Source of the DNA: an uncultured Bacteroidales bacterium
GTDB lineage: Bacteria > Bacteroidota > Bacteroidia > Bacteroidales > WCHB1-69
Direction of reading: 5' to 3'
Length of the DNA: 64,000 nt
Assembly (NCBI GenBank): GCA_900315705.1
Contig: ONAB01000001.1
Span: forward strand, 79,178 to 143,177
This document shows positions 1-64,000 of the stretch, one piece after another; position 1 is the first letter of the stretch; each line of letters opens with the position of its first letter. Made by a program: the position numbers and the translations under genes. A model generated the notes under the pieces. It was not told the DNA's origin and made no database searches. It saw nothing but the letters and a program-made list of their open reading frames with translations.

Positions 1-2
1 TG

Positions 3-119
3 CTCCTGTGGATGCCTATTGTCTTTTTTGTGGTGCACATCAGTTACGGATGGGGGTACTTGCGCGGGTTGTGCAAGCTTGTCGCCAAGCGCGGATTCCA
101 GGCCCAAGCTAACCGGTAG
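3..119 (+). CDS. C-terminal fragment, probable family 2 glycosyltransferase (partial)
   Basis: An open frame enters from the left edge and stops with TAG at 117-119, giving 38 residues. The fragment has a hydrophobic stretch (MPIVFFVVHISYGWGYLRG) followed by a basic tail. The HISYGWGYLRGL-type motif in a membrane-proximal C-terminus is typical of membrane-associated GT2 enzymes of the succinoglycan/ExoA type. The catalytic domain lies outside the window, so the assignment rests on this short motif alone. Confidence 0.5.
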   Translation, partial: LLWMPIVFFVVHISYGWGYLRGLCKLVAKRGFQAQANR

Positions 120-271
120 TGTAAGATACCTTATTATTACTTTAGTCACGATTATATGTTCGAGGTCAGCCTTCTAAACACAACTCGCTCCTTAATTGTG
201 TTTACTTTTAACAATTAACACATAATTTCATACTATTTAATATTTTAATAAATTAGCGTCTGATTTTTTTG

Positions 272-279
272 TATTTTTG
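272..279 (+). promoter_or_regulatory. Candidate -7 promoter element TATTTTTG
   Basis: TATTTTTG followed by CCGCCGG matches the Bacteroidota TAnnTTTG -7 element. It is the upstream member of a tandem pair in front of the Rpn-type nuclease gene. The rest of 120-379 is AT-rich and shows no gene. Confidence 0.4.
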
Positions 280-343
280 CCGCCGGTTAAAAAAATTATA
301 AATAAAAAAATCTGACGTTGTGATGAAAAAAGAAAAAAAAGGG

Positions 344-351
344 TATCTTTG
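344..351 (+). promoter_or_regulatory. -7 promoter element TATCTTTG of the Rpn-type gene
   Basis: TATCTTTGCGG ends 28 bases before the ATG at 380. An in-frame ATG at 320 lies upstream of this element, so transcripts from here cannot use it. The promoter therefore supports the 380 start. Confidence 0.6.
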
Positions 352-379
352 CGGACCCAAAAATCAAACCCGCAAAAAT

Positions 380-1297
380 ATGGAAAGCTACATCCGTTTC
401 GACTGGGCCGCCAAGTATATGCTTCGTGACAAGGCCAATTTTGACATATTGGAAGGATTCCTCACGGTTGTCCTTGGGGAGCCCGTTACCGTAGTGGAAA
501 TACTGGAGAGCGAGAGCAATGCCGACCACGAACTGGGCAAGGTCAATCGTGTGGACATCAAGGCTCGCACCACGCGCAATGAGATTATACTGGTGGAGGT
601 GCAGCAGACGCGCCAGGTGCACTATTTGGAGCGAATGGTCTTCGGAGCATCCAAAGCGGTGGTCGAGCACGTGAAGAAGGGGGAGGAATATGAGACGGTC
701 AAGAAGGTGTATAGCATTAACATCGTCTATTTCGACCTGGGGGTGGGGGAGGACTATTTTTATCACGGTGAAACTGTCTTCAGTGGTGTCAACACGCACG
801 ACATTTTGAAGGTGAACAAGCACGAGCGCGATCTTATCGGGATGGAGCCTTACAACAATATCTTTCCCGAGTACTATATTCTCAGAGTCAAGGCCTTCAA
901 CAAGAGGGTGGCCGAGAATCCGCTGGAGGAGTGGATGGACTACTTCCGCAACGCCCACATCAAGGATGGCACCACAGCACCGGGGCTTGCGGCGGCCCGG
1001 ACGAAACTCATCTATATGATGATGACAGAGAAGGAACGGCGCCAGTACGACCGGCATTTCGACGACCTCTTTTGTTATCAGGACGAGTTGTTGGCCGCCG
1101 TGCGCGAAGGGCGCGCTGAAGGCATCGAGATGGGGCTGAAGGAGGGTCATCAAATAGGTTTGAAAGAGGGCCGTGAGGAAGGGAAGAAAACTGCCGCTAC
1201 GGAAATCGCCGCCAAAATGAAGAACAACGGTATCCCCCACACCCTAATTACAGAATTGACAGGACTTTCTGTGAAAGAAATAGAAAAACTCAACTGA
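380..1297 (+). CDS. Rpn family PD-(D/E)XK nuclease / putative transposase
   Basis: This 305-residue protein belongs to the recombination-promoting nuclease (Rpn, TIGR01784-like) group, which carries a PD-(D/E)XK fold and is often annotated as a putative transposase. The probable active site is D59 (in NRVDIKA) with E73-x-Q75 (ILVEVQQ), preceded by the family's N-terminal FDWAAKYMLRDKANFDILEGF region. The C-terminus has the usual Gly/Glu/Lys repeats (EGxxxGLKEG, about 250-275) ending in a short helix pair, GLSVKEIEKL. The gene is monocistronic with its own promoter, and no transposon ends are visible around it. Family members have DNA endonuclease activity and promote RecA-independent recombination; whether this copy is active is inferred only from the intact motif. 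Confidence 0.8.
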   Translation: MESYIRFDWAAKYMLRDKANFDILEGFLTVVLGEPVTVVEILESESNADHELGKVNRVDIKARTTRNEIILVEVQQTRQVHYLERMVFGASKAVVEHVKKGEEYETVKKVYSINIVYFDLGVGEDYFYHGETVFSGVNTHDILKVNKHERDLIGMEPYNNIFPEYYILRVKAFNKRVAENPLEEWMDYFRNAHIKDGTTAPGLAAARTKLIYMMMTEKERRQYDRHFDDLFCYQDELLAAVREGRAEGIEMGLKEGHQIGLKEGREEGKKTAATEIAAKMKNNGIPHTLITELTGLSVKEIEKLN

Positions 1298-1316
1298 ATC
1301 GATATGAGTTTTTTTG
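1284..1316 (+). terminator. Rho-independent terminator overlapping the Rpn stop codon
   Basis: AAAAACTCA (1284-1292) pairs with TGAGTTTTT (1305-1313) around a 12-base loop and runs into a T tract. The stem covers the last codons of the nuclease gene. The A/T-rich outer pairs could also serve the convergent gene ending at 1359. Confidence 0.45.
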
Positions 1317-1358
1317 TAATTTGATTTGTATTGAGCTGGGAAAACAACGAGGGGAACT

Positions 1359-4300
1359 TTAGAGGATAAGCACTGCGCCCTTGAGCAACTCCATAGCTCC
1401 ATCCGTTCCACGATATCGAATTGAATAATTAAAGAACGAGTTCTGTGGGGCCGATCGTTCATTGTCAGGTCGCCATCTGAACATTGGATCTTTTGACATA
1501 AACACCAACTCGCCCCACCGATTGTAGATGCGAATCTCAAAATCGCGAATTGAGGCGGGGTCGGGACAATAGATTTGAAAATAATCATTCAACCCGTCCT
1601 TGTTGGTGAAAGATATTGCATTGGGAACAAAGATGTTAAATGTACAAGCAGAAACAGTGTATGGCACAGAGAAACTACATTCCCCTTGCGTTGCCGTAAC
1701 CGTATAATGACCCGATTGCATCACTTCTACGGATTGCGTGGTCGCTCCCGTACTCCAAACATACGCTTCCATCGCAGGCTGAACCTCCAATGAGATACGA
1801 TACTCCTCGCAGAAATCCACCCCTCCGTCTTCAATCCTGAATTGAGGCAATGGCAATGTTTTAAGGGATAGTCGAATTAAACTGTCACATCCATTTGCCC
1901 CGATTGTATGCCGGTCGAAAATATGATTGCCTGCATAGTTCGTTTGTGTCTGTGTCAATGAGAATCCATAGTTTTCGTAGGGCATTCCCATACAGACACT
2001 GTCGCTGAGAAACAGGGTGTCGCAAGGCTCCACAAAGCAACTGTCGGCGGCAATGTGGATGGATTCAGAATAGAAGGAACAAAGCCCGTCTAGCAATCCC
2101 GTCTCCGCCACTTGAATTCTATAAAACCCCACATTGGCCCGGGACATACTTTGTATGGAATACTGGAGATGGCCGCTGTTGGGCAAGTCCTGCCAATTGA
2201 CACCGTCAGGAGAATACTGCCATTCATATTCCAATGTTGCATCGGCTGGGATGGAATGACGCACAAACAGGGCAGAAAGAGTCACTGGTTCGCCAAGGCA
2301 AAATGTCGTGTCTGCCGACGGATTCAGAATAAGAGCTTCGCCGCCACAATAAGTGACTTTAATGTCATCTATGGCCCAGTCATTGCCAATATTGTCAACG
2401 TTTTTGTTGATAATGCGAAAAATCACATCGTGAACGTTGTTGGGCAAAGAATATGAAAATCCATATTGGTGCCAAATCAACGGATTATTGCGGGGCACAT
2501 CAACAATATGGCTGCGTACAAGCAGGGAACTGTCGTCGGAGTTGATGAGCTGCATCTCAAAAGCGGGGTGTGCGTAATTACGCTGCAGGTCGGTGGCCCA
2601 CAGGCTGAAATTGAGCCGTGCATTGTCACACAAGCCGTTTATGGGTATTTCATATAGTATGGCGTTCATTTGATTGGGTCCAGGATCGAGGTACATAAAG
2701 TATCCGATGTCAGGGTCGCCAAGATGGGAATGGTCATAGTTTGGTTGAACAGCCCAGGTCTCAGAACATTTCTTAACTAGGCAGTAATGGCCGGAAGAGG
2801 TGGATGTCCCGCTGAAAAGCAGATCAGAGTGCCCGCCGACAATATCTGTGGGGGAGATCCAAGGGTCGGAGACGCTGTTGCCCCCGAAATCTTGATGATA
2901 GAGAACCCTACCCTCGCAGTCGCCGTCCAAGGTGTCACCACAAAGGGTGGTGAGAAGGATCGGGATTTGGAGTCTGTCGCCGAAAGCATTGGCAGCGAAC
3001 AATTGGGCATAGACATATTGCACGGAATCCTGGTTTTTCGTCACAGTATAGGATGTGCCAGTGTGTATGATGTTGTTGCCGGTGGCGTCGGCATACCAGT
3101 TGACGTTATAGTCGCCGATGGATGTGATGTGAATGGTGATATTCTCACCTGCACAGGCTACATAGGTGGCGACATCGGAAGCAATATAACGCTGATAGTC
3201 GCTGAAGAAACCGTAGCTGCACCCTCCCGCAGTGCCTCCCTCGAAAACCCCGAGATGGAAAGGCGCCGGATTGCGTACGACAGCTGTCTGGTTGGCATCT
3301 ACCACTGAAGTGGGGATGTCAAGGGAGGCATACACCCACCCGCCGTTAGTGCCCGCCACGGGATGGAAGTCAGAGGCTTGGATGGCGGTACTGCTGCCAT
3401 TGAGCGTGAAATTGCCCTCCGTGCCAGCGCGTGCGATGAGGTTAAATGTCATCTGTCGGCTTGAGCCCGTGCTCCTCTTGTAGCTGACCTGCGTGGACCC
3501 TGTGTTCTGTACGGACGGCAGCACGGCACTCCCAAACTCGTGCCCCAGACCTGTCAGCTGGAACGCATACACGGGACGGTCGCTTGTAATATAGAGCGTG
3601 CTGCTATTGGCTCCGAACCCAATCGGGTGCGTTTGTCCCGCATTGAGGGTCGTCACCGCGGTTGTCAAGCCGTTCACATAGATGTGCGTGTTGTTCTCGG
3701 TGGCAGTCACATATACTTTGTCGGCCTGCTGGTAGAGTTCGCCCTTGATAGCCACGAACTCAAGGCCTGCCTGCTCGACGGGTACGGTCTGGTCGCCCAC
3801 CAAGTCCTGCCCGCCCGAGGGATGGTCCAGCAGGTCGTCGCTCACCGTCACCGCGATGGGTTGTGACGAGGTGATGGTGCTGCCCACGAAGTGGTTGGCA
3901 GGCTGTCGCCCGACGGCTGCGTAACAGTAGGTCTGGCCCTTGTTGAGCGTGACGGAGAAGGGCACGCCCGCCGCGTGTCCCTCTATTGCGACCCGCGGCG
4001 TGAACGTCACCACAGTGTTGTTTTGCGTGGCCACGACGTCCACGCGGTTCAGAGGTGTGGGCTGGTAGGTGTCGCCGTTCATATACTCGTTCTGTCCAGG
4101 CACGAAGAAGTTGGTGCCCAAGGCATTGCGATCTTTCAGGGCATACACTTCCGGTGTCAATCCTGTCATACAGACCTCGTAATATGCGTTGACGGGATGA
4201 GTGCTGGATATGTGCAGCCCCTTGTTGAGCACGGTGTTGGCCGGGGCATTCTCAATGTCGGCGATATGGCTGGTCAGGTCCACGGTCGCGCTGCCGTTGG

Positions 4301-4568
4301 CAGGCACGTTTTGTTGGATAGGGGTGAAGGCGGGGTTGGCAGGTTGGGTGATGGTCACCGTGGCTGATACGTTGCCGGGCGTGGAGAACACCAGTTTGAT
4401 GGGGCGGTCAAAATTCGTCGGATTGTTCCACTGGCACACCTCCGGCGCCACGAACCAGAACGAAGTGTCCAACTGGGCGTAACAGGCAAAAAGGGAAACC
4501 AGCCACAAGAGCGTGGCAACAAGGCGTTTGGTGCCAATAGTCCGACCGTGATGAGACCTTTCGTTCAT
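1359..4568 (-). CDS. IgGFc-binding-like protein with T9SS type B (gliding-motility) C-terminal domain
   Basis: This large exported protein (1069 residues) begins with a signal peptide (VATLLWLVSLFACYAQ). Its N-terminal third resembles the IgGFc-binding N-terminal domain: repeated beta units with GLHISSTHPVNAYYEV, GTNFFVPGQ and SSQPIAVTVSDDLL motifs. A middle region looks like a jellyroll (FSLWATDLQR, WAIDDIKVTYCGG), followed by an Ig-like segment. The C-terminus (VPNAISFTNKDGLNDYF, IRIYNRWGELVF) is a CHU_C/TIGR04131 type B sorting domain, which directs export through the type IX secretion system. I chose M at 4568 because the in-frame Met at 4595 lies inside the -7 element. The gene is monocistronic. 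Mucin or glycoprotein adhesion is a reasonable guess from the IgGFc-binding family, but the ligand is unknown. Confidence 0.82.
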   Translation of the reverse strand: MNERSHHGRTIGTKRLVATLLWLVSLFACYAQLDTSFWFVAPEVCQWNNPTNFDRPIKLVFSTPGNVSATVTITQPANPAFTPIQQNVPANGSATVDLTSHIADIENAPANTVLNKGLHISSTHPVNAYYEVCMTGLTPEVYALKDRNALGTNFFVPGQNEYMNGDTYQPTPLNRVDVVATQNNTVVTFTPRVAIEGHAAGVPFSVTLNKGQTYCYAAVGRQPANHFVGSTITSSQPIAVTVSDDLLDHPSGGQDLVGDQTVPVEQAGLEFVAIKGELYQQADKVYVTATENNTHIYVNGLTTAVTTLNAGQTHPIGFGANSSTLYITSDRPVYAFQLTGLGHEFGSAVLPSVQNTGSTQVSYKRSTGSSRQMTFNLIARAGTEGNFTLNGSSTAIQASDFHPVAGTNGGWVYASLDIPTSVVDANQTAVVRNPAPFHLGVFEGGTAGGCSYGFFSDYQRYIASDVATYVACAGENITIHITSIGDYNVNWYADATGNNIIHTGTSYTVTKNQDSVQYVYAQLFAANAFGDRLQIPILLTTLCGDTLDGDCEGRVLYHQDFGGNSVSDPWISPTDIVGGHSDLLFSGTSTSSGHYCLVKKCSETWAVQPNYDHSHLGDPDIGYFMYLDPGPNQMNAILYEIPINGLCDNARLNFSLWATDLQRNYAHPAFEMQLINSDDSSLLVRSHIVDVPRNNPLIWHQYGFSYSLPNNVHDVIFRIINKNVDNIGNDWAIDDIKVTYCGGEALILNPSADTTFCLGEPVTLSALFVRHSIPADATLEYEWQYSPDGVNWQDLPNSGHLQYSIQSMSRANVGFYRIQVAETGLLDGLCSFYSESIHIAADSCFVEPCDTLFLSDSVCMGMPYENYGFSLTQTQTNYAGNHIFDRHTIGANGCDSLIRLSLKTLPLPQFRIEDGGVDFCEEYRISLEVQPAMEAYVWSTGATTQSVEVMQSGHYTVTATQGECSFSVPYTVSACTFNIFVPNAISFTNKDGLNDYFQIYCPDPASIRDFEIRIYNRWGELVFMSKDPMFRWRPDNERSAPQNSFFNYSIRYRGTDGAMELLKGAVLIL

Positions 4569-4592
4569 ATTCCCCAATTCGTTTATTCGCGG

Positions 4593-4600
4593 CAAAGATA
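4593..4600 (-). promoter_or_regulatory. -7 promoter element TATCTTTG (leftward)
   Basis: The complement reads TATCTTTGCCGCG. It sits 24 bases upstream of the ATG at 4568 of the T9SS-exported protein and excludes the upstream in-frame Met. It is back to back with the rightward promoter at 4614. Confidence 0.6.
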
Positions 4601-4613
4601 ATGATATTTTTTT

Positions 4614-4621
4614 TATTTTTG
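4614..4621 (+). promoter_or_regulatory. -7 promoter element TATTTTTG (rightward)
   Basis: TATTTTTGCAAC lies 53 bases upstream of the methyltransferase ATG at 4675. It would drive the methyltransferase-GT2-GT-C operon. Confidence 0.55.
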
Positions 4622-4674
4622 CAACTTCGAAAAAGTATGTTTTGTATTTGATTTGTGATTTAATTTTTTAAAGA

Positions 4675-5454
4675 ATGGATATCAAAGAACTCGATGTAAA
4701 CATTAAGAAGAATCTTCATAACAATCATCCTTGGGAATACGCAAGAGCCAAAGTTGTAATGCATTTACTTAAACGACATCTGTTTGAGAAAGGCAAAACA
4801 GATTCTGTGATCGATATAGGTTGTGGAGATATTTTTTTCTTGGATCAATTCTGCAAAAAGCACACGGTGACTACAGCGGTAGCAGTGGACACTGCTTTTG
4901 ATGATGCACTTATTTCACAAATGAGGCTCAAGAACCAAGACATCGTATTTGTTGATGACGTTAGTAAGGTCGATTTACAAGGTAAAAAGGCAGACGTAGT
5001 TTTCTTAATGGATGTATTGGAACACATTGAGAAAGATGCTGAATTCCTGAAAAGCATAGCATCCTCTGATTTTGTAGGACCAGATACGATATTTATGATA
5101 ACCGTCCCTGCTTACAACGGATTGTTCAGTTCTCACGATAAATTTGTGGGGCATTACAGACGATACACCCAAAAGATGCTCCAAAAAACAATTGTTGCAG
5201 CCGGCTTGCAAAAATTGGACAATGGATATTTCTTTACAACTCTCATAGTGGCGCGAGCAATACAAAAGATGCTTGAGAAAATCAAAGGAGCCCCTCTGAC
5301 AGAACCTAAAGGGGCTGGCGGATGGAATGGGGGCGCTTTCGTTTCCAAGGTGTATGAGTTGTTCTTACTCTGTGATTTCTATTTTTTCAGATTGTTTAGA
5401 TGGATCGGAATCCGTATGCCGGGTCTTTCAGCCTATACAATCTGTAAATTATAA
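4675..5454 (+). CDS. Class I SAM-dependent methyltransferase
   Basis: This 259-residue protein has a Rossmann-type SAM-binding motif, VIDIGCGDIFFLDQF (about 45-59), an acidic residue after strand 2 (AVAVDTAFDD), and motif II/III DVVFLMDVLEHIEKD (about 110-125). This is the Methyltransf_11/23 pattern of small-molecule or lipid-linked methyltransferases. It is the first gene of an operon with a DPM1-like glycosyltransferase (42-base gap) and a GT-C membrane protein. Related enzymes often sit in such clusters and act on polyprenyl-linked or glycan substrates, so a role in surface glycan or lipid modification is likely but inferred. Base composition is AT-richer than most of the window, as in the following gene. 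Confidence 0.8.
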   Translation: MDIKELDVNIKKNLHNNHPWEYARAKVVMHLLKRHLFEKGKTDSVIDIGCGDIFFLDQFCKKHTVTTAVAVDTAFDDALISQMRLKNQDIVFVDDVSKVDLQGKKADVVFLMDVLEHIEKDAEFLKSIASSDFVGPDTIFMITVPAYNGLFSSHDKFVGHYRRYTQKMLQKTIVAAGLQKLDNGYFFTTLIVARAIQKMLEKIKGAPLTEPKGAGGWNGGAFVSKVYELFLLCDFYFFRLFRWIGIRMPGLSAYTICKL

Positions 5455-5496
5455 TCACTTTGCTAGATATTATTATTCCATACAAAACAAATAGAT

Positions 5497-6426
5497 ATGT
5501 TATTAAGTGTTATTATCCCTTGTTATAACGAGGAATTGGTTGTCCAAGAGACATATAAACGGCTATCAGAAGTTATGGGTAGAACTGGGATGGACTATGA
5601 ACTTGTTTTCATAAATGACGGCAGTCAGGACCAAACGTTCCCGATGCTCTGTCGTTTGGCGCAAGAGGACCGTGCGGTCAAGATTTTGAACTTTTCGCGA
5701 AATTTTGGACACCAATGTGCAGTGACGGCTGGTATCAACAACTGCAACGGGGATTTGGCCGTGATAATCGATGCGGATCTGCAAGATCCTCCCGAGGTGA
5801 TTTTGGATATGCTTGACATTCAGAAAAGAGAAAATGCCAATGTGGTTTATGGTGTGCGGAAAAAAAGAGAGGGAGAAAGTAAGTTCAAACTCATCACTGC
5901 TAAATACTTCTATCGTACCCTAAACAAACTTTCTGATGTCCAATTTCCTGTGGACACTGGCGATTTCCGACTCATTGACAGGAAAATCATTGAGGAATTC
6001 AACAGATTACACGAGAAAAACAAATATATTAGAGGCTTGATAAGCTGGATGGGTTATAAACAGGTCCCTTGCTATTATGAGCGGAAAGAGCGTTTCGCAG
6101 GGGAGACTAAATATCCATTGAAGAAGATGCTCAAATTCGCCTCCACAGGTTTGTTGTCCTTCTCCAAAAAGCCCCTTAAAATTGCTTTGTGGACTGGTTT
6201 GGTATCTGTGCTCATTGGTTTGATATATGCGTTAACTATCCTGATACTCAAAATCGTACATCCGGCTTTCTTTGTTACAGGATGGACTTCCATCGTTTTT
6301 ATTGTCATCTTTTTTGGAGGTATCCAACTGCTCACCATCGGGATTCTTGGAGAATATATCGGTAACTTGTTTGATGAGGCAAAAGACCGTCCCGAATATA
6401 TCATCAATAATAAGATTAATTTTTAA
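5497..6426 (+). CDS. Family 2 glycosyltransferase, DPM1/GtrB-like polyprenyl-phosphate sugar transferase
   Basis: The 309-residue protein starts with the GT2 nucleotide-binding strand LLSVIIPCYNEE and carries the acidic catalytic motif DADLQDPPE (about 94-102). It also has the family's QYP-equivalent region (ERFAGETKYPLKKM) and two C-terminal membrane segments (about 230-255 and 265-290). This is the layout of GtrB/ArnC/DPM1 enzymes, which move a sugar from a nucleotide donor to undecaprenyl phosphate on the cytoplasmic face. The next gene, a GT-C membrane protein nine bases away, would be the natural user of such a lipid-linked donor on the periplasmic side. The specific sugar cannot be read from the sequence. 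Confidence 0.85.
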   Translation: MLLSVIIPCYNEELVVQETYKRLSEVMGRTGMDYELVFINDGSQDQTFPMLCRLAQEDRAVKILNFSRNFGHQCAVTAGINNCNGDLAVIIDADLQDPPEVILDMLDIQKRENANVVYGVRKKREGESKFKLITAKYFYRTLNKLSDVQFPVDTGDFRLIDRKIIEEFNRLHEKNKYIRGLISWMGYKQVPCYYERKERFAGETKYPLKKMLKFASTGLLSFSKKPLKIALWTGLVSVLIGLIYALTILILKIVHPAFFVTGWTSIVFIVIFFGGIQLLTIGILGEYIGNLFDEAKDRPEYIINNKINF

Positions 6427-6435
6427 TTAGCCCTA

Positions 6436-8697
6436 ATGAAAGAGTTTTTTCTGAAAAATAAAAAAAACATTTGGTTTTGGTTGTTCGTAATCATAACGGT
6501 CGCCACTTTGTTTATACTGCCTTTAATGAGTCTTGATGCCGGGAACAGCGGTGACGAGGATGGATTCCAGTGGCCATACGCAGAACAAATCTATAATTAT
6601 TATGCCACAGGTGGCAAAGACACCACTTGCCTTCAAAATGAAGATATGGGAATGCACGGTGGTTTTTTTGATCAATTCACCTATGCTCTCACCCAATGGT
6701 TTGACGTTGATAATTACAGCCAATTAAGACATATTTGCAATTCCATTTTTGGATGGATATGTGTGTTGTTTGCAGGCTTGTTGGCTTATAAGCTGGGGGG
6801 ATGGAGGGCAGGTGTGTTCACTCTGCTATTGCTCTTTTTCTCGCCGAGATTCCTAGGACACTCTTTTAATAATCCTAAGGATCTAGTATATGCCTCTATG
6901 ATGATGGCGGGCCTATATTATGTTTTTAGTTTTATCAAAGAATATCCGCAACCGAAAATATCCACATCGATTAAGATAGCGGTCTTCGCCGCACTGGCTA
7001 TTGTCTCCCGTTTTGCCGGTTTTTTGCTGTTCGCTTATCTGGTGCTATTCCTTATTATATATCATATAATAATCAATAAAAAGCAGAGTTTATCTAAAAG
7101 TAATGTCAAACTTATTGGAAAATACGCATTGTTTGTCATCGCTATCGGGTTAGTTACATTTGGACTTTGTATTGCGTTATGGCCCTATATAATGTCTTCA
7201 CCAATAAAAACCATGGTGAAGATCTTTACGGGGATGTCTCATTTCAGTGTCTCTCTCCGCCAGCTCTTCGAGGGCACGATGCAGTGGTCCGACTACCTGC
7301 CGTGGTACTATACCCCCAAATATATCCTTATTACCATCCCCATCGCGGTCATTCTGGGCGTCATCCTCTTCTTCGTCTTCTGCTGGCGCAAGAAAGAAGA
7401 CCGTTTCTGGGCATTCTTCCTCTTCTTCACCTTCTTCTTCCCTGTGTTCTGGATTGTGTTCACCAAGGCCAACGTCTATGGCGGCTGGCGCCACGCTATG
7501 TTCGCTTACCCGCCTATGGTGGTCGCCGCCGGCTGGGGCTTCGATACGCTGGTGAAATGGGTGGAGGCAAAATTGGGAATTATGAATGAAGAATTGAGAA
7601 TGGAGAATGGGGATGCAAATGATGGTGGAGATGGAGCGCGCCCCGTCTCTACGAAGGGCATCATCGTCAATGTTGCCAGCGTGGTGATATTGCTGGCGCT
7701 GCTCATCGGCCCCATCCGCCATATCATCGCCAACCACCCCTACGAATACGTCTATTTCAACGAGCTGGCAGGCGGCACCAAGAAGGCCCTCGGCCAATAT
7801 GAGCTCGACTACTACTACCACTCCACGCGTGCGGCTTCCGAATGGGTCATTGCCAATGCCGAGCCCAAAGCCGACGGCTCCAAAATCCGGGTTGGCACTT
7901 GGCACACCGCCTCCGTCAACTATTTCTTCCGCCACGACACCGCCCGCTTCCAGCCCACCTTCATCCGCTGGTACGAGAAGGAGAACTCCGACTGGGACTA
8001 TGCCATCTTCACTGTCACCGGCATTGCGCCCGAATATCTCCGTAGCCCCTATTTCCCGCCAAAGAACACGGTCAAGACCATCGATGTGGACGGCGTGCCC
8101 ATCTGTATCATCCTTAAACGCCAAGACAAAAATGATTTCCTGGCCGCGCAGATGAAGAACGACAATACCAAACTCGACTCCGCCATCGCGCTGTATCAGC
8201 AGGCCCTTGCCGTGGATCCCGACAATATCGGCGCCCTCCTCGGAATCGGTGAGTGCTATGTGCGCACCAATCGTCCCGACAGCGCCCTCCTCTACCTCGA
8301 CCGCTATCACAAGATTGACCCCGAAGCAGAAATGGCCAACTATATGCGGGCGTATGCGTATGTGTATAAGCAAGATGCCAAAACCGCCCTCGATATTCTT
8401 CTTGATATCGAGGAGCAGAATCCTAAATATGCCGGCGCTTACCAGCTTGCCATCCAACTCTATCTGCAGCAAAAAGACTTTGTCAATGCCAAGAAGCAGT
8501 TTGTGAAGGTGATGGATGTGGATCGCTTCGACGAATCCTTTGTGCAGCTCTGGCTCCAGTACAACCAAATGCAGAACATTGACCAGAATACGGCCTACAG
8601 GCAACTGTACAAGTCAATGGCCAAGAGTTTCGAGAAGCGCGGCAAGAAAGAGGAGGCGGCACGCTTCCGTGAACTGGCAGGAATAAAAAGCAAATAA
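6436..8697 (+). CDS. GT-C-type (GT39/PMT-like) membrane protein with C-terminal TPR domain
   Basis: The 753-residue protein has about ten membrane segments. The first extracytoplasmic loop carries an acidic motif (NSGDEDGFQWPYAEQI), as in GT39/ArnT-type glycosyltransferases that use polyprenyl-phosphate sugars. After about residue 400 follows a soluble periplasmic part, and residues about 590-745 contain tetratricopeptide repeats (ALLGIGECYVRTNRPDSALL and similar). It closes the operon with the DPM1-like enzyme, which probably makes its donor. Two oddities: base composition changes sharply from AT-rich to GC-rich near 7230, and residues about 380-395 (GIMNEELRMENGDANDGG) derive from an interspersed repeat inserted in frame. 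The acceptor is unknown. Confidence 0.72.
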   Translation: MKEFFLKNKKNIWFWLFVIITVATLFILPLMSLDAGNSGDEDGFQWPYAEQIYNYYATGGKDTTCLQNEDMGMHGGFFDQFTYALTQWFDVDNYSQLRHICNSIFGWICVLFAGLLAYKLGGWRAGVFTLLLLFFSPRFLGHSFNNPKDLVYASMMMAGLYYVFSFIKEYPQPKISTSIKIAVFAALAIVSRFAGFLLFAYLVLFLIIYHIIINKKQSLSKSNVKLIGKYALFVIAIGLVTFGLCIALWPYIMSSPIKTMVKIFTGMSHFSVSLRQLFEGTMQWSDYLPWYYTPKYILITIPIAVILGVILFFVFCWRKKEDRFWAFFLFFTFFFPVFWIVFTKANVYGGWRHAMFAYPPMVVAAGWGFDTLVKWVEAKLGIMNEELRMENGDANDGGDGARPVSTKGIIVNVASVVILLALLIGPIRHIIANHPYEYVYFNELAGGTKKALGQYELDYYYHSTRAASEWVIANAEPKADGSKIRVGTWHTASVNYFFRHDTARFQPTFIRWYEKENSDWDYAIFTVTGIAPEYLRSPYFPPKNTVKTIDVDGVPICIILKRQDKNDFLAAQMKNDNTKLDSAIALYQQALAVDPDNIGALLGIGECYVRTNRPDSALLYLDRYHKIDPEAEMANYMRAYAYVYKQDAKTALDILLDIEEQNPKYAGAYQLAIQLYLQQKDFVNAKKQFVKVMDVDRFDESFVQLWLQYNQMQNIDQNTAYRQLYKSMAKSFEKRGKKEEAARFRELAGIKSK
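7570..7611 (+). repeat. Interspersed AATTNNGAATGAAGAATT-type repeat inserted in frame
   Basis: This segment within the GT-C/TPR gene is AT-rich in a GC-rich stretch and reads as overlapping GAATTATGAATGAAGAATTG and AGAATGGAGAATG units. It matches, imperfectly and in reverse complement, the sequence at 58102-58139, inside the leader of an RHS protein. Similar strings occur in intergenic DNA of many Bacteroidota. Here it is translated without breaking the frame. Confidence 0.6.
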
Positions 8698-8709
8698 TGA
8701 TGAGATACA

Positions 8710-8737
8710 AGAGCGGCTTTGACGGCCGCTCTTTTTA
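8710..8737 (+). terminator. Terminator of the glycosyltransferase operon
   Basis: AGAGCGGC (8710-8717) pairs with GCCGCTCT (8725-8732) over a seven-base loop and is followed by TTTATTT. It ends the rightward operon just before the convergent ispE stop codon. No T tract is present for leftward use. Confidence 0.85.
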
Positions 8738-9496
8738 TTTAGGGAACAGGCCAAACACGGCGGTGCCGCTGCCGCTCATTGCGGCATAGGCAGCGCCCTT
8801 CCGGTACATTCCAGCCTTCAGTTCCGCCAATTCAGGATGCCGTTGGAAAATGCTCTCTTCAAAGTCGTTGCGCAGTTTTCCGTCCCACTCTTCCACGGGC
8901 AGGCGCATGATGTCACGCACGTTGAGCTCGGGCACGCGCGGCGTGATGCCGGCATACGCCTCTTTGGTGGAAACGGAGATGTCGGGCTTCACGATTTCAA
9001 GGCGGTAGCCGGAAAGGTCGAGCGCAATGGGAGTGAGAATTTCCCCTCGCCCAGTAGCGTACATCGGGACATTGTCGATGAAAAAGGGCACATCGCTGCC
9101 CAGTTGGGCGGCGTACTGCTTGAGGCGGGCGTTGTCGAGCGGCAACGAAAAGGCCTCCGTCAGCATCTTGAGCGTGAAGGCAGCGTCGGCCGAGCCTCCG
9201 CCCAGGCCCGCGCCGATGGGAATGCCTTTCTCCAATACCAATTGCCCGCCACGAATGCCGTAATCGCGTTGCAGCAAACGGAAGGCCCTCACGCAGAGGT
9301 TGTCGCAGTCGGCGCCAGTGTCCCACGGACTGCGACACTCAAACACCAGTTCCTCCCCGCCCGGCTCGAAAATGAGCCTGTCGGTATAGAAATCGGTCGG
9401 AAAAAAAACGGTCTCCAGGTCGTGGTAACCGTCCTGGCGCTTGCGGATGATGTTCAGTCCGAGGTTGATTTTGCAATTAACGGGAGTGGTGATCAT
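8735..9496 (-). CDS. ispE: 4-diphosphocytidyl-2-C-methyl-D-erythritol kinase
   Basis: This GHMP-family kinase (253 residues) phosphorylates the 2-hydroxyl of CDP-methylerythritol in the non-mevalonate isoprenoid pathway. The N-terminal substrate-binding segment is KINLGLNIIRKRQDGYHDL (residues 9-27). The ATP-binding loop GIPIGAGLGGGSADAA covers 91-106, and the third GHMP motif SGSGTAVFGLF sits at the C-terminus. Its length is slightly shorter than the E. coli enzyme (283) but normal for Bacteroidota. It lies downstream of yitT in the same direction, separated by a repeat element that runs right up to its ATG. It therefore has no recognisable leader of its own. Confidence 0.95.
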   Translation of the reverse strand: MITTPVNCKINLGLNIIRKRQDGYHDLETVFFPTDFYTDRLIFEPGGEELVFECRSPWDTGADCDNLCVRAFRLLQRDYGIRGGQLVLEKGIPIGAGLGGGSADAAFTLKMLTEAFSLPLDNARLKQYAAQLGSDVPFFIDNVPMYATGRGEILTPIALDLSGYRLEIVKPDISVSTKEAYAGITPRVPELNVRDIMRLPVEEWDGKLRNDFEESIFQRHPELAELKAGMYRKGAAYAAMSGSGTAVFGLFPK

Positions 9497-9727
9497 ATTG
9501 ACGATTTGCGATTTACGATTTGCGATTTACGATTTGCGATTTACGGGGTTCCTCCTCACGGTTCCATAGTCTCCTCCTCACGGCACCACACTGCGCTTCG
9601 CTTGTGTGGGGTTCCTCCTCACGGCACCACACTGCGCTCCTTCGTCGCTTGTGTGGGGTTACTGGAATTTTGTCCCTTCGGGACTGCTCAAGGAAAGTCT
9701 TAAGTCTAAAGTCCTACGTCTATAATT
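9497..9727 (-). repeat. Intercistronic interspersed repeat, copy A
   Basis: The whole gap between yitT and ispE is filled by an element also found at 13989-14186. In transcription order it holds an AAGACTTTCCTTGAGCAGTC segment, a small hairpin (GTCCCGAAGGGAC), two CACACAAGCG...GTGTGGTG stem-loops, and three AGGAGG cores (complements at 9551-9556, 9573-9578, 9614-9619). It ends with three tandem 14-bp GATTTGCGATTTAC units abutting the ispE start codon. Both copies have the same orientation relative to the genes they separate. Confidence 0.85.
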
Positions 9728-10594
9728 CTACAATTTCAACGTATCAAAGTTCTTTCCGAACACATTGGACGTTTTGGTGATGGTGACGAAAGCGGAGCTG
9801 TCGATTTCCTTGATGATGCGGCTCACGCGCACCTTGTCGGTGCGGTGGGCGATGATGAGGAGCACGTCGTTTTCGTGTCGGTCGTAGGCCCCGTATCCTT
9901 TGAGGAAGGTGGCGCCACGGTGCAGTTCCTGGTTGATGCGCTGCGAGATTTCATCGTTTTTCTTGGAGAAAATCATAAACTGATAAGTTTGGTGGAAACC
10001 GTCAATGACGCTGTCGGCCACCAACATACTGACGAAGAGCACCACAAAGCTGTACACCAGTCGCTGCACGTCCATCAGGATGAAGAAGGAGGAGCCGACA
10101 ATGAGGAGGTTGCACATCATATTCACCTTGCCGTAGGAGATGTTGCGGTATTTGCCCACCATCAGGGCGATGATGTCCAGGCCGCCGGTGTTGCCGCCCC
10201 AGTTGATGGAGATGCCGGCTCCCAGGGCGCCGAGCGACGCTCCGATGATGACGCTCATAAACATATCGTCCAGGATAGGTTGCGTGAAAATGCGTTGCCC
10301 GATGTAGAAGAAGACGGACATAATCAGGGTGCATATCAAGGAGTTGATGCAGAATTTGGGCCCCAGCACCTTCCAGGCGATGGCGATGAGGATGGCATTG
10401 AGCACGAAAGTGGTGAAGCCGATGGGGATTTTCGTGGCGAAATAGAGGATGGAGGCAATGCCGGCCACACCGCCGCCAGTGACTTCATAAGGAGTCATAA
10501 ATGCGGACCATCCGAACACAAAAATACCCAAACCGATAGTGATAAAAAGATAGTTTTTGGCCTCATTGAGGATTTCTTTGAATGTGATCTTCAT
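9728..10594 (-). CDS. YitT family membrane protein (DUF161/DUF2179)
   Basis: This 288-residue protein has five to six N-terminal membrane segments (about 15-35, 50-75, 80-105, 110-130, 150-180), with the family's glycine-rich EVTGGGVAGIASILYF and SINWGGNTGGLDIIALM motifs. The C-terminal soluble DUF2179 domain is about 205-285 (GATFLKGYGAYDRHENDVLL). YitT proteins are widespread and functionally unresolved; a transport or channel role with a ligand-sensing C-terminal domain is assumed. It has its own promoter (10660-10667), and ispE follows downstream across a repeat element. Confidence 0.9.
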   Translation of the reverse strand: MKITFKEILNEAKNYLFITIGLGIFVFGWSAFMTPYEVTGGGVAGIASILYFATKIPIGFTTFVLNAILIAIAWKVLGPKFCINSLICTLIMSVFFYIGQRIFTQPILDDMFMSVIIGASLGALGAGISINWGGNTGGLDIIALMVGKYRNISYGKVNMMCNLLIVGSSFFILMDVQRLVYSFVVLFVSMLVADSVIDGFHQTYQFMIFSKKNDEISQRINQELHRGATFLKGYGAYDRHENDVLLIIAHRTDKVRVSRIIKEIDSSAFVTITKTSNVFGKNFDTLKL

Positions 10595-10659
10595 TGAATG
10601 ATATTTTTATTATATTGATAATCAGTTTTGTAATAATAATCTGTTGTAAAAAAACGCTG

Positions 10660-10667
10660 CAAAAGTA
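10660..10667 (-). promoter_or_regulatory. -7 promoter element TACTTTTG of yitT
   Basis: The complement reads TACTTTTGCAGCG, 65 bases upstream of the yitT ATG. It matches TAnnTTTG. Confidence 0.5.
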
Positions 10668-10706
10668 AAAATTTTTTTCGGGTGATGAAAGTATTGAAAA
10701 AAAATG

Positions 10707-10714
10707 TATTTTTG
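10707..10714 (+). promoter_or_regulatory. -7 promoter element TATTTTTG of tRNA-Asn
   Basis: TATTTTTGCAGCC lies 29 bases upstream of the tRNA 5' end and is divergent from the yitT promoter. Confidence 0.65.
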
Positions 10715-10743
10715 CAGCCGTTAATCCAAGCGGTTAACGAACC

Positions 10744-10817
10744 GCTTCCTTAGCTCAGTTGGTTAGAGCATCTGACTGTTAATCAGAGGGTCCAAGGTTC
10801 AAGTCCTTGAGGGAGCG
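10744..10817 (+). tRNA. tRNA-Asn (GTT)
   Basis: The cloverleaf is complete. The acceptor GCTTCCT pairs with AGGGAGC (10810-10816), with discriminator G. The D arm has AGCTCAGTTGGTTAGAGC. The anticodon stem TCTGA/TCAGA encloses loop CTGTTAA with anticodon GTT. The T arm is CAAGG-TTCAAGT-CCTTG. CCA is not encoded. A promoter precedes it and a terminator follows directly, so it is a single-gene unit. Confidence 0.97.
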
Positions 10818-10826
10818 CAAAACGAA

Positions 10827-10857
10827 AGCACCGATTCAGTCGGTGCTTTTTGTTTTT
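10827..10857 (+). terminator. Terminator after tRNA-Asn
   Basis: AGCACCGA pairs with TCGGTGCT over a TTCA-type loop, followed by TTTTTGTTTTT. It ends the tRNA transcript and precedes the convergent AlgX-like gene. Confidence 0.9.
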
Positions 10858-10883
10858 ATAACCTCGAAAAGTCTGTTTTTCCG

Positions 10884-12203
10884 CTACCGGTGCTCCTGCT
10901 CGAACACCCATTGCGCGTTGTCGTGCAGACATTGCTCGATGCTGATGCCCTTCTCCTTGGCTTGCCGCACCACCTTGTCGTACCATTCCGGCGAGGCCTT
11001 GATCCGGACGATGATGCCCTGGATGGTCTCCTCTGCGTCATAGCCGGGACCGTCCTCCAACGCACGCTCCACGGTGTTGAGGAATCCGAAGAAATAGTCA
11101 TAGGCGTGCATATCCGTGAAAATCAGCAATATCACATCCGCCTGTGTGATGATTTCGTAGCGATGTAACAGAGGTATCTTCCCACTGCGCTCCTTTTTGT
11201 CAGAATAGGCTGTCTCATTGTACTTCCAGAAATCAACCCTCTGAAATGCTTTGGCGAAGTCCGTTTTGTTCAATTGGTCAAAATAGCTGTCGCCCACAAC
11301 CAGCAGATTGGGCTTACGAGAGCAGTTGCCCGTTTCCAGCCGGTAGCGTGGATTCGGAATCCTGTCGTGGCGAAGAGGGAAGAGCAGGTTCAGCTGCGCC
11401 TCCAGTTCGCTGTCGCTGTTGGGATGATTTGTCGTGAGATTGCTGTCCACATAGATGGTGTGTGGCATTGGGAAGTGCTTGACCGACGCGATTTTCTGCA
11501 GTATTGTGTCCGCCACGAAGGGAATGGTGGAGTAGGCCCAGTGGGTGCCGTGTTTGGTATATACAGGGTAGCGACTTGTCTTCTTCAACTCTCTGAAAAT
11601 CGGGACGAAGTTGATGTGTTCCACCCCGGCTTCTTCATACAGTTTTGCATACTCTTCTTGAATGGAGAAGGAACAATGCTCCCGTTGAATCTGATCGGGC
11701 AGATATTCGGGGCAGATCAGGGGCTTGGAAGGGGCCAGCACCACGATGATGTTGGTGCCGAATCGCCGGAGGGTGTCGATAACACGCAGGGTATGCTCCA
11801 CGTTCTGCCGCATCGCCACGCGCGCGCTGTCCACGGTGCCGTAATGGTCGTGGAGCACCTTGCCAGTATAAACATTCGTATATTGTTGCAGATAGAGCTC
11901 ATCGTTTCGCCCCATTACAATGTTGTGGTTTGTGGTTTCGTGGAAGCAACTGTACACAAACTGATTGTAGGCTCTGATGTATATGTCTCTGAATCCGAAG
12001 TTGTTCTGAAGGTTCTTCCGCACATACTCCTGATAGGTTTGGTTGCGATAGGTTTCCAGACTCAGCTTGACAGGTTCCACCGGGGCGGTGAAGCCGTCCA
12101 CTTTCCGGATGTGGAAAATATTCCCAACGTGCTGTACCAAAGGAAGACACAGCACAGCCATAATGACGGCAAACAGGATAATATGCAGGGAGGGCTTTTT
12201 CAT
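10884..12203 (-). CDS. AlgX/AlgJ-like SGNH acetyltransferase partner
   Basis: The 439-residue protein has an N-terminal signal anchor (about 5-25) and an SGNH-like extracytoplasmic domain of the AlgJ/AlgX type. Diagnostic pieces are IIVVLAPSKPLICPEYLP (about 157-174), the catalytic-type KHGTHWAYSTI block (about 225-235), and LLVVGDSYFDQL carrying the nucleophile-type GDS motif (about 305-316). It overlaps the MBOAT gene by one base (TGATG). Such MBOAT plus SGNH pairs acetylate extracellular polysaccharides: the MBOAT protein passes the acetyl group across the membrane and this partner transfers it to the sugar. The polymer modified here is unknown. Confidence 0.85.
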   Translation of the reverse strand: MKKPSLHIILFAVIMAVLCLPLVQHVGNIFHIRKVDGFTAPVEPVKLSLETYRNQTYQEYVRKNLQNNFGFRDIYIRAYNQFVYSCFHETTNHNIVMGRNDELYLQQYTNVYTGKVLHDHYGTVDSARVAMRQNVEHTLRVIDTLRRFGTNIIVVLAPSKPLICPEYLPDQIQREHCSFSIQEEYAKLYEEAGVEHINFVPIFRELKKTSRYPVYTKHGTHWAYSTIPFVADTILQKIASVKHFPMPHTIYVDSNLTTNHPNSDSELEAQLNLLFPLRHDRIPNPRYRLETGNCSRKPNLLVVGDSYFDQLNKTDFAKAFQRVDFWKYNETAYSDKKERSGKIPLLHRYEIITQADVILLIFTDMHAYDYFFGFLNTVERALEDGPGYDAEETIQGIIVRIKASPEWYDKVVRQAKEKGISIEQCLHDNAQWVFEQEHR

Positions 12204-13618
12204 CAGAACCGGAAATAAATGAAGGGATTGAAGTCGTTGGTGGCCAGTGCGCCGACGGAGAGGAAAAACAGCAGTATTGTGACGATAAACAGTACTATCG
12301 TGCGTTTTTGTGAAGGATTGTTGTCAAAACACGCCTCCATCCATCGGTCCCCGATTTTCAGGGCGGGCAGGAAGGAGAACGCGATGGCCAGTCCGAAGAA
12401 CAGGATACATTGGGAGGAGATGGTCGCGGAGGCGCCCGTGCGGAAGGCGAAGAGCGCCCGGTAGAAGGAGAAAGCCTCCCCGACGGTGTCGGCACGGAAG
12501 AGCACCCATCCTAACACCACAATCAGGAAGGTTAGCATAATGGAGGGGAACTTTCCGATTTTTCTCAGAAAATCCACCATAAACAGCCGGTCCAGGATCA
12601 GGAACGTGCCGTGGAAGACGCCCCAAAGCACGAAAGTCCAGGAGGCGCCGTGCCAAAGACCCGAGATGAGAAACACTATCCACAAGTTAAGATAGGTGCG
12701 TCCTTTGGAAATCCGGTTGCCGCCTAACGGGATATACAAGTATTCTTTCATAAACCCGCCCAAAGTGATGTGCCATCTTCGCCAGAACTCGCTGATACTT
12801 TGGCTGATATAGGGCGCGTTGAAGTTTTCGCTGAATCGGAACCCTAACATCTGGCCGATTCCGATGGCCATATCGGAGTAGCCGGAAAAGTCGAAATAGA
12901 TCTGGAAGGTGTAGGCGAGGATGCCCATCCAGGCGCTGCCCGACGACATTGTGAGGTAGTCCATCGCGAAAACTTCATCAGCCAGCACTGCAAGCGTATT
13001 GGCAATCAGCACTTTCTTGCCCAACCCGATGGCGAAGCGCCGAAACCCCGCCACACGTCCCTCTACGGGTATCGTCCGATTGACCAGCTGTTCGGCGATG
13101 GTGTTGTACCGGATGATGGGGCCGGCAATCAGCTGGGGGAAAAGCGAGATGTAGAGCATATAGTCGTACCACCGCTTCAGGGGCTCGGAGACCTTGCGGT
13201 ACACGTCAACGGTATAGCTGATCGACTGGAAAGTGAAGAAGGAGATGCCGATAGGCAGCGCCACCCGGGCGAATTGGAGCGTGGCGTGATGCGTGAAAGC
13301 CAGCACCGCGTTCACGTTGTCCACGAAAAAGTTCATATACTTGAAATAGGCCAGCAGCCCGATGTTCAGAATCAACGACGAGGCCAGCCAACCTTTTCTG
13401 GCTCTGGTCTCTGTGGTCTTGTGCATTTTTCCGGTGATGAGAAAATTGCAGATCATCGAAACGATGAAGATGGGGAAGAAGTCGGGGGCACCCCAGGCGT
13501 AGAAAAACAGCGAGGCCAGCAGCAGCACAATGTTCTTGGCCACTTTGGGCGCCAGATAGTACAGTACCAGCACTATCGGCAGGAAATAAAAGATGAATTC
13601 TATGCTACTGAATACCAT
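12203..13618 (-). CDS. MBOAT family O-acyltransferase (AlgI-like)
   Basis: This multi-spanning protein (471 residues) has the MBOAT signature ISEFWRRWHITLGGFMKEYL followed by YIPLGGNR, and the conserved catalytic-histidine segment SGLWHGASWTFVLWG about 40 residues later. It would relay acetyl groups from cytoplasmic acetyl-CoA to the downstream AlgX-like protein for polysaccharide O-acetylation. I chose M at 13618 (MVFSSIEFIFYFLP) because it starts the first membrane helix and lies 15 bases downstream of a -7 element; the reading frame stays open upstream but runs through that promoter. Confidence 0.9.
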   Translation of the reverse strand: MVFSSIEFIFYFLPIVLVLYYLAPKVAKNIVLLLASLFFYAWGAPDFFPIFIVSMICNFLITGKMHKTTETRARKGWLASSLILNIGLLAYFKYMNFFVDNVNAVLAFTHHATLQFARVALPIGISFFTFQSISYTVDVYRKVSEPLKRWYDYMLYISLFPQLIAGPIIRYNTIAEQLVNRTIPVEGRVAGFRRFAIGLGKKVLIANTLAVLADEVFAMDYLTMSSGSAWMGILAYTFQIYFDFSGYSDMAIGIGQMLGFRFSENFNAPYISQSISEFWRRWHITLGGFMKEYLYIPLGGNRISKGRTYLNLWIVFLISGLWHGASWTFVLWGVFHGTFLILDRLFMVDFLRKIGKFPSIMLTFLIVVLGWVLFRADTVGEAFSFYRALFAFRTGASATISSQCILFFGLAIAFSFLPALKIGDRWMEACFDNNPSQKRTIVLFIVTILLFFLSVGALATNDFNPFIYFRF

Positions 13619-13633
13619 CGCTGATAATTTCCG

Positions 13634-13641
13634 CAAAAATA
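13634..13641 (-). promoter_or_regulatory. -7 promoter element TATTTTTG of the MBOAT-AlgX operon
   Basis: The complement reads TATTTTTGCGG, 15 bases upstream of the MBOAT ATG. It is divergent from the TM1266-hydG promoter. Confidence 0.6.
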
Positions 13642-13689
13642 CATTTTTTGTGGACATATATTTTTGTCCCAACCATTTGGAAAATAGTG

Positions 13690-13697
13690 TATCTTTG
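13690..13697 (+). promoter_or_regulatory. -7 promoter element TATCTTTG of the TM1266-hydG unit
   Basis: TATCTTTGCCGCGC lies 42 bases upstream of the ATG at 13740. Confidence 0.65.
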
Positions 13698-13739
13698 CCG
13701 CGCTTTAAATAACAATCACCTAATCCAAAAGTTTCACTA

Positions 13740-13988
13740 ATGGAAAAGAGAATTGGAACCGTCACGGTGCTGGTCAAGGACCGCGCCGTAGCCTCGCAGG
13801 TCAACACTGTGATTTCCCAGTACGCCGACATTGTCCTGGCCCGTCAGGGCCTGCCGTTCCGCGACAGCGCTGTCGCGGTCATCTCCCTCATTGTGGAAGG
13901 CGACACCAACCAGATCAACGCCCTTTCCGGCAAATTGGGCCGCCTCGACAACATCGAAGCCAAGGCGGTGGTGACGAGGGCGTCGTGA
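13740..13988 (+). CDS. TM1266-family iron-only hydrogenase system putative regulator
   Basis: This is a small ACT-like ferredoxin-fold protein of 82 residues. The pattern KRIGTVTVLVKDR, a central VISQYADIVLARQGLPF, and VAVISLIVEGDTNQINALSGKLG match the TM1266 family (TIGR03959), which sits next to [FeFe]-hydrogenase maturation genes and resembles NikR-type regulators without the DNA-binding arm. It is directly upstream of hydG, which supports the name. A repeat element separates the two genes. Its biochemical role is unproven in any species I know of. Confidence 0.9.
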   Translation: MEKRIGTVTVLVKDRAVASQVNTVISQYADIVLARQGLPFRDSAVAVISLIVEGDTNQINALSGKLGRLDNIEAKAVVTRAS

Positions 13989-14186
13989 GAATGGAGACTT
14001 GAGACGTAAAACTTAAGACTTTCCTTAAGCAGTCCCGAAGGGACAAAATCCCAGTAACCCCACACAAGCGACGAAGTCGCGCAGTGTGGTGCCTTGAGGA
14101 GGAACCCTTAGAGCCTTGAGGAGGAGACAGTGGAGCCTTGAGGAGGAACCAAATCGTAAATCGCAAATCATAAAACCCCTAACAAT
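13989..14186 (+). repeat. Intercistronic interspersed repeat, copy B
   Basis: This fills the gap between the TM1266-like gene and hydG and is collinear with 9497-9727 read on the other strand. The order is AAGACTTTCCTTAAGCAGTC, GTCCCGAAGGGAC hairpin, CCACACAAGCGACG...CAGTGTGG stem-loop, three CCTTGAGGAGG units (AGGAGG at 14097-14102, 14119-14124, 14141-14146), then AAATCGTAAATCGCAAATC just before the hydG ATG. Again the element points in the direction of transcription. Confidence 0.85.
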
Positions 14187-15641
14187 ATGCAATTCAATCC
14201 AGAAAAATGTCGTATTCCCGACGAAATAGGAAAACCTTTCATCGATGCCGATGAAATATGGGATTATATCAACAAAACCGAAAGCACGCCCGAGCGCGTG
14301 CGGGCCATCATTGAGAAGTCGTTGGCCAAAAACCGCCTCACGATGGAGGAGACCGCCGTGCTGGTCAACACCACCGACCCTGCCTTGGTGGAGGAGATCA
14401 AAGAGGGCGCGCGCGAGCTGAAACGCCGCATCTATGGCAACCGTATCGTGCTCTTCGCCCCGCTTTATGTGGGCAACTATTGTGTTAATAATTGCAAATA
14501 TTGCGGCTTCCGCTCTTCCAACAAGGAGCAGGTGCGCGCCACGCTCTCTGATGAGGAGTTTGTGCGCAACATCGAAGCTCTGGAGGATGATGGCCAGAAG
14601 CGCCTGATTCTCGTCTATGGCGAGTCGCCGAAATATTCGCCCGAGTACATTGCCCACACCACTCGTCTGGCTTACTCGGTGAAGAAGGGCAACGGCTCCA
14701 TCCGCCGTGTCAACATCAATGCCGCCCCGCTGGATGTGGAGGGCTTCCGCATCGTGAAGGAGGCCGGCATCGGCACCTATCAGATTTTCCAGGAGACCTA
14801 TCACCCCGAGGCTTACACCTGGTACCATCCCGCCAACACCATCAAGGGCAACTACGAGTGGCGCCTCACCTCGATGGACCGCGCGCAGCAGGCTGGCATC
14901 GACGACAACGGCCTGGGCATCCTCTTCGGCCTGTACGACTGGCGCTTTGAGGTGTTGGCTATGATTCGCCATACCAACCACTTGGAGGCTTGCTTTAACG
15001 TGGGACCGCACACCATCTCCTTCCCGCGCATCAAGGACGCCTCCGGCTTGAACATCGACACCAAGTACTTTGTGGATGATGACACGTTCGAGAAGATCAT
15101 CGCCATCTTCCGCTTGGCCGTACCCTATACGGGTATGATCCTCACCGCCCGTGAGACGGCCGAGTTCCGCGCCAAGGCCATCCAATACGGTATCTCCCAG
15201 ATTGATGGCGGCACCAACCTCCAGATTGGCGACTACAAATATCATCACGAGGAGACCGAGAAAAATAGCGACAAGCAAGAGGACCAGAACCTGCACCGCG
15301 AGCAGTTCAAGATAGGTGACGACCGTAATCTCGGCGACATCATCGAGGAGCTGCTGGACGGCAACTACATCCCCAGCTTCTGCACAGCCTGTTACCGTTT
15401 GGGACGCACCGGCGAGCACTTTATGGAATTCAGCGTGCCCGGCTTCATCAAACGCTACTGCACGCCCAACGCCATCCTCACCCTGAGCGAATATCTGGTG
15501 GACTACGCCACGCCCGAGGTGGCCGCCAAAGGCTGGAAGGTCATCGAAAACAATATGCCCAATGTGGATGAGAAGTTCCGCGACGAGGTCTTGAAACGCA
15601 TTGAACGCATCAAGGCCGGCGAGCGCGACCTGTATTTTTAA
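14187..15641 (+). CDS. hydG: [FeFe] hydrogenase H-cluster radical SAM maturase HydG
   Basis: HydG (484 residues) cleaves tyrosine to provide CO and cyanide ligands for the hydrogenase H-cluster. The radical SAM cluster motif CX3CX2C is C99, C103 and C106 (NYCVNNCKYCGF). The HydG-specific C-terminal cluster motif CX2CX22C is C399, C402 and C425, within SFCTACYRLGRTGEHFM and KRYC. This second motif separates it from the tyrosine lyase ThiH. The gene follows the TM1266-like regulator. HydE, HydF and the hydrogenase itself are not in this window. Presence implies an anaerobic, hydrogen-metabolising host. Confidence 0.97.
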   Translation: MQFNPEKCRIPDEIGKPFIDADEIWDYINKTESTPERVRAIIEKSLAKNRLTMEETAVLVNTTDPALVEEIKEGARELKRRIYGNRIVLFAPLYVGNYCVNNCKYCGFRSSNKEQVRATLSDEEFVRNIEALEDDGQKRLILVYGESPKYSPEYIAHTTRLAYSVKKGNGSIRRVNINAAPLDVEGFRIVKEAGIGTYQIFQETYHPEAYTWYHPANTIKGNYEWRLTSMDRAQQAGIDDNGLGILFGLYDWRFEVLAMIRHTNHLEACFNVGPHTISFPRIKDASGLNIDTKYFVDDDTFEKIIAIFRLAVPYTGMILTARETAEFRAKAIQYGISQIDGGTNLQIGDYKYHHEETEKNSDKQEDQNLHREQFKIGDDRNLGDIIEELLDGNYIPSFCTACYRLGRTGEHFMEFSVPGFIKRYCTPNAILTLSEYLVDYATPEVAAKGWKVIENNMPNVDEKFRDEVLKRIERIKAGERDLYF

Positions 15642-15665
15642 AAATTAACGTTTTTTGAGATAGCT

Positions 15666-15854
15666 ATGAGTGAGCGAAAAAAATTCACCCGCAGTTTGAG
15701 CGACCGCAGAATCGGTGGCGTCTGTGGCGGCATTGCCGACTACTTGGACATCGATTCCACCATTGTGCGAATCCTCTTCCTTGCCAGTGTCCTGATCTGT
15801 GGAACTGGCGGACTGCTCTATCTGATTATCTGGCTTGTTGCTCCGGAGGCATAG
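15666..15854 (+). CDS. PspC domain-containing protein
   Basis: This 62-residue protein consists almost entirely of one PspC domain: KKFTRSLSDRRIGGVCGGIA, then DSTIVRILFLASVL and a second hydrophobic stretch GLLYLIIWLVAPEA. PspC proteins belong to envelope stress (phage-shock-type) responses and dock on the inner membrane. It starts 24 bases after hydG and may be co-transcribed, although no functional link is evident. Confidence 0.9.
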   Translation: MSERKKFTRSLSDRRIGGVCGGIADYLDIDSTIVRILFLASVLICGTGGLLYLIIWLVAPEA

Positions 15855-15870
15855 GGAGCAGGTCTCCCTA
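15852..15870. terminator. Hairpin between convergent genes
   Basis: TAGGGAG (15852-15858) and CTCCCTA (15864-15870) form a perfect seven-pair stem over CAGGT, spanning both stop codons of the convergent PspC and beta-helix genes. It has no T tract, so its terminating power is doubtful. Confidence 0.35.
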
Positions 15871-17373
15871 TCGCCTTCCCAACCAGCGGAATCCCCTTGT
15901 GTCGGGCTCGGGATAATACTCGTAGGCTCCGATGTCGGGGATGCCGTTGCGTGTCCTTCCCAATAGGTCGGTGGTGATGCCTAACCCGCTCATACCGTTG
16001 TCAATAGCGGGCGAGTCCTCCTGCAAGTTATAGTTTTGACTGTAGTCGCTGACAAATTTGGGCGGCAGGTTGAAACAACTGATGAACATACTGCCCAAAT
16101 TCTCTTTCTTCAAGATGCAGTTATGGAAAGTGAAATCCACCTCCGCGCCATTTGCCCTTGAGATGGCGAACTCGTCCCCGTCATCGGAGCGGTTGCCGTA
16201 GATGATGGAGTTGTTGCATTCCAGATTCGCATCGCCCATCATATAGACGGTCTCATACTCGCCGGCGGCGTTGATTTGCGTCACATCATAATAGTTGCTC
16301 AACAGCACGGCTGGCGTTTTGCGCGCCGAGGTGGTAAAATTGGCCACCGTGACGTGGTTCAACTTGTAGTCGCCCACGTGCATCGCGATGCTGTAGGTGC
16401 CGTTGTTGCTCACCTGGCAATTGTTCATCTCCAGGTTGGCGGCGTGGCAGAGCACCCCGTACAACTTGTTGTCCCGTATAATGGTGTTGTTGACGATAGT
16501 CTTGTTGCCTAGGAACTCTTGCAGGATGTCCGTCTCCAAGCCGATGGCGGCGTGGGAGATGATGGCGTTCTCGATGAGGTTGTCCTGGGTGCCCTCGTTG
16601 ATGAGGATGCGGTCCCATTGGGCATAGTCGGCGTCGAAGAACGACTCCAGATGGTCGCCACGGATGATGACGGGTTGGTCAACCGTGCCGTTGATGTGTA
16701 TGTTGCCGTAACGATAGACCCAGATGCCACCGCCGTGGATATAGACGCGCGTGCCGGGGTCGATGATCAGCTTGCCCAGCGAGTCCACCGCTGCCCATCC
16801 GTAGATGACCCACGGCTTGTCGTTGGTCCAGTGCACCTCCTCGTGCTCGTGTGCCACAATCTTGTAGGGCATCGAGCCGCCGTGGTCGGCCACAATAAAG
16901 TGGGCGTCTTGACCGAAGGCCACCAACTGTACGGCCTGCCTGCGGTTTGTGTTGTAAAACAGCACAGAGTCGGTCACCAAATAGGGCGTGTTGTGGTCGG
17001 TGGGGTTGATGTTGACCTTGACGAAGACAAAGATGCTGTCGCGGCCCGGAATCTCCACTTCATCGAACTCCACCCCCGATTGGCCGTTCACGTTGATGCT
17101 GTAGTACGACTGCTGCGCCCCGGCCAGGCAGATGCGCAACTTCACAGGCTGTTTTCCGGGATTCTTCACGGTGAAATTGCGTGTCACCGAAGTGATGGTG
17201 GTGAACACGGTGTCGAACATCAGCGTGTCGGTGGAGAACTCCAACTTCACGTCATCGCCATAGCCGCGATGGCAACCCTGGAACAGAGAGCCGCCGCACA
17301 CGATGAGCAGTATCAATATGCCGTAAAAAAACGGGAGTGTCTTGAGAAATAGGGTATGGGTCTTATTCGTCAT
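15868..17373 (-). CDS. Right-handed parallel beta-helix repeat protein, probable lipoprotein
   Basis: The 501-residue exported protein has a hydrophobic signal with a possible lipobox ending in SLFQGC (about 28-33). An N-terminal Ig-like/abnormal-spindle-type segment (about 45-150) carries FTVKNPGKQPVKLRICLAG. The beta-helix that follows has repeated N-x-I/V units (IENAIISHAAIG, KTIVNNTIIRDNKLYG, NLEMNNCQVSNNGTY), ending in LTTDLLGRTRNGIPDIGAYEY. That ending is common in Bacteroidota polysaccharide-associated or secreted proteins. It overlaps the 3' end of truA by 11 bases and is the last gene of a three-gene operon. The substrate is unknown. Confidence 0.8.
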   Translation of the reverse strand: MTNKTHTLFLKTLPFFYGILILLIVCGGSLFQGCHRGYGDDVKLEFSTDTLMFDTVFTTITSVTRNFTVKNPGKQPVKLRICLAGAQQSYYSINVNGQSGVEFDEVEIPGRDSIFVFVKVNINPTDHNTPYLVTDSVLFYNTNRRQAVQLVAFGQDAHFIVADHGGSMPYKIVAHEHEEVHWTNDKPWVIYGWAAVDSLGKLIIDPGTRVYIHGGGIWVYRYGNIHINGTVDQPVIIRGDHLESFFDADYAQWDRILINEGTQDNLIENAIISHAAIGLETDILQEFLGNKTIVNNTIIRDNKLYGVLCHAANLEMNNCQVSNNGTYSIAMHVGDYKLNHVTVANFTTSARKTPAVLLSNYYDVTQINAAGEYETVYMMGDANLECNNSIIYGNRSDDGDEFAISRANGAEVDFTFHNCILKKENLGSMFISCFNLPPKFVSDYSQNYNLQEDSPAIDNGMSGLGITTDLLGRTRNGIPDIGAYEYYPEPDTRGFRWLGRR

Positions 17374-18133
17374 TATCTTCTATGATTTCAGGCCAGTTAT
17401 AACGTACATTTGTCAGAAAAAGTGCACCTGCCGGGACAGAGATGCCGGCTTTGCATCTATCTTTTTGATTGATAATATTTTGAAAATCACTTACACTGAG
17501 TTTCCCGAACCCTACGTCCAACAGGGTGCCCACGATGGCGCGCACCATATTGCGCAGAAAACGGTTGGCAGTGATGGTGAATACCAAATCATCACCCTCC
17601 AAAACCCATTGGGCGTGTGTTACGTGGCAGATGAAGTTGTTGACTTGGGTGTGTACCTTGGAGAAACTCGTGAAATCCTCGTTTTCAAGCAACAATGCGG
17701 CCGCTTCGTTCATCCGCTCGATGTCGGGTGTGCGGAAACTGAAGTAGCGTTGTGGGAAGGTGAAGGGATTTTTCCGGATGGAGACAAAATACTGGTAGGT
17801 GCGCTCCACGGCGTCGAAACGGGCGTGGGCGCGGGGCTTCACGGGAAAGATGTTGAAGATGACGATTTCCTTGGGCAGAAAGCTGTTGAGCTGGTCGCGG
17901 AGCCGTTTCAGCCCCTCGGTGTCAAGGGTCTCCTCCAGTTCGAAATGGGCGTAGTAGTCGGCAGCGTGCACTCCCGTGTCGGTGCGCCCGCAACCGGTCA
18001 CCGCGATGTGCTCCTGATGCAGCAACAATGACAGGCTCCGCTCCAGCACCTCCTGCACGGAGGGATGGTCGGGCTGAACCTGCCAGCCGAAAAAGGGCGC
18101 TCCATTGTATGCCAAATGCAGGAAATACCGCAT
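17363..18133 (-). CDS. truA: tRNA pseudouridine(38-40) synthase
   Basis: TruA (256 residues) isomerises uridines 38-40 in tRNA anticodon arms. The catalytic aspartate is D52 in TGCGRTDTGVHA. Other family signatures are the N-terminal LAYNGAPFFGWQVQP and NRFLRNMVRAIVGTLLDVG in the C-terminal half. Length is normal. It is the middle gene between DUF4919 (nine bases upstream) and the beta-helix gene (11-base overlap). Confidence 0.96.
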   Translation of the reverse strand: MRYFLHLAYNGAPFFGWQVQPDHPSVQEVLERSLSLLLHQEHIAVTGCGRTDTGVHAADYYAHFELEETLDTEGLKRLRDQLNSFLPKEIVIFNIFPVKPRAHARFDAVERTYQYFVSIRKNPFTFPQRYFSFRTPDIERMNEAAALLLENEDFTSFSKVHTQVNNFICHVTHAQWVLEGDDLVFTITANRFLRNMVRAIVGTLLDVGFGKLSVSDFQNIINQKDRCKAGISVPAGALFLTNVRYNWPEIIEDNDE

Positions 18134-18142
18134 AAAAGTCGC

Positions 18143-18805
18143 TTATTTAATGGAGAATGATTTGAGATTGAAATAGAGTTTTTCTATTTTGTAATCGTTC
18201 TCGTCAACCTCCATCACGTCATAGCGCTCATTATTGATGACCTGGAGACTCTGTCCGCCGGGTGTCAGGTCGAACAAAGAGAGCAGGAAATATTCGTGTT
18301 CCACTTCGTTGACATAGAAGGCAGAGGAGGGCTCTTTGCCGTTGCCCGACTCGATGATGGCGATGGCGAAGTTACGCTGCATCCAGGAACACTTGGTGGC
18401 CAATTCCGTGCTGTCCAGCTGGTCGCAGCAATATAATATGGTGCGGAAAGCGCTGACTTTGAATGGGTTTTTCTTCAAAACCTCTTGTGCCATCGCGATG
18501 AGCTCGCGGCAATCGTCATCGCTCACCGAAGGCAGTTCCCGCAGGTGCTTCCTCAACTCCAGGTCCGACATATCGTAGGGGTCGTACTCCTTCTGAAACA
18601 CATAGCCGTAGTAGAGATAGTGGCTCTCTTTGGTGGTGAAGGTGGTGTCGCCGGCATAGTACCGTTCCAGCAGTTTGGGGTAGTAAAACTCCGATTTCGG
18701 ATTGGAGATTGCCTTCTTGATGGCGTTGTAGTCGGGTCGGGTGAACTGGCCGTGGCACAGCATCACTCCCATACAACAGATTAATATAAGCAGCAGTTTT
18801 TTCAT
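18143..18805 (-). CDS. DUF4919 domain-containing exported protein
   Basis: The 220-residue protein has a signal peptide (KLLLILICCMGVMLCHGQ) followed by the DUF4919 pattern: FTRPDYNAIKKAISNPKSEFYYPKLLERY, a central LYYGYVFQKEYDPY, and the C-terminal EHEYFLLSLFDLTPGGQSL. I chose M at 18805 because it begins the signal peptide; the frame remains open upstream through the promoter. It leads the operon with truA. The family is restricted mostly to Bacteroidales and has no known function. Confidence 0.88.
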   Translation of the reverse strand: MKKLLLILICCMGVMLCHGQFTRPDYNAIKKAISNPKSEFYYPKLLERYYAGDTTFTTKESHYLYYGYVFQKEYDPYDMSDLELRKHLRELPSVSDDDCRELIAMAQEVLKKNPFKVSAFRTILYCCDQLDSTELATKCSWMQRNFAIAIIESGNGKEPSSAFYVNEVEHEYFLLSLFDLTPGGQSLQVINNERYDVMEVDENDYKIEKLYFNLKSFSIK

Positions 18806-18877
18806 TTCGGTCTGTTTTTTATAGTTGTTATCAAGGACTTGGGCGTTGCCGTTCCAGTCTTTCTTGAAACAAGGGTG

Positions 18878-18885
18878 CAAAGATA
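18878..18885 (-). promoter_or_regulatory. -7 promoter element TATCTTTG of the DUF4919-truA operon
   Basis: The complement reads TATCTTTGCACCC, 72 bases upstream of the DUF4919 ATG. Confidence 0.55.
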
Positions 18886-18940
18886 GTTTTTTTTCTTTAT
18901 GTGCCTCTTTTGGCCGATGCGTCCATTTGGAAAAAAGGTG

Positions 18941-18948
18941 TATTTTTG
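18941..18948 (+). promoter_or_regulatory. -7 promoter element TATTTTTG, only 8 bases before an ATG
   Basis: TATTTTTGCGCTCTCT leads directly to the ABC ATPase ATG at 18957. Initiation at the usual distance from this element would leave almost no 5' untranslated region. Confidence 0.6.
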
Positions 18949-18956
18949 CGCTCTCT

Positions 18957-20696
18957 ATGGAAAAACTGTTGGATATAATAGATTTGTCGCTGGAACTGAA
19001 GCGTGATGAGGAGTGGAATCCCATCCTGCATCAGGTGAGTTTGCAGCTGTGCAAGGGGCAGACCTTGGGCATTGTGGGCGAGTCGGGCTCCGGCAAGTCG
19101 GTGACGGCCTTGTCGGTGATGCAGTTGCTGAACACCGACATTGCGCGCTATCCCCAGGGGCAAATCCTCTTCCACGAGGAGGGCAAGGAGCAGCCGACAG
19201 ACATCCTGAAAGCCTCCGAGAAGCAAATGCAGCAGATTCGCGGTCGCCGTATCGCGATGATTTTCCAGGAGCCGATGACCTCGCTGAACCCTGTGCTGCG
19301 GTGTGGCGACCAGATTATGGAACAACTCCAGCTGCACACGGCAATGACCAAGGAGCAGGCCAAGGCCCACATCCTCGACCTTTTCCGTGAGGTGATGCTG
19401 CCCCGTCCCGAGCAAATCTACACTTCCTATCCGCACGAGCTGTCGGGCGGACAGAAGCAACGTGTGATGATCGCAATGGCAATGAGCTGCCAGCCCGACC
19501 TGCTGATTGCCGACGAGCCGACCACCGCCCTTGACGTCACTGTCCAGAAGGGTATCCTTGAGCTGATTCGCAAACTGCAGCGCAAGCACGGGATGAGCGT
19601 GCTTTTCATCACCCACGACCTTGGCGTGGTGGCCGAAATCGCCGACCAGGTGATTGTTCTCTTCAAAGGACAGGTGGTGGAGCACGGCAATATCCGTGAT
19701 ATTTTCCTCCATCCGCAACACCCCTACACACAGGGACTGCTGGCGTGCCGCCCCTCGCTGGATGTGCGGCTGCGACAGTTGCCCACGGTGGACGATTTCA
19801 TCCAGCAACGGCAAAAAGGCGTTGAGCAAGCCGTGGAAAATCTTTGTGTCTCTCCCGACGAGCGGCGCGCTTTCCACCAGCAGCTTTATGCCGAAAAGCC
19901 CCTCATCGAGTTGCGCCATATTAGCAAACAGTACCCCGTCAGGAAACACAAATTGTTTGAAAAACGACAATATGTGAATGCCCTTCAGGATGTCAGTCTT
20001 GAGGTGTATGAAGGCGAGACCTTGGGTTTGGTGGGCGAGTCGGGTTGCGGCAAGACCACCTTAGGCCGCTCGATGATTCGGCTGATAGAACCCACTGCCG
20101 GAGCTGTGTTGTACAGAGGTGTCAACCTGATGGATCTTTCCCAGAAAGAGATGCGCAAGATGCGCAAGGATCTCCAGATTATCCTGCAAGACCCATACTC
20201 CTCGCTCAATCAGCGGCTTACGGTGGGTGATGCCCTGATGGAACCGATGCGCGTCCATAACATCGGGCAGAACGATGCCGAGCGCAAGCGGAAAGCCATC
20301 GCCCTGTTGGAGCGCGTCAATCTTGGTGAGGAGCATTTCTACCGCTATCCGCACGAGTTCTCCGGAGGTCAGCGCCAGCGCATCTCCATCGCCCGCGCCC
20401 TGGCCGTCAACCCGCGCTTCATCATCTGCGACGAGTCGGTCTCCGCCCTCGACGTTTCCGTGCAGGCCCAGGTGCTCAACCTGCTCAACGAACTCAAACA
20501 AGAGTATCATTTCACCTATATTTTCATCTCCCACGACCTTTCCGTGGTGAAGTTTATGTCGGACCGCATCGTGGTGATGCAGTCGGGCCGCATTGTGGAG
20601 CAGGGCGATGCCGACGAGCTTTGCGCCCACCCGCAAACCGAATATACCCGCACTCTTCTCGAGGCCATTCCCAGAGGTTTGGTTTCGGAGGTGTAA
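18957..20696 (+). CDS. Dipeptide/oligopeptide ABC transporter ATPase, fused DppD-DppF type
   Basis: This 579-residue protein contains two complete ABC modules. Module 1 has Walker A GESGSGKS, signature LSGGQKQR and Walker [13 protein letters not shown]. Module 2 has Walker [10 protein letters not shown], signature FSGGQRQR and Walker [13 protein letters not shown]. Each module ends with the peptide-transporter C-terminal region ([32 protein letters not shown]), as in fused DppD/DppF, GsiA or YejF proteins. No permease or binding protein is adjacent, so partner genes must lie elsewhere. I chose M at 18957; earlier in-frame Mets precede the promoter. The 5' leader would be extremely short. Confidence 0.92.
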
Positions 20697-20731
20697 GTCC
20701 CGTCATTGTTCATCTATACAATATTATATAT

Positions 20732-21655
20732 ATGTCTAAAACCGCAACCATTATAAAAACCATTATCCGCATTCTCATCGGATTGATGTTTATCGTGTCG
20801 GCTGTCCTGAAAATATTCTCCCTGGACACGTTTGAGATTTACATCTACAGTCTTGACTTTTTCGGCTTTGTGTTCTCGGGTTTCGTCGCCCGCTGTGTCA
20901 TCGCCGCCGAGCTGCTGTTGGGCAGTTTCCTCATCGCCAAGATTCTGTACAAGCCCACTTGGTGGCTGACAATGGCGATGATGATCGTGTTCACCCTGTT
21001 TTTGGTCTATGTGGCCCTGTTCCGGAATGATGCCAACTGTCACTGTATGGGCGAACTGGTGGAACTCAACCCCGCGTGGTCGATTGTGAAGAACTTGGTT
21101 TTGATACTGTTGTTGCTGCTCATCCGCAAGGAGGATGACTGGCATTTCCGCGGCAAAGTGGCCTTGGGAATCTCCCTGCTTGTGGCGTCCGTCGCGGTGC
21201 CCTTCGCCCTTTTCCCGATGGACTCCTTCTACCAAATCTTCAGTCGCGAAGAGCAGAAAGTCGATATGGCCAAGTTCTCGCAGTTTATGCAGGATTCCAC
21301 CGCACAGGCCCTCCAGCTCGATCGTGGCAACTATGTGATTGGCTATCTTGCTTCTGGCTGCAAGTACTGCAAGATCAGTGCCTCTAAAATCCACACTATT
21401 TTCCAGAATAATCAGCTGGATTCCACAAGGCTGGTGTTTATGATTTGGGGCTCGGAGAAATCTGTGCGGAGTTTCCAGGAAGAGACGGAGACGCAAGGCT
21501 ATCGGTATGAATCCATCAACCCTGTGGAGGCGCTTAACATCGTCTTCGGCCAGTTCCCGACGTATGTGTATGTCCATAACGGCCAGGTGGAGCGTGTGGC
21601 CAATTTGCGCGGGCTGGAAGAGCGCTATACGGTGGATTTCTTAAGCCAAAAGTGA
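20732..21655 (+). CDS. MauE/DoxX-like redox membrane protein with thioredoxin-like C-terminus
   Basis: The 307-residue protein has a DoxX/MauE-type four-helix membrane domain (about 8-30, 45-70, 78-98, 118-132) with the CHC motif at C103/C105 (NCHCMGELVELNPAW). A fifth helix (about 142-162) leads into an extracytoplasmic domain with a CXXC pair C210/C213 (SGCKYCKISASK) in a thioredoxin-like context (FPTYVYVHNGQVE). A role in periplasmic thiol-disulfide exchange is likely, with the membrane part passing reducing equivalents to the CXXC domain. The stop overlaps the start of the TetR-like gene (TGATG). Confidence 0.82.
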   Translation: MSKTATIIKTIIRILIGLMFIVSAVLKIFSLDTFEIYIYSLDFFGFVFSGFVARCVIAAELLLGSFLIAKILYKPTWWLTMAMMIVFTLFLVYVALFRNDANCHCMGELVELNPAWSIVKNLVLILLLLLIRKEDDWHFRGKVALGISLLVASVAVPFALFPMDSFYQIFSREEQKVDMAKFSQFMQDSTAQALQLDRGNYVIGYLASGCKYCKISASKIHTIFQNNQLDSTRLVFMIWGSEKSVRSFQEETETQGYRYESINPVEALNIVFGQFPTYVYVHNGQVERVANLRGLEERYTVDFLSQK

Positions 21656-22230
21656 TGAAAAAGGGCATCGACATATCCCGTAAGGAACAGAAAACGGTGG
21701 ATTTGTATCTGTTCTATAAGGATAACGGCTTCAATCATACCATTGACGAGATTGCCTCCGCGATGAAGATTGGCCGGAAAACGTTCTACAACCGTTATGT
21801 CAACAAGGAAACCTCCGTGTCAACAACCTTGCAATATTGCCACGCCCAGTTTGTGGATTATTTCAACGAGCAGCTCTTGCAATGTAACCATTCTGTGGAA
21901 GAGGTGGTGCTGTTGATGTGGGAGTTCAGGCAGTTTGCCCAAGAAAATCGTGTTTTCTTCCAATATGATTGGGATAATGGCCTCTTTTTTACCGATGAAA
22001 CCCCTTTCAGAAGTCTTTTGGTGAGCATTATTCGCAAAGGACTTCGTAGTTATCATATCCGGGAGGACATTGATGCCACGGCCTATGCCAATTTCTTCTA
22101 TGCCAATTTGTCTTTGTATGTGCTTTCCGGCCACACGCAATCTGTGATTTTGCGTTATGTGCTGATGCCGCTGCTCAACGAGCGCGGTATGGAGCTGCTG
22201 GACGAGCTGAATCTGGAGTCGTTTGCGTAG
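21655..22230 (+). CDS. TetR-like transcriptional regulator
   Basis: This 191-residue protein has a TetR-type helix-turn-helix at about 10-50 (HTIDEIASAMKIGRKTFYNRYVNKET), then an all-helical ligand-binding-like domain (FRQFAQENRVFFQYDW, ANFFYANLSLYVLSG). The ATG at 21655 overlaps the preceding stop by one base; a GTG at 21652 is also possible. Translational coupling to the DoxX/thioredoxin membrane protein suggests it regulates that function, but its targets and ligand are unknown. Confidence 0.78.
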   Translation: MKKGIDISRKEQKTVDLYLFYKDNGFNHTIDEIASAMKIGRKTFYNRYVNKETSVSTTLQYCHAQFVDYFNEQLLQCNHSVEEVVLLMWEFRQFAQENRVFFQYDWDNGLFFTDETPFRSLLVSIIRKGLRSYHIREDIDATAYANFFYANLSLYVLSGHTQSVILRYVLMPLLNERGMELLDELNLESFA

Positions 22231-22250
22231 CGGGGTGTGTCTTCCAGCAT

Positions 22251-23840
22251 CTATTTCATCACTTCGATGGCCTTGAGAATGGTCTTGTCGGTGGTGTTGA
22301 TGACAGGGTAGAAGGCTTCGTTGCCGTAGAGGTTCCGGCCGATGAGTGCCTTGGTCCACTGTTTCAGTTCCTGACGGTCGCCGGCGGTCAATGCAGGGGC
22401 GTTGTGCTTGGTCAGCTTTTTGTAATAACCCAATATTTCCGTAATTTGGGCATCGCTGACGCTGTATTTGGTGATGAAATCCCGGGCGGTAGGATAACTC
22501 TTCTTCAGGCTCTCCTTTTGTTGGGTGACATAATGGAAGGAGTATTGGATGAGGGTCGCCGTGTTGGCGATTTCGTAGTAACCTTCAAGATTCTTAGTCT
22601 GTTCCAAAGGAACGAAGAAGTCGGGCATAATGCCGCCGCCGCCATAGACGGTGCGCCCGCCGATGGTTTTGTAGGCCTCCGACTTGTCGAGTTTGATGCT
22701 GTCTTCGGACTCCATCTCGCCGTTGGTGATACGTTTGTACAGTTCTTCGTAATAGGCGTCGGTGCCCTCCTTGTAATTGCGTTGGATGCAGCGGCCGCTG
22801 GGCGTGTGGTAGCGGGCGGTGGTAAGCCGTATGGTGCTCTTATCGTTGAGGTCGAACTGCCTTTGCACCAAACCCTTGCCGAAGGAACGGCGGCCCACTA
22901 CATATCCGCGGTCATTGTCCTGCACCGCGCCGGCCACAATCTCAGAGGCCGATGCGCTGAAGTCGTCGATGAGGATGGCGACCTTGCCGTTCTCGAAGTT
23001 GCCCTTGCGGGTGGCGTAATAGACCTCGGGGCGCACGTTCAAGCCCTCCACAGAGACTATCTCCCGCTTGTTGGGCAGCAACTCGTCGCAAACTTGGATG
23101 GCAGCGTCGAGAAAGCCCCCGGCATTGCCGCGCAAGTCCACCACCAATTGCTTCATACCCTGCTGCTTCAGTTTCAGTATGGCTCTGGAGAACTCCTCCG
23201 CCGTGGTGCTGCCGAACTCGTTGAGCTTGATGTAGCCGGTTTGCTTGTCAAACATATAGGCCACATCGACCGTGTAGGTGGGGATGACGTCACGCTTGAC
23301 CTCGTAGGTGTAGGTCTCGTCAAAGCCTGGACGCAAAATTCCCAATTTGACACGAGTGCCCTTTTGGCCTCTCAACAACTTGAAAACCTTGTCGTTGGTG
23401 GCCCCGATGAGGGATTTTCCATCTACGGTGACAATGCGGTCGCCGGCACGGATGCCTGCCTTTTCGGAGGGCCCGCCCGAGATGGTGGAGATGACCATCA
23501 CCGTGTCGTTCATTATGTTGAACTGTATGCCCACCCCCTCAAACGAACCGCTTAACGACTCCATCATTGCCTTGTTCTCCTCCGGTGTAGAATAGGAGGA
23601 GTGCGGGTCCAGACTCTGCAGGATGGCATTGATGGCGTTGTTGTAGATGGAATCCACGTCCACGGAATCCACATAGTATTTGTCAATGTAGTTCATCACC
23701 TCGTTGAGCTTGTAAAGTTGCGGGTTGGCGGGCGTGATTTTCTTCGAGGGTAAGAAGTTGATGGCCACCGAGATTCCAGCCAGGAAGGCGATGACTAAAT
23801 ATAGTATGGAGATGATGGTTTCGCGACGGTTGCCGTTCAT
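22251..23840 (-). CDS. S41 family C-terminal processing peptidase
   Basis: The 529-residue CtpA/Prc-type serine protease has an N-terminal membrane anchor (about 8-28). A PDZ domain spans about 95-170 (GVGIQFNIMNDTVMVISTISGG is its entry region), followed by the S41 protease core. The catalytic dyad is S297 (FSASASEIVAG) and K322 (RSFGKGLVQ), at the 25-residue spacing of the family. It acts in the periplasm on C-terminal tails of exported proteins. It is the last gene of a leftward operon behind the DAHP synthase gene (12-base gap). Confidence 0.94.
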   Translation of the reverse strand: MNGNRRETIISILYLVIAFLAGISVAINFLPSKKITPANPQLYKLNEVMNYIDKYYVDSVDVDSIYNNAINAILQSLDPHSSYSTPEENKAMMESLSGSFEGVGIQFNIMNDTVMVISTISGGPSEKAGIRAGDRIVTVDGKSLIGATNDKVFKLLRGQKGTRVKLGILRPGFDETYTYEVKRDVIPTYTVDVAYMFDKQTGYIKLNEFGSTTAEEFSRAILKLKQQGMKQLVVDLRGNAGGFLDAAIQVCDELLPNKREIVSVEGLNVRPEVYYATRKGNFENGKVAILIDDFSASASEIVAGAVQDNDRGYVVGRRSFGKGLVQRQFDLNDKSTIRLTTARYHTPSGRCIQRNYKEGTDAYYEELYKRITNGEMESEDSIKLDKSEAYKTIGGRTVYGGGGIMPDFFVPLEQTKNLEGYYEIANTATLIQYSFHYVTQQKESLKKSYPTARDFITKYSVSDAQITEILGYYKKLTKHNAPALTAGDRQELKQWTKALIGRNLYGNEAFYPVINTTDKTILKAIEVMK

Positions 23841-23852
23841 AACAGGGCGATT

Positions 23853-24875
23853 TTATGATTGTTGTTTCTTGATGGAATGAAGATGAAGGATTTGCAGGAA
23901 TTCCTCAATGAACTCTTGGTATTGAATGTCTTGTCCGGGTTTTAAATAGCGTTTGCAAACTTGTTGCCACTGCTGGGGCTGCACCACGGGCAGGTTGTTT
24001 TCCTTTTTGATGCGGGCAATCTCATCCACGATCTGGAAGCGCCTGGCCAACAATTCGCTGAGCTGCGTGTCCACATTTTCCAGAAGGGCGCGCTGCTTGA
24101 TGAGCTCGCGGTTAGGGACGTTGTTCTTGAAGACCAACGATTCGATAATCTCTTCCCATTGGCGCGGAGTGACCTGTTGGTCGGCGTCGCTGAGTGCCTG
24201 GTCGGGTTGCGGGTGGCACTCCAGCATCAGGCCGTCGAAGCCGTACACGAGGGCAAGCTGCGCAATCTGCGGAATCCAGCGAGTGTGGCCGCAGAGATGC
24301 GACGGGTCGCACAGGATGGGCAGGTCCGGGTACTGCACCTTCAGGTCGATGGGGATGTTCCAGCAGGGTGCGTTGCGATAGACGTTCTCGTTGCTGTCGG
24401 CGAAGCCGCGATGGACGGCCATCACCTGCTTCACGTTGGCTTTGAGAAAACGCTCCACATTGCCGGCCCAAAGCTTGACGTCGGGCACCATCGGGTTCTT
24501 CACGAGGATGGTGAAGGGCTTGCTTTTTACGGCATCCGCCAGCTGCTGCACCGCGATGGGATCAACCCCCGTGCGCGCCCCGATCCACAGGGTGTGGATG
24601 TCATAACGTTCGCATAACGCCACCTGCTCGGGGGTCATCACCTCCGTGCAGACTGCGAATCCGCATTCGCGCTGCACCCGTGCCAGCCAGGGCAGGGCCT
24701 TCTCGCCCATACCGGCAAAACTGTCAGGATTGCTGCGGGGCTTCCACACTCCCGCACGGAAAAAGGCCAACTCCCAGTTGTGCACAAACACAATTTCGTG
24801 GAGCTGCCGGGCAGTCTCCAGCAACTGTTGCTCGCTTTCGGCGGCACAAGGTCCAGCTATCAATAAGGGTTTCAT
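23853..24875 (-). CDS. Bifunctional 3-deoxy-7-phosphoheptulonate synthase / chorismate mutase type II
   Basis: The 340-residue fusion has an N-terminal KDO8P-synthase-like DAHP synthase domain (LLIAGPCAAESEQQL; RTGVDPIAVQQLADAV; LPILCDPSHLCGHTRWIPQI; GLMLECHPQPDQALSDADQQ), from about residue 3 to 255. A C-terminal AroQ-type chorismate mutase domain spans about 260-330 (LLENVDTQLSELLARRF, IVDEIARIKKEN). It starts the shikimate pathway and also converts chorismate to prephenate; the fused mutase domain usually makes the synthase sensitive to prephenate. The ATG at 24875 is preferred over a GTG one codon earlier. Confidence 0.95.
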   Translation of the reverse strand: MKPLLIAGPCAAESEQQLLETARQLHEIVFVHNWELAFFRAGVWKPRSNPDSFAGMGEKALPWLARVQRECGFAVCTEVMTPEQVALCERYDIHTLWIGARTGVDPIAVQQLADAVKSKPFTILVKNPMVPDVKLWAGNVERFLKANVKQVMAVHRGFADSNENVYRNAPCWNIPIDLKVQYPDLPILCDPSHLCGHTRWIPQIAQLALVYGFDGLMLECHPQPDQALSDADQQVTPRQWEEIIESLVFKNNVPNRELIKQRALLENVDTQLSELLARRFQIVDEIARIKKENNLPVVQPQQWQQVCKRYLKPGQDIQYQEFIEEFLQILHLHSIKKQQS

Positions 24876-24893
24876 CACTTCTGCTTTTTTGCA

Positions 24894-27800
24894 CTATTCG
24901 CCATCGGGCTCATCCGGTTCTTCCTCCTCCTCAATATTGGTGAAATAGTTCTTCACAAACTTGTTCTTCCACCCTCTGTTGCCCAACTTGTAGGTGAAGG
25001 AGGGGAGACCTGCGGCGTTGTCAGGCGCCAACGAACGGTTCTTGGCCTTGGTGTTCTTGATGGCATTGTTGAAGTTGACATCCGACGAGAAGGCCGACAC
25101 GACATTGTTGTCGAATTGGAAGTAGTAGAACTGCTCGTCAAATTCGAAATAGACGTACAGCTTGTTTCGCGAGCCTCTTTTCTCCACCACAATACGGCCG
25201 GGCACCATCTTGTACACAGTCTTTCCGCCACAAATGATGAGGGGCAGAGTGGTCTGCGACTTGAAGGTGGAGAGGTCTTTGTCCCACACAAAGTCGATGT
25301 TGGAGAACATAAACTTCACTTGCAAAGCTTCGGGCAGACGTTTGTTGCCGAGAGCCGCGTTGCGGATATAACGTTCATATTCTGTCTTTCCAAGAATCTC
25401 ATACAGGGCTTCGTTGTAGGCCTCGTCTTCCGACACGTCCACGAACTCCAGATTGGTGTTGTTGTCCAAAGCCTTGTTCATCAAACGCATACTTTCATCG
25501 TTGAAGAAGAAGTTGATGGAGGTGGTGGCGAACATCTCGGCGGAGTCGGCGAACATATAGTTGATGATGGTACCGTTGGTGGTGAAATCCACACGGCCCA
25601 ACTTGGCTCCGATGTCAATCTTACCCCGGCCGATGGAGACGCAGTCGTCGGTGCGCAGGGTGATGATGTTGCCGTGGGCGCTCGAGTCTGCCAGCTTCTC
25701 TTTGGAGGCGGCCCGGAACTCACGTGTATCGCGGTCGTAGGTGATGTAGCCGTAAACCGTGATGTAGTCGGCGTCATTGCGCTGGTGCTTGGCGTGACCG
25801 AAGGCAGTATAGATGCGGCCGGTGACGTTGGAGGAGGAGATGGACACCTTCACGGGCAGATCACTCATATCCTTGGTGCGATCGTGGATTTGCAACATAA
25901 TGTTGTTGGGGTCCACCTGCTGGAGAATCTTCATACGGGCGTGCGGCACCGTGTCGCAACCCGTGCGGATTTCCACACCGCCGAAGTAGGAGAGGAAGGG
26001 CTGCGTGCTGTGCAACTCGGCGCGGCCGTCGAAACCGAACTGGTCGCTGAACTGGAAGTTTTTCTCCAATGGTATCTTGGCGTGCCCGATGGTCTCCTTC
26101 ATATAATATATGGTATCCATATACAAGGACTGCACCCGCTCGTCGGCATCCACATAATCGTAGTAGCCGTTGGCATAGAAACGCGTTGCGCTCTGGATGC
26201 GCGTGTTGCAGTTGTACATTTCGTGGTATTTGTTGTCGCGGCCCGCCAGAATGCGCGATTTGTTGAGCGGATCCATCACGGCCTTCTTGCGGATGGTCAC
26301 ATCCCCGTTCTTCGGGGTGATGGCAGCATCGCCCACGTTGATGTAGCGCACGCCGTGGGCTGTGATGACGTTCTGCGTGAAGTCGAACTCGGCACTCAAC
26401 GCACCAAATCGGTAGCCCACCGACGGGTCGGCGGCGTAAAGCTCATTGCCCGGCTCCGGTGCCATATCCACCAGATCGCGGATGGGCGTGTTGTCAATAT
26501 CCGTGTTCTTATAGTCATCTTCCCATTGGAAACGAAGCAGCGTGGAGTCAATGGGATCCCAGAAAAACTCCTTGGCCGTGGCCTTGATTTCGTTTTTGAC
26601 AAAATAGACCTCCGAAGCCTTGCCATTGGCGACGAAATGGCCTACACGGGTCTTGAAGTCCACGTGCGAGTTGTAGTTGTCAGTGGTGAAGGCAATGTTG
26701 TCGTTGCCTTCGCTGATGTCGTAAATACGCAGGTCAGACGTGTCGGCATTGACCTCGTGATGCTTGAAGGCAAACAGCTTGGAGGTGATGTCGGCGCGGT
26801 TGAACTTGAAGACACCGGTGCCGAACATCCCATACGGCGTGATTTTGGAATTGCCCACCAATTCGGTCTCCCGGAAGATGCTGATGGGGTTCTTGCGGGT
26901 ATGAATGAACATTTGGTCCTGATAAGGCTCCCAATGCAGGTAGGCCTCGTCCACAGAGGCGGGCGGGAACTCGGTGCCGGCAAGTTGCTCATCCACCCTG
27001 TGCTGGTTGGCGTTGCCGTTGGTGGAGTCCAGGTAGAAGACCAAACTGTCGGACATCGTGTGGGAGGTGACGTAGTCGATGTTGCCCTTGCCGCGCAAGC
27101 CTCTGTTGCTGAGGTCAATAGTGCCCTGATAGCCGCCCTTGCCTTCGTACATTGGCAGACCCGAGGTCTTGTGCCGGAAACCGAGCGAGAAGTCGGGACG
27201 TACCTGCAAAGGCTCTGCGATGTCCGGGAAAATGCCACCCGACACCAACGCTCCGGTGAACTTCATCGAGTCAATCACGAAATTGTCCAGATTCACGATG
27301 CGGAACTGGTTCACGGCATAGAAGAAACGGTTACGGTCATACACACCGTTCAGCACATAGGGCTGGTCGTAGAAGACCTTGCCACCCTTGCGGGCCTCGA
27401 AGATGGGGTAGTCGGGATAATCCACCATACCACTCTTGTTGCCGGGTACATCAATGTAAAGGACGCCGGAAATCTCTTCAATTTGACTGCGAACCCGTTG
27501 CAACCGATGGTCACCGTACATATCCACTGGACCGTTCTTGTCTTCCACATACATAATCAAAGTGTCGATGACATCCATATCCACGAGGAAACGGTCATAG
27601 TCGAAATGACAGTTGTGGGTCACAAAGTCGAACAAACCGCCGATGACGCGCCCCGAGAACACCATATCACGGTTCTTCTTGACGGTCACCATCTCGTTCA
27701 TCGGATAGACGTTCACAATCTGCGGGTCACTGAGCACGAAGAACTCGCACCCCGTGATCTTCAAGTCATTGGTGAGCAGGTCCAGCGAGGCGTAGTGGTT

Positions 27801-29384
27801 CTTCGACTCCAAACGGATGTAGTCGTAGTCGCGCTTTTTCACCTGATTGTTCAGATAACGGGCAATCTTGCTACGATAGTAAAGCTGGTTGTTGTTGATG
27901 TCATATTCGATGAAGCCGCGGGCAGCGAAGTCAATCATCATCGCTTTGATGTCCAAGGGCGGTTTGTTGAACCACAGGATGACATCTTCAATGGTGACCG
28001 GACCGTAATCTTCACCGTTGTACAGCTGCCAAAGCGTGTACAAGGGGTTGACATTGTTGTAGCCGGCAATTTCGTGCATCACCGACTCGTCATAATAATT
28101 GTATGATTCAAAGAATGCTGAACTCTCAACCGTCTGCCCGACGATGGGGCGGAACTCAATGCGCTTGTCATTGGTATTCCACTGCACAGATTCCACATAA
28201 ATGTCGAGTTTGTGGTACGAGTCGAAGAATGGGGAACGGCCCACCCCCTGTTTGGGACGGGAGATGAGCAGGTCCTTGGTTTCGTTGTCGTACTTGAAGT
28301 TGGCGGCCGGGTGGTAGATGGAGTCGGTTTCCAGATAGAGACTCACCTTGGCATCCTCAGAGAGCAGGTTGGTGGGTTTGATGAGGAAACTGTGGGAGAG
28401 TGCCCGGATGATGACCTCGCCTTCGCGGCGGATGGAGACCATAGCGAGGGTGTCGCCCTCCGTGGTTCCGAAGATGGAGGAACCGCGCAACTCAAAACCG
28501 CCAACATAGTCCACGTCGGGGTAGAGGTTGGGGATGGCCAGCATACGGCTCTCACTGACAAATCTTGGGTAGGTGGCCTTCTCCTCCGTGGTGGGCAGCG
28601 AGGCCTTGTACTCCACACGCCCGTAGATGGGCTCGCTGAACAGGGCAGGGTAGTGGAAGGTGGCGTGCTCCGACCGCAACTGCGGGTAGCGCAGGTCAAT
28701 CTCACTCTCCTGCAATGTGGCGCGCACACTAAGGTCCAGACCGGCACGGTCCCAGAACACTTTGCCCCCCTTGGCATTGAACTTCAGCCGCGAGGGATAG
28801 TATCGGCCACTGATGTCGGCCACCTCAAAGCTGTCTTTCTTGGATGAGGCTATCAGATTGATGTCCTTGAAGTCGAAATAGGGCTCCTGGTCAAATCCCA
28901 TCTTGTCGGCCCAACCCATCGCCGTCCACTGCACGTTGTCCCCGCTGTTGAGGATGTTGTTCTTGAAGAACTGCGTGTAGAGCTGCATCTTGGCTGGGAA
29001 TTGCGTTAAGGTGTGGGTGGCGTGGTAGTCCACGAATTGGTTCCACACGGTCAACTCGTCTGCAAAGTCACTGGCTGTGAAAGCCATATAGGCGTGAATA
29101 AACGAGGCAAACTGCGGTATAGGACGCATCTTGCGCTTCATCAGTTTGTTGGATGCTTCGATGAATGCCTCTTGCGCATCGGCACTGATGCCCGTGGTCC
29201 AGTATTCGGTGAACTCTTTCAACAACTCGTCGGCCTCCTTCTGCCGGTCCTTGTTAACGGTCGAAAGATACTCTTTCATCTCCTCGACAGTCTTGGAGGG
29301 GTCGTGTGAAAATGAAGTGAAACGCTGTGCCTGGACCATAAGTGCACTGCACAGCGCAATCAGGAGAATGATGTATTTCTTCAT
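24894..29384 (-). CDS. Very large exported protein of unknown function (1496 residues)
   Basis: The protein begins with a signal peptide (KYIILLIALCSALMVQAQ), then an alpha-helical domain (about 20-230; EMKEYLSTVNKDRQKEADELL). About 1200 residues of beta-rich sequence follow, with many D-x-Y, N-x-x-Y and YDxxxxxF-type units, and it ends in an acidic tail (EEEEEPDEPDGE). No catalytic motif, cysteine pattern, lipobox or T9SS sorting domain is visible. The start overlaps the prmA stop by four bases (ATGA), so it is translated in coupling with prmA. I recognise it as the kind of long conserved hypothetical found in Bacteroidales but cannot assign a function. Residues such as DIDFVWDKDLSTFKSQTTLP near the end suggest a final beta domain. 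Confidence 0.85.
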   Translation of the reverse strand: MKKYIILLIALCSALMVQAQRFTSFSHDPSKTVEEMKEYLSTVNKDRQKEADELLKEFTEYWTTGISADAQEAFIEASNKLMKRKMRPIPQFASFIHAYMAFTASDFADELTVWNQFVDYHATHTLTQFPAKMQLYTQFFKNNILNSGDNVQWTAMGWADKMGFDQEPYFDFKDINLIASSKKDSFEVADISGRYYPSRLKFNAKGGKVFWDRAGLDLSVRATLQESEIDLRYPQLRSEHATFHYPALFSEPIYGRVEYKASLPTTEEKATYPRFVSESRMLAIPNLYPDVDYVGGFELRGSSIFGTTEGDTLAMVSIRREGEVIIRALSHSFLIKPTNLLSEDAKVSLYLETDSIYHPAANFKYDNETKDLLISRPKQGVGRSPFFDSYHKLDIYVESVQWNTNDKRIEFRPIVGQTVESSAFFESYNYYDESVMHEIAGYNNVNPLYTLWQLYNGEDYGPVTIEDVILWFNKPPLDIKAMMIDFAARGFIEYDINNNQLYYRSKIARYLNNQVKKRDYDYIRLESKNHYASLDLLTNDLKITGCEFFVLSDPQIVNVYPMNEMVTVKKNRDMVFSGRVIGGLFDFVTHNCHFDYDRFLVDMDVIDTLIMYVEDKNGPVDMYGDHRLQRVRSQIEEISGVLYIDVPGNKSGMVDYPDYPIFEARKGGKVFYDQPYVLNGVYDRNRFFYAVNQFRIVNLDNFVIDSMKFTGALVSGGIFPDIAEPLQVRPDFSLGFRHKTSGLPMYEGKGGYQGTIDLSNRGLRGKGNIDYVTSHTMSDSLVFYLDSTNGNANQHRVDEQLAGTEFPPASVDEAYLHWEPYQDQMFIHTRKNPISIFRETELVGNSKITPYGMFGTGVFKFNRADITSKLFAFKHHEVNADTSDLRIYDISEGNDNIAFTTDNYNSHVDFKTRVGHFVANGKASEVYFVKNEIKATAKEFFWDPIDSTLLRFQWEDDYKNTDIDNTPIRDLVDMAPEPGNELYAADPSVGYRFGALSAEFDFTQNVITAHGVRYINVGDAAITPKNGDVTIRKKAVMDPLNKSRILAGRDNKYHEMYNCNTRIQSATRFYANGYYDYVDADERVQSLYMDTIYYMKETIGHAKIPLEKNFQFSDQFGFDGRAELHSTQPFLSYFGGVEIRTGCDTVPHARMKILQQVDPNNIMLQIHDRTKDMSDLPVKVSISSSNVTGRIYTAFGHAKHQRNDADYITVYGYITYDRDTREFRAASKEKLADSSAHGNIITLRTDDCVSIGRGKIDIGAKLGRVDFTTNGTIINYMFADSAEMFATTSINFFFNDESMRLMNKALDNNTNLEFVDVSEDEAYNEALYEILGKTEYERYIRNAALGNKRLPEALQVKFMFSNIDFVWDKDLSTFKSQTTLPLIICGGKTVYKMVPGRIVVEKRGSRNKLYVYFEFDEQFYYFQFDNNVVSAFSSDVNFNNAIKNTKAKNRSLAPDNAAGLPSFTYKLGNRGWKNKFVKNYFTNIEEEEEPDEPDGE

Positions 29385-30232
29385 AATTGGATTTTGCGGA
29401 ATTGGGCGGCTACCCAGTTGTCCATCACTTTGTGCGAAACATATTGCATTCCGTGCTCTTCGCAGCATTGCCGCAAGAGATCGAGGTCCTTGCCGTCATA
29501 GAAGCCGCTTAAAAACAGCAGGCCTCCCTCGTTCAGGCAGGGAATGTATGTGGGAATGTCGTTGAGAAGGATGTTGCGGTTGATGTTGGCGAGGATGATG
29601 TCGTATTTCTCTTTGCCAAGCAACGAGGCGTCGCCAAGCAGCACCTGGATGTCCTCGCAGTGGTTGTGGGCCACATTTTCCAGCCCGTTGCGATAGGCCC
29701 ACTCGTCGTTGTCGATGGCGGTGACGGGGCTTGCGCCGCGCAGACGTGCCAGAATGGCCAACACTCCCGTGCCGGAGCCCATATCCAAAAGCGACTTGCC
29801 CTCCATATCGGTCTCCAACACGTACTCGGCCATCTGATAGGTCGTGGCGTGCTTGGCGGTGCCGAACGACATCTTCGGCTCGATGACGATGTCGAACTCC
29901 ATCTCGGGCCGCGCCGGGTGGAAGGGCGCGCGCACGTAACAGCGGTCGGCAATGACCACAGGCGTGTAATTCGATTCCCACTCCTTGTTCCAGTCGCGGT
30001 CGGGCATCGCCTCCACAGTGCAGGTCACCTTGACGTCCGGGAATCCGTGGTTTTCCACCACCTCCTTGACAGCGGCTTCATCATAATCCTTCACAGGAAT
30101 GTAACATAACAACTCCTCTTCCGTCTCCCCGTCCATAAAACTGTCGCAGCCGATATCGGCCATCATTGCCGTGAAAATCTCTTTCCAGGGGTCGGAAGGC
30201 GTGATGTTGAGTTTGATTTCGTTGTATTGCAT
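29381..30232 (-). CDS. prmA: Ribosomal protein L11 methyltransferase
   Basis: PrmA (283 residues) trimethylates ribosomal protein L11. The N-terminal substrate-recognition domain spans about 1-95. The linker carries EPKMSFGTAKHATT (about 137-150), equivalent to the family's FGTGxHxTT. The SAM-binding motif is SLLDMGSGTGVLAILA (about 167-182), and ILANINRNILL matches the NPPY-like motif IV position. Length is normal. It overlaps the following 1496-residue protein gene by four bases. Confidence 0.95.
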   Translation of the reverse strand: MQYNEIKLNITPSDPWKEIFTAMMADIGCDSFMDGETEEELLCYIPVKDYDEAAVKEVVENHGFPDVKVTCTVEAMPDRDWNKEWESNYTPVVIADRCYVRAPFHPARPEMEFDIVIEPKMSFGTAKHATTYQMAEYVLETDMEGKSLLDMGSGTGVLAILARLRGASPVTAIDNDEWAYRNGLENVAHNHCEDIQVLLGDASLLGKEKYDIILANINRNILLNDIPTYIPCLNEGGLLFLSGFYDGKDLDLLRQCCEEHGMQYVSHKVMDNWVAAQFRKIQL

Positions 30233-30256
30233 AGGTTATTGGTTTTTCTTCAAGGT

Positions 30257-31858
30257 CTATTCTAACGGCCGTCCCGAGGTGTTGAACCAGAGCACTTCCT
30301 CCTCATTGGTCTTCTTGTTCACGATGAAGACCTTGTAGCAGTTCAGCTTCTCGGCCATCTTGCGGACATTGTAGAACTCGGTGACTTTGAAGTTTTTGTA
30401 GTTCTTCTTGAGATAGTCTTGGATGGTGGCGTTGAGGTTCTCCACTTTGCCCATCACCATCGTCTCCACGATTTCGCCGTAGCTGTTGAAGACGCAGATC
30501 TCCTTGCCGCGGGCGCTGAAGAAGATGGCCTGGAAGTTCATCTCGTCGTCCTCTTTCCACTCCACATTGGTTACGCGCGGATATTTGAGACGGAAAGCGG
30601 CCTTCACGTTCTCCGGCACGCTCTTCGCGTCGTCGTTGTCCAGCGTCATATTCATCTTTTCATAATATTTGTCCAACGCATCGTCATCAGAACTGCTCTG
30701 ATTGCCGGCCTCGCCCAACTGGTAGTCGGGGTCAATGGTGCGGATCAGCTTGCCGGTCTTGTCGAAAATGACAGTGGTGACCAGTTTGGCCTTGTAGTTG
30801 GCCTTCTCGTAGAAGTCCACCATCGTCTTGTCCTGCTTGTCGGCACGCTGCTCACGCACGGCGGTCTTGAACTTGAATCCTTTGTAGAAGTCGTTGAGAT
30901 GCTTCAGCATCGGGCCGGTGACCGATTCTTCGGGCAATATGGTGAGTGTCTTGTCCCACATACCGTTGGGTTTGATATAAACGGCGGTCTTCTTGCCGGA
31001 ATAGACGCATTTGGCCACATAGCAGCTGTCAATCTTGAACCAGTTGAGGTCTTCGGGATGCATCACCTTCTTGGCCAAGGCTTTGGTGACAATCTCAGGT
31101 ATGGTGTTGGGCTTCAGGGCAACGTTGCCGTGCTCGTCGGTGACCACCACTTCGGGTTTTTCTTTCTTGGGTTTCTCGGCTTTTTCCTCCTTGGGTTCCT
31201 TCGGGGCAGTCTCCTTCACGGGTTTGGGCTCCTTGGGAGCGGTTTCCTTGACGGGTTTTGGAGCCTCCTCTTTGGGCTTGTCGGCTTTCGGGGCGGGTTT
31301 GTCGGCCACGGGCTTGTCAGCCTTCGGAGCCGGGGCCTTGGGCGCGGGCTTCTCGGCCGGAGCTAAGGGGTCCTTGAAGTCTTCAGGGTCGGTGCGCGAC
31401 ACCAGCTCGTTGCGCCCCGTGGAGCTGAACAGCAGTATGGAGGGCTTCGCACCTACACCATCGGGCTTCACCTCAAGGTAGTAGTTCGTCTTCTCATTAT
31501 CTTTCTCTTCCAAACAGGACTCGCTCACCACAAAGTCAGGGTAGTTCTGGCGCACATACGCCATAATTGACGAAGGCAGCTCGTTCTGCGGAACGTTGAA
31601 GTGCGTGTGCAGCCACTCACCGGAGCTGGTGATGTACACTTTCCCGTTGGTGCCCTCGTCCTTGATGGTGGCAACATAGTTGTTGCCCTCCTTCAGCCAT
31701 CCCGTCACTTTGACGTATGGATATTGGAATTCGAGGGTTTGGGTGACATCCGCAGGCACGTCGGCGGGTTTCAGCTTCTGTGCGGAAATCGGACTGCTGA
31801 AAAATGCAACTATTTGGATAATAGTCAATAAGAATAGAAGTTGACCAAGTTTTCTCAT
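30257..31858 (-). CDS. PepSY-like exported protein with charged proline-rich linker
   Basis: The 533-residue protein has a signal peptide (LLFLLTIIQIVAFFSSPISA) and at least two PepSY-like (DUF2874/BLIP-type) regions. The N-terminal one is about 30-150 (VTGWLKEGNNYVATIKDEG, then LPSSIMAYVRQNYPDFVV); the C-terminal ones lie at about 255-530 (VKAAFRLKYPRVTNVEWKEDD, LNATIQDYLKKNYKNFKV). Between them, about 170-240, lies a low-complexity linker of P, K, E and A containing the repeat KPVKETAPKEP twice. PepSY-like proteins are periplasmic and often presumed to be inhibitors or ligand-binders. It leads the operon with prmA. Confidence 0.78.
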   Translation of the reverse strand: MRKLGQLLFLLTIIQIVAFFSSPISAQKLKPADVPADVTQTLEFQYPYVKVTGWLKEGNNYVATIKDEGTNGKVYITSSGEWLHTHFNVPQNELPSSIMAYVRQNYPDFVVSESCLEEKDNEKTNYYLEVKPDGVGAKPSILLFSSTGRNELVSRTDPEDFKDPLAPAEKPAPKAPAPKADKPVADKPAPKADKPKEEAPKPVKETAPKEPKPVKETAPKEPKEEKAEKPKKEKPEVVVTDEHGNVALKPNTIPEIVTKALAKKVMHPEDLNWFKIDSCYVAKCVYSGKKTAVYIKPNGMWDKTLTILPEESVTGPMLKHLNDFYKGFKFKTAVREQRADKQDKTMVDFYEKANYKAKLVTTVIFDKTGKLIRTIDPDYQLGEAGNQSSSDDDALDKYYEKMNMTLDNDDAKSVPENVKAAFRLKYPRVTNVEWKEDDEMNFQAIFFSARGKEICVFNSYGEIVETMVMGKVENLNATIQDYLKKNYKNFKVTEFYNVRKMAEKLNCYKVFIVNKKTNEEEVLWFNTSGRPLE

Positions 31859-31886
31859 AAGATTCCTATTTTATTTTAACGAGGGC

Positions 31887-31894
31887 CAAAAATA
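31887..31894 (-). promoter_or_regulatory. -7 promoter element TATTTTTG of the PepSY-prmA operon
   Basis: The complement reads TATTTTTGGCCC, 28 bases upstream of the ATG at 31858. It would drive the five-gene leftward unit down to 22251. Confidence 0.55.
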
Positions 31895-32023
31895 CAAAAA
31901 AGTAAGGAATGGCGCACAAACCAAATATGTTTTTTATTAATAATGGTTAAAATGAAAAAAGCAATGAACAGAGACGTGACGTCGGATGAAAAACGAACAG
32001 GGTCGCAACTTTATTATTTTTTG

Positions 32024-32031
32024 TATATTTG
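32024..32031 (+). promoter_or_regulatory. -7 promoter element TATATTTG of the MGMT gene
   Basis: TATATTTGCCGCC lies 19 bases before the ATG at 32051 and rules out the in-frame starts further upstream. Confidence 0.6.
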
Positions 32032-32050
32032 CCGCCTAAAACTGCTTAAG

Positions 32051-32653
32051 ATGAACGAGATAAAAGTTTGGATTGAGCCGATGACGCCGGAGGAGTTTGC
32101 GGGTGTGCAGAAGCCGCTCACCATAAACTACAGCATCCAGTCCGCCCCTTTCGGGCGTGTATTGGTGGCATCCACAGCCAAGGGCGTCTGTTTCCTGATG
32201 CCCGCGGCGATGAAATGGTCGCCGGTGGAGACCCTGAAACGCCATTTTCCAAAGGCCAAGTTCCGTTGCCGCACCGTGGCCCTTCACCGCAAGGCCTTGC
32301 TGTTGCTGCGCCGTCGTTATGACAAAGTTTCCGACCTTTGCCTGCATCTCTACGGAACCCCCTTCCAAATCAATGTGTGGCGCGACCTGCTGACGGTGCC
32401 TGTGGGCAAGGTGACCACCTACCAGAACATCGCCACCCGCATCGGCCGTCCCAAATCTGCCCGTCCCGTAGGCCAGGCCGTCGGCGCCAACCCGGTGATG
32501 TGCATCGTGCCCTGCCACCGCGTGGTCCGAACCAACGGAACGCTCGGCGGCTACCGCTGGGGTGTCGCCCGCAAGGTCAAGTTCCTCAACGAGGAGGCTC
32601 TCAAGTCCGTCAAAACCAAAGGTCTGCACAACTGGGAACCCACCCTCTTTTAG
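32051..32653 (+). CDS. Methylated-DNA--protein-cysteine methyltransferase
   Basis: This 200-residue DNA repair protein removes alkyl groups from O6-alkylguanine by transfer to its own cysteine. The active-site motif IVPCHRVV places the acceptor at C155. The helix-turn-helix region is GKVTTYQNIATRIGRPKSA (about 119-137), with the arginine finger in RPVG. GGYRWGVARKVKFLNEE closes the domain. The N-terminal domain (1-100) is shorter and divergent, as in Ogt proteins of Bacteroidota. The gene is monocistronic. Confidence 0.95.
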   Translation: MNEIKVWIEPMTPEEFAGVQKPLTINYSIQSAPFGRVLVASTAKGVCFLMPAAMKWSPVETLKRHFPKAKFRCRTVALHRKALLLLRRRYDKVSDLCLHLYGTPFQINVWRDLLTVPVGKVTTYQNIATRIGRPKSARPVGQAVGANPVMCIVPCHRVVRTNGTLGGYRWGVARKVKFLNEEALKSVKTKGLHNWEPTLF

Positions 32654-32690
32654 CCCCTCCGCATACGACATCTCCTGTTTCCATTTTTTG

Positions 32691-32698
32691 TATTTTTG
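32691..32698 (+). promoter_or_regulatory. -7 promoter element TATTTTTG of the mntP-coaX operon
   Basis: TATTTTTGCCGC lies 45 bases upstream of the mntP ATG at 32744. The in-frame ATG at about 32696 overlaps it and is therefore unlikely to be used. Confidence 0.6.
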
Positions 32699-32743
32699 CC
32701 GCTTGATGGCACCCCGTGCCGCATAACTGTATTATTCGTCTTG

Positions 32744-33301
32744 ATGATGTCCTATTTCGACCTTCTCGTCCTCTCTGTCAGTCTGGCTCTCGACTGTTTT
32801 GCTGTAAGTTGCACGGCAGGCGTGTCACAACCCCGACTCAAACTCCGCCAGGTGCTGCTGTTTGCATTCTTTTTCGGATCCTTCCAGGCGATGATGCCCC
32901 TCATTGGTTGGTTCGGCGGCGAGGCCCTCGTCTCCTACATCAGTCGCTTTGCCCCGTGGATTGCCTTCTTGATCTTGCTGTTTATAGGAGGAAAAATGAT
33001 TTTGGAAGGCGTCCGGAACAAGGAGGAGGATCTTTTCGACATCACAAAATTCCGTACGGTCCTGCTATTGTCGGTGGCCACCAGCATTGATGCCCTCGCC
33101 GTGGGCTTCGGCTTTGCGATGATGCAGGAAACACGCATTGGTCGGGCAGTCGCCCATATCGGCGTTGTCTCCTTCCTGATGTCATTGTTAGGCTATGGCC
33201 TGACCAGCCGCTGGAGCACCCGCGTCAAGGCCAATGTGGCGGAGATAATCGGCGGGGTGGTGCTGATTCTTATAGGATTGAAAATATTGTTAGTCAAATA
33301 G
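32744..33301 (+). CDS. mntP: MntP family manganese efflux pump
   Basis: The 185-residue inner-membrane protein has six helices arranged as two three-helix repeats. The paired acidic motifs are SLALDCFAVSCTAG (about 12-25) and ATSIDALAVGFGFA (about 110-123), the metal-site signatures of MntP/DUF204. It exports Mn2+. Two adjacent ATGs (32744, 32747) are possible. It is the first gene of a unit with coaX two bases downstream. No manganese (yybP-ykoY) riboswitch is visible upstream. Confidence 0.92.
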   Translation: MMSYFDLLVLSVSLALDCFAVSCTAGVSQPRLKLRQVLLFAFFFGSFQAMMPLIGWFGGEALVSYISRFAPWIAFLILLFIGGKMILEGVRNKEEDLFDITKFRTVLLLSVATSIDALAVGFGFAMMQETRIGRAVAHIGVVSFLMSLLGYGLTSRWSTRVKANVAEIIGGVVLILIGLKILLVK

Positions 33302-33303
33302 AT

Positions 33304-34035
33304 ATGTATTTAGCCATTGATATTGGAAATACAAGTCAGAAATTAGCCCTGTTTGACCAGAATGGCCGACAGTGCCAATGGCTTCGCAAGGAGCAACTGA
33401 CATTGGAGGATTTGCAACAGCTCTTTTCGCAATATCCGGTGAAGGCCGCCATCCTTTCTTCGGTGGGCGACGAGGCGGCCCCGTTGGAGGAGTTCTTGAA
33501 AACGCGGGTGCCCACCTATCGGCTGACCTCCGACCTGCAACTTCCTGTGACGCTGTGCTATGCCACGCCAGCATCGCTGGGTGCCGATCGCATTGCCAGC
33601 GCCGCTGGGGCGCACGCTCTTTTCCCCGACTGCAACGTGCTGGTGGTGCAGGCCGGCACCTGCCTCGTCACTGACCTGGTGACTGCCGCCGGCCAATACC
33701 TCGGCGGCACCATCGCCCCCGGACTGCGGATGCGCTTGCGGGCGCTGCCGCAATTCACCGCGCACCTGCCTCTGCTCGACCCTGAGCCCGTGGATTATCT
33801 GGTCGGTAATTCCACGGCGCAATCCATCCTGTCTGGCGTCGTAAATGGCTATGTTTGTGAGATTCAGGGAATGATTTCTCGCTATGAAACACAATATTCC
33901 GGCCTGAAAGTCGTTCTGTCTGGCGGCGATGCGCCACTGTTGGAAAGTTCATTAAAAAATAGTATATTTGCCGCCCAAAATTTAGTGCTGTTGGGATTGT
34001 ATGAAATCTTGCATTTTAATGTTTCGGAAACTTGA
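33304..34035 (+). CDS. coaX: Type III pantothenate kinase
   Basis: CoaX (243 residues) phosphorylates pantothenate, the first step of coenzyme A synthesis. It has the ASKHA-fold phosphate motif LAIDIGNTSQKLALFD (3-18), the GADRIASAAGAH motif (about 93-104), and the catalytic aspartate region AGTCLVTDLV (about 117-126). It starts two bases after mntP, and its last 17 bases overlap the next gene. Confidence 0.95.
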   Translation: MYLAIDIGNTSQKLALFDQNGRQCQWLRKEQLTLEDLQQLFSQYPVKAAILSSVGDEAAPLEEFLKTRVPTYRLTSDLQLPVTLCYATPASLGADRIASAAGAHALFPDCNVLVVQAGTCLVTDLVTAAGQYLGGTIAPGLRMRLRALPQFTAHLPLLDPEPVDYLVGNSTAQSILSGVVNGYVCEIQGMISRYETQYSGLKVVLSGGDAPLLESSLKNSIFAAQNLVLLGLYEILHFNVSET

Positions 34036-35305
34036 AGCGATACTGTTCTTAGGATTGGCGATGCTCCTTCTGGCAAATGTTTCGTTTGCGCAGAATGAGA
34101 TCCGTCAACCCTACTCTATCTTCGGCATCGGGGTGGTGAACAAAGCCTCCAATGGCATCCTGAACGGGATGGGAGGAACGTCCTATGCTATGCAAAGTCC
34201 CTATTTCATCAATTTCCGGAACCCCGCTTCGTACGCCGCCTTTGACTCCCTGTCGTTTGTGGCCGATGTCGCCGCTTCCATTTATGTTTCCTCCTTGGCT
34301 TCCGGCGACGCCAATCTATCGCAGAAAAACACATACGTGCGCCCCGACTACCTGGCCATCGGGTTGCCGGTGACGCGCCATTGGCGTACCTCCGTCGGCC
34401 TTGTCCCCTTCAGTACCATCGGCTATGATATGGTCGCTTCCCGCACCGTGAACCCCATAGGCGAGGTCTCTTACGAATACTCGGGCAAGGGCGGCCTCAA
34501 CCAACTCTACTGGGGCAATGCCTTCCGCCTGTGCAAAGGACTTTCCATTGGCCTCAACACTGCCTATATGTTCGGGTCCATCTACAATTCCAGCAGAACG
34601 GAATTCTCAGGCACCAATTTCTACAATACTAACATCACCGATGCCTATCATCTCGACGGCATTTATCTCAATGCCGGTCTTCAATATGTCTTCAAAGTGA
34701 AGGAACAACACCAGATAGGCCTTGGTGCTGTCTATGGCAACACCGCCTACATCTGGGCGCGTGAAAACCTGTTGATTAACTATTATCAAGGTCCCTATAA
34801 TTCAGTAACCACTTATGATACAGCATTGTATGATAATGCTTCCCGCGGCAATCTGCACATTCCCCAGTCTGTGGGAGGAGGCATAAGTTACTCCTATAAG
34901 GAAAAAATCACCGTGGCGGCTGATGTCACTTGGAACAATTGGAACCGGTACAAGTTTATGCAGCATTCCGACTCCCTGAAGGATGCCGTCAGCGCCTCCC
35001 TGGGTTTCCAATATGTGCCCGATCCGCTCTCCCCGAAATTCTTCAAGCGTCTTGCCGTGCGTGTCGGCGCCCACTATTCCACCGGAGAATTTTTCCTCCG
35101 CGATAAACCTATCTCCGAATTTGGAGTCTCTTTGGGCATTGGAATTCCATTGAATACCTTCATCACCCACTCGAGTATCAATTTGCTGTTTGAATATGGG
35201 AAAATGGGAACACTTGCCAACGAACTTGTAAGACAAAACTACTTCAGATTCACACTCAACTTCACTCTTCAAGAGAAGTGGTACCAAAGAATGAAAATTG
35301 AATAA
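34019..35305 (+). CDS. Conserved outer-membrane beta-barrel protein
   Basis: The 428-residue protein has a signal peptide (ILFLGLAMLLLANVSFAQ), then NEIRQPYSIFGIGVVN and alternating amphipathic strands ending in an aromatic residue-rich strand (YFRFTLNFTLQEKWYQR). This is typical of FadL/OmpP1-like barrels of Bacteroidota (MGGTSYAMQSPYFINFRNPASY resembles their N-terminal plug region). ATG 34019 overlaps the coaX end. It is followed by a TPR protein and lptC, a grouping that points to envelope assembly. Specific cargo is unknown. Confidence 0.78.
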   Translation: MFRKLEAILFLGLAMLLLANVSFAQNEIRQPYSIFGIGVVNKASNGILNGMGGTSYAMQSPYFINFRNPASYAAFDSLSFVADVAASIYVSSLASGDANLSQKNTYVRPDYLAIGLPVTRHWRTSVGLVPFSTIGYDMVASRTVNPIGEVSYEYSGKGGLNQLYWGNAFRLCKGLSIGLNTAYMFGSIYNSSRTEFSGTNFYNTNITDAYHLDGIYLNAGLQYVFKVKEQHQIGLGAVYGNTAYIWARENLLINYYQGPYNSVTTYDTALYDNASRGNLHIPQSVGGGISYSYKEKITVAADVTWNNWNRYKFMQHSDSLKDAVSASLGFQYVPDPLSPKFFKRLAVRVGAHYSTGEFFLRDKPISEFGVSLGIGIPLNTFITHSSINLLFEYGKMGTLANELVRQNYFRFTLNFTLQEKWYQRMKIE

Positions 35306-35330
35306 CCTTAAAAAATAAAGTTTTAGAAAG

Positions 35331-36791
35331 ATGAAAAAATTAGTTGTTGCAATTATGATGCTTGCCTTTGGCGGCTCCCTCTTCGCTCAATGCCCCTTCA
35401 AATATGGTGCAACCGAGGAGGATTCATTGAAAGGCCTTGAACAAGTGAGCCTTTTCAATATGTCATACAAGGCCAAAAACTATGCGGAAGCATACGAGGC
35501 TTGGCAATATATCGTCAAACACTGCCCGTGCGCGTGGGATGGCGTATATACCAATGCTCAGAATATGTTGCAGAACCTTATCAAGGATGAGAAGGATTCT
35601 TTGAGAAGAGAACACCTCATCGATACGCTCATCTATTCCTATGAGGTTCGCAGCAACTATTTCCCCGAAAAGTTCACGAAGGGCTACGGCTTGGGATTCA
35701 AGGCGTACAACACCCTGATTTATCGTGGAAAAAACTGCACCTCCGACGAACTGATGCAAGTGCTCGACTGGTTCATCCAGTCTGTGGAAATGGAGAAGGA
35801 GAAGACTCAGCCCGCCATTTGGGACAAGTACTTCCAGCTGGCTGAAATCGTCACCAAGTCGAAAAGAGACACTTCCTATGTCATTGAGGCTTACGGACGT
35901 GCTACCGACTATCTGGATGTCTCCACCAACAACGCTTTGGTCAAGTACGAGAAGCAGTCTGAGGCCCTGGAGGCCCTCAACGCCCAACTGGAGGCTGGTC
36001 AAATCGACCGTATGGCCTACGACAAGCAGGCCAAGGTGCTGTCTGCCGACACCGCCCGCCAGATGAAACTGGTCTTGAACTATCGCAAAACCCTGAAGAA
36101 GATTGAAACCGCTGTGACGCCGTACGCCTCCTGCGAAGTGCTGGAAGAGGTTTACTCCAAGAAACTTGCCGCCAGCAAGGATGATATCTCCGCCATCAAC
36201 AAGATGGTGATGACGATGTACAAGGGCGGCTGCCTTTCCAGCCCTGTCTTCAAGGAGGCCCTGCAGGTGCTTCACAACGCCAACCCGAACCGTAATACCG
36301 CTTTCTGGCTGGGTAACCTCTCTTTGAGCAGCTGGGGCAACACGAAAGACAACGCCGAACTGGATGCTGCCATCAAATATCTGCAGACTGCCATCGAATT
36401 GAGTGAGACCAACGAGCAGAGAGCCGATGCCAACTACACCATCGCTGTCGCTTATCAGCTCAAGGGAGCCTACTCCGAGTCCCGCAACGCCGCTTACGCT
36501 GCTCTGAAGGCCAATCCCAATATGGGCAAGGCCTACATCCTGATCGGAAAACTTTACGCTGCCTCCGCTGGCAGATGTTCCGGTGAGGACCTGCCTCTGG
36601 CTTGCTGCTGGGCTGCCGCCGACAAATACGCCAAAGCCGTCGCGGTTGACCCCAGCTGCGAAAAAGATGCCGCCAAAGAGCGTGCTAACCTGAGATACCC
36701 CAGCAAGGACGATCTTTTCAAACGCGGTCTCAAGGCTGGTGATTCTTATAGAGTGGGCTGCTGGATTCAGGAAAGCACTACCGTTCGTTAA
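35331..36791 (+). CDS. Exported tetratricopeptide repeat protein
   Basis: The 486-residue protein has a signal peptide (LVVAIMMLAFGGSLFAQ) and an all-helical body. TPR units are visible at about 40-75 (FNMSYKAKNYAEAYEAWQYI) and about 325-430 (DAAIKYLQTAIELSETNEQ, NYTIAVAYQLKGAYSESRNA, KAYILIGKLYAASAGR). A coiled-coil-like stretch lies at about 200-255. It sits between an outer-membrane barrel gene and lptC in one transcription unit, so a periplasmic scaffold role in envelope biogenesis is plausible. No enzymatic motif is present. Confidence 0.82.
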   Translation: MKKLVVAIMMLAFGGSLFAQCPFKYGATEEDSLKGLEQVSLFNMSYKAKNYAEAYEAWQYIVKHCPCAWDGVYTNAQNMLQNLIKDEKDSLRREHLIDTLIYSYEVRSNYFPEKFTKGYGLGFKAYNTLIYRGKNCTSDELMQVLDWFIQSVEMEKEKTQPAIWDKYFQLAEIVTKSKRDTSYVIEAYGRATDYLDVSTNNALVKYEKQSEALEALNAQLEAGQIDRMAYDKQAKVLSADTARQMKLVLNYRKTLKKIETAVTPYASCEVLEEVYSKKLAASKDDISAINKMVMTMYKGGCLSSPVFKEALQVLHNANPNRNTAFWLGNLSLSSWGNTKDNAELDAAIKYLQTAIELSETNEQRADANYTIAVAYQLKGAYSESRNAAYAALKANPNMGKAYILIGKLYAASAGRCSGEDLPLACCWAAADKYAKAVAVDPSCEKDAAKERANLRYPSKDDLFKRGLKAGDSYRVGCWIQESTTVR

Positions 36792-36797
36792 TACAGA

Positions 36798-37361
36798 ATG
36801 TCTTTAAGGACAAATCATATTACCCTAAACATCATAATGGCCTCGTGCCTTATGATGTTTTTTATTTCCTGCCATCAAAAGAGCAAAGAATCCGTGCTCT
36901 TTGAGTACGAAGGGAAATATCCCGACGAGTCGGCCGAGAATATGGTGCTGACAATGAGCGACTCGGGGGTGGTCAGCTTTATCCTGGACGCCCCTTTGAT
37001 GAACCGCTATTACGGGGATTCCACCTTCGCGGATTTTCCCAAAGGCATCAAGGTGACCTCCTTCACCGAATATGGGCAGAAACAGGCGGAACTTTCCGCT
37101 GACTATGCCTGCGAGGTGAACGGATCCAAGTACAAAGCCACTAAGAATGTGGTCATCATCGACGTGATTAAGGGTGATACCCTGCGTACCGAAGAGATTG
37201 AGTGGAACCAGCTTACCCGTACGGTCCTCAGCAACAAGTTGGTGAAGCAGACGAAGGCCGACGGCTCCGTCAACTACGGGGATGGATTCACGGCGGATGA
37301 CAGGTTCACCCGATACACCATCATCCACCCGCGAGGGGAATTGGCCGGATATGATTTCTAA
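36798..37361 (+). CDS. lptC: LPS export ABC transporter periplasmic protein LptC
   Basis: This 187-residue lipoprotein-type signal (CLMMFFISCHQKSKES, lipobox ending at C about 25) precedes a single OstA/LptC-like beta-jellyroll: ENMVLTMSDSGVVSFILDAP, FPKGIKVTSFTEYGQKQAEL and TLRTEEIEWNQLTRTVLSN. LptC links the inner-membrane LptBFG to LptA in lipopolysaccharide transport. The LRTEEIxWN pattern is characteristic of Bacteroidota LptC. It is the last gene of the mntP-coaX unit. Confidence 0.9.
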   Translation: MSLRTNHITLNIIMASCLMMFFISCHQKSKESVLFEYEGKYPDESAENMVLTMSDSGVVSFILDAPLMNRYYGDSTFADFPKGIKVTSFTEYGQKQAELSADYACEVNGSKYKATKNVVIIDVIKGDTLRTEEIEWNQLTRTVLSNKLVKQTKADGSVNYGDGFTADDRFTRYTIIHPRGELAGYDF

Positions 37362-37362
37362 G

Positions 37363-37968
37363 CTAAAAGGTCGCCGCAGTCACACTGACGGCGACTTTTT
37401 TTAATGCCGCCACGATGCGGTCGGCTTCGCGCAGGCGTACACTGAAGCGGATGGTGCAGTTGAGGTCGCTTTGCTGGCTGAGTATGGTGACGCCGGGGTC
37501 TTTCATCAGTTGCATCACACTGTTCATTTGCACATAATCGAAGACCACATCATATTGCTCCTCGATGGTCTTCTCTACGATGGTGGCGGCATCGAGCGCA
37601 GCTTTGGCGGCCACCTTGTAGGCGTTTTGCAAACCGCTGACACCCAACTTGATGCCACCGAAATAGCGGACCACCACCACCAGGGTGTCGGTAAGGTCCT
37701 TGGAGAGCAGTTGCCCGTGGATGGGTCTGCCCGCCGTGCCGGAGGGCTCGCCGTTGTCGTTCAGGCGATAGGCCTCCTTGTGTGGTCCGAGGATGTAGGC
37801 GTAGCAGTGGTGCCGCGCGTCGTAGTACTGCTTCTGCAATTCCGCAAGATGCTTCTTCACCTCCTCCTCCGTCTTCACGGGGAAGGCGTACGCGAGGAAC
37901 TTGCTGCGTTTCTCGCTGTAGCTGCCTGTCGCGGCGGCGGCAATGGTCTTATAGGTGTCTTCGAACAT
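37363..37968 (-). CDS. YigZ/IMPACT family protein
   Basis: The 201-residue protein has the UPF0029/IMPACT N-terminal domain: SKFLAYAFPVKTEEE, ARHHCYAYILG, NDNGEPSGTAGRPI and VVVVRYFGGIKLGVSGL (about 95-111). A C-terminal ferredoxin-like YigZ domain (about 135-200) follows. It is implicated in translation or stress control in eukaryotic homologues; the bacterial role is unsettled. ATG 37968 lies inside the ribD 3' end (20-base overlap), indicating coupling. Confidence 0.93.
   Translation of the reverse strand: MFEDTYKTIAAAATGSYSEKRSKFLAYAFPVKTEEEVKKHLAELQKQYYDARHHCYAYILGPHKEAYRLNDNGEPSGTAGRPIHGQLLSKDLTDTLVVVVRYFGGIKLGVSGLQNAYKVAAKAALDAATIVEKTIEEQYDVVFDYVQMNSVMQLMKDPGVTILSQQSDLNCTIRFSVRLREADRIVAALKKVAVSVTAATF
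37370..37402 (+). terminator. Terminator of the mntP-coaX-lptC unit
   Basis: GTCGCCG (37370-37376) pairs with CGGCGAC (37389-37395), with an inner CAGT/ACTG extension and a one-base bulge, followed by seven Ts. It lies inside the last codons of the convergent yigZ-like gene. Confidence 0.8.
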
Positions 37969-38914
37969 AAAGCAGGGTGTTGTTGTCCACAATCTCTTTT
38001 TCTTCAGGCGTTTCCGAAAGGGTGGGGGCGGGCAGTCCTTTGCCCCAGGTCACGTCGCCGACCAGGATGCGTGCCTCGTCCCAAAGTCCCGATTCGATGA
38101 AGCGGTCGAGGGTTTTGCGCCCGCCTTCCACAATGACCGACTGGATGCGCTGCTCGTACAATTGCTGCAGGCAGGTCGCCACGTCGGGTGAGACGGCTGT
38201 GCAGGGCAGAGGGGCGTTCACCTCGTCGCCGCGCTGCATCACAAAGCGCCGGGGACTCTTGCCCGGATAGAGGCGGGTGGTCAGTTGAGGCTGGTCGTTG
38301 GCCATCGTGTTGTATCCCACCAGAATGGCGTCCTCTTCGCTGCGCCATTTATGCACCAGCACGCGCAGGGCGTGATTGGTGATCCAATAGTTGTGGGGTT
38401 GGCCGTCGGAGCGGTCCACATCCATAAAGCCGTCAGCGGTTTGGGCCCACTTGAGGATGACGTATGGGCGCTTTTGAGCGTGGTATGTGAAGAATCTGCG
38501 GTTCAGTTCGCGGCACTCCTGCTCGCACACGCCCACGGTGACCTCCACGCCGGCAGCGCGCAACTTGGCGATGCCGTTGCCGTTCACCTTGTCGTGGCAA
38601 TCTACGGTGCCCACCACAACGTGGGGGATGCCGTGGCGGATGATGGCGTCGGCGCAGGGCGGCGTCTTCCCGAAATGGGAACAGGGTTCCAGGTTGACGT
38701 AGAGGGTGGAATCCTTCAGCAGGGCGGGATCCTTGACTGCGGCAAGGGCGTTCACCTCGGCGTGCGCTTCGCCGTAGCGGTGGTGATAGCCCTCCCCGAT
38801 GATGCGCCCATCGTGCACGATGACAGCGCCCACCATTGGGTTGGGCTGCACCCGGCCCAGCCCTAACCGGGCCAGCTCCAGGCAACGTTCCATATAAGGG
38901 ATATGTCCGGTCAA
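37949..38914 (-). CDS. ribD: Bifunctional riboflavin biosynthesis deaminase/reductase
   Basis: RibD (321 residues) deaminates and then reduces the pyrimidine intermediate of riboflavin synthesis. The N-terminal zinc deaminase domain carries HAEVNAL (zinc His and catalytic Glu) and PCSHFGKTPPCADAI (zinc cysteines), within about 1-145. The C-terminal RibD_C reductase domain (about 150-315) has PYVILKWAQTADG and VIVEGGRKTLDRF. It starts ten bases after the DUF4340 gene and overlaps yigZ. Confidence 0.95.
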   Translation of the reverse strand: MTGHIPYMERCLELARLGLGRVQPNPMVGAVIVHDGRIIGEGYHHRYGEAHAEVNALAAVKDPALLKDSTLYVNLEPCSHFGKTPPCADAIIRHGIPHVVVGTVDCHDKVNGNGIAKLRAAGVEVTVGVCEQECRELNRRFFTYHAQKRPYVILKWAQTADGFMDVDRSDGQPHNYWITNHALRVLVHKWRSEEDAILVGYNTMANDQPQLTTRLYPGKSPRRFVMQRGDEVNAPLPCTAVSPDVATCLQQLYEQRIQSVIVEGGRKTLDRFIESGLWDEARILVGDVTWGKGLPAPTLSETPEEKEIVDNNTLLYVRRHL

Positions 38915-38924
38915 AGCAATGATG

Positions 38925-40007
38925 CTATTGGCGTTTGAGGAAATAAGACAACGGCTGCAACTGGCGGTCGAAGTGATAGTACTGGCATTGCACCAGATTA
39001 TGCTTGTTTCCGTTCAGTACGGCATAGAACCTGTCGCGGTTATAGGGCAGTTCGTTAGGAGTGGCATCTTCGCCTAAGATAGCGTCCAGAGAGAGGGCGT
39101 CGGGCGTCAGCTTGCGATACATCTCCAAGGTGGTTTTCTGACCGTCTATATCTGTTAACGTAATGGTTTTGAAGTGGTTGAACCGAAATATGGAATCGCG
39201 CTGTTCGGCGCTGAGGTCGGTGACGAACTGATTATAATTCTTGTCACGGTATTCAGCCAGCATATCCAGCAACTTGACGGTGTCATAGTCGGGCACCAGC
39301 TGGTGCTGGGCGTCATAGAGGGCGAAGAAACGGGCTCCGGTCTTCTCTATGGTGAAGGAGTTTTCCGGATTCTCGAAGTCCTTTACCTCCAGTGTTTTGA
39401 TGCGGGTGATCTTGGTGGAGAAGAGGTCGCAGGTGTACCAATCTACTGGTTTGAAAGAGTAGGTCGGGGTGAGGAAACCCTTGAAGCCGGGGTTGTGTAC
39501 GATGCAGGGCTCGTCGAGGCCCTCGAGGATGGCGAAGTTGGCCATATTGTCCATCGTGGACGGTCCCATATAGTAAGTCTTCACCAGTCTCTCTTTAGTG
39601 AATAATTTCATTCCAAAGAGGGTGAACTTGGGCTTGGTCTGGTATATTTCCACCTTCACGGCATTCACCGACATCATCTTGTTGATGTTAGACTGGGCAG
39701 ACTTGGGCACCGTCTGCTGCAGGGTCACGTTGCGGATGGTGGAGAGCAGTTCTTCCACCTTGCTGTCCATAGCCCGGATTGAGTCTTGCACATACCAAAT
39801 GCCATCCTTCCGGGTGAGCAGCACGTTGTCGCCCGCCATACTGGCGATGAACACTTTTGTGACGTTGGCGGTGTCTTTCACTGCAAAAATATCGGATTTC
39901 GGGGTGCGGTTGGCACCGTGGATGACGCCGGTCTTGAAGAGTACAATCAACAAGCAGGCCAACAGTAAAGCGGCAAGAATGAGGAGCCGAATGGTATTCT
40001 TTTTCAT
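38925..40007 (-). CDS. DUF4340 domain-containing membrane-anchored protein
   Basis: This 360-residue protein has one N-terminal membrane segment (LLILAALLLACLLIVLFK) and repeated DUF4340 units: ITKVFIASM-like strands, DGIWYVQDSIRAMDSKVEELLSTI (split around a D-x-W-Y-V motif, about 70-93), and a later FTIEKTGARFFALYDAQ. The fold is beta-rich and periplasmic. DUF4340 proteins often accompany ABC-type gliding or export components, but here the neighbours are ribD and yigZ. Function is unknown. Confidence 0.88.
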   Translation of the reverse strand: MKKNTIRLLILAALLLACLLIVLFKTGVIHGANRTPKSDIFAVKDTANVTKVFIASMAGDNVLLTRKDGIWYVQDSIRAMDSKVEELLSTIRNVTLQQTVPKSAQSNINKMMSVNAVKVEIYQTKPKFTLFGMKLFTKERLVKTYYMGPSTMDNMANFAILEGLDEPCIVHNPGFKGFLTPTYSFKPVDWYTCDLFSTKITRIKTLEVKDFENPENSFTIEKTGARFFALYDAQHQLVPDYDTVKLLDMLAEYRDKNYNQFVTDLSAEQRDSIFRFNHFKTITLTDIDGQKTTLEMYRKLTPDALSLDAILGEDATPNELPYNRDRFYAVLNGNKHNLVQCQYYHFDRQLQPLSYFLKRQ

Positions 40008-40025
40008 ATCTTATGATTAAGGCGG

Positions 40026-40033
40026 CAAAAATA
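40026..40033 (-). promoter_or_regulatory. -7 promoter element TATTTTTG of the DUF4340-ribD-yigZ operon
   Basis: The complement reads TATTTTTGCCGCC, 18 bases upstream of the ATG at 40007. Confidence 0.65.
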
Positions 40034-40138
40034 CGAAAATTACGCCGACACGCCCCTCTTTAACAAAAGTGTTTTTTTATATGTTTTTTTAAACTTATGG
40101 TAAAAACTATAGTCTTTAAATAGTTAATTTTACGCTGT

Positions 40139-41473
40139 ATGAAAAAAGGAATCCCTATAATCTTAGCCATTCTTTTATCTGTATGTCAATTAATTGCGCA
40201 GCAAGATAATCCATCTGACAATCGTTCCTCCTCAAAATCCTTCACCTTGGAAGAGTGCCTTCGTTATGCGGAGGAGCATAATTTCGCCCTGCAGAACGCC
40301 GGTTTGAACGTCACATCGTCGGAAATCTCTTTGCGGCAGGCGAAGGAGAACATCGCCCCGTCGGTGTCGGCCTCCGCGTCGCAAGGGTTCAATGCCAACA
40401 ACTATCAGAAATCCATCGGCTGGAACGGCAGTTACGGCATCAACGCCGGAATGACCCTCTTCAGCGGGCTTTACAATTATAACAACATCAAAAAGAGTCA
40501 ATTGCAGGTGGAACAGTCGGACCTTGAGTTGCAGCAGAGCCGCGATAAGGTGCGTGTCTCCATCATACAGGCGTTTCTGGCCATTATGATGAACCAGGAT
40601 CTTCTGGATTATCAAGAAGAGGTGCTCAAGAGCAGCCGCGAGCAGATGGAGCAGGGCGAGCAGCAGTTCCGCGTGGGCCAGATTCTGGAGAGCGACTATA
40701 AGATGCTGCAGGCGCAATACACCTCCGACCTGTACAACATCGAGAATACGAAAATCAACATTCAGAATAATTATCTGGCACTGAAGAATTTGCTTTCTAT
40801 TGCACCAGGCGAGGAGCTTGCCATTGTGCGCCCCGACAGCGCCACGCTCTTCCGCAACCTTGAGGTGCCCACCTTGCCGGAGCTGATGGAGAAGTCGAGG
40901 GCTTATCTGCCTCAGCTCAAAATCTCCGAGAACGACATTGCGAGCGCGGAGTACGACGTCAAGTTGCAGAAATCCAACTTCTACCCCTCTTTGTCGTTGA
41001 GCACGGGCATCAGCACAGGCTACAGCGGCAACAACCAGTCCGACAACCTGGGTTGGGGCACGCAACTCTGGCACGGCCTGGGCGAGAATGTGGGACTCAA
41101 CCTCAGCATTCCCATCTACCAGCGCAGTCAGGTGCGCAACAGCGTGAAACAGGCGCAACTGCGTGTGCAACAGGCCGAACTGACCAAACAAGAGGTCTCT
41201 TACCAGATTGATCAGGAACTGCAGCAATATTATCTGGACGTCCTGTCGGCGCAAAACGACTACCGCGTGGCCGAGGCCCGAAAGGAGGCTTATGAGGCCA
41301 ACTATAACGCCTACAGTTTCAAGTTCAAGTACGGCTCCATCACTGCGGTGGACCTCATCCAGCAGCAAACCAACTATATCAACCAACTCAACCAATATAT
41401 GCAGTCCAAGTACTCGTTTGTTCTGCAAAGGAAGATTTTGGATGTGTTGATGGGCGTGCCGGTGAGACTATAG
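40139..41473 (+). CDS. TolC family outer-membrane efflux protein
   Basis: The 444-residue protein has a signal peptide (IPIILAILLSVCQLIAQ) and two OEP repeats. The first runs about 35-235 (SFTLEECLRYAEEHNFALQNA), the second about 245-440 (LPELMEKSRAYLPQLKISENDI). Long helices (about 110-200 and 330-420) form the periplasmic barrel. It leads an operon with MacA- and MacB-type genes and would be the outer-membrane channel of that tripartite pump. No TAnnTTTG element is obvious in 40034-40138. Confidence 0.92.
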   Translation: MKKGIPIILAILLSVCQLIAQQDNPSDNRSSSKSFTLEECLRYAEEHNFALQNAGLNVTSSEISLRQAKENIAPSVSASASQGFNANNYQKSIGWNGSYGINAGMTLFSGLYNYNNIKKSQLQVEQSDLELQQSRDKVRVSIIQAFLAIMMNQDLLDYQEEVLKSSREQMEQGEQQFRVGQILESDYKMLQAQYTSDLYNIENTKINIQNNYLALKNLLSIAPGEELAIVRPDSATLFRNLEVPTLPELMEKSRAYLPQLKISENDIASAEYDVKLQKSNFYPSLSLSTGISTGYSGNNQSDNLGWGTQLWHGLGENVGLNLSIPIYQRSQVRNSVKQAQLRVQQAELTKQEVSYQIDQELQQYYLDVLSAQNDYRVAEARKEAYEANYNAYSFKFKYGSITAVDLIQQQTNYINQLNQYMQSKYSFVLQRKILDVLMGVPVRL

Positions 41474-41512
41474 TTTATTAAATCATTAAATTATTAAGTT
41501 GTTGGGGCGGAG

Positions 41513-41550
41513 GTTAAGAAATTAAGAAACTAAGAAATTAAGAAATTGAG
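41513..41550 (+). repeat. Short tandem TTAAGAAA-type repeat
   Basis: Four to five imperfect copies of an eight- to nine-base TTAAGAAA(C) unit lie in the 97-base gap between the TolC and MacA-like genes. No secondary structure is evident. Confidence 0.55.
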
Positions 41551-41570
41551 TTTAGAAAATCATTTGTTAT

Positions 41571-42818
41571 ATGTCTAAGTTATCTAAAAAAGCAAAATGG
41601 ATTATGGCCATCGCGGCGGTGGTGCTGCTGGCGTTGATATTGTCACTTGTTCTTAAGAAGGGCAAGCACGCAGAGTTGCAAATCAACACGGTGCGGAGCT
41701 CCATCGACAGTGTGGAGGTGACGGTGACGGCCACTGGCGAACTGCAGCCCGTGTACAAAGTGGATGTGGGCACGCAGGTGTCTGGTATCGTGGAGCACAT
41801 CTACGTGGATTTCAACTCGGTGGTGAAGAAGGGCCAGAAACTGGCTGAACTGGACCGCTCCAATCTGAATGAGCAGCTTACGCAGGCCCAGACCAGCGTC
41901 TCGAACGCGAAGAGCAACCTCACTCTGGCGCAGCAGCAATACGACCGCGTGAAGGCGCTTTACGACAATAAGGCGGCCACGCAGGAGTCGTACGAGTCGG
42001 CGGTGAACTCGCTGAATCTGGCCAAGAACCAGCTGAAGACCGCCCAGTCGGAGTTGTCGCGCGCCCAGACCAACCTCTCCTACGCCACCATCTATTCGCC
42101 CATCGACGGGGTGATTATGGACAAGGCTGTGGAGGAGGGCCAGACAGTGGCCTCTTCGTTCAGCACCCCGACATTGTTCACCATTGCCAATGACCTGACT
42201 CAGATGCAGGTGCAGGCTTCCGTGGATGAGGCCGACATCGGCGAAGTGAAGGCCGGCCAGCCCGTAACGTTTACCGTGGATGCCTTCCCTGATGATGTGT
42301 TTGCCGGCACGGTAAAGGAGGTGCGCATCAATCCCACGGTGACCTCCAACGTGGTGACCTATACGGTCATCATCAACGCACCCAACCCCGAGATGAAACT
42401 CTTCCCCGGTATGACGGCCAACGTGAGCATCACCACCAAGAAAGAGAGCGGGGTGTGTATCCCCTTGACGGCGTTGTTCACCACTATCGAGCCGGATGTG
42501 ATGAAGCAGTTTGAGAAAAAAGGCTATACCTTCCAGTCTTTATACAAAAACCAGGAGGAAATTGCCCAGGGACTGAAGGACATCACCAAGAAGACCATCT
42601 GGGTGAAGAAGGGAGATAAGAATTATGAGCAGGTCAGGGTGTCGGTTGGATTGAACAATGGTGTCAAGACACTGGTTCCTGAAGGCTTGCAAGAGGGCGA
42701 GGAAGTGGTGATTGGCGTCAGCGAGGCGATGGGAGGGATGCCGAATGGAAACAAGGGCGGCAATAGTGGAAGTTCCAATCCGTTTATGCCCGGGCGACCC
42801 GAGCGCAAGACCAGATAG
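41571..42818 (+). CDS. macA: MacA-like periplasmic adaptor subunit
   Basis: The 415-residue membrane-fusion protein has an N-terminal membrane anchor (about 10-28). The lipoyl half-motif GTQVSGIVEHIYVDFNSVVK (about 64-83) comes first, then a coiled-coil hairpin (about 95-165), the second lipoyl half (TIYSPIDGVIMDKAVEEGQT), and beta-barrel and membrane-proximal domains. It links the MacB-type permease to TolC. The gene lies between the TolC gene and the ATPase gene (two-base gap). The C-terminal Gly/Asn-rich tail (about 390-410) is disordered. Confidence 0.92.
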   Translation: MSKLSKKAKWIMAIAAVVLLALILSLVLKKGKHAELQINTVRSSIDSVEVTVTATGELQPVYKVDVGTQVSGIVEHIYVDFNSVVKKGQKLAELDRSNLNEQLTQAQTSVSNAKSNLTLAQQQYDRVKALYDNKAATQESYESAVNSLNLAKNQLKTAQSELSRAQTNLSYATIYSPIDGVIMDKAVEEGQTVASSFSTPTLFTIANDLTQMQVQASVDEADIGEVKAGQPVTFTVDAFPDDVFAGTVKEVRINPTVTSNVVTYTVIINAPNPEMKLFPGMTANVSITTKKESGVCIPLTALFTTIEPDVMKQFEKKGYTFQSLYKNQEEIAQGLKDITKKTIWVKKGDKNYEQVRVSVGLNNGVKTLVPEGLQEGEEVVIGVSEAMGGMPNGNKGGNSGSSNPFMPGRPERKTR

Positions 42819-42820
42819 CT

Positions 42821-43564
42821 ATGGGAAAAGATATTTTAAAAGTGGAACGTCTGGAGCGCGTGTTCCGCGTAGGCAGTGAGGATGTGCACGCTTTGCGAGG
42901 TGTCTCCTTCACCATCCAGGAGGGGGAGTTTGTCAGCATAATGGGTACTAGTGGCTCGGGAAAATCGACGCTGCTGAACATTCTGGGATGTTTGGACACG
43001 CCCACTGCCGGCGACTATATTATTGACGGGGTGTCAATCCGGAATTTGAGTAAGAACGAGTTGTCCACTCTGCGCAACCGCAAGATTGGTTTTGTGTTCC
43101 AGAACTATAACCTGCTGGCGCGCACCACAGCCTTGGAGAATGTTGAGCTGCCGCTTTTTTACAACAACACTGTGCCGGCCAAGGAGCGGAAGGAGCGCGC
43201 GGCGGCGGCCCTCAAGTTGGTGGGCTTGGAGAAACGTATGGAGCATATGCCCAACCAGCTCTCCGGCGGTCAGCAGCAGCGTGTGGCCATCGCCCGCGCG
43301 TTGGTCAACGACCCCGTTATACTCCTGGCCGACGAGGCCACCGGCAACCTTGACACCCGCACTTCCTACGAGATTATGAGCCTGTTTCAGGACCTTCACG
43401 AGCAAGGCAAGACGATTGCCTTTGTGACGCACGAGCCAGACATCGCCACCTTTACCACGCGCAAGATCAAGCTCCGCGACGGGCAGATTATCGAGGACGC
43501 CCCCATCAACACCCAGTCGGCCGCCGAGGCGCTGGCCGCCATCAACCTCCAAAAAGAAGATTAA
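42821..43564 (+). CDS. MacB-type ABC transporter ATPase
   Basis: This LolD/MacB-type ATPase has 247 residues. Walker A is GTSGSGKSTLL (about 41-51), with Q-loop VFQNYNLL, signature LSGGQQQR (about 147-154), Walker B VILLADEATGNLD and H-loop FVTHE. MacB homologues in Bacteroidota often encode ATPase and permease separately, as here. It is three bases upstream of the permease gene. Confidence 0.93.
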   Translation: MGKDILKVERLERVFRVGSEDVHALRGVSFTIQEGEFVSIMGTSGSGKSTLLNILGCLDTPTAGDYIIDGVSIRNLSKNELSTLRNRKIGFVFQNYNLLARTTALENVELPLFYNNTVPAKERKERAAAALKLVGLEKRMEHMPNQLSGGQQQRVAIARALVNDPVILLADEATGNLDTRTSYEIMSLFQDLHEQGKTIAFVTHEPDIATFTTRKIKLRDGQIIEDAPINTQSAAEALAAINLQKED

Positions 43565-43567
43565 GCT

Positions 43568-44788
43568 ATGAATATCGGAAATCTTGTCAAAATAGCCATC
43601 AGCTCGCTGTTCCGCAACAAGATGCGCACCGCCCTGACGATGTTGGGCATCATCATCGGCATTGCCTCGGTCATCGCGATGGTCAGCATCGGGCAGGCCT
43701 CCACGCAAAGCGTCAAGTCGGAGCTCTCCTCTATGGGCTCCAATATGATTATGATAATGCCCGCCCGTCAGCATCGTGGCGGTGTGGATATGGGAATGTC
43801 GTCATCCAAATCTTTGGACGACAAGGATTTGGCATCTATACAAAAGAACACCCGTTATGTGGCCGCCGTGTCGCCTATGGTGAGCAGCGCCAAGCAGCTG
43901 ATCTATGGCAACAACAACCATAGCTGTTCTGTCAATGGCGTGTCGGATGCCTACCTTGAAATCCGGAAATACGAGTTGGCCGACGGGGTGATGTTTACGG
44001 AGGAGGATGTGAAGCGCTACAACAAAGTGTGTGTCATTGGGCAGACAGTGGTGAAGGAGTTGTTTACCAACGGCGAGAACCCGATAGGCAAGTCCATCCG
44101 TTTCGGGTCGATACCGATGACCGTGATAGGGGTTTTGGCCTCGAAGGGTCAGAACGGGATGGGGGAAGACCAGGACGATATAGTGTTGGCGCCTTACACC
44201 ACCATTCAGAAGCGTTTTTTGGGCATTAACTATTTCAATATGTTGTTTGCCTCGGCCACTTCCGAGGAGGAGTCGGAGCTGGCCGCCACGGAGATTACCT
44301 ACATCTTGCGCAGCAACCACGGCATCAAGCAGGGTGCGACCGACGACTTCGACATCCGCACGCAGGAGGAACTGGTCTCCACCATCAGTTCGGTCACGGG
44401 ATTGATGACTACATTGCTGGCCGCCATCGCTTCCATCTCGTTGGTGGTGGGCGGCATCGGCATTATGAATATAATGTATGTCACGGTCACGGAGCGCACC
44501 AAGGAGATTGGTTTGCGTATGGCCATCGGCGCGCACAACCGCGACATCAAGTTGCAGTTCTTGTGCGAGAGTGTGATTTTGAGTCTGATAGGCGGCATTA
44601 TCGGCATTATCTTTGGGCTGATCATATCCTACGTCGCTTCCAAATTGCTGAAAATGCCCTTTGTGGTGAGTCAGATGGCTATTGTGCTATCCTTTGTGGT
44701 GTGTGCCCTCACGGGTATCTTTTTCGGTTGGTATCCGGCCAAGAAGGCGGCCAATATGGATCCCATCAGCGCTTTGCGGTACGAGTAA
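43568..44788 (+). CDS. MacB-type ABC transporter permease
   Basis: The 406-residue FtsX/MacB-type permease has one N-terminal helix (about 20-42; MRTALTMLGIIIGIASVIAM). A large periplasmic MacB_PCD domain follows (about 45-240; VSPMVSSAKQLIYGNN, DILVL-like DQDDIVLAPYTTIQ). Three C-terminal helices lie at about 280-305, 330-355 and 370-395, with TERTKEIGLRMAIGAHNRDI between them. With the ATPase, MacA-like and TolC-like proteins it forms a mechanotransmission-type exporter for peptides, macrolides or siderophores; the substrate is not predictable. Confidence 0.93.
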   Translation: MNIGNLVKIAISSLFRNKMRTALTMLGIIIGIASVIAMVSIGQASTQSVKSELSSMGSNMIMIMPARQHRGGVDMGMSSSKSLDDKDLASIQKNTRYVAAVSPMVSSAKQLIYGNNNHSCSVNGVSDAYLEIRKYELADGVMFTEEDVKRYNKVCVIGQTVVKELFTNGENPIGKSIRFGSIPMTVIGVLASKGQNGMGEDQDDIVLAPYTTIQKRFLGINYFNMLFASATSEEESELAATEITYILRSNHGIKQGATDDFDIRTQEELVSTISSVTGLMTTLLAAIASISLVVGGIGIMNIMYVTVTERTKEIGLRMAIGAHNRDIKLQFLCESVILSLIGGIIGIIFGLIISYVASKLLKMPFVVSQMAIVLSFVVCALTGIFFGWYPAKKAANMDPISALRYE

Positions 44789-44810
44789 TCTCTGCGTATT
44801 GCGAGTTTTT

Positions 44811-44855
44811 ATACGATATGGATTTTTTTAACAAAAAAACCCCATATCGTATTTT
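44811..44855 (+). terminator. Long hairpin terminator of the tolC-macAB operon
   Basis: ATACGATATGG (44811-44821) pairs with CCATATCGTAT (44842-44852). One mismatch separates this from an inner stem of seven Ts against seven As over AAC, and TTT follows. The inner T/A stem makes it unusually long. It separates the efflux operon from the next promoter. Confidence 0.8.
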
Positions 44856-44871
44856 ATTAAACAGAATTTTA

Positions 44872-44879
44872 TATTTTTG
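44872..44879 (+). promoter_or_regulatory. -7 promoter element TATTTTTG of the DUF4143 ATPase gene
   Basis: TATTTTTGCACC lies 47 bases upstream of the ATG at 44927. Confidence 0.6.
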
Positions 44880-44926
44880 CACCGTTTTTATAAAATACAA
44901 TTTAATAAAATCTATTTGTGAAAAAT

Positions 44927-46216
44927 ATGGCCATAACTAGAAATACGCTGAAACAGATTCTCCTTGACAATCAGAAGGATGTGGAGCAATACAGTGTTTT
45001 CCCACGCCAATACGATTTGGACAGTTCCCCGTTGCAGGTGTTTGTTGGGGTGCGGCGTTCAGGGAAATCATTTCTCCTTTTCCAGAAAATGCGTCAGATG
45101 CTTGATGAGGGTCATACTTGGGCCGATATGCTCTATTTGGATTTTGAAGACACTCGCTTGGAGGGCTTTATGCCAGATGATTTCAATCTAATTTTGGAGT
45201 GTCATCAGGAGATGTATGGCAAGCGTCCGATGCTGTTCTTTGATGAGATGCAGAACATAGAGGGGTGGCAGAAGTTCGCCCGCAACCTTGCCGACAAAAA
45301 ATACAATGTTTTCATTACAGGCAGCAATGCCAAAATGCTTTCAAAGGAAATTATGGCCACTTTGGGTGGACGTTATCTTCCCATAGAGGTGTATCCGTTC
45401 AGTTTTCGGGAATACTTGTCTTATAGAAATGTTCCGTTTGATGAGTTGTCGCTTATGGCCACGGAATCCAAAGGCCGTTTTATGAATGCCTATCGTGAAT
45501 ATTTCACTTGGGGTGGTCTGCCCGAATCCATTAATTTGCCGGTCAAAAGAAACTATTTGTCAAGTGTTTATCAGAAAATTTACCTTGGCGACATCGTTCA
45601 GCGAAATGGCATTTCAAATCCTCGTTTGTTGCAACTGATGCTCAAGAAAATGGCGGAAAGTGTGAGGCAGCCTATATCCTATAACCGAATTTCAAAGATC
45701 CTTTCCATTGTGTCGGGCAAAATCAGCGTGCCTACGGTTTCAAGCCACGTGGGGTTTTCTGAAGATGCCTGGTTATTGTTGCGCGTGAGGAACATCGCTT
45801 CGGCTTTTGCCGAAAAGGAGAGTGTCAGCAAATATTATTTCATAGACAATGGCCTGTTGTCACTGCAGCTGATGGATTGCGAAACACTTTTGTTGGAGAA
45901 CTTGGTAGCGCTTTCCCTTTTCCGCAAATACGGCCACGATGAGGACAATGAGCGTGTGTTCTTCTACAACACCAACATAGAGGTGGATTTCTATGTGCCC
46001 GATGACGAGCTCGCTGTGCAGGTTTCCTACTCAATCGGCGACCCCGATACTTTGCGCAGGGAATCTGTCGCGCTCGGCAAGTTGCCGCAGGTTTATCCTT
46101 GCCGCCGCCGCGTCATTATCACTTATGACGAAGAGGGGTCATTAGAGGATAACTATGGAATCATAGAGATCATCCCCGCGTGGAGGTGGTTGTTGGAAGA
46201 GGACACAAATCTATGA
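44927..46216 (+). CDS. AAA+ ATP-binding protein with DUF4143 domain
   Basis: This 429-residue protein has an N-terminal AAA_14 ATPase domain: Walker A GVRRSGKSFLLFQ (about 39-51), Walker B MLFFDEMQNIEGW (about 103-115) and sensor-1 VFITGSNAKML. A C-terminal DUF4143 nuclease-like domain (about 195-370) contains YLGDIVQRNGI and FYNTNIEVDFYVPDD, a PD-(D/E)XK-like core. These stand-alone genes are common in Bacteroidales genomes and behave like mobile accessory genes; function is unknown. Composition is AT-richer than that of the preceding operon. I chose ATG 44927 over the GTG at 44918. Confidence 0.9.
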   Translation: MAITRNTLKQILLDNQKDVEQYSVFPRQYDLDSSPLQVFVGVRRSGKSFLLFQKMRQMLDEGHTWADMLYLDFEDTRLEGFMPDDFNLILECHQEMYGKRPMLFFDEMQNIEGWQKFARNLADKKYNVFITGSNAKMLSKEIMATLGGRYLPIEVYPFSFREYLSYRNVPFDELSLMATESKGRFMNAYREYFTWGGLPESINLPVKRNYLSSVYQKIYLGDIVQRNGISNPRLLQLMLKKMAESVRQPISYNRISKILSIVSGKISVPTVSSHVGFSEDAWLLLRVRNIASAFAEKESVSKYYFIDNGLLSLQLMDCETLLLENLVALSLFRKYGHDEDNERVFFYNTNIEVDFYVPDDELAVQVSYSIGDPDTLRRESVALGKLPQVYPCRRRVIITYDEEGSLEDNYGIIEIIPAWRWLLEEDTNL

Positions 46217-46307
46217 TCCCTTACGCAGAACCTTGAAAGATGCGTTTTTGTCATATACGCTCAAAGGAGTTGAAAATGTAGGGGGATGAATAGATAGGAA
46301 TGATTAT

Positions 46308-46339
46308 AAAAAAAACAGGGCTTTTGCCCTGTTTTTTTA
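46308..46339. terminator. Bidirectional terminator
   Basis: ACAGGGC (46315-46321) and GCCCTGT (46326-46332) form a stem over TTTT, flanked by an A tract on the left and a T tract on the right. It can terminate both the ATPase gene and the convergent rubredoxin gene, whose stop codon it touches. Confidence 0.88.
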
Positions 46340-46498
46340 TGCTTCGGGTTCGAAATCCTCTTTGCCGACGCCGCAGATGGGGCAGCTCCAGTTGTCGGGA
46401 AGATCTTCGAAAGCGGTGCCCGGGGCTATGCCGTTATCAGGGTCGCCCTCGGCGGGGTCATACACGTGACCGCAAACTTTGCAAACGTACTTTTTCAT
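46337..46498 (-). CDS. Rubredoxin
   Basis: The 53-residue protein has the two iron-binding CXXC knuckles: [13 protein letters not shown] and [15 protein letters not shown]. It is a complete one-iron rubredoxin of typical length with the conserved aromatic core (Y, F, W). It carries electrons in oxygen- or peroxide-reducing systems of anaerobes. It is monocistronic with its own -7 element. The start at 46498 gives the standard MKKYVC beginning. Confidence 0.97.
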
Positions 46499-46557
46499 AA
46501 GCGATAGTTTTAATAGTGGTTGTTTTATATTTCTGGTCAACAAAAATTTGTTGCTGG

Positions 46558-46565
46558 CAAAAATA
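46558..46565 (-). promoter_or_regulatory. -7 promoter element TATTTTTG of rubredoxin
   Basis: The complement reads TATTTTTGCCAGC, 59 bases upstream of the rubredoxin ATG and just after the AsmA-like stop codon. Confidence 0.55.
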
Positions 46566-46578
46566 CTAAAAAAAATTA

Positions 46579-49500
46579 TTACGGTTCCACCGGTTGTTCG
46601 CGGACGTTGGAGCGCAGAGCCTGGTTGATTTGTTGCTTGAGCTGCATCACGTTCTTTTCCACCACGTTCTGCCGTTCGGGTTTGAAGAAGTCGGCGTATT
46701 TGGCCTTCCCGAGCTTGTACTTCAACTTGTCGGTGCCGATGATGTCAAGACCTAACCGGATGGGCTTCAGCAGAGATACATTATAATTATAGGTCATATC
46801 CAGGTTGTGGCGTCCCGAGAGGATGGCCTGGTATTTGTCGATGGAGACGGCGAAAGGATAGACGTCGATCTCGTTTTTGAAAATCGTGATTTCGGCGGAG
46901 AGACTGTCAATCTTGTTCTCGGTCTTCTTGCTGAACCGCAGTTTCTTGGCAATGTTTTGGTAGGTTTCGTTGTCCAGGACAACGAGGTCGTGGCCATTGA
47001 TGGCGGCGGCGCCCCGGAGGGTGGAGTATTTGAGGTCGTAGTTGGATTTGAGGTAGGTCTCCACGGCAAAATGGAATTCAGCGTTGCCAGCGAAGGACTT
47101 GAGCATCGGCAGGATGGTGTCCACCTCTGGAATCATAGCGATGAGTTTGTCAATCTTGATGTCGAGCAGGTGGAAATCGAGACCTACAAAGAGGTGGTTT
47201 TTACGCGGGGTGCGATAGAGTGCGGTGAGCTGCATACGGGCGGCGTCGGAAGTCAAACCCATCTGGTCCAGCACGAGGATGCCGTCCTTGATGGCGACGT
47301 GCCCGCCCACGTTGCGGATCTCTGCGTCTTCGTAAAGAGCCTTCTTGATGGAGGTGTTCACACGGATGTCAATACCGTGGGGCACAATGAAGGGGTCGGC
47401 CTCCGAGCTCTCGGACTTCTCGGCCAGAAGGGAGTCGGGGGCGCCCAGTCCGTTGACGAGGTTCATAATGTGGTTGATGTCGAGATAGTCGGAGGTGAGT
47501 TCGAGGGTGCCGCTGAGAAGTCCGCGGTTGTCGAAGTACTTGTCCATATTGCGTATCTCTCCGCTCACGCGGCATTCCGACTCGTCGAGTTTGATGCGCC
47601 CCTCCTTGATGTGGCAGCGGGCGGGGGTGAAGTCCACGTCAAGGGACGGGATACCGAGGGGTTCGTCCAGTTTGTCGAAGATGACGTTGCCCTGGGCAAG
47701 CTTGAGCTTTACGTCAGGGTTCCAGCGCAACAGGGCGTTTTTGCCTTTGGTGTTGTAGTGGGAGGCGGCGGTGAGGTTGAGTTTGCCGGTGCGGGCGGCC
47801 AGCGTTCCCTTCACGGTGGCCACCAGTGCGTCGCCGGCATATTTCAGGGAGAGCTGCTCGCTGTTTTGCATCACGAAGGTGCCGGAGGGATGCTGCAAGG
47901 TGGCCTCTACGGTGTCGGTCTGCGCCTCCACTGTGGCAAACTGGTAGGTGGTGCCCATCTTGAAGGTGAGGGTGGAGTCGAAGAGGTTGTTGACGTAGGC
48001 GTCAAGATGCGCGTCGGCGGCGGTGACGTCACCCAATCCTGTCTTGCTGCCAGTGAGGTGCGGGGCCTTGGCAATCAGATGGGCCCACTCCCCGATGCGG
48101 TAGGGACGTTCCTTGACGGGGAAGTCGAGGTCGAGGTCCAGGGAGGGCGATTTCAGGGCCAACGAGTCATCATAGAGGAAATCGAGGTTGGTGAAGAGTA
48201 TGTGCCCCTTGACGTTCATCTTGTCGAACGCCTTTGACGAGATTTGACTCTGGTCGAAAGAGGCCTTGAGGTCGGCTTTTGCGTTGGCATTGAAGCGGGT
48301 GATGCTTTCGGGGAGCAGTTTTTTGAAGTCCTGCATCTGCAAGTCTCCTTTCAAGGCCAAGTCGAAGAGCATCTTTCCGAGCAGATCCTTGACGGTGCCC
48401 TGCGCAGTGATGTGGTTGCGACCGGTGTAGGCGCTCAACTCCTTGATGGTCACGTTGGTGAGGTTGTTGGGGTCGAGGTCCACGTGGAATTGGCTGTTGA
48501 TGTGGTCAAAGGGGAAGGGGAAATCCTTCACTGCGAAGGTGCCGTCGTCGAGGGTGACATCGGAGGTGATGAGCGGCTTCTCCTGTTCGTTGTAGTGCCC
48601 GGTCACGGTGCCGGTGAGGCCGATGCGTCCGTCGAGGTCAAGTCCGTCGAGGGCGTTGCCGATGAGGGCTTCGGGGATAAAGGCGAGCGCCTCCTTCAGG
48701 GGCCAGGTCTCGGTTTTGTATCGGAGGTCCATCCGGATGTCGCCCGTGGCGGTGTCGCGCTGCGCTTCACCTTCGAGGGAGAGCTTGTAGTCGGCCAGGG
48801 CCAGCTGCGCGTCCTTCAGGCCTAAAGCCTGGCGGGAGAGGCCGAGCCTGATGTCAGAGGCCAGGGCTACATCCGCGGAATCCAGATAGGCATCTTCGCC
48901 GGAGTGCAGGGTCAGGTTGCCGGCCTTCAGGTGGAGCGTGCCCAGCAGGGAGTCCAGTTGCAGCAGGTCGCCGGTGAAATCCAGAGCCAGCTGGTCGCAT
49001 TTGGCCAGCAGGGGTTTTTCGTCGAGGGTGACCACATCAAAAGCTTGGCTGTTGAGGTTGACGCTCCCTTGCACATCGTGCTGCTCGAAGGAGCCCTTGA
49101 CCAGAAGGTCGAGGTCGTGGAGGTTGGCCCTCACCTTGGATGCGAGGTCGATATAGGAGAGGTTCACATCGTCGGCCTGCACCTTTTCGAGATCTACGGT
49201 ATAGACGAATTCGGATGTGGTGTCGGAGGTGGTTTTGAAGACATTGTAGTTGGTCTGGCCGACGGGGTTGGTGAAGAGATTGGCGTTGCCTTCCTGCAGA
49301 TGAAAGTCGCGGATGGCGATGTGCTTGTCGTTGAGCAGTTCTCGGATATTGAGGGAGGCGGTGCAGTGCTTGACGTGGAGCAGCGTGTCGGTAGGCGCGC
49401 CATAGACGGGGTTGAGGAGCAGGAGTCCGTGCAGGTCGATGCCGACGTGGGGGAAGGTCTTGAAGAGGGTGAGGTCGGCCTTGTCGATGTGGAAGTTACA

Positions 49501-49647
49501 GTTGAGGAATTTGGGTGCCTCCTGGTTGACGAGCTTGGTGAGCCGCGCGGGCGAGAACACCGACCACAGGACAAAGCATACTGTCAAGAGGAACAGCCCC
49601 AACAGCGACAGCAGGGATATAAGCGTTATCTTCAGCCCTTTTTTCAT
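46579..49647 (-). CDS. AsmA family protein
   Basis: The 1022-residue protein has one N-terminal membrane helix ([22 protein letters not shown], read from about 7) followed by a long repetitive beta-rich periplasmic body. Start region [18 protein letters not shown] and [19 protein letters not shown] fit the AsmA N-terminus; the end region ([20 protein letters not shown]) fits the AsmA C-terminal DUF3971/AsmA_2 pattern. AsmA-like proteins form bridge-like grooves between membranes and are tied to phospholipid or outer-membrane homeostasis. It is the last gene of the Omp85-murB-lipoprotein operon (six-base gap). Confidence 0.88.
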
Positions 49648-49653
49648 TTTGCT

Positions 49654-50019
49654 TTACGGTTGTTTGGTGAAAGTATAGCTCTTGCCGTAGTCGTCGTGGT
49701 AGGCGAGGGTGTTGGTGTTGAGGGTGGTGAGCGTGTAGGTCTTGGGCACGATGCCGCCCATCTCCATCTGGTGGTTCTGGGTAAGGGTGGCGTTGTTGAG
49801 GGTCCAGGTGAAGGGTTGGGCCTCCTCAGGTCCCACATCGTCGGAGGTGTCCCACGTGTAGCCGGTGCCGTTGGCATCGTAGTACTCGTGCAGGGTCCCC
49901 GACTGCCAGTGGCCAGGCAGCATTGCCTCGTCGAACTTTTTCTTGTTGAAAAGGTCGCAGCTGCTCATACATAAGCCGGCAGCAAGGCAAATCAGCAATA
50001 TGGATAATTTTCTTTTCAA
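49654..50019 (-). CDS. Small lipocalin-like lipoprotein
   Basis: The 121-residue protein has a lipoprotein signal (LSILLICLAAGLCMSSC, lipobox C about 21), then a small beta-barrel-like domain: LPGHWQSGTLHEYYDANGTG, FTWTLNNATLTQNHQME, VPKTYTLTTLNTNTLAY. The GxW motif near the start suggests a lipocalin-like fold. Function is unknown. It lies between murB and the AsmA-like gene. Confidence 0.75.
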   Translation of the reverse strand: MKRKLSILLICLAAGLCMSSCDLFNKKKFDEAMLPGHWQSGTLHEYYDANGTGYTWDTSDDVGPEEAQPFTWTLNNATLTQNHQMEMGGIVPKTYTLTTLNTNTLAYHDDYGKSYTFTKQP

Positions 50020-50028
50020 GGTATTGGA

Positions 50029-51030
50029 TCAGATGATATTGACTTCGGGTGATAAGGTAATATGGAAAAGGTTCTCTACGTCAGAAATAACCTGGCCATA
50101 GACTTGGGAAATCTCCTCGGGTTTAGCGTTCCCGTAATTGACCACGACGAGCGCTTGAAGGGGGTAGATGCCGGCATCGCCGATGCGGCGTCCTTTCCAG
50201 CCAGCCTTCTCGATGAGTTGTCCGGCAGCCAGTTTCACATAGCCGGGTTCGGCGGGGTAGGATACCAGGTCGGGAAATCGGGCCAAGAGGGCTTGGTGCT
50301 GGGATTCCTCCACAACAGGATTTTTGAAGAAACTGCCCGCGCACCCGATTTTGGAGATGTCGGGGAGTTTGCTGTTGCGAATGGAGAGGATGGTCTCCGT
50401 CACGCTGTCGAGGGTGGGCTCGTGTCCCTCCATTGCCTGGGCGAGAGCCTTATAGGTCAGGTTGAAGCGCGGGCGGGTGGATAGCCGGAAATGGACGTGT
50501 GTGATGAAGCATCTGCCCTTGAGTTCCTGTTTGAAGACGGAGTTGCGGTAGCCGAAACGGCACTCGGCGTTGGAGAGGGCGAAGGGTTGCAGGGTGTCGG
50601 TGTAGTAGCCGTACACTTTTTCGATGCAGTCTTTGGCCTCCGTGCCGTAGGCGCCGATGTTCTGTACGGGGGCACTGCCGGCGAGGCCGGGGATGCCGGT
50701 GAGGTTTTCGAGTCCGTAGAGGCCGTTTTGCCGGCAGTATTCCGTGAGATTCTCCCAGGGCTCGCCGGCCGCCAGGCGCAACAGCACACTGTCGGAAGTC
50801 TCCTCCACCCGCTCGATGCCTCCGAAGGCGGGGTGGATGATGGTGCCCTCATAGAATTTGGTGAAGAGGGTGTTGCTGCCCCCGCCGAGGATGTAGTGCG
50901 GCGTGCGGAACAGCTCGGCCATTGAGCAAATCTCCTCCTCGCGGTCCACCTGCACAAAACGGGCGCAGGCGACCTCCATCCCGAAGGTGTTGTAGGACTT
51001 AAGCGGAAAATCGCGGAACTCTTTCATCAC
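50029..51030 (-). CDS. murB: UDP-N-acetylenolpyruvoylglucosamine reductase
   Basis: MurB (333 residues) reduces UDP-GlcNAc-enolpyruvate to UDP-MurNAc in peptidoglycan synthesis. FAD-binding motifs are YILGGGSNTLF (about 45-55) and LTGIPGLAGSAPVQNIGAYG (about 114-133). The active-site serine segment is GCAGSFFKNPVV (about 224-235), and the type I MurB C-terminal domain follows (EKAGWKGRRIGDAGIYP). Length matches type I (E. coli-like) enzymes. Confidence 0.96.
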   Translation of the reverse strand: MMKEFRDFPLKSYNTFGMEVACARFVQVDREEEICSMAELFRTPHYILGGGSNTLFTKFYEGTIIHPAFGGIERVEETSDSVLLRLAAGEPWENLTEYCRQNGLYGLENLTGIPGLAGSAPVQNIGAYGTEAKDCIEKVYGYYTDTLQPFALSNAECRFGYRNSVFKQELKGRCFITHVHFRLSTRPRFNLTYKALAQAMEGHEPTLDSVTETILSIRNSKLPDISKIGCAGSFFKNPVVEESQHQALLARFPDLVSYPAEPGYVKLAAGQLIEKAGWKGRRIGDAGIYPLQALVVVNYGNAKPEEISQVYGQVISDVENLFHITLSPEVNII

Positions 51031-51039
51031 GGAGATGTT

Positions 51040-52458
51040 TTAGAACATATAGCCCACTTTCACGTAGAAACTGGAGAGGCTGTGGTTGTCGCGACGGTCG
51101 AAGGGGGCGGCCCAATCGACGGCGAGCACAAAGTTGTCGTTCATCATCAGTCGCAGGCCGATGCCGGCGGCGAAGTGGGGACGGAAGACCTGTGCCTGGT
51201 CGCCGAAGAGGATGTAGTTGTCGAGGTCGGCGAGGTCAAATTCGGGGTCGTTTTGGGCGATGCTGGCCAGCAGTTCGTTCTCGCGGATCTTGTAAGGTTG
51301 CAGGATCATACCGGCGTCGAGGAAAGGGTTGAGTCCGATGAAGAAGTGTTCTTTCTTGACGTCGAACTTGAAGATGTTGAAGCGGAACTCGACGTTGGCG
51401 AAGGCGTATCCGGGAGCGGTGACACGGTGGCGCAGGATGCCGCGCATTGTGCTGCCGCCGCCGAGGCCTTCATAGATGGCCCTTTGGATGAAGAGGTTGT
51501 TGTAATAGTTGTTGAGGTAGAAGGGCGAGTTGCCGGCCACGGTCATCTGGGCGGCCACGCGATAGGCGAAGGTGATCTTGTCCTTATAGACAGGCACATA
51601 GTGGCGGAAGGCGGCGTTGAACATCAGGTTGTTGAAGCCCTTGTCCTCGCCGAAGGCGGCGTTGTAGGTCCAGAACACGTCGGCATAGATGCCCTTGTGG
51701 GTGTTCTGTTCGCGGTCGCGGCTGTCATATACGATGCCGCCGCGGAGGTAGGGATGCCAGCCGCCATTGGCCTCAGCGGGGGAAATCAGGCCCCACTTGA
51801 CATATTTCTCATACATCCCGTCGATGTCGGGAAGGATGTTCTCCTCCTTTTTGCCACGGTTGATCATCTCGAGGTTCACGCGCCCGATGTTGTACCAGAG
51901 GAGTCCGAGGCCGGCGCTCCAGCGCCAGTTGTCGCCGATGGGCCCGTCGATGTCGGCGGCCAGGCGCAGCAGGTCGCGGTGCGATTTGTAGAAAGCGCGG
52001 GAGATGTAATCGTCGGATTTCTTGCGGCACCATCCGGGGTTATAGACCGACTGGTAGCCGTTGTAGCCGTAGAAGTCGCACAGGGCGTCGGGCAGGTAGG
52101 CGGCGTCGAGCGACAGGCGGTGGTTGGGGATGAGTTGCTTGGTGTCGTAGGAGAAGCGGAAGATGCCGGAGCGTTTGGTGGTGAAGGCGGCCTCCACGCG
52201 CATCGACTGCTTGTATTCGGGATAGGTTGAGCCGTCGCCGAAGTCGTAGATGTTGGACATTATGCCGTATTGGAAACCCTTGTCGGCGTCGTAGGCTACG
52301 CTGGGCAGAATGCCGAATGTCCAGCCGGTGCGGATTTCGCTCTTCTCCTTTTTCTCTTTCTTGGCCTTGGCCTTTTTGCCTTGGCTATCGTCTTGGGCGA
52401 AAGCAGTTTGCCCCATTGCCACCAAGGCGCACAATAAAACGAGTAGCAGTTTTTTCAT
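51040..52458 (-). CDS. BamA/TamA (Omp85) family outer-membrane protein, barrel only
   Basis: The 472-residue protein has a signal peptide (LLLVLLCALVAMGQTAFAQ) and a short lysine-rich segment (about 25-37), then a 16-strand-type surface-antigen barrel. The diagnostic loop-6 region is GGGSTMRGILRHRVTAPGYA (MRG in place of VRGF), followed by FANVEFRFNIF and FDAGMI-type strands and ending in an aromatic C-terminal strand (SFYVKVGYMF). No POTRA domains are present, so it is a BamA relative rather than BamA itself. It leads the operon with murB. Confidence 0.85.
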   Translation of the reverse strand: MKKLLLVLLCALVAMGQTAFAQDDSQGKKAKAKKEKKEKSEIRTGWTFGILPSVAYDADKGFQYGIMSNIYDFGDGSTYPEYKQSMRVEAAFTTKRSGIFRFSYDTKQLIPNHRLSLDAAYLPDALCDFYGYNGYQSVYNPGWCRKKSDDYISRAFYKSHRDLLRLAADIDGPIGDNWRWSAGLGLLWYNIGRVNLEMINRGKKEENILPDIDGMYEKYVKWGLISPAEANGGWHPYLRGGIVYDSRDREQNTHKGIYADVFWTYNAAFGEDKGFNNLMFNAAFRHYVPVYKDKITFAYRVAAQMTVAGNSPFYLNNYYNNLFIQRAIYEGLGGGSTMRGILRHRVTAPGYAFANVEFRFNIFKFDVKKEHFFIGLNPFLDAGMILQPYKIRENELLASIAQNDPEFDLADLDNYILFGDQAQVFRPHFAAGIGLRLMMNDNFVLAVDWAAPFDRRDNHSLSSFYVKVGYMF

Positions 52459-52485
52459 AGAGTGTGCAGTATTAAAAATGAGTGG

Positions 52486-52493
52486 CAAAAGTA
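52486..52493 (-). promoter_or_regulatory. -7 promoter element TACTTTTG of the Omp85-murB operon
   Basis: The complement reads TACTTTTGCCAC, 27 bases upstream of the ATG at 52458. Confidence 0.55.
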
Positions 52494-52588
52494 CAAAAAA
52501 AAGTAATAGTCGGTCTATGGATAAAATGTGGGGACAAAATTGTTAAAAAAAACTTTGTATGAGGAAGTTGAACAAATCAAAAAAAGTG

Positions 52589-52596
52589 TATTTTTG
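52589..52596 (+). promoter_or_regulatory. -7 promoter element TATTTTTG of the S6-S18-L9 operon
   Basis: TATTTTTGCCGCCCC lies 48 bases upstream of the rpsF ATG. The short AT-rich leader shows no clear S6:S18-binding hairpin. Confidence 0.65.
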
Positions 52597-52644
52597 CCGC
52601 CCCAAAAAATAAACACAATTTTAAACAAAAACAACTAAAAAATT

Positions 52645-53070
52645 ATGGTTAATCAGTACGAAACCGTTTTCATTATGACGCCCGTTTTGTCTGAAGATCA
52701 GATGAAGGAAACGGTACAAAAGTTTGAGAAGATTCTCACCGACAAAGGCGCTGAGATCGTTCATCAAGAGAACTGGGGCCTCCGCAAGCTGGAGTATCCC
52801 ATCCAGAAGAAATCTTCCGGATTTTATCATTTAATTGAATTCAAGGCCGAAGGCGAAGTTGTGGCCAACTTGGAGCTGCAATATCGTCGTGACGAGCGCA
52901 TTATGCGCTTCTTGACCGTGAGTATGGACAAATACGCCATCGCTTACGCCGAGAAGAGACGCGCCAACCGCAATGCCAAAGCCGCCGAGACCGTGGAAGT
53001 GGAAGCCGCTCCTGCTCCGAAGGCTGAGGAAGTTAACGAAGAGTCTAACAAAGAAGAAGTAGCAGAATAA
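52645..53070 (+). CDS. rpsF: 30S ribosomal protein S6
   Basis: The 141-residue S6 has the family core [41 protein letters not shown] and LRYDERIMRF-like [14 protein letters not shown] within about 1-100. The acidic C-terminal extension (about 112-141, rich in A, E and P) is longer than in E. coli without its modification tail but common in Bacteroidota. It is the first gene of S6-S18-L9. Confidence 0.97.
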
Positions 53071-53072
53071 TT

Positions 53073-53348
53073 ATGGCACAACAATCCGACATCAAATACA
53101 TTGCCCCTGTTGCAATCGACATCAAGAAGAAGAAATATTGTCGTTTCAAGAAGAGCGGCATCAAATACATCGACTACAAGGACGGTGAGTTCCTGAAGAA
53201 ATTCGTGAACGAGCAAGGCAAGATCCTGCCTCGTCGTCTGACCGGTACCTCCCTGAAGTATCAGAAGAAGGTGGCCCAGGCCGTCAAGAGAGCACGTCAT
53301 CTGGCTCTGCTTCCGTTCGTGACCGATAATTTAAAATCTAACTACTAA
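53073..53348 (+). CDS. rpsR: 30S ribosomal protein S18
   Basis: The 91-residue S18 has [19 protein letters not shown] and the conserved [20 protein letters not shown] stretch followed by [13 protein letters not shown]. It starts two bases after rpsF, the usual arrangement, and binds S6 in the 30S platform. Confidence 0.98.
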
Positions 53349-53362
53349 TAGGAGACAATACT

Positions 53363-53824
53363 ATGGAAATCATATTGAAACAAGACGTCAACAATTTGGG
53401 TTATGCCGACGACCTCGTCAAGGTGAAGGACGGATATGCCCGCAACTACCTCATTCCCCAGGGCCTGGCAGAGTTGGCAACGCCCGCCAAGAAGAAAATG
53501 CTGGCCGAGACCCTCAAACAGCGCGCTTTCAAGGCTGAGAAGATCCGCAAAGAGGCTGAGTTCCTCGCCGGCAAGATCGACGGCCTCGAGCTGACCATCC
53601 CCGCCAAGGCGTCCGATAAGGGCACCATCTTCGGCTCCGTCACTTCCATCGCCGTGGCCAACGCCCTGAAAGAGCAGCACGACATCGAAATCGACCGCCG
53701 CAAGATCGTTATGAACGAGGACCACATCAAGGAACTCGGCGACTACACTGCCCTTGTCAACCTGCACAAGGATTTCAACAAGGTGAGCCTCAAGCTGCAC
53801 GTGGTGGCTGAAACGGAAGAGTAA
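53363..53824 (+). CDS. rplI: 50S ribosomal protein L9
   Basis: The 153-residue L9 has the N-terminal domain MEIILKQDVNNLGYADDLVK, GYARNYLIPQGLA, the long connecting helix (about 40-75), and the C-terminal domain LYTAL-type DKGTIFGSVTSIAVANAL. It is the last gene of the ribosomal protein operon and is followed by a clear terminator. Confidence 0.98.
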   Translation: MEIILKQDVNNLGYADDLVKVKDGYARNYLIPQGLAELATPAKKKMLAETLKQRAFKAEKIRKEAEFLAGKIDGLELTIPAKASDKGTIFGSVTSIAVANALKEQHDIEIDRRKIVMNEDHIKELGDYTALVNLHKDFNKVSLKLHVVAETEE

Positions 53825-53850
53825 AAATTCAGTTTTCTTACGATAAAATA

Positions 53851-53881
53851 AACTCTCCTCTATAAAGGGAGAGTTTTTTTT
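53851..53881 (+). terminator. Terminator of the S6-S18-L9 operon
   Basis: AACTCTCC (53851-53858) pairs with GGAGAGTT (53868-53875) and runs into an eight-base T tract. The pyrH promoter begins two bases later. Confidence 0.88.
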
Positions 53882-53882
53882 G

Positions 53883-53890
53883 TATTTTTG
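53883..53890 (+). promoter_or_regulatory. -7 promoter element TATTTTTG of pyrH
   Basis: TATTTTTGCCACC lies 18 bases upstream of the pyrH ATG at 53909, directly after the rplI terminator. The in-frame alternative start at 53888 overlaps it. Confidence 0.65.
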
Positions 53891-53908
53891 CCACCCGAAT
53901 TTTTAGGT

Positions 53909-54613
53909 ATGAAATACAATCGCATTTTATTAAAGTTGAGTGGCGAATCGCTGATGGGTGACGACGGATACGGCATACAGTACCCGATGGTACGCCATTT
54001 CGCCTCCGAGATCCAGTCGGCAGTGGCACAGGGCGTGCAGGTGGGTGTGGTCATCGGCGGCGGCAACATCTTCCGCGGGGTGCAGGGCTCTTCCAAGGGC
54101 TTCGACCGCCGGCAGGGCGATCAGATGGGTATGCTGGCCACCGTCATCAACGCTATGGCTGTGCAGGCTGTGCTGGAAGAGATGGGCGTCAAGGCCAAGG
54201 TGCTCACCGCAATGGCCATTGAGGGCGTGAGCGAGAAGATCTCCTGGCGCAAGGCCGTGGAGCTGCTGGAGTCCGGCTATGTCGTCCTGATGGGCGGCGG
54301 CACGGGAAACCCCTTCTTCACTACCGACTCGGGTGCCGCGCTGCGCGCTGTCGAGATTAGGGCCGACCTGCTGCTCAAGGGCACCCGTGTGGACGGCGTC
54401 TATACCGCCGATCCCGAAAAGGACCCCACTGCCACCAAGTACACCAACCTTACCTTTGACGAGGCCTACCGCAACAACCTGAAGATTATGGATATGACGG
54501 CATTCACGCTCTGCAAAGAGAATAAAATGCCCATCTATGTATATGACGCCAATCAGCCCGGCAACCTGCTTAAGGTGCTGCAAGGCGAACCCATCGGAAC
54601 CCTATTGCAATAA
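53909..54613 (+). CDS. pyrH: UMP kinase
   Basis: PyrH (234 residues) phosphorylates UMP to UDP. It belongs to the amino-acid kinase fold with YNRILLKLSGESLMGDDGYG at the N-terminus, VVIGGGNIFRG (about 50-60), and MGGGTGNPFFTTDSGAALRA (about 129-148), including the TTD substrate motif. It is followed within six bases by a 2TM protein gene and then frr, the common pyrH-frr pairing with an insertion. Confidence 0.97.
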   Translation: MKYNRILLKLSGESLMGDDGYGIQYPMVRHFASEIQSAVAQGVQVGVVIGGGNIFRGVQGSSKGFDRRQGDQMGMLATVINAMAVQAVLEEMGVKAKVLTAMAIEGVSEKISWRKAVELLESGYVVLMGGGTGNPFFTTDSGAALRAVEIRADLLLKGTRVDGVYTADPEKDPTATKYTNLTFDEAYRNNLKIMDMTAFTLCKENKMPIYVYDANQPGNLLKVLQGEPIGTLLQ

Positions 54614-54619
54614 TATATT

Positions 54620-55030
54620 ATGGAAGAAGACAATAACAAGACTGTCGAGACTACTCCCGACATTAGCGTACAAGAGGAGAGCAAGATGCAGACCGTGGCC
54701 AACAGCCGCGTGCGTTTCAAGATCCACATCGGCCTCTTTGTCATTGTTAACCTGCTCCTTTGGGTGCTCTATTTCACCCTGTTCAATGCCATTGTCACGG
54801 ACTTCACCATCAAATGGGCTATCCTCAAGGTCTTCATCTGCATCACGGTGGTCTGGCTGCTCGTGGTCATCCTCCACTACTGCATCGCGTTCAAGTGGAA
54901 CAAGACATTCGTGGAGAAGGAGCTTGGCCGCATCCGCAAGCAGCGCAGCAACCAACTCAAGGAACTGGAGCGCCTGAAAGCCCAGATTGCAGCCTCCAAG
55001 GCCAATCAAGATGCACAAAAACAAGAATAA
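54620..55030 (+). CDS. 2TM domain-containing protein
   Basis: The 136-residue protein has the 2TM domain (about 25-110). RVRFKIHIGLFVIVNLLLWV is the first helix, a short hydrophilic turn follows, then VFICITVVWLLVVILHYC and the conserved FKWNKTFVEKELGRIRKQ. The C-terminus is a coiled-coil-like charged helix (about 105-135). Some 2TM domains are fused to histidine kinases in Bacteroidota; the stand-alone form has no known role. Lying between pyrH and frr, it is probably co-transcribed with both. Confidence 0.88.
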   Translation: MEEDNNKTVETTPDISVQEESKMQTVANSRVRFKIHIGLFVIVNLLLWVLYFTLFNAIVTDFTIKWAILKVFICITVVWLLVVILHYCIAFKWNKTFVEKELGRIRKQRSNQLKELERLKAQIAASKANQDAQKQE

Positions 55031-55054
55031 TAATCATTTAAGAGCATAATAAAG

Positions 55055-55612
55055 ATGGATACACAACAATGTCTCAAGCAAACGAAGGAGAATATGAACT
55101 CCACCGTCGCTTTCTTTGATAAGGAATTACAGAAAATACGCGCCGGCAAGGCCTCCCCGCAAATGCTGGAGGGCTTGAAGGTGGACTATTACGGCAACCC
55201 GACCCCCGTGGAGCAGGTGGCCAACATCAACACGCCCGACGCCCACCAGATTGTCATCCAACCCTGGGAGCGCAATATGCTGCCCGTGATCGAGAAGGCC
55301 ATTCTGGCTGCCAACATTGGTCTGACGCCGCAAAATAATGGCGAATTCATCCGCCTGGTAGTGCCCACCCCGACCGAAGAGCGTCGTAAAGAGCTGGTCA
55401 AGAAGGCCAAACAGGAGGCGGAGCAGGCCAAGGTCAATGTTCGCAACATCCGTCGTAACGCCAATGACGAGGCCAAGAAGCTGAAAGATGACGGCACACC
55501 CGAGGATGAGGTGAAGAAACTGGAGGCCGACATCCAGAAGGCCACCGACGAGGCTATTGGCAAGATCGACAAGATTATGGAGGCCAAGGAGAAGGAGATA
55601 ATGACCGTTTAA
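55055..55612 (+). CDS. frr: Ribosome recycling factor
   Basis: RRF (185 residues) splits post-termination ribosomes with EF-G. Signatures are FDKELQKIRAGKASPQMLEG (about 20-39), VDYYGNPTPVEQVANINTPD, and the C-terminal helix pairs RRKELVKKAKQEAEQAKVNV and NIRRNANDEAKKLKDD. Length is standard. Confidence 0.98.
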   Translation: MDTQQCLKQTKENMNSTVAFFDKELQKIRAGKASPQMLEGLKVDYYGNPTPVEQVANINTPDAHQIVIQPWERNMLPVIEKAILAANIGLTPQNNGEFIRLVVPTPTEERRKELVKKAKQEAEQAKVNVRNIRRNANDEAKKLKDDGTPEDEVKKLEADIQKATDEAIGKIDKIMEAKEKEIMTV

Positions 55613-55657
55613 TCTGACAATTATTCACTTTTTTTATAATCACAAAACCCTAAAACT

Positions 55658-56035
55658 ATGAATATTCCCGAGAATCTGAAGTATTCCGCCGATCACGAAT
55701 GGTTGAAAGTAGATGGCGACGTCGCTTACGTCGGCATTACCGCCCACGCTGCCAATGAGCTGGGTGACATCGTTTTCCTTGACATCACCTCTGTGGGCGA
55801 GACCCTCGACAAGGACGAAGTCTTCGGCACCATCGAAGCCGTGAAGACCGTGGCCGACCTTATGCTGCCTGTGGGTGGCGAGGTGCTCGAGTTCAACGAG
55901 GCCCTTGAAGCCAACCCCGCTTTGGTGAACAGCGATCCTTACGGCGAAGGCTGGATCGTGAAGATCAATATGACCGACCCCGCCCAAGTGGCCGAGTTGA
56001 TGGACGCTGCCGCCTATACGGCTATGCTGGGATAA
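55658..56035 (+). CDS. gcvH: Glycine cleavage system H protein
   Basis: The 125-residue lipoyl carrier has [17 protein letters not shown]-type start ([20 protein letters not shown]), and the lipoylation loop [16 protein letters not shown] with the acceptor lysine in EAVK (about residue 64). It shuttles the aminomethyl group among the P, T and L proteins. The other gcv genes are absent here. A bidirectional terminator follows, inside the 90-bp inverted repeat. Confidence 0.97.
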
Positions 56036-56051
56036 TCTTTCCACTATCCAT

Positions 56052-56141
56052 AAAAAAAGCGACCTTTTCGGGTCGCTTTTTTTTGTTGTTGGATTAGTTG
56101 CAAGTCCAATTTAGAACTGTCATAAAAAGGGGATGTTTACA
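56052..56141. repeat. Outer inverted repeat, left arm, with bidirectional terminator
   Basis: This 90-bp arm is the reverse complement of 59644-59733, apart from small indels in GTTGTTGG and one substitution. It contains a perfect hairpin AAAAAAAGCGACC/GGTCGCTTTTTTT (56052-56084), which can terminate gcvH and the leftward immunity gene. The adjacent 48-bp block begins ATTAGTTGCAAGTCC and ends GGGGATGTTTACA. No transposase or target duplication is seen next to it. Confidence 0.92.
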
Positions 56142-56206
56142 TATTTCTATCCTTTTTACGTTTAATAAAGAAACCACCATATCCTGCATGATACACATTT
56201 ATATTT

Positions 56207-56620
56207 TTAATGTACGTAAAGCTTGTTTAACAAGTCGTCATACCCTTTTTCTTTAAGCTTGGAAATTTTACAGTTTCGGACTCTGTTTCTCAAGAGTTGG
56301 TAATCATTCCATTTAACAACAACTATATCGCCACTTACGGTTACATTTGGCCAATCATGGTCGTCATAGTCACCCAATTTTTTTCTAAATAACATTGAGT
56401 CTGTAAGATATATTTCATAAGCATCTCCGTCATAAACACCTCCATGATAAATCTGATATGTTTCAACAAATAAGTTATCACCAATTGTTCTGCTATTAGA
56501 ATAAACTATATCTTTATCATTTGAACTATGGGTGTACAATATGAATATAAATAGTACCCCAAGTAATGAAACCCAAATAAGTAACAATACTAAAATAAAA
56601 TATAAAAAGAATTTTCTCAT
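56207..56620 (-). CDS. Candidate immunity protein for the type 44-like RHS toxin (single-TM)
   Basis: This 137-residue protein has one N-terminal membrane helix (FFLYFILVLLLIWVSLLG...FIFIL, about 4-28). A soluble domain follows with VETYQIYHGGVYDGDAYEI, DYDDHDWPNVTVSGDIVVVKW and a charged C-terminus. The ATG at 56620 is two bases after the toxin stop codon, so the two are translationally linked. Very low GC and no housekeeping similarity suggest transfer with the toxin tip. Immunity is inferred from position and size; no family was recognised. The in-frame extension upstream (to 56683) lies in the toxin gene and is unlikely. Confidence 0.6.
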   Translation of the reverse strand: MRKFFLYFILVLLLIWVSLLGVLFIFILYTHSSNDKDIVYSNSRTIGDNLFVETYQIYHGGVYDGDAYEIYLTDSMLFRKKLGDYDDHDWPNVTVSGDIVVVKWNDYQLLRNRVRNCKISKLKEKGYDDLLNKLYVH

Positions 56621-56622
56621 AA

Positions 56623-57510
56623 TTATTGAATTGTTTTTTTTGCCGCATTCATCCCTTTTGTGTTGAATCTGAACTCTCGCCATCTGTCACCGGACTTTAT
56701 GTTAAGTGGACTTATGAAACCATTTAGTCTCCATAATCCTTCTGCTACATGTTCATTGTCGAACGCTTTGTATGTTTCAGCTCCTCCAGCCCCTTTCCAC
56801 AACATATATTTAGAAAAACCCGCAATTACACCTGTATATCCAGCGTGAAAATTACCAACATCCGCCGCTGTAGCTCCCGAAAAATATTCACATGAAAAAG
56901 TAGTATATTTACCTTTGTCATGTTCCCAAGCAACACCCCAAATAGTCTTTGTGTTACTTTTCAAATCCCAATCTCCTGTTGGCTTCACCTTTTCGAAATA
57001 AGACAGATAACGGTCAACAATTCCCATCTCTTTCATTTTACGAGCATATTGGGCACTATTCTCTAATTTGTTACCAAAAAAAGAGGATTGATCTATATTA
57101 CCACCTAATTCACCAACCTTGATACCGTTTCCTCCCGTATTATTTAGCCGCTTCTGTTGTGCCTCTATATCCGCCTTTGTAGTTCCGTCTTTATGTAAAT
57201 ATACGCTATTGTCCCCATCGTTAAAATGAGCTATAATATTCCCATATTTGTCTATATGCTCAGAAATCTCCTCCCCATTCGGATCCACCAGCCTCACCGG
57301 GTTGTTACTACAGTAAACGTAGTTTGATTGATGAGGATATTTCCCACTCATCGGGTCGACGCTCAGCCAGATGCTTAAATCACTGCTGTAATACCTTGCT
57401 CCAAAGTAGCTTAAGCCTGTTTCCGCGTCCTTTTCTTTGGCGGAGAAGGTGTGATAATCCGCAAAGAGCATCGGAATCGGGGAAACGGTATGTGTAAAGT
57501 GTTGGTTCAT
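56623..57510 (-). CDS. Orphan RHS-core protein with polymorphic toxin type 44-like tip
   Basis: This 295-residue protein begins with a 17-residue leader, then a truncated RHS-associated core (about 20-80): TFSAKEKDAETGLSYFGARY, SIWLSVDPMSGKYP and NYVYCSNNPVRLVDPNGEE. The tip (about 130-295) carries GDWDLKSNTKTIW and DVGNFHAGYTGVIAGFSKYM, which resemble polymorphic toxin type 44; I give this family link moderate weight. The upstream YD-repeat shell is absent, so it is a displaced tip, but it has its own TATTTTTG promoter and ATG (57510; a TTG two codons earlier is possible). It is followed at two bases by a small membrane protein gene. Confidence 0.72.
   Translation of the reverse strand: MNQHFTHTVSPIPMLFADYHTFSAKEKDAETGLSYFGARYYSSDLSIWLSVDPMSGKYPHQSNYVYCSNNPVRLVDPNGEEISEHIDKYGNIIAHFNDGDNSVYLHKDGTTKADIEAQQKRLNNTGGNGIKVGELGGNIDQSSFFGNKLENSAQYARKMKEMGIVDRYLSYFEKVKPTGDWDLKSNTKTIWGVAWEHDKGKYTTFSCEYFSGATAADVGNFHAGYTGVIAGFSKYMLWKGAGGAETYKAFDNEHVAEGLWRLNGFISPLNIKSGDRWREFRFNTKGMNAAKKTIQ
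57268..57453. repeat. RHS-core inverted repeat, left arm
   Basis: The coding sequence of the RHS core on the minus strand matches 58143-58328 on the plus strand. The first 68 bases (from CACACCTTCTCCGC) differ at one position and the next 50 at about seven; similarity then falls but continues to AATGGGGA. It forms an inverted pair around a 689-bp centre. Confidence 0.88.
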
Positions 57511-57529
57511 ACACAATTGTTAGATGAGG

Positions 57530-57537
57530 CAAAAATA
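57530..57537 (-). promoter_or_regulatory. -7 promoter element TATTTTTG of the leftward RHS toxin
   Basis: The complement reads TATTTTTGCCTC, 19 bases upstream of the ATG at 57510. It shows that the truncated RHS protein is probably expressed as a gene in its own right. Confidence 0.55.
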
Positions 57538-57897
57538 GTATTTTTTTTGATATGTGAACGCGCCGCCACTCCCCCACACCATCGCTCTCCGCACGCGTAG
57601 AGACGCCACATTGTGACGTCTCTACATATGTGGGGTTACAGAGAAGGAAGAAGGATGTTCCTTCGGAACACGTCTGGATGAGATATGACAATGTGATAGA
57701 ATCGGCCTCGAAGAGGCCTTCCTTTTTGTAACACCACACGAAGCGTAGCAAGTGTGGTGACGGGATGCGTGGCGGATACCTGTCGCACCGCAGGTGTCGC
57801 TTGCCCCGAAGCACTGCGCTTTCACGATGCGAAATGGAGGCTCTTTGCAATATGTCATCTGTTTTCACCCTCAGGAATATCATTGCCATTTTTTTCG
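57538..57897. repeat. Central intergenic repeat mosaic of the RHS island
   Basis: This non-coding stretch of about 360 bases is built of hairpin-forming repeats. GTAGAGACG...CGTCTCTAC (57597-57625) is an almost perfect palindrome; others are TTCCTTCGGAA, GGCCTCGAAGAGGCC, and CACCACACGAAGCG...AAGTGTGGTG. The last resembles the stem-loops in the intercistronic repeats at 9497 and 13989. A frame open on the plus strand from 57765 through this region is repeat-derived and starts upstream of any promoter, so I do not count it as coding before 57927. Confidence 0.65.
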
Positions 57898-57905
57898 TAT
57901 TTTCG
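57898..57905 (+). promoter_or_regulatory. Near-consensus -7 element TATTTTCG of the rightward RHS toxin
   Basis: TATTTTCGCCACC differs from TAnnTTTG at one position and lies 21 bases upstream of the ATG at 57927. It may be weaker than the leftward TATTTTTG. Confidence 0.4.
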
Positions 57906-57926
57906 CCACCTCCAAAACCACCGCCG

Positions 57927-59006
57927 ATGAACCGTTGCCGTACATACTGTCTTATGAATCCCCTCACGGGGATTTGGCCTGCGTGCGGGGACGCCATCAG
58001 CTACAGATATGCATCCCTTAACGGGGATGAGGGATGCAACAACCAACATCTTGGCGCACATCATGTTTCCGCCGCAACGCCGCCACGATGTGACGACGCT
58101 ACCACAATTCTTCATTCTCCATTCTTAATTCTTAATTGGACTCACACCTTCTCCGCGAAAGAAAAGGACGCGGAAACAGGCTTAAGCTACTTTGGAGCAA
58201 GGTATTACAGCTCCGATTTGAGCATCTGGCTCAGCGTCGACCCGATGAGTGACAAATATCCGTCTTTGAGCCCGTATGTGTACTGCGCGGACAACCCGGT
58301 GAAGTTGGTGGACCCGAATGGGGAAGAGGGAATTGTTGTTTCTGGTGGAGAATATAATGGTAACAGATATAAATACAATTTTATTGAACCTGCAATCAAT
58401 CGTTTGAAAGAATTGAAATCCGCAGGCGGAGATGAATCTATAACTTGGGCCGTTATGACGGCAGGTTATTCAGAAGAAGATATAGCAAAGTTTCAATCGA
58501 TTGCAAATGATTTAGGAGTGCAATTTCAGGCTATAGGTTCTGCAGAGGAATTCACTAATTATCTGAATTCAAAAGATATTAATTCCCCATTTTTGTCTGA
58601 TGCACGAACTGGGGACAAGATAACTAGTTTGACTGTTTTTGGACACGGATTCGTTGGATCTGTTGAATTTGCTTACAATCAAGACAATCAATCTTCATTC
58701 TCTTGGGGAATGGAAAGCATAGTGAAACTCCATCAAGGAGCCTTTGAAAATGCAATTATAGACTTATATAGTTGTAACTCTGCAACAGATGTGGAAGGGG
58801 GAAAATCGTTAGCTTATACGTTAGCCATAATGACAGGTTCTACCGTAACAGGATTTAAGGGGCAAAGTACATATTCGGAAATGAATAAAGGACAAGGTTT
58901 TATGGCCAAATGGAATCGTTGGTTAAATGGTTTTAACTCTAACGGAAGCGTTACTTTACCAAAGGCAGGTACAGGAGCAAGGAAAAAAATATTCGTACAT
59001 AAATAG
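57927..59006 (+). CDS. Orphan RHS-core protein with putative caspase-like peptidase tip
   Basis: This 359-residue protein has a repeat-derived leader (1-71, Cys/His-rich, including ILHSPFLILNW from an interspersed repeat). The RHS core spans about 73-134 (THTFSAKEKDAETGLSYFG, SIWLSVDPMSDKYPSLSPYV), and a unique tip about 135-359. In the tip, ITSLTVFGHGFVGSVEF places H240 after a hydrophobic strand. IIDLYSCNSATDVEGGKSLA places C283 after another, followed by LAIMTGSTVTGFKG. This His-Gly/Cys arrangement about 43 residues apart resembles clan CD (caspase-like) peptidases such as DUF4347/C80-type domains. The start is uncertain because no ATG lies between 57954 and the RHS core. The next gene is a candidate immunity lipoprotein. 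Confidence 0.65.
   Translation: MNRCRTYCLMNPLTGIWPACGDAISYRYASLNGDEGCNNQHLGAHHVSAATPPRCDDATTILHSPFLILNWTHTFSAKEKDAETGLSYFGARYYSSDLSIWLSVDPMSDKYPSLSPYVYCADNPVKLVDPNGEEGIVVSGGEYNGNRYKYNFIEPAINRLKELKSAGGDESITWAVMTAGYSEEDIAKFQSIANDLGVQFQAIGSAEEFTNYLNSKDINSPFLSDARTGDKITSLTVFGHGFVGSVEFAYNQDNQSSFSWGMESIVKLHQGAFENAIIDLYSCNSATDVEGGKSLAYTLAIMTGSTVTGFKGQSTYSEMNKGQGFMAKWNRWLNGFNSNGSVTLPKAGTGARKKIFVHK
58102..58139 (-). repeat. Interspersed AATTAAGAATGGAGAATGAAGAATT repeat in RHS leader
   Basis: The complement reads AATTAAGAATTAAGAATGG followed by AGAATGAAGAATTGTGG. It ends immediately before the RHS core and is the same family as the in-frame insertion at 7570-7611. Confidence 0.6.
58143..58328. repeat. 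RHS-core inverted repeat, right arm
   Basis: This is the partner of 57268-57453. It encodes the RHS core of the rightward toxin. Both arms have the same length (186 bp), and beyond them the tips share no similarity. Confidence 0.88.
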
Positions 59007-59053
59007 ATGTGTTAATACTGTATTCCATACGGATTCAAAAAAATCTATTGCAA

Positions 59054-59563
59054 ATGAAATATATTATGAAAAAAATAATGAAGATAGTGTTGTTTATAGT
59101 CTGTGGCCTTTCACAATGTTCCTGTCATCACATCAATATCGTTCAAAATAATAAATTAGGGAAAAGTTTATTTCAATACAGTTCTGTGGAAGACTACTGT
59201 AGTAAAAGAATAGAAGGGAATTGTGGTGATAATTTATGGATAAAGCTAACTTTTTTAAATAATCCATACAATCTTAATGACAACAACATTGTGTCAATCT
59301 ATGTTAATAACAATCTTGTTTATAGAGGTATATTCAAGAACAGTATTGATTTAAAAGGGAATCCTGATGTCCTATTTAAAAATGATAAAAGAATGATTTT
59401 CAAAATGGAAATTCTTACAGACAAAACGAAGAAAACAATCTGGGCACATAGATTCACAAGTAAAATTATTTTCACTTGGAAAAAGGAGTATCATATTGTT
59501 TACTGTGGTTTTCTTCCTACAAACGAAGATGTGGAAAAAATCTTTTTTATTCCGCAATTTTAA
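59054..59563 (+). CDS. Candidate immunity lipoprotein for the caspase-like RHS toxin
   Basis: This 169-residue protein has a hydrophobic signal KIVLFIVCGLSQCSC with cysteines suitable for lipidation. A beta-rich domain follows (NNIVSIYVNNNLVYRGIFK, RMIFKMEILTDKTKKTIW) and ends in KEYHIVYCGFLPTNEDVEKI. It begins 47 bases after the toxin stop (ATG 59054, alternatively 59066). It is very AT-rich, unlike the flanking housekeeping genes. The immunity role is inferred from position, size and envelope targeting; no family was recognised. Confidence 0.6.
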   Translation: MKYIMKKIMKIVLFIVCGLSQCSCHHINIVQNNKLGKSLFQYSSVEDYCSKRIEGNCGDNLWIKLTFLNNPYNLNDNNIVSIYVNNNLVYRGIFKNSIDLKGNPDVLFKNDKRMIFKMEILTDKTKKTIWAHRFTSKIIFTWKKEYHIVYCGFLPTNEDVEKIFFIPQF

Positions 59564-59643
59564 CGATTCTTTGCAAAAAATATAAAAATTTCACATCTAC
59601 TACTCGCACATATACCCCGTTGTACATACAGAACGCCACAAAG

Positions 59644-59733
59644 TGTAAACATCCCCTTTTTAGGACAGTTCTAAATTGGACTTGCAACTAATACACCCAA
59701 CAAAAAAAGCGACCCGAAAAGGTCGCTTTTTTT
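59644..59733. repeat. Outer inverted repeat, right arm, with bidirectional terminator
   Basis: This is the reverse complement of 56052-56141. It holds the hairpin AAAAAAAGCGACC/GGTCGCTTTTTTT (59702-59733), which can terminate the rightward immunity gene and the convergent dipeptidase gene. Its inner end is TGTAAACATCCCC. The loop orientation (CGAAAA versus TTTTCG) confirms inversion rather than direct duplication. Confidence 0.92.
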
Positions 59734-59751
59734 GTTGGCGGTCATATCGTG

Positions 59752-61503
59752 CTATTTCGCTTCGATGTTCTTGCCGCAGTCATCCACAATCATCTTGTAC
59801 CAGTATTGCGGATATTCGGGCTGGTCGGGGAATTCGCATTGCGGAATCTTGGTGTCGGTGACTTTGAATTTGCCGTTCTCCTCCTTCTTCACGTTGCCGT
59901 CGTTGTATTTCACGAGCAGGTAGATGAACAGGTCGTTCCAGGCCTGGCACACCTCGTTGGCGGCTTTCAGGGAGTAGTCGTTGATGATGGCTTGTGCCTT
60001 GTCGGGGTTGTTACGCTGGAGGTCGGCCAGCTCCTTGCTCATCGTGTTGGTCTCTTTGATGAAGCGGTTTTCGAAGAGGTCCTGCTTCTCGTTGACGTGC
60101 TTGATCATATCGCTGTAGCGGCTATAGACGAAGTTGCTAACCTTGGTGAAGGTCCAGAAGGCGGCGGTGGGGGAGTATTCGACCATAGAGCCGTTGCCTT
60201 CGGCGTACTGGTGGGGTATCTTGTTGATGCCGCAGTACATCGGCACGTAGCAGGTGCTTGCGGCGTCATCGACGCTGAACCAGAAGATGCCGCCGACCTT
60301 GTTGGGCATCCAGCTGCGGCATTGGGCCACGAAGGAGAAGCCGGTCTGCTGGGTGGCGGTGGCGCGCTCGTGGATGTACTCCTTACCGTTGTATTTCCAG
60401 TTCATAGGTCTCCAGCGATACGGGCACTTGTAAGGGCCGGCGCCGAGGTCCTTGGTCATATCCATAGAGGTGCCCTCGTAGTGGTCGCGCATAGCCTGCA
60501 TCATAAAGCGGACATCGATTTTGTTCTTGTCGGCGGGTTTGATCCAGAGCGGGAAGCGGTGTTTGAGGTTGTCACCGCGGGCATAGTCCTCGTATTGGGC
60601 CATCTCGGCGGGGTTGCAGCGGTTGAAGAAGGCCCACACGCGGGCTTCGCAGCCGCGGGCGGCACCGAAATCGACGGGCGCGTAGGTGTCGCAGAAACTG
60701 AACTCGGCATCCGGGGCCTTTTTGGGGTCGGCGGGATAGAGACCCTTCAGTCTGGCGAAGGAGATGACATCGTAGGAATAGACGGTCTCGATGCCGGGCA
60801 GGAAGATCTTGTCGAGTTCCTTGCTGGTGATGGAGGTCTTGCCGTCGCGCAGCGGGAAGGTGGTGATGCGCGACTGGTTGGCGTGGCCGCAGACGTAGCC
60901 GTCGGGGATGCGGCGGGCCACCCACACGGCGCCGTTGCTCCAGCCCTTGACCACCTTGCCCTTGGCGTCGAGCATCTTCTCGCCCTTGCCGATGAGCTCC
61001 ATAATCCAAGCTTCGTTGGGGTCAACGATGGAGAAGGACTCGCCCTCGGAGGCGTAGCCGTAGGTGTCCATCAGTTCGGCGATGACCTTGATGGCCTCGC
61101 GGGCGTTCTTGGCACGCTGCAGGGCGATGTAAATCAGGGAGCCGTAGTCGATCATTCCCTGGCCCTGTTCCAGTTGCTTGATGCCGCCGTAGGTGGTCTC
61201 GCCGATGGCCAGCTGCCACTCGTTCATATTGCCCACCACAGAGTAGGTGTGCGCCACCTGGGGGATCTGGCCGAGCAACTTGCCCGTGTCCCACTCGATG
61301 ACATCCATCATCGTGCCGGCAGGATAGTCCTTGGCCGGGCGGTAGTAGAGTTCACCGTAAAGCGAGTGCGAGTCGGCGGCGTAAGTGATGAAGCAGGAGC
61401 CGTCTTTGCTGGCCCCTTTCGTGACAATGAAGTTGGTGCAAGCCATCGTGGTGCCATAGGATAGCAGACCGATGAGCAGCGTAAGCAGAAAAGTTTTTTT
61501 CAT
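59752..61503 (-). CDS. C69 family dipeptidase
   Basis: The 583-residue N-terminal nucleophile peptidase has a signal peptide (KKTFLLTLLIGLLSYGTTMA) directly before CTNFIVTKGASKDGS. The mature protein would therefore start at the catalytic cysteine (about C22). Other family marks are ITYAADSHSLYGELYY and WMAQCRSWMPN-like FVAQCRSWMPNKVGGIFWF. It hydrolyses dipeptides in the periplasm. ATG 61503 begins the signal peptide; the open frame upstream covers the promoter. It is monocistronic. Confidence 0.93.
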   Translation of the reverse strand: MKKTFLLTLLIGLLSYGTTMACTNFIVTKGASKDGSCFITYAADSHSLYGELYYRPAKDYPAGTMMDVIEWDTGKLLGQIPQVAHTYSVVGNMNEWQLAIGETTYGGIKQLEQGQGMIDYGSLIYIALQRAKNAREAIKVIAELMDTYGYASEGESFSIVDPNEAWIMELIGKGEKMLDAKGKVVKGWSNGAVWVARRIPDGYVCGHANQSRITTFPLRDGKTSITSKELDKIFLPGIETVYSYDVISFARLKGLYPADPKKAPDAEFSFCDTYAPVDFGAARGCEARVWAFFNRCNPAEMAQYEDYARGDNLKHRFPLWIKPADKNKIDVRFMMQAMRDHYEGTSMDMTKDLGAGPYKCPYRWRPMNWKYNGKEYIHERATATQQTGFSFVAQCRSWMPNKVGGIFWFSVDDAASTCYVPMYCGINKIPHQYAEGNGSMVEYSPTAAFWTFTKVSNFVYSRYSDMIKHVNEKQDLFENRFIKETNTMSKELADLQRNNPDKAQAIINDYSLKAANEVCQAWNDLFIYLLVKYNDGNVKKEENGKFKVTDTKIPQCEFPDQPEYPQYWYKMIVDDCGKNIEAK

Positions 61504-61552
61504 AGACAATGTATTAGTGTTTAATAAAATTTCCAATTTTGAAACGTAGGTG

Positions 61553-61560
61553 CAAAAATA
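61553..61560 (-). promoter_or_regulatory. -7 promoter element TATTTTTG of the C69 dipeptidase
   Basis: The complement reads TATTTTTGCACC, 49 bases upstream of the ATG at 61503. Confidence 0.6.
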
Positions 61561-61600
61561 CACAATAATTCCAGAAAAATGCCACGAAACTGAGTTTAAC

Positions 61601-62002
61601 CTACAATTCCTGACAAATATTAATCATCTTATCCAACAATGCTTTCACCATCGGCAAATACTGTTGGATTTCTTCTTTGGTGACATCCACAAAGTCTTCA
61701 TAATCACCTTCTTGTCGTAATGAGAATAATTTTCTGATCAGTCGGATGTCTTCTGTTGACAATAAATTTTGTTGTACAAGATGAAGGCTTATCATAGCAA
61801 TCACGCCCGTATGAGTGTGGGCAGACAATCCTTTCTTAATCAAAATTGCCGTAGAAGCATAAAATAAAGCGTAATATAAGCGATTGGCCGCAATGTTCCA
61901 TAACCCAATTGCCGACACCTTTTCCGCTTCATTAATGGCATTTTGTGCTTTTTCAATACGGTAATTCACTACCGCAACTCTTTCTTCTTCAGACAAACTC
62001 AT
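61601..62002 (-). CDS. HEPN domain protein (toxin half of MNT-HEPN pair)
   Basis: This 133-residue all-helical protein has the HEPN core: AANRLYYALFYASTAILIKKG (split around R41-type Arg and the aromatic YYALFYA), SAHTHTGVIAM, and LFSLRQEGDYEDF with a DY motif near the end. HEPN proteins paired with minimal nucleotidyltransferases form type VII toxin-antitoxin modules. In these the HEPN RNase (R-x4-6-H) is silenced by AMPylation. The strict R-x4-H motif is not obvious here, so toxicity is uncertain. Its start overlaps the MNT gene end by four bases (ATGA). Confidence 0.85.
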   Translation of the reverse strand: MSLSEEERVAVVNYRIEKAQNAINEAEKVSAIGLWNIAANRLYYALFYASTAILIKKGLSAHTHTGVIAMISLHLVQQNLLSTEDIRLIRKLFSLRQEGDYEDFVDVTKEEIQQYLPMVKALLDKMINICQEL

Positions 62003-62319
62003 AGTTCGATATGTTCTTTTAAGACATTAAATTTAAATAAGGAAGGCGGTGCCGTTTCCCACTGTTTGGTACTATATGTAAAAGCGTTGATTTCCTCACC
62101 GATTTGGAGCCCTTTCCACCATAAATCGTATGAAATATCGCTTCGTGCATCAAAATTCATATCAGGATCGTTGACCAACACAATAATATCCCAGTCCGAA
62201 TCCTGACGAGCAGTCCCTTTGGCTCGCGAACCATATAGTAAAATCCGCGCGGTAGGATCCACCGACAGTACTGTCTTTCGGATAAGATCAATAACATTTT
62301 TTGTGTCAACAACTTCCAT
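61999..62319 (-). CDS. Minimal nucleotidyltransferase (antitoxin half of MNT-HEPN pair)
   Basis: The 106-residue protein carries the polymerase-beta-type motif LLYGSRAKGTARQDSDWDII (about 28-47). This is GSxxxG followed by DxD, with a third acidic position in NAFTYS-preceding EEI. This is an MntA-type nucleotidyltransferase, which modifies and neutralises its HEPN partner. It comes first in the pair, with a promoter 19 bases upstream. M at 62319 is the first Met after that promoter. Confidence 0.88.
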   Translation of the reverse strand: MEVVDTKNVIDLIRKTVLSVDPTARILLYGSRAKGTARQDSDWDIIVLVNDPDMNFDARSDISYDLWWKGLQIGEEINAFTYSTKQWETAPPSLFKFNVLKEHIEL

Positions 62320-62338
62320 AGTTACATTTTTCAATCGG

Positions 62339-62346
62339 CAAAAATA
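62339..62346 (-). promoter_or_regulatory. -7 promoter element TATTTTTG of the MNT-HEPN pair
   Basis: The complement reads TATTTTTGCCGAT, 19 bases upstream of the MNT ATG. Confidence 0.6.
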
Positions 62347-62396
62347 CATTATTTTCAATTACACGGTTGTTTCCGCACGCTTTTATTTGTGCTGAC

Positions 62397-63611
62397 CTAT
62401 CGCGTCTCAATCCGGTATAGCTTCACCGTATCCTTGACATCAATCTCAGGATAGAAAATCTCCACGGAATCCATAAGATTGATGGATTTCGATGCGAACC
62501 AATAGATGTAATTACAATGATCAGGGAGGTTGAATGGTTCCGTGGCGTATTGGATGCCGTTGGGCAAAACGAAAAGAGTCCAATAGCTTATGCTGTCGCT
62601 GTCCATAGCACAACAGGTAAGTCGATACATTGGCTGTCCGTCGAATTCCACAAGTGAAACTTCATCGAAATAAGAACCTGCACTTCCTGATGTAAGAGTG
62701 TCGGAGCCATCTTTCAGACGAGCAACAATATAGTCGAATTCCGTATTGGTGAAAGAAAAGGGTAATCCTGCATCTTTCAATCTCTCATTGTTTGATTCAA
62801 CAGATACTCCGCATCTCCAAACCGACACTCGTTTTATTACTTTCATTGGTTTGAGCCTCAATGCTTTCCAAAGGTGATCATCAAAATAATGGTATTCTTT
62901 CGACTCCTTTGAGCAGGCACATTCGTTTATTACAGGAAGCGACGGATACACTTCGCGGTAAAGTTGGAGACGGGTTTCCAAGGTCATCCCTTCCAGCGGA
63001 TCTTTGTCGCCTGTGAGTCGCATTCCTATCACCATAGCGGGGTCGTGCAACGGCGGTCGCCAGCCGTCGTAGATGCAGATGCGGGTATGGTAACGGAAAT
63101 GCATCCCCAAAATACGCTCGGTCATCGGGTTCTTGGTGTCGTATTCCCCGTTTTTGACCTTCTTGGCTGCGGAGGAGAAAAGGATTGCCGACACGATGGC
63201 GAACACCACGCACACTGCAATTCCGGCAAAATACCACGGCTTTGACTGTTCCCGGACCGGATGTTTCACATTTCGCCAGACCAGTAAGAAAATGAACAAA
63301 ATGGATACGGGAAACAGAATGACCAAAACCCCGGAGAAAATCACCCAATAGAAGAATACTCCTGTGCTGATGCCGCAAAGAAACGCATTGAGCCGCCAGA
63401 GGGGAGTCTGTTCCAGCCAGGTAAAGGTGACCATATTGACGAAACAGACGATTTGCACCGTCATCGCCCACGGCACAAAGACGCAAAAGCCACCGTTGAA
63501 GGTGAGATTAAGCCAAATAGAAATGGCGATGAGGATGATGTTCAGGACGGGGATGATGTAATGCCAATTCTTGTCACTGTGCTTATGAAGAAACTGCAAT
63601 ATCTTTTTCAT
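62397..63611 (-). CDS. Membrane protein of unknown function
   Basis: The 404-residue protein has four predicted helices in its first 145 residues (about 18-35, 42-62, 75-110, 125-147; IIPVLNIILIAISIWLNLTF is the first). An extracytoplasmic domain of about 255 residues follows, with no recognised motif. The N-terminal helix layout resembles that of DUF-type membrane proteins adjacent to endonuclease/exonuclease domains, but the C-terminal domain shows no catalytic signature. No clear -7 element was found upstream. I do not recognise the family. Confidence 0.7.
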   Translation of the reverse strand: MKKILQFLHKHSDKNWHYIIPVLNIILIAISIWLNLTFNGGFCVFVPWAMTVQIVCFVNMVTFTWLEQTPLWRLNAFLCGISTGVFFYWVIFSGVLVILFPVSILFIFLLVWRNVKHPVREQSKPWYFAGIAVCVVFAIVSAILFSSAAKKVKNGEYDTKNPMTERILGMHFRYHTRICIYDGWRPPLHDPAMVIGMRLTGDKDPLEGMTLETRLQLYREVYPSLPVINECACSKESKEYHYFDDHLWKALRLKPMKVIKRVSVWRCGVSVESNNERLKDAGLPFSFTNTEFDYIVARLKDGSDTLTSGSAGSYFDEVSLVEFDGQPMYRLTCCAMDSDSISYWTLFVLPNGIQYATEPFNLPDHCNYIYWFASKSINLMDSVEIFYPEIDVKDTVKLYRIETR

Positions 63612-63757
63612 AGGGAGTGATATACAAACAACCGATTTACAACGGCGTTGTATTCGTTGTTATTGTGGAGGATTACTACTGATGCGATGATTTTTGATAC
63701 TTTCTGTTACGTATTGTTTTAATTTACTATTATCTTTTGACTTTTCGATTTTTTTAC

Positions 63758-63765
63758 TATTTTTG
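63758..63765 (+). promoter_or_regulatory. Candidate upstream -7 element TATTTTTG
   Basis: TATTTTTGCACTTG lies about 100 bases upstream of a second such element and could give a longer riboswitch leader. The stretch 63612-63857 is otherwise AT-rich and holds only a 13-codon frame (63804-63845), which I do not call. Confidence 0.35.
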
Positions 63766-63859
63766 CACTTGAAAAATTATCAAAATTTCAAAGGTGAATA
63801 AATATGTCAATAGATGTTTTTTTTCTTTTCAAACGTATTTTATGAAAACATAAAATGAT

Positions 63860-63867
63860 TATTTTTG
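63860..63867 (+). promoter_or_regulatory. -7 promoter element TATTTTTG of the cobalamin riboswitch transcript
   Basis: TATTTTTGCCGCCG immediately precedes the riboswitch. Confidence 0.6.
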
Positions 63868-63879
63868 CCGCCGATTTTA

Positions 63880-64000
63880 TGGTGAGAGATTTCTTCGGAA
63901 ATCTTGAGAGGGAAGCAGGTGAGAGTCCTGCACAGTACCCGCTGCTGTAAGTCCGGAAAGCCCCGAGGAGCCAACCAAAAGTCACTGTCGTATTGATGGG
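63880..64000 (+). promoter_or_regulatory. Cobalamin (B12) riboswitch, truncated by the window edge
   Basis: The conserved core reads GGGAAGCAGGTGAGAGTCC, then CAGTACCCGCTGCTGTAAG, CCGGAAAGCCCCGAGGAGCC and AGTCACTGTCGTATTGATGGG. This matches the cobalamin element: the GGGAA..GGTG..A..CC, CCCGC..CTGTAA, and CACTG..TGGG(AAGGC) blocks are in order. The last block is cut at the window end. It should repress a rightward gene just outside the window when B12 is abundant, most likely a TonB-dependent cobalamin receptor, a corrinoid-related enzyme or a B12-independent isozyme. Confidence 0.93.

Follow-up and report, generated by a model that had tools for sequence, protein, structure and literature searches.

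Two orphan RHS toxin-immunity cassettes lie head to head at the junction of gcvH and a C69-family dipeptidase gene, and we consider it likely that they are ordinary cassettes placed beside the scar of an insertion sequence (IS) and a duplicated copy of the terminator native to that junction. The shape of this island is unusual and its parts are ordinary, and the feature that appeared to be novel is accounted for by the scar of a transposon together with the native terminator. The island is located in a 64,000-nucleotide stretch of DNA from an uncultured Bacteroidales bacterium, and this whole stretch is referred to below as the window. The named relatives of this genome are mostly gut and rumen assemblies.

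The flanking chromosomal genes in the window are gcvH (55658..56035, + strand), which was present in all 41 congeneric genomes, and the C69-family dipeptidase gene (59752..61503, − strand). These two genes are convergent, and two divergent units are located between them. An earlier note on this DNA had described the units as two truncated RHS genes, each with a small gene behind it, diverging between gcvH and C69, and its coordinates were right. The left unit, on the − strand, consists of an orphan RHS gene with a truncated core and an Ntox44 tip (56623..57516; core arm, 57268..57454) and a candidate immunity gene (56207..56620). The right unit, on the + strand, consists of a mechanically called open reading frame (ORF) that includes a leader, a truncated core, and a DUF4347-like tip (57765..59006; core arm, 58142..58328), followed by a candidate immunity gene (59066..59563). 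No Rfam family was found at the island, except for one match below the gathering score.

A search for inverted repeats between positions 54000 and 62000 recovered the shared inverted ends that had been described before, i.e., the core and the outer 90-bp block. The core was represented by two repeats, 57335–57454/58142–58261 (120 nt, 93%) and 57268–57321/58275–58328 (54 nt, 80%), and the outer ends by one, 56052–56141/59644–59733 (90 nt, 93%). Over about 187 bp, the two core arms were 84–85% identical. The outer block turned out to be a composite of an IS end, a linker, and a terminator whose hairpin is a palindrome in its own right. In the left copy, the terminator hairpin (56052..56083, unstranded; fold z = −6.0) is followed by the linker (56084..56097), which is composed of a GTTGG-like native C69-side flank plus ATTAG and runs as far as the position where the IS remnant is truncated. 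A comparable junction was present in the right copy and in a locus of a related genome, G028:C62. Next to the linker is the putative 44-bp right end of an IS3-like element, with a transposase stop codon and a terminal inverted repeat (56098..56141, + strand). Between this IS end and the left cassette is a 53-bp fragment (56142..56194, − strand) that is identical at 53 of 53 bp to an internal part of a 231-aa gene in G027:C57, which is unrelated to the cassette. The right copy includes the same 44-bp IS end (59644..59687, − strand) and the terminator (59702..59733, unstranded; fold z = −8.7), the stem of which is lengthened by CCAAC/GTTGG.

Both units are predicted to be ordinary orphan RHS toxin-immunity pairs. 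The cores, the tips, and the downstream ORFs all support this part of the earlier description. The Rhs_assc_core model (TIGR03696) matched above its cut-off in the left ORF (E = 9.7e-17) and in the right ORF (E = 1.7e-16). The left tip was identified as Ntox44 (PF15607; E = 9.9e-9, above the cut-off). The right tip gave a weak DUF4347-like match (E = 1.1e-4, below the cut-off), and its best match in a sequence search of solved structures reached only E = 0.016. A structure model of the right tip, predicted from the single sequence, had a mean pLDDT of 48.5. Judged by eye, the left immunity candidate has an N-terminal hydrophobic or membrane segment, and the right one has a lipoprotein-like start. 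The tips and downstream genes of the two sides, noted earlier as unrelated, gave no mutual match in tblastn. In each unit, a 5′ RHS core leads into a variable tip, and a small gene of the same orientation comes next; the RHS shell is absent from both RHS genes and present elsewhere in the genome. The pairs also stay together at other places, the right tip with its immunity homologue in G028:C2 and the left pair in G013:C47. The left immunity candidate has, in addition, a DNA copy with 94% identity elsewhere in its own genome, near phage genes. A 3′ block that seemed to be common to the homologues of this gene proved to be mixed, with one flank shared by G000:C22 and G027:C57 and only scattered fragments in the other loci.

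The genome from which the window was taken contained 19 places with an RHS core, 13 of them above the cut-off, on contigs C3, C4, C5, C12, C18, C25, C31, and C32. Two long rhs genes were found. The product of the first has 3139 aa and combines SpvB and TcdB_midN with RHS repeats, and that of the second has 2028 aa and carries Ntox23 as its tip, besides SpvB and RHS repeats. The island had been described as a site without a full-length rhs gene, which is correct for the stretch that was seen, but not for the genome as a whole. Since long rhs genes exist elsewhere in the genome, we interpreted the cassettes of the window as ordinary orphans. By analogy with the Rhs/CDI literature, they probably serve as immunity genes and as spare tips for these long rhs genes.

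Judging from its homologies, the 48-bp “tail” of the cassettes corresponds to the terminal 44 bp of an IS3-like insertion sequence, in which the stop codon of the transposase is contained. Copies of the tail in G001:C59 and G026:C264 run inward into the C-terminus of an integrase-core transposase, and in G001:C59 the sequence TGTAAACATCCCC is present at both ends of an internally deleted element of 597 bp (positions 7525 and 8121 of the locus), so that matching inverted repeats bound the element. This fragment matched rve_3 (E = 1.9e-25), and the piece upstream of it gave a weak match to HTH_Tnp_1 (E = 0.0068, below the cut-off). No target-site duplication was evident in the flanks of this internally deleted remnant, and none of the copies inspected was an intact element. 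We take the tail to belong to the IS3 family on the basis of these domains and of the general features of the family. A composite transposon was considered and rejected, because the IS termini of the island face inward and the truncated sides face outward.

We then compared the distributions of IS ends and RHS cores. The right-end model detected 10 strong places (E < 1e-5) in the 41 congeneric genomes; the model had been built from eight sequences that are eight of these 10 places, and the only two beyond the training set, G029:C51 and G000:C3, had both been matched by blastn earlier. Another 13 weaker matches (E = 1e-4 to 0.05) were left out of this count, and three of them (G019:C44, G029:C45, and G018:C22) resemble a related but different element. 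Five of the 10 strong IS ends adjoin RHS loci (the left and right copies in the window, G028:C62, G000:C3, and G029:C51). The IS end is at the 3′ end of a cassette in four of these five places, and in G029:C51 it follows the 3′ end of a different reading frame, with a core ∼0.5 kb downstream of it. The IS ends of G000:C3 and G029:C51 have other truncation points and no terminator of the gcvH/C69 type. The remaining five (G000:C5, G001:C59, G001:C27, G026:C264, and G019:C94) had no RHS core in the fetched 3.8 to 15 kb, with the reservation that those of G000:C5, G001:C27, and G026:C264 are near contig ends, and RHS genes may be located just beyond. G026 gave no RHS match at all in an assembly that is 68% complete.

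In the same genus, 342 RHS core places were found in 38 of the 41 genomes (matches at E ≤ 0.001, some of them below the family cut-off). With five strong IS ends on the side of RHS loci, four of them at the 3′ end of a cassette, against 342 cores, the tail is therefore not a general RHS end. The earlier note had proposed a universal RHS 3′ tail, and had named the occurrence of the block without RHS cassettes, for example as an IS end, as evidence against it. This is what was observed: the block is an IS3-like end, half of its strong places have no RHS core in the fetched DNA, and it is absent from the copies of both cassettes elsewhere. The possibility that the tail is part of the cassette was rejected for the same reason, since the cassette copies in G028:C2 and G013:C47 lack it.

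The “terminator” of the cassettes is, by comparison with empty sites, the host's own gcvH/C69 terminator. Among the 50 C69 loci examined, gcvH was directly after C69 and convergent with it in seven, with a single hairpin between the two genes; these are the empty junctions that the earlier note had suggested looking for. The GCGACC/GGTCGC stem was the same as in the window at two of the seven loci (UBA1176 and RGIG8237). A cassette-borne terminator, which would have allowed the tail to carry its own, was thus rejected, given the single native hairpin at the empty sites of relatives. Traces of the native context are retained on both sides of the island, in that the flank on the gcvH side is preserved next to the left copy of the terminator, and the native C69-side flank GTTGGCGGTCA next to the right copy. 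The right hairpin owes its perfect stem of 18 bp to a CCAAC on the cassette side, which pairs with the native GTTGG, and this placement is the trace that would be expected if an inverted copy had been fused at the hairpin. The orientation of the terminator loop varies among copies and gives no direction.

A different cassette, with an unrelated tip (DUF6973; E = 7.1e-13), occupies the same gcvH junction in G028:C62. Its IS truncation point and its terminator are the same as in the window, and its immunity ORF uses a stop codon supplied by the IS end. Because the truncation junction with an abutting cassette is common to the window genome and G028, this gcvH-side half-site is probably older than the divergence of these two species. 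No close C69 orthologue was found in the G028 assembly (best identity, 44%). The contigs of G004 end on both sides of the gcvH/C69 junction, in related sequence that has neither an IS end nor RHS. Within the window, the IS-end arms were 98% identical and the core arms only 84–85%, which suggests that the block of terminator, linker, and IS end was duplicated recently and that the cassettes were not. An inverted duplication of a whole cassette was rejected on this comparison. Since the core arms are far more diverged than the IS-end arms, the second cassette would have arrived separately or have been replaced. The left core was 87.1% identical to a core on C31 and 83.9% identical to the right core, and the right core was 93.5% identical to the same C31 core.

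Both cassettes of the window were also found at other places. The right cassette was present in G028:C2 with 93.4% identity over 1502 bp (window 58141–59642), and a single base separates the end of the match from the IS end, which begins at 59644; beyond the cassette, G028:C2 had no IS end (no match to the model) and no terminator. The left cassette was present in G013:C47 with 90% identity up to 4 bp past the stop codon of the immunity gene (window 56203), again without IS end or terminator. Tail and core, which the earlier note had proposed to look for together in relatives, were both found in G028:C62, but the cassettes of the window themselves occur elsewhere without the tail.

Between positions 58592 and 59168, the window differed from G028:C2 by four mismatches in 577 bp (99.3% identity), over a tract whose limits were picked after the mismatches had been inspected. 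The whole right tip was 98.1% identical and the core 88.2%, and identity was 88.9% in the immunity gene past its first 100 bp and 79.0% in the stretch beyond the gene. For comparison, the backbone genes of the window genome and G028, a sister species, were 87.8% (frr), 83.9% (gcvH), and 85.2% (pyrH) identical. The tract looks like a recent exchange between species within the tip and the start of the immunity gene, and on the 3′ side it stops within that gene, before the tail is reached. The proposal that cassettes are swapped by homologous recombination is therefore borne out in part, as the tip and the immunity start appear to have been exchanged between species, but the tract does not extend to the tail. 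Homologous exchange alone leaves it unexplained that the outer end of the IS remnant is the point of joining for each of three different cassettes.

Based on these results, we infer the following history for the site. An IS3-like element next to the native terminator would have decayed to its last 44 bp, and a gcvH-side half-site, with a cassette abutting the IS end, would have been in place before the split from G028. Later, in the lineage of the window, the block of terminator, linker, and IS end would have been copied in inverted orientation to the C69 side, and the second cassette would have come with this copy or afterwards. The inverted copy would most likely have arisen where the palindromic terminator and the IS ends allow recombination or template switching, and a rearrangement driven by the IS ends is an alternative route. 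Recombination within the core and within the tip/immunity region would swap tips from one species to another, as suggested by the identity tract of the right cassette. No intermediate of the inverted duplication was found; the G028 assembly does not contain the C69 side of this site.

Among the other explanations, it is possible, though we hold this view tentatively, that adjacent deletion or inversion driven by the IS reshaped a former cassette array, in that a transposase supplied in trans acted repeatedly on a solo IS end and new cassettes came to abut this end. The junctions at or within one base of the IS terminus in three cassettes point to such events, as do the stop codon that the immunity gene of G028:C62 takes from the IS end and the fragment of another gene in the left junction. 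No copy of the IS that we inspected is intact, so that the activity of the IS must be past, and this process by itself yields no second terminator. IS-driven deletion or inversion is also a possible mechanism within the history given above, and the two are compatible.

An improbable alternative is that the dead IS end and the palindromic terminator form a homology handle at which whole cassettes were repeatedly docked or swapped. The joining of three different cassettes (the left and right cassettes of the window and that of G028:C62) to the same block agrees with this idea, and so does the proportion of strong IS ends that adjoin RHS loci, 5 of 10 against the ∼0.5% of the genome that RHS cassettes occupy, a rough enrichment in which the copies at the gcvH site represent one event and cassettes of 1.5 kb and genomes of 2.6 Mb are assumed. 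However, neither window cassette has the block at its other known place, so the block does not travel with the cassettes; it was found with only three cassettes at one chromosomal site; the observed exchange tract stops inside the immunity gene; and the RHS-side IS ends of G000:C3 and G029:C51 are truncated elsewhere and lack such a terminator. We give a still smaller chance to the stronger claim that the dead IS end, once fused to the host terminator, acts as a recombination port at one chromosomal site in at least two species, an inverted copy of which would hold the two cassettes head to head in the window.

An assembly artefact, in which two strain variants of one half-site were joined head to head, appears very unlikely. 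The assembly consists of 47 contigs, and the contigs of G028 and G004 break at the gcvH/C69 junction. On the other hand, exact inverted matches do not exceed 54 bp in the core, 32 bp in the terminator, and 29 bp in the IS end, and with matches this short, misassembly of the inverted arrangement from short reads looks unlikely. The two arms of the window also differ from each other along their whole length, and the middle stretch (57555–57885) had no match elsewhere among the fetched loci, so there is no repeat there to join by.

Head-to-head RHS pairs outside the window argue against an artefact as well. Among 91 cores in 27 fetched stretches, five of the 63 neighbouring pairs were head to head (the window, G004:C3, G004:C42, G063:C51, and G006:C43), the others were tandem, and none was convergent. 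An earlier tally gave three of 57 pairs within 5 kb, from 155 of the 342 listed places including those of the window's own genome. The four other head-to-head pairs have inverted core repeats in common, and partly spacer repeats, and inverted-repeat searches recognised no matching outer ends in them. The head-to-head layout is thus not unique, and matching outer ends are unique to the window among the five head-to-head pairs.

Upstream of the right core is a hairpin-bearing leader repeat (57888..58121, + strand) that recurs upstream of other RHS cores. The leader gave 45 matches in 373 kb of RHS loci and none in 688 kb of other loci. Specificity for RHS was rejected all the same, as a stricter pattern searched genus-wide was also found on contigs without a listed RHS core, and we therefore treated the leader as a REP-like repeat that is enriched at RHS loci. 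In the window's own genome, six of the seven pattern matches were on contigs with RHS cassettes (C12, C25, and C31) and one was on C20.

The model of the earlier note, in which a 5′ core and a terminator-bearing 3′ tail are both universal, fits the presence of both ends in three cassettes at the gcvH site, but it is hardly tenable with the tail being an IS end, the terminator native, and the cassettes without both elsewhere. With the tempting idea of such a tail removed, the island can be read as a record of how orphan cassettes move, in which tip and immunity start were recently exchanged with another species, the edge bears the scar of an IS, and the host terminator was duplicated. If the docking of cassettes were true after all, it would offer a simple route to build immunity repertoires away from the toxin gene.

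Finally, we compared the island with known systems. Among the papers listed in searches on rhs orphans, judged by title and abstract opening, none described an inverted cassette pair with arms of IS end and terminator. Compared with the IS3 family, the element has the integrase-core transposase, the terminal inverted repeats, and possibly an upstream HTH ORF (below the cut-off), but only remnants are present here. According to the excerpts available from one study, orphan CDI/Rhs modules occur in arrays with transposase and integrase genes, and an orphan module can recombine with an upstream full-length gene (PMC4927057). The orphan rhs-CT/rhsI and cdiA-CT/cdiI modules of these excerpts resemble the window cassettes in being displaced 3′ tips with immunity genes (PMC4927057), whereas the pair in the window is head to head, has no long rhs gene on the stretch seen, and has an IS end and the host terminator on either side in inverted copies. 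Polymorphic toxin cassettes share the order of toxin and then immunity gene, and the available part of that account mentions no shared 3′ block (PMC3482391), nor is one needed for the window. The replacement of tips together with immunity genes is described in the excerpts of three sources (PMC4927057, PMC3482391, and PMC5361080). Effector-immunity displacement in the T6SS clusters of Vibrio, as presented in the accessible portion of the last of these, is similar in the exchange of modules by homologous or homology-facilitated recombination and in the retention of immunity genes (PMC5361080); in contrast, the long rhs genes of the present genome have domains of the SpvB/TcdB type.

A second copy of the left immunity gene, the candidate gene behind the RHS/Ntox44 gene of the island, was detected elsewhere in the source genome (G000:C22:264926-265339; positions 2427-2840 of the examined stretch L313), with a DNA identity of 94%, and this copy is not accompanied by its toxin. 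The copy is some 2.5 kb away from a gene that matches phrog_94 (head maturation protease, E = 4.9e-47) and some 5 kb away from a phage-type primase, and the ORFs adjoining it gave no family matches. The copy is apparently an orphan RHS immunity gene carried on a prophage. The sequence 3' of it recurs with 95% identity in a congeneric genome (G027:C57), where it is preceded by a different small gene.

Short pieces of one gene start, M-A-K/D-S-S-T-R-R-V-T-I-Y-I, are repeated within or beside RHS loci (at L262:9837 on the minus strand, L277:8587, L067:12292, and L314:2007), and the break point differs between copies.

In the related genome G004, the two contig ends expected to join between gcvH and C69 (L258:1-104 and L259:1-79) consist of stretches that are related to each other (TATAGGTCA..TGCGGGCT) and oppositely oriented; they may belong to a further insertion sequence located at this junction. 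Separately, at the right end of the window and past it, a cobalamin riboswitch was found above the gathering score (L070:10041-10231, plus strand; E = 2.3e-22).

Throughout the genus, many truncated RHS cores are preceded, at a distance of no more than about 260 bp, by the double-hairpin leader found at window positions 57888-58121, which is built of ATCCCC..GGGGAT repeats. The leader is present on further contigs too and is REP-like.
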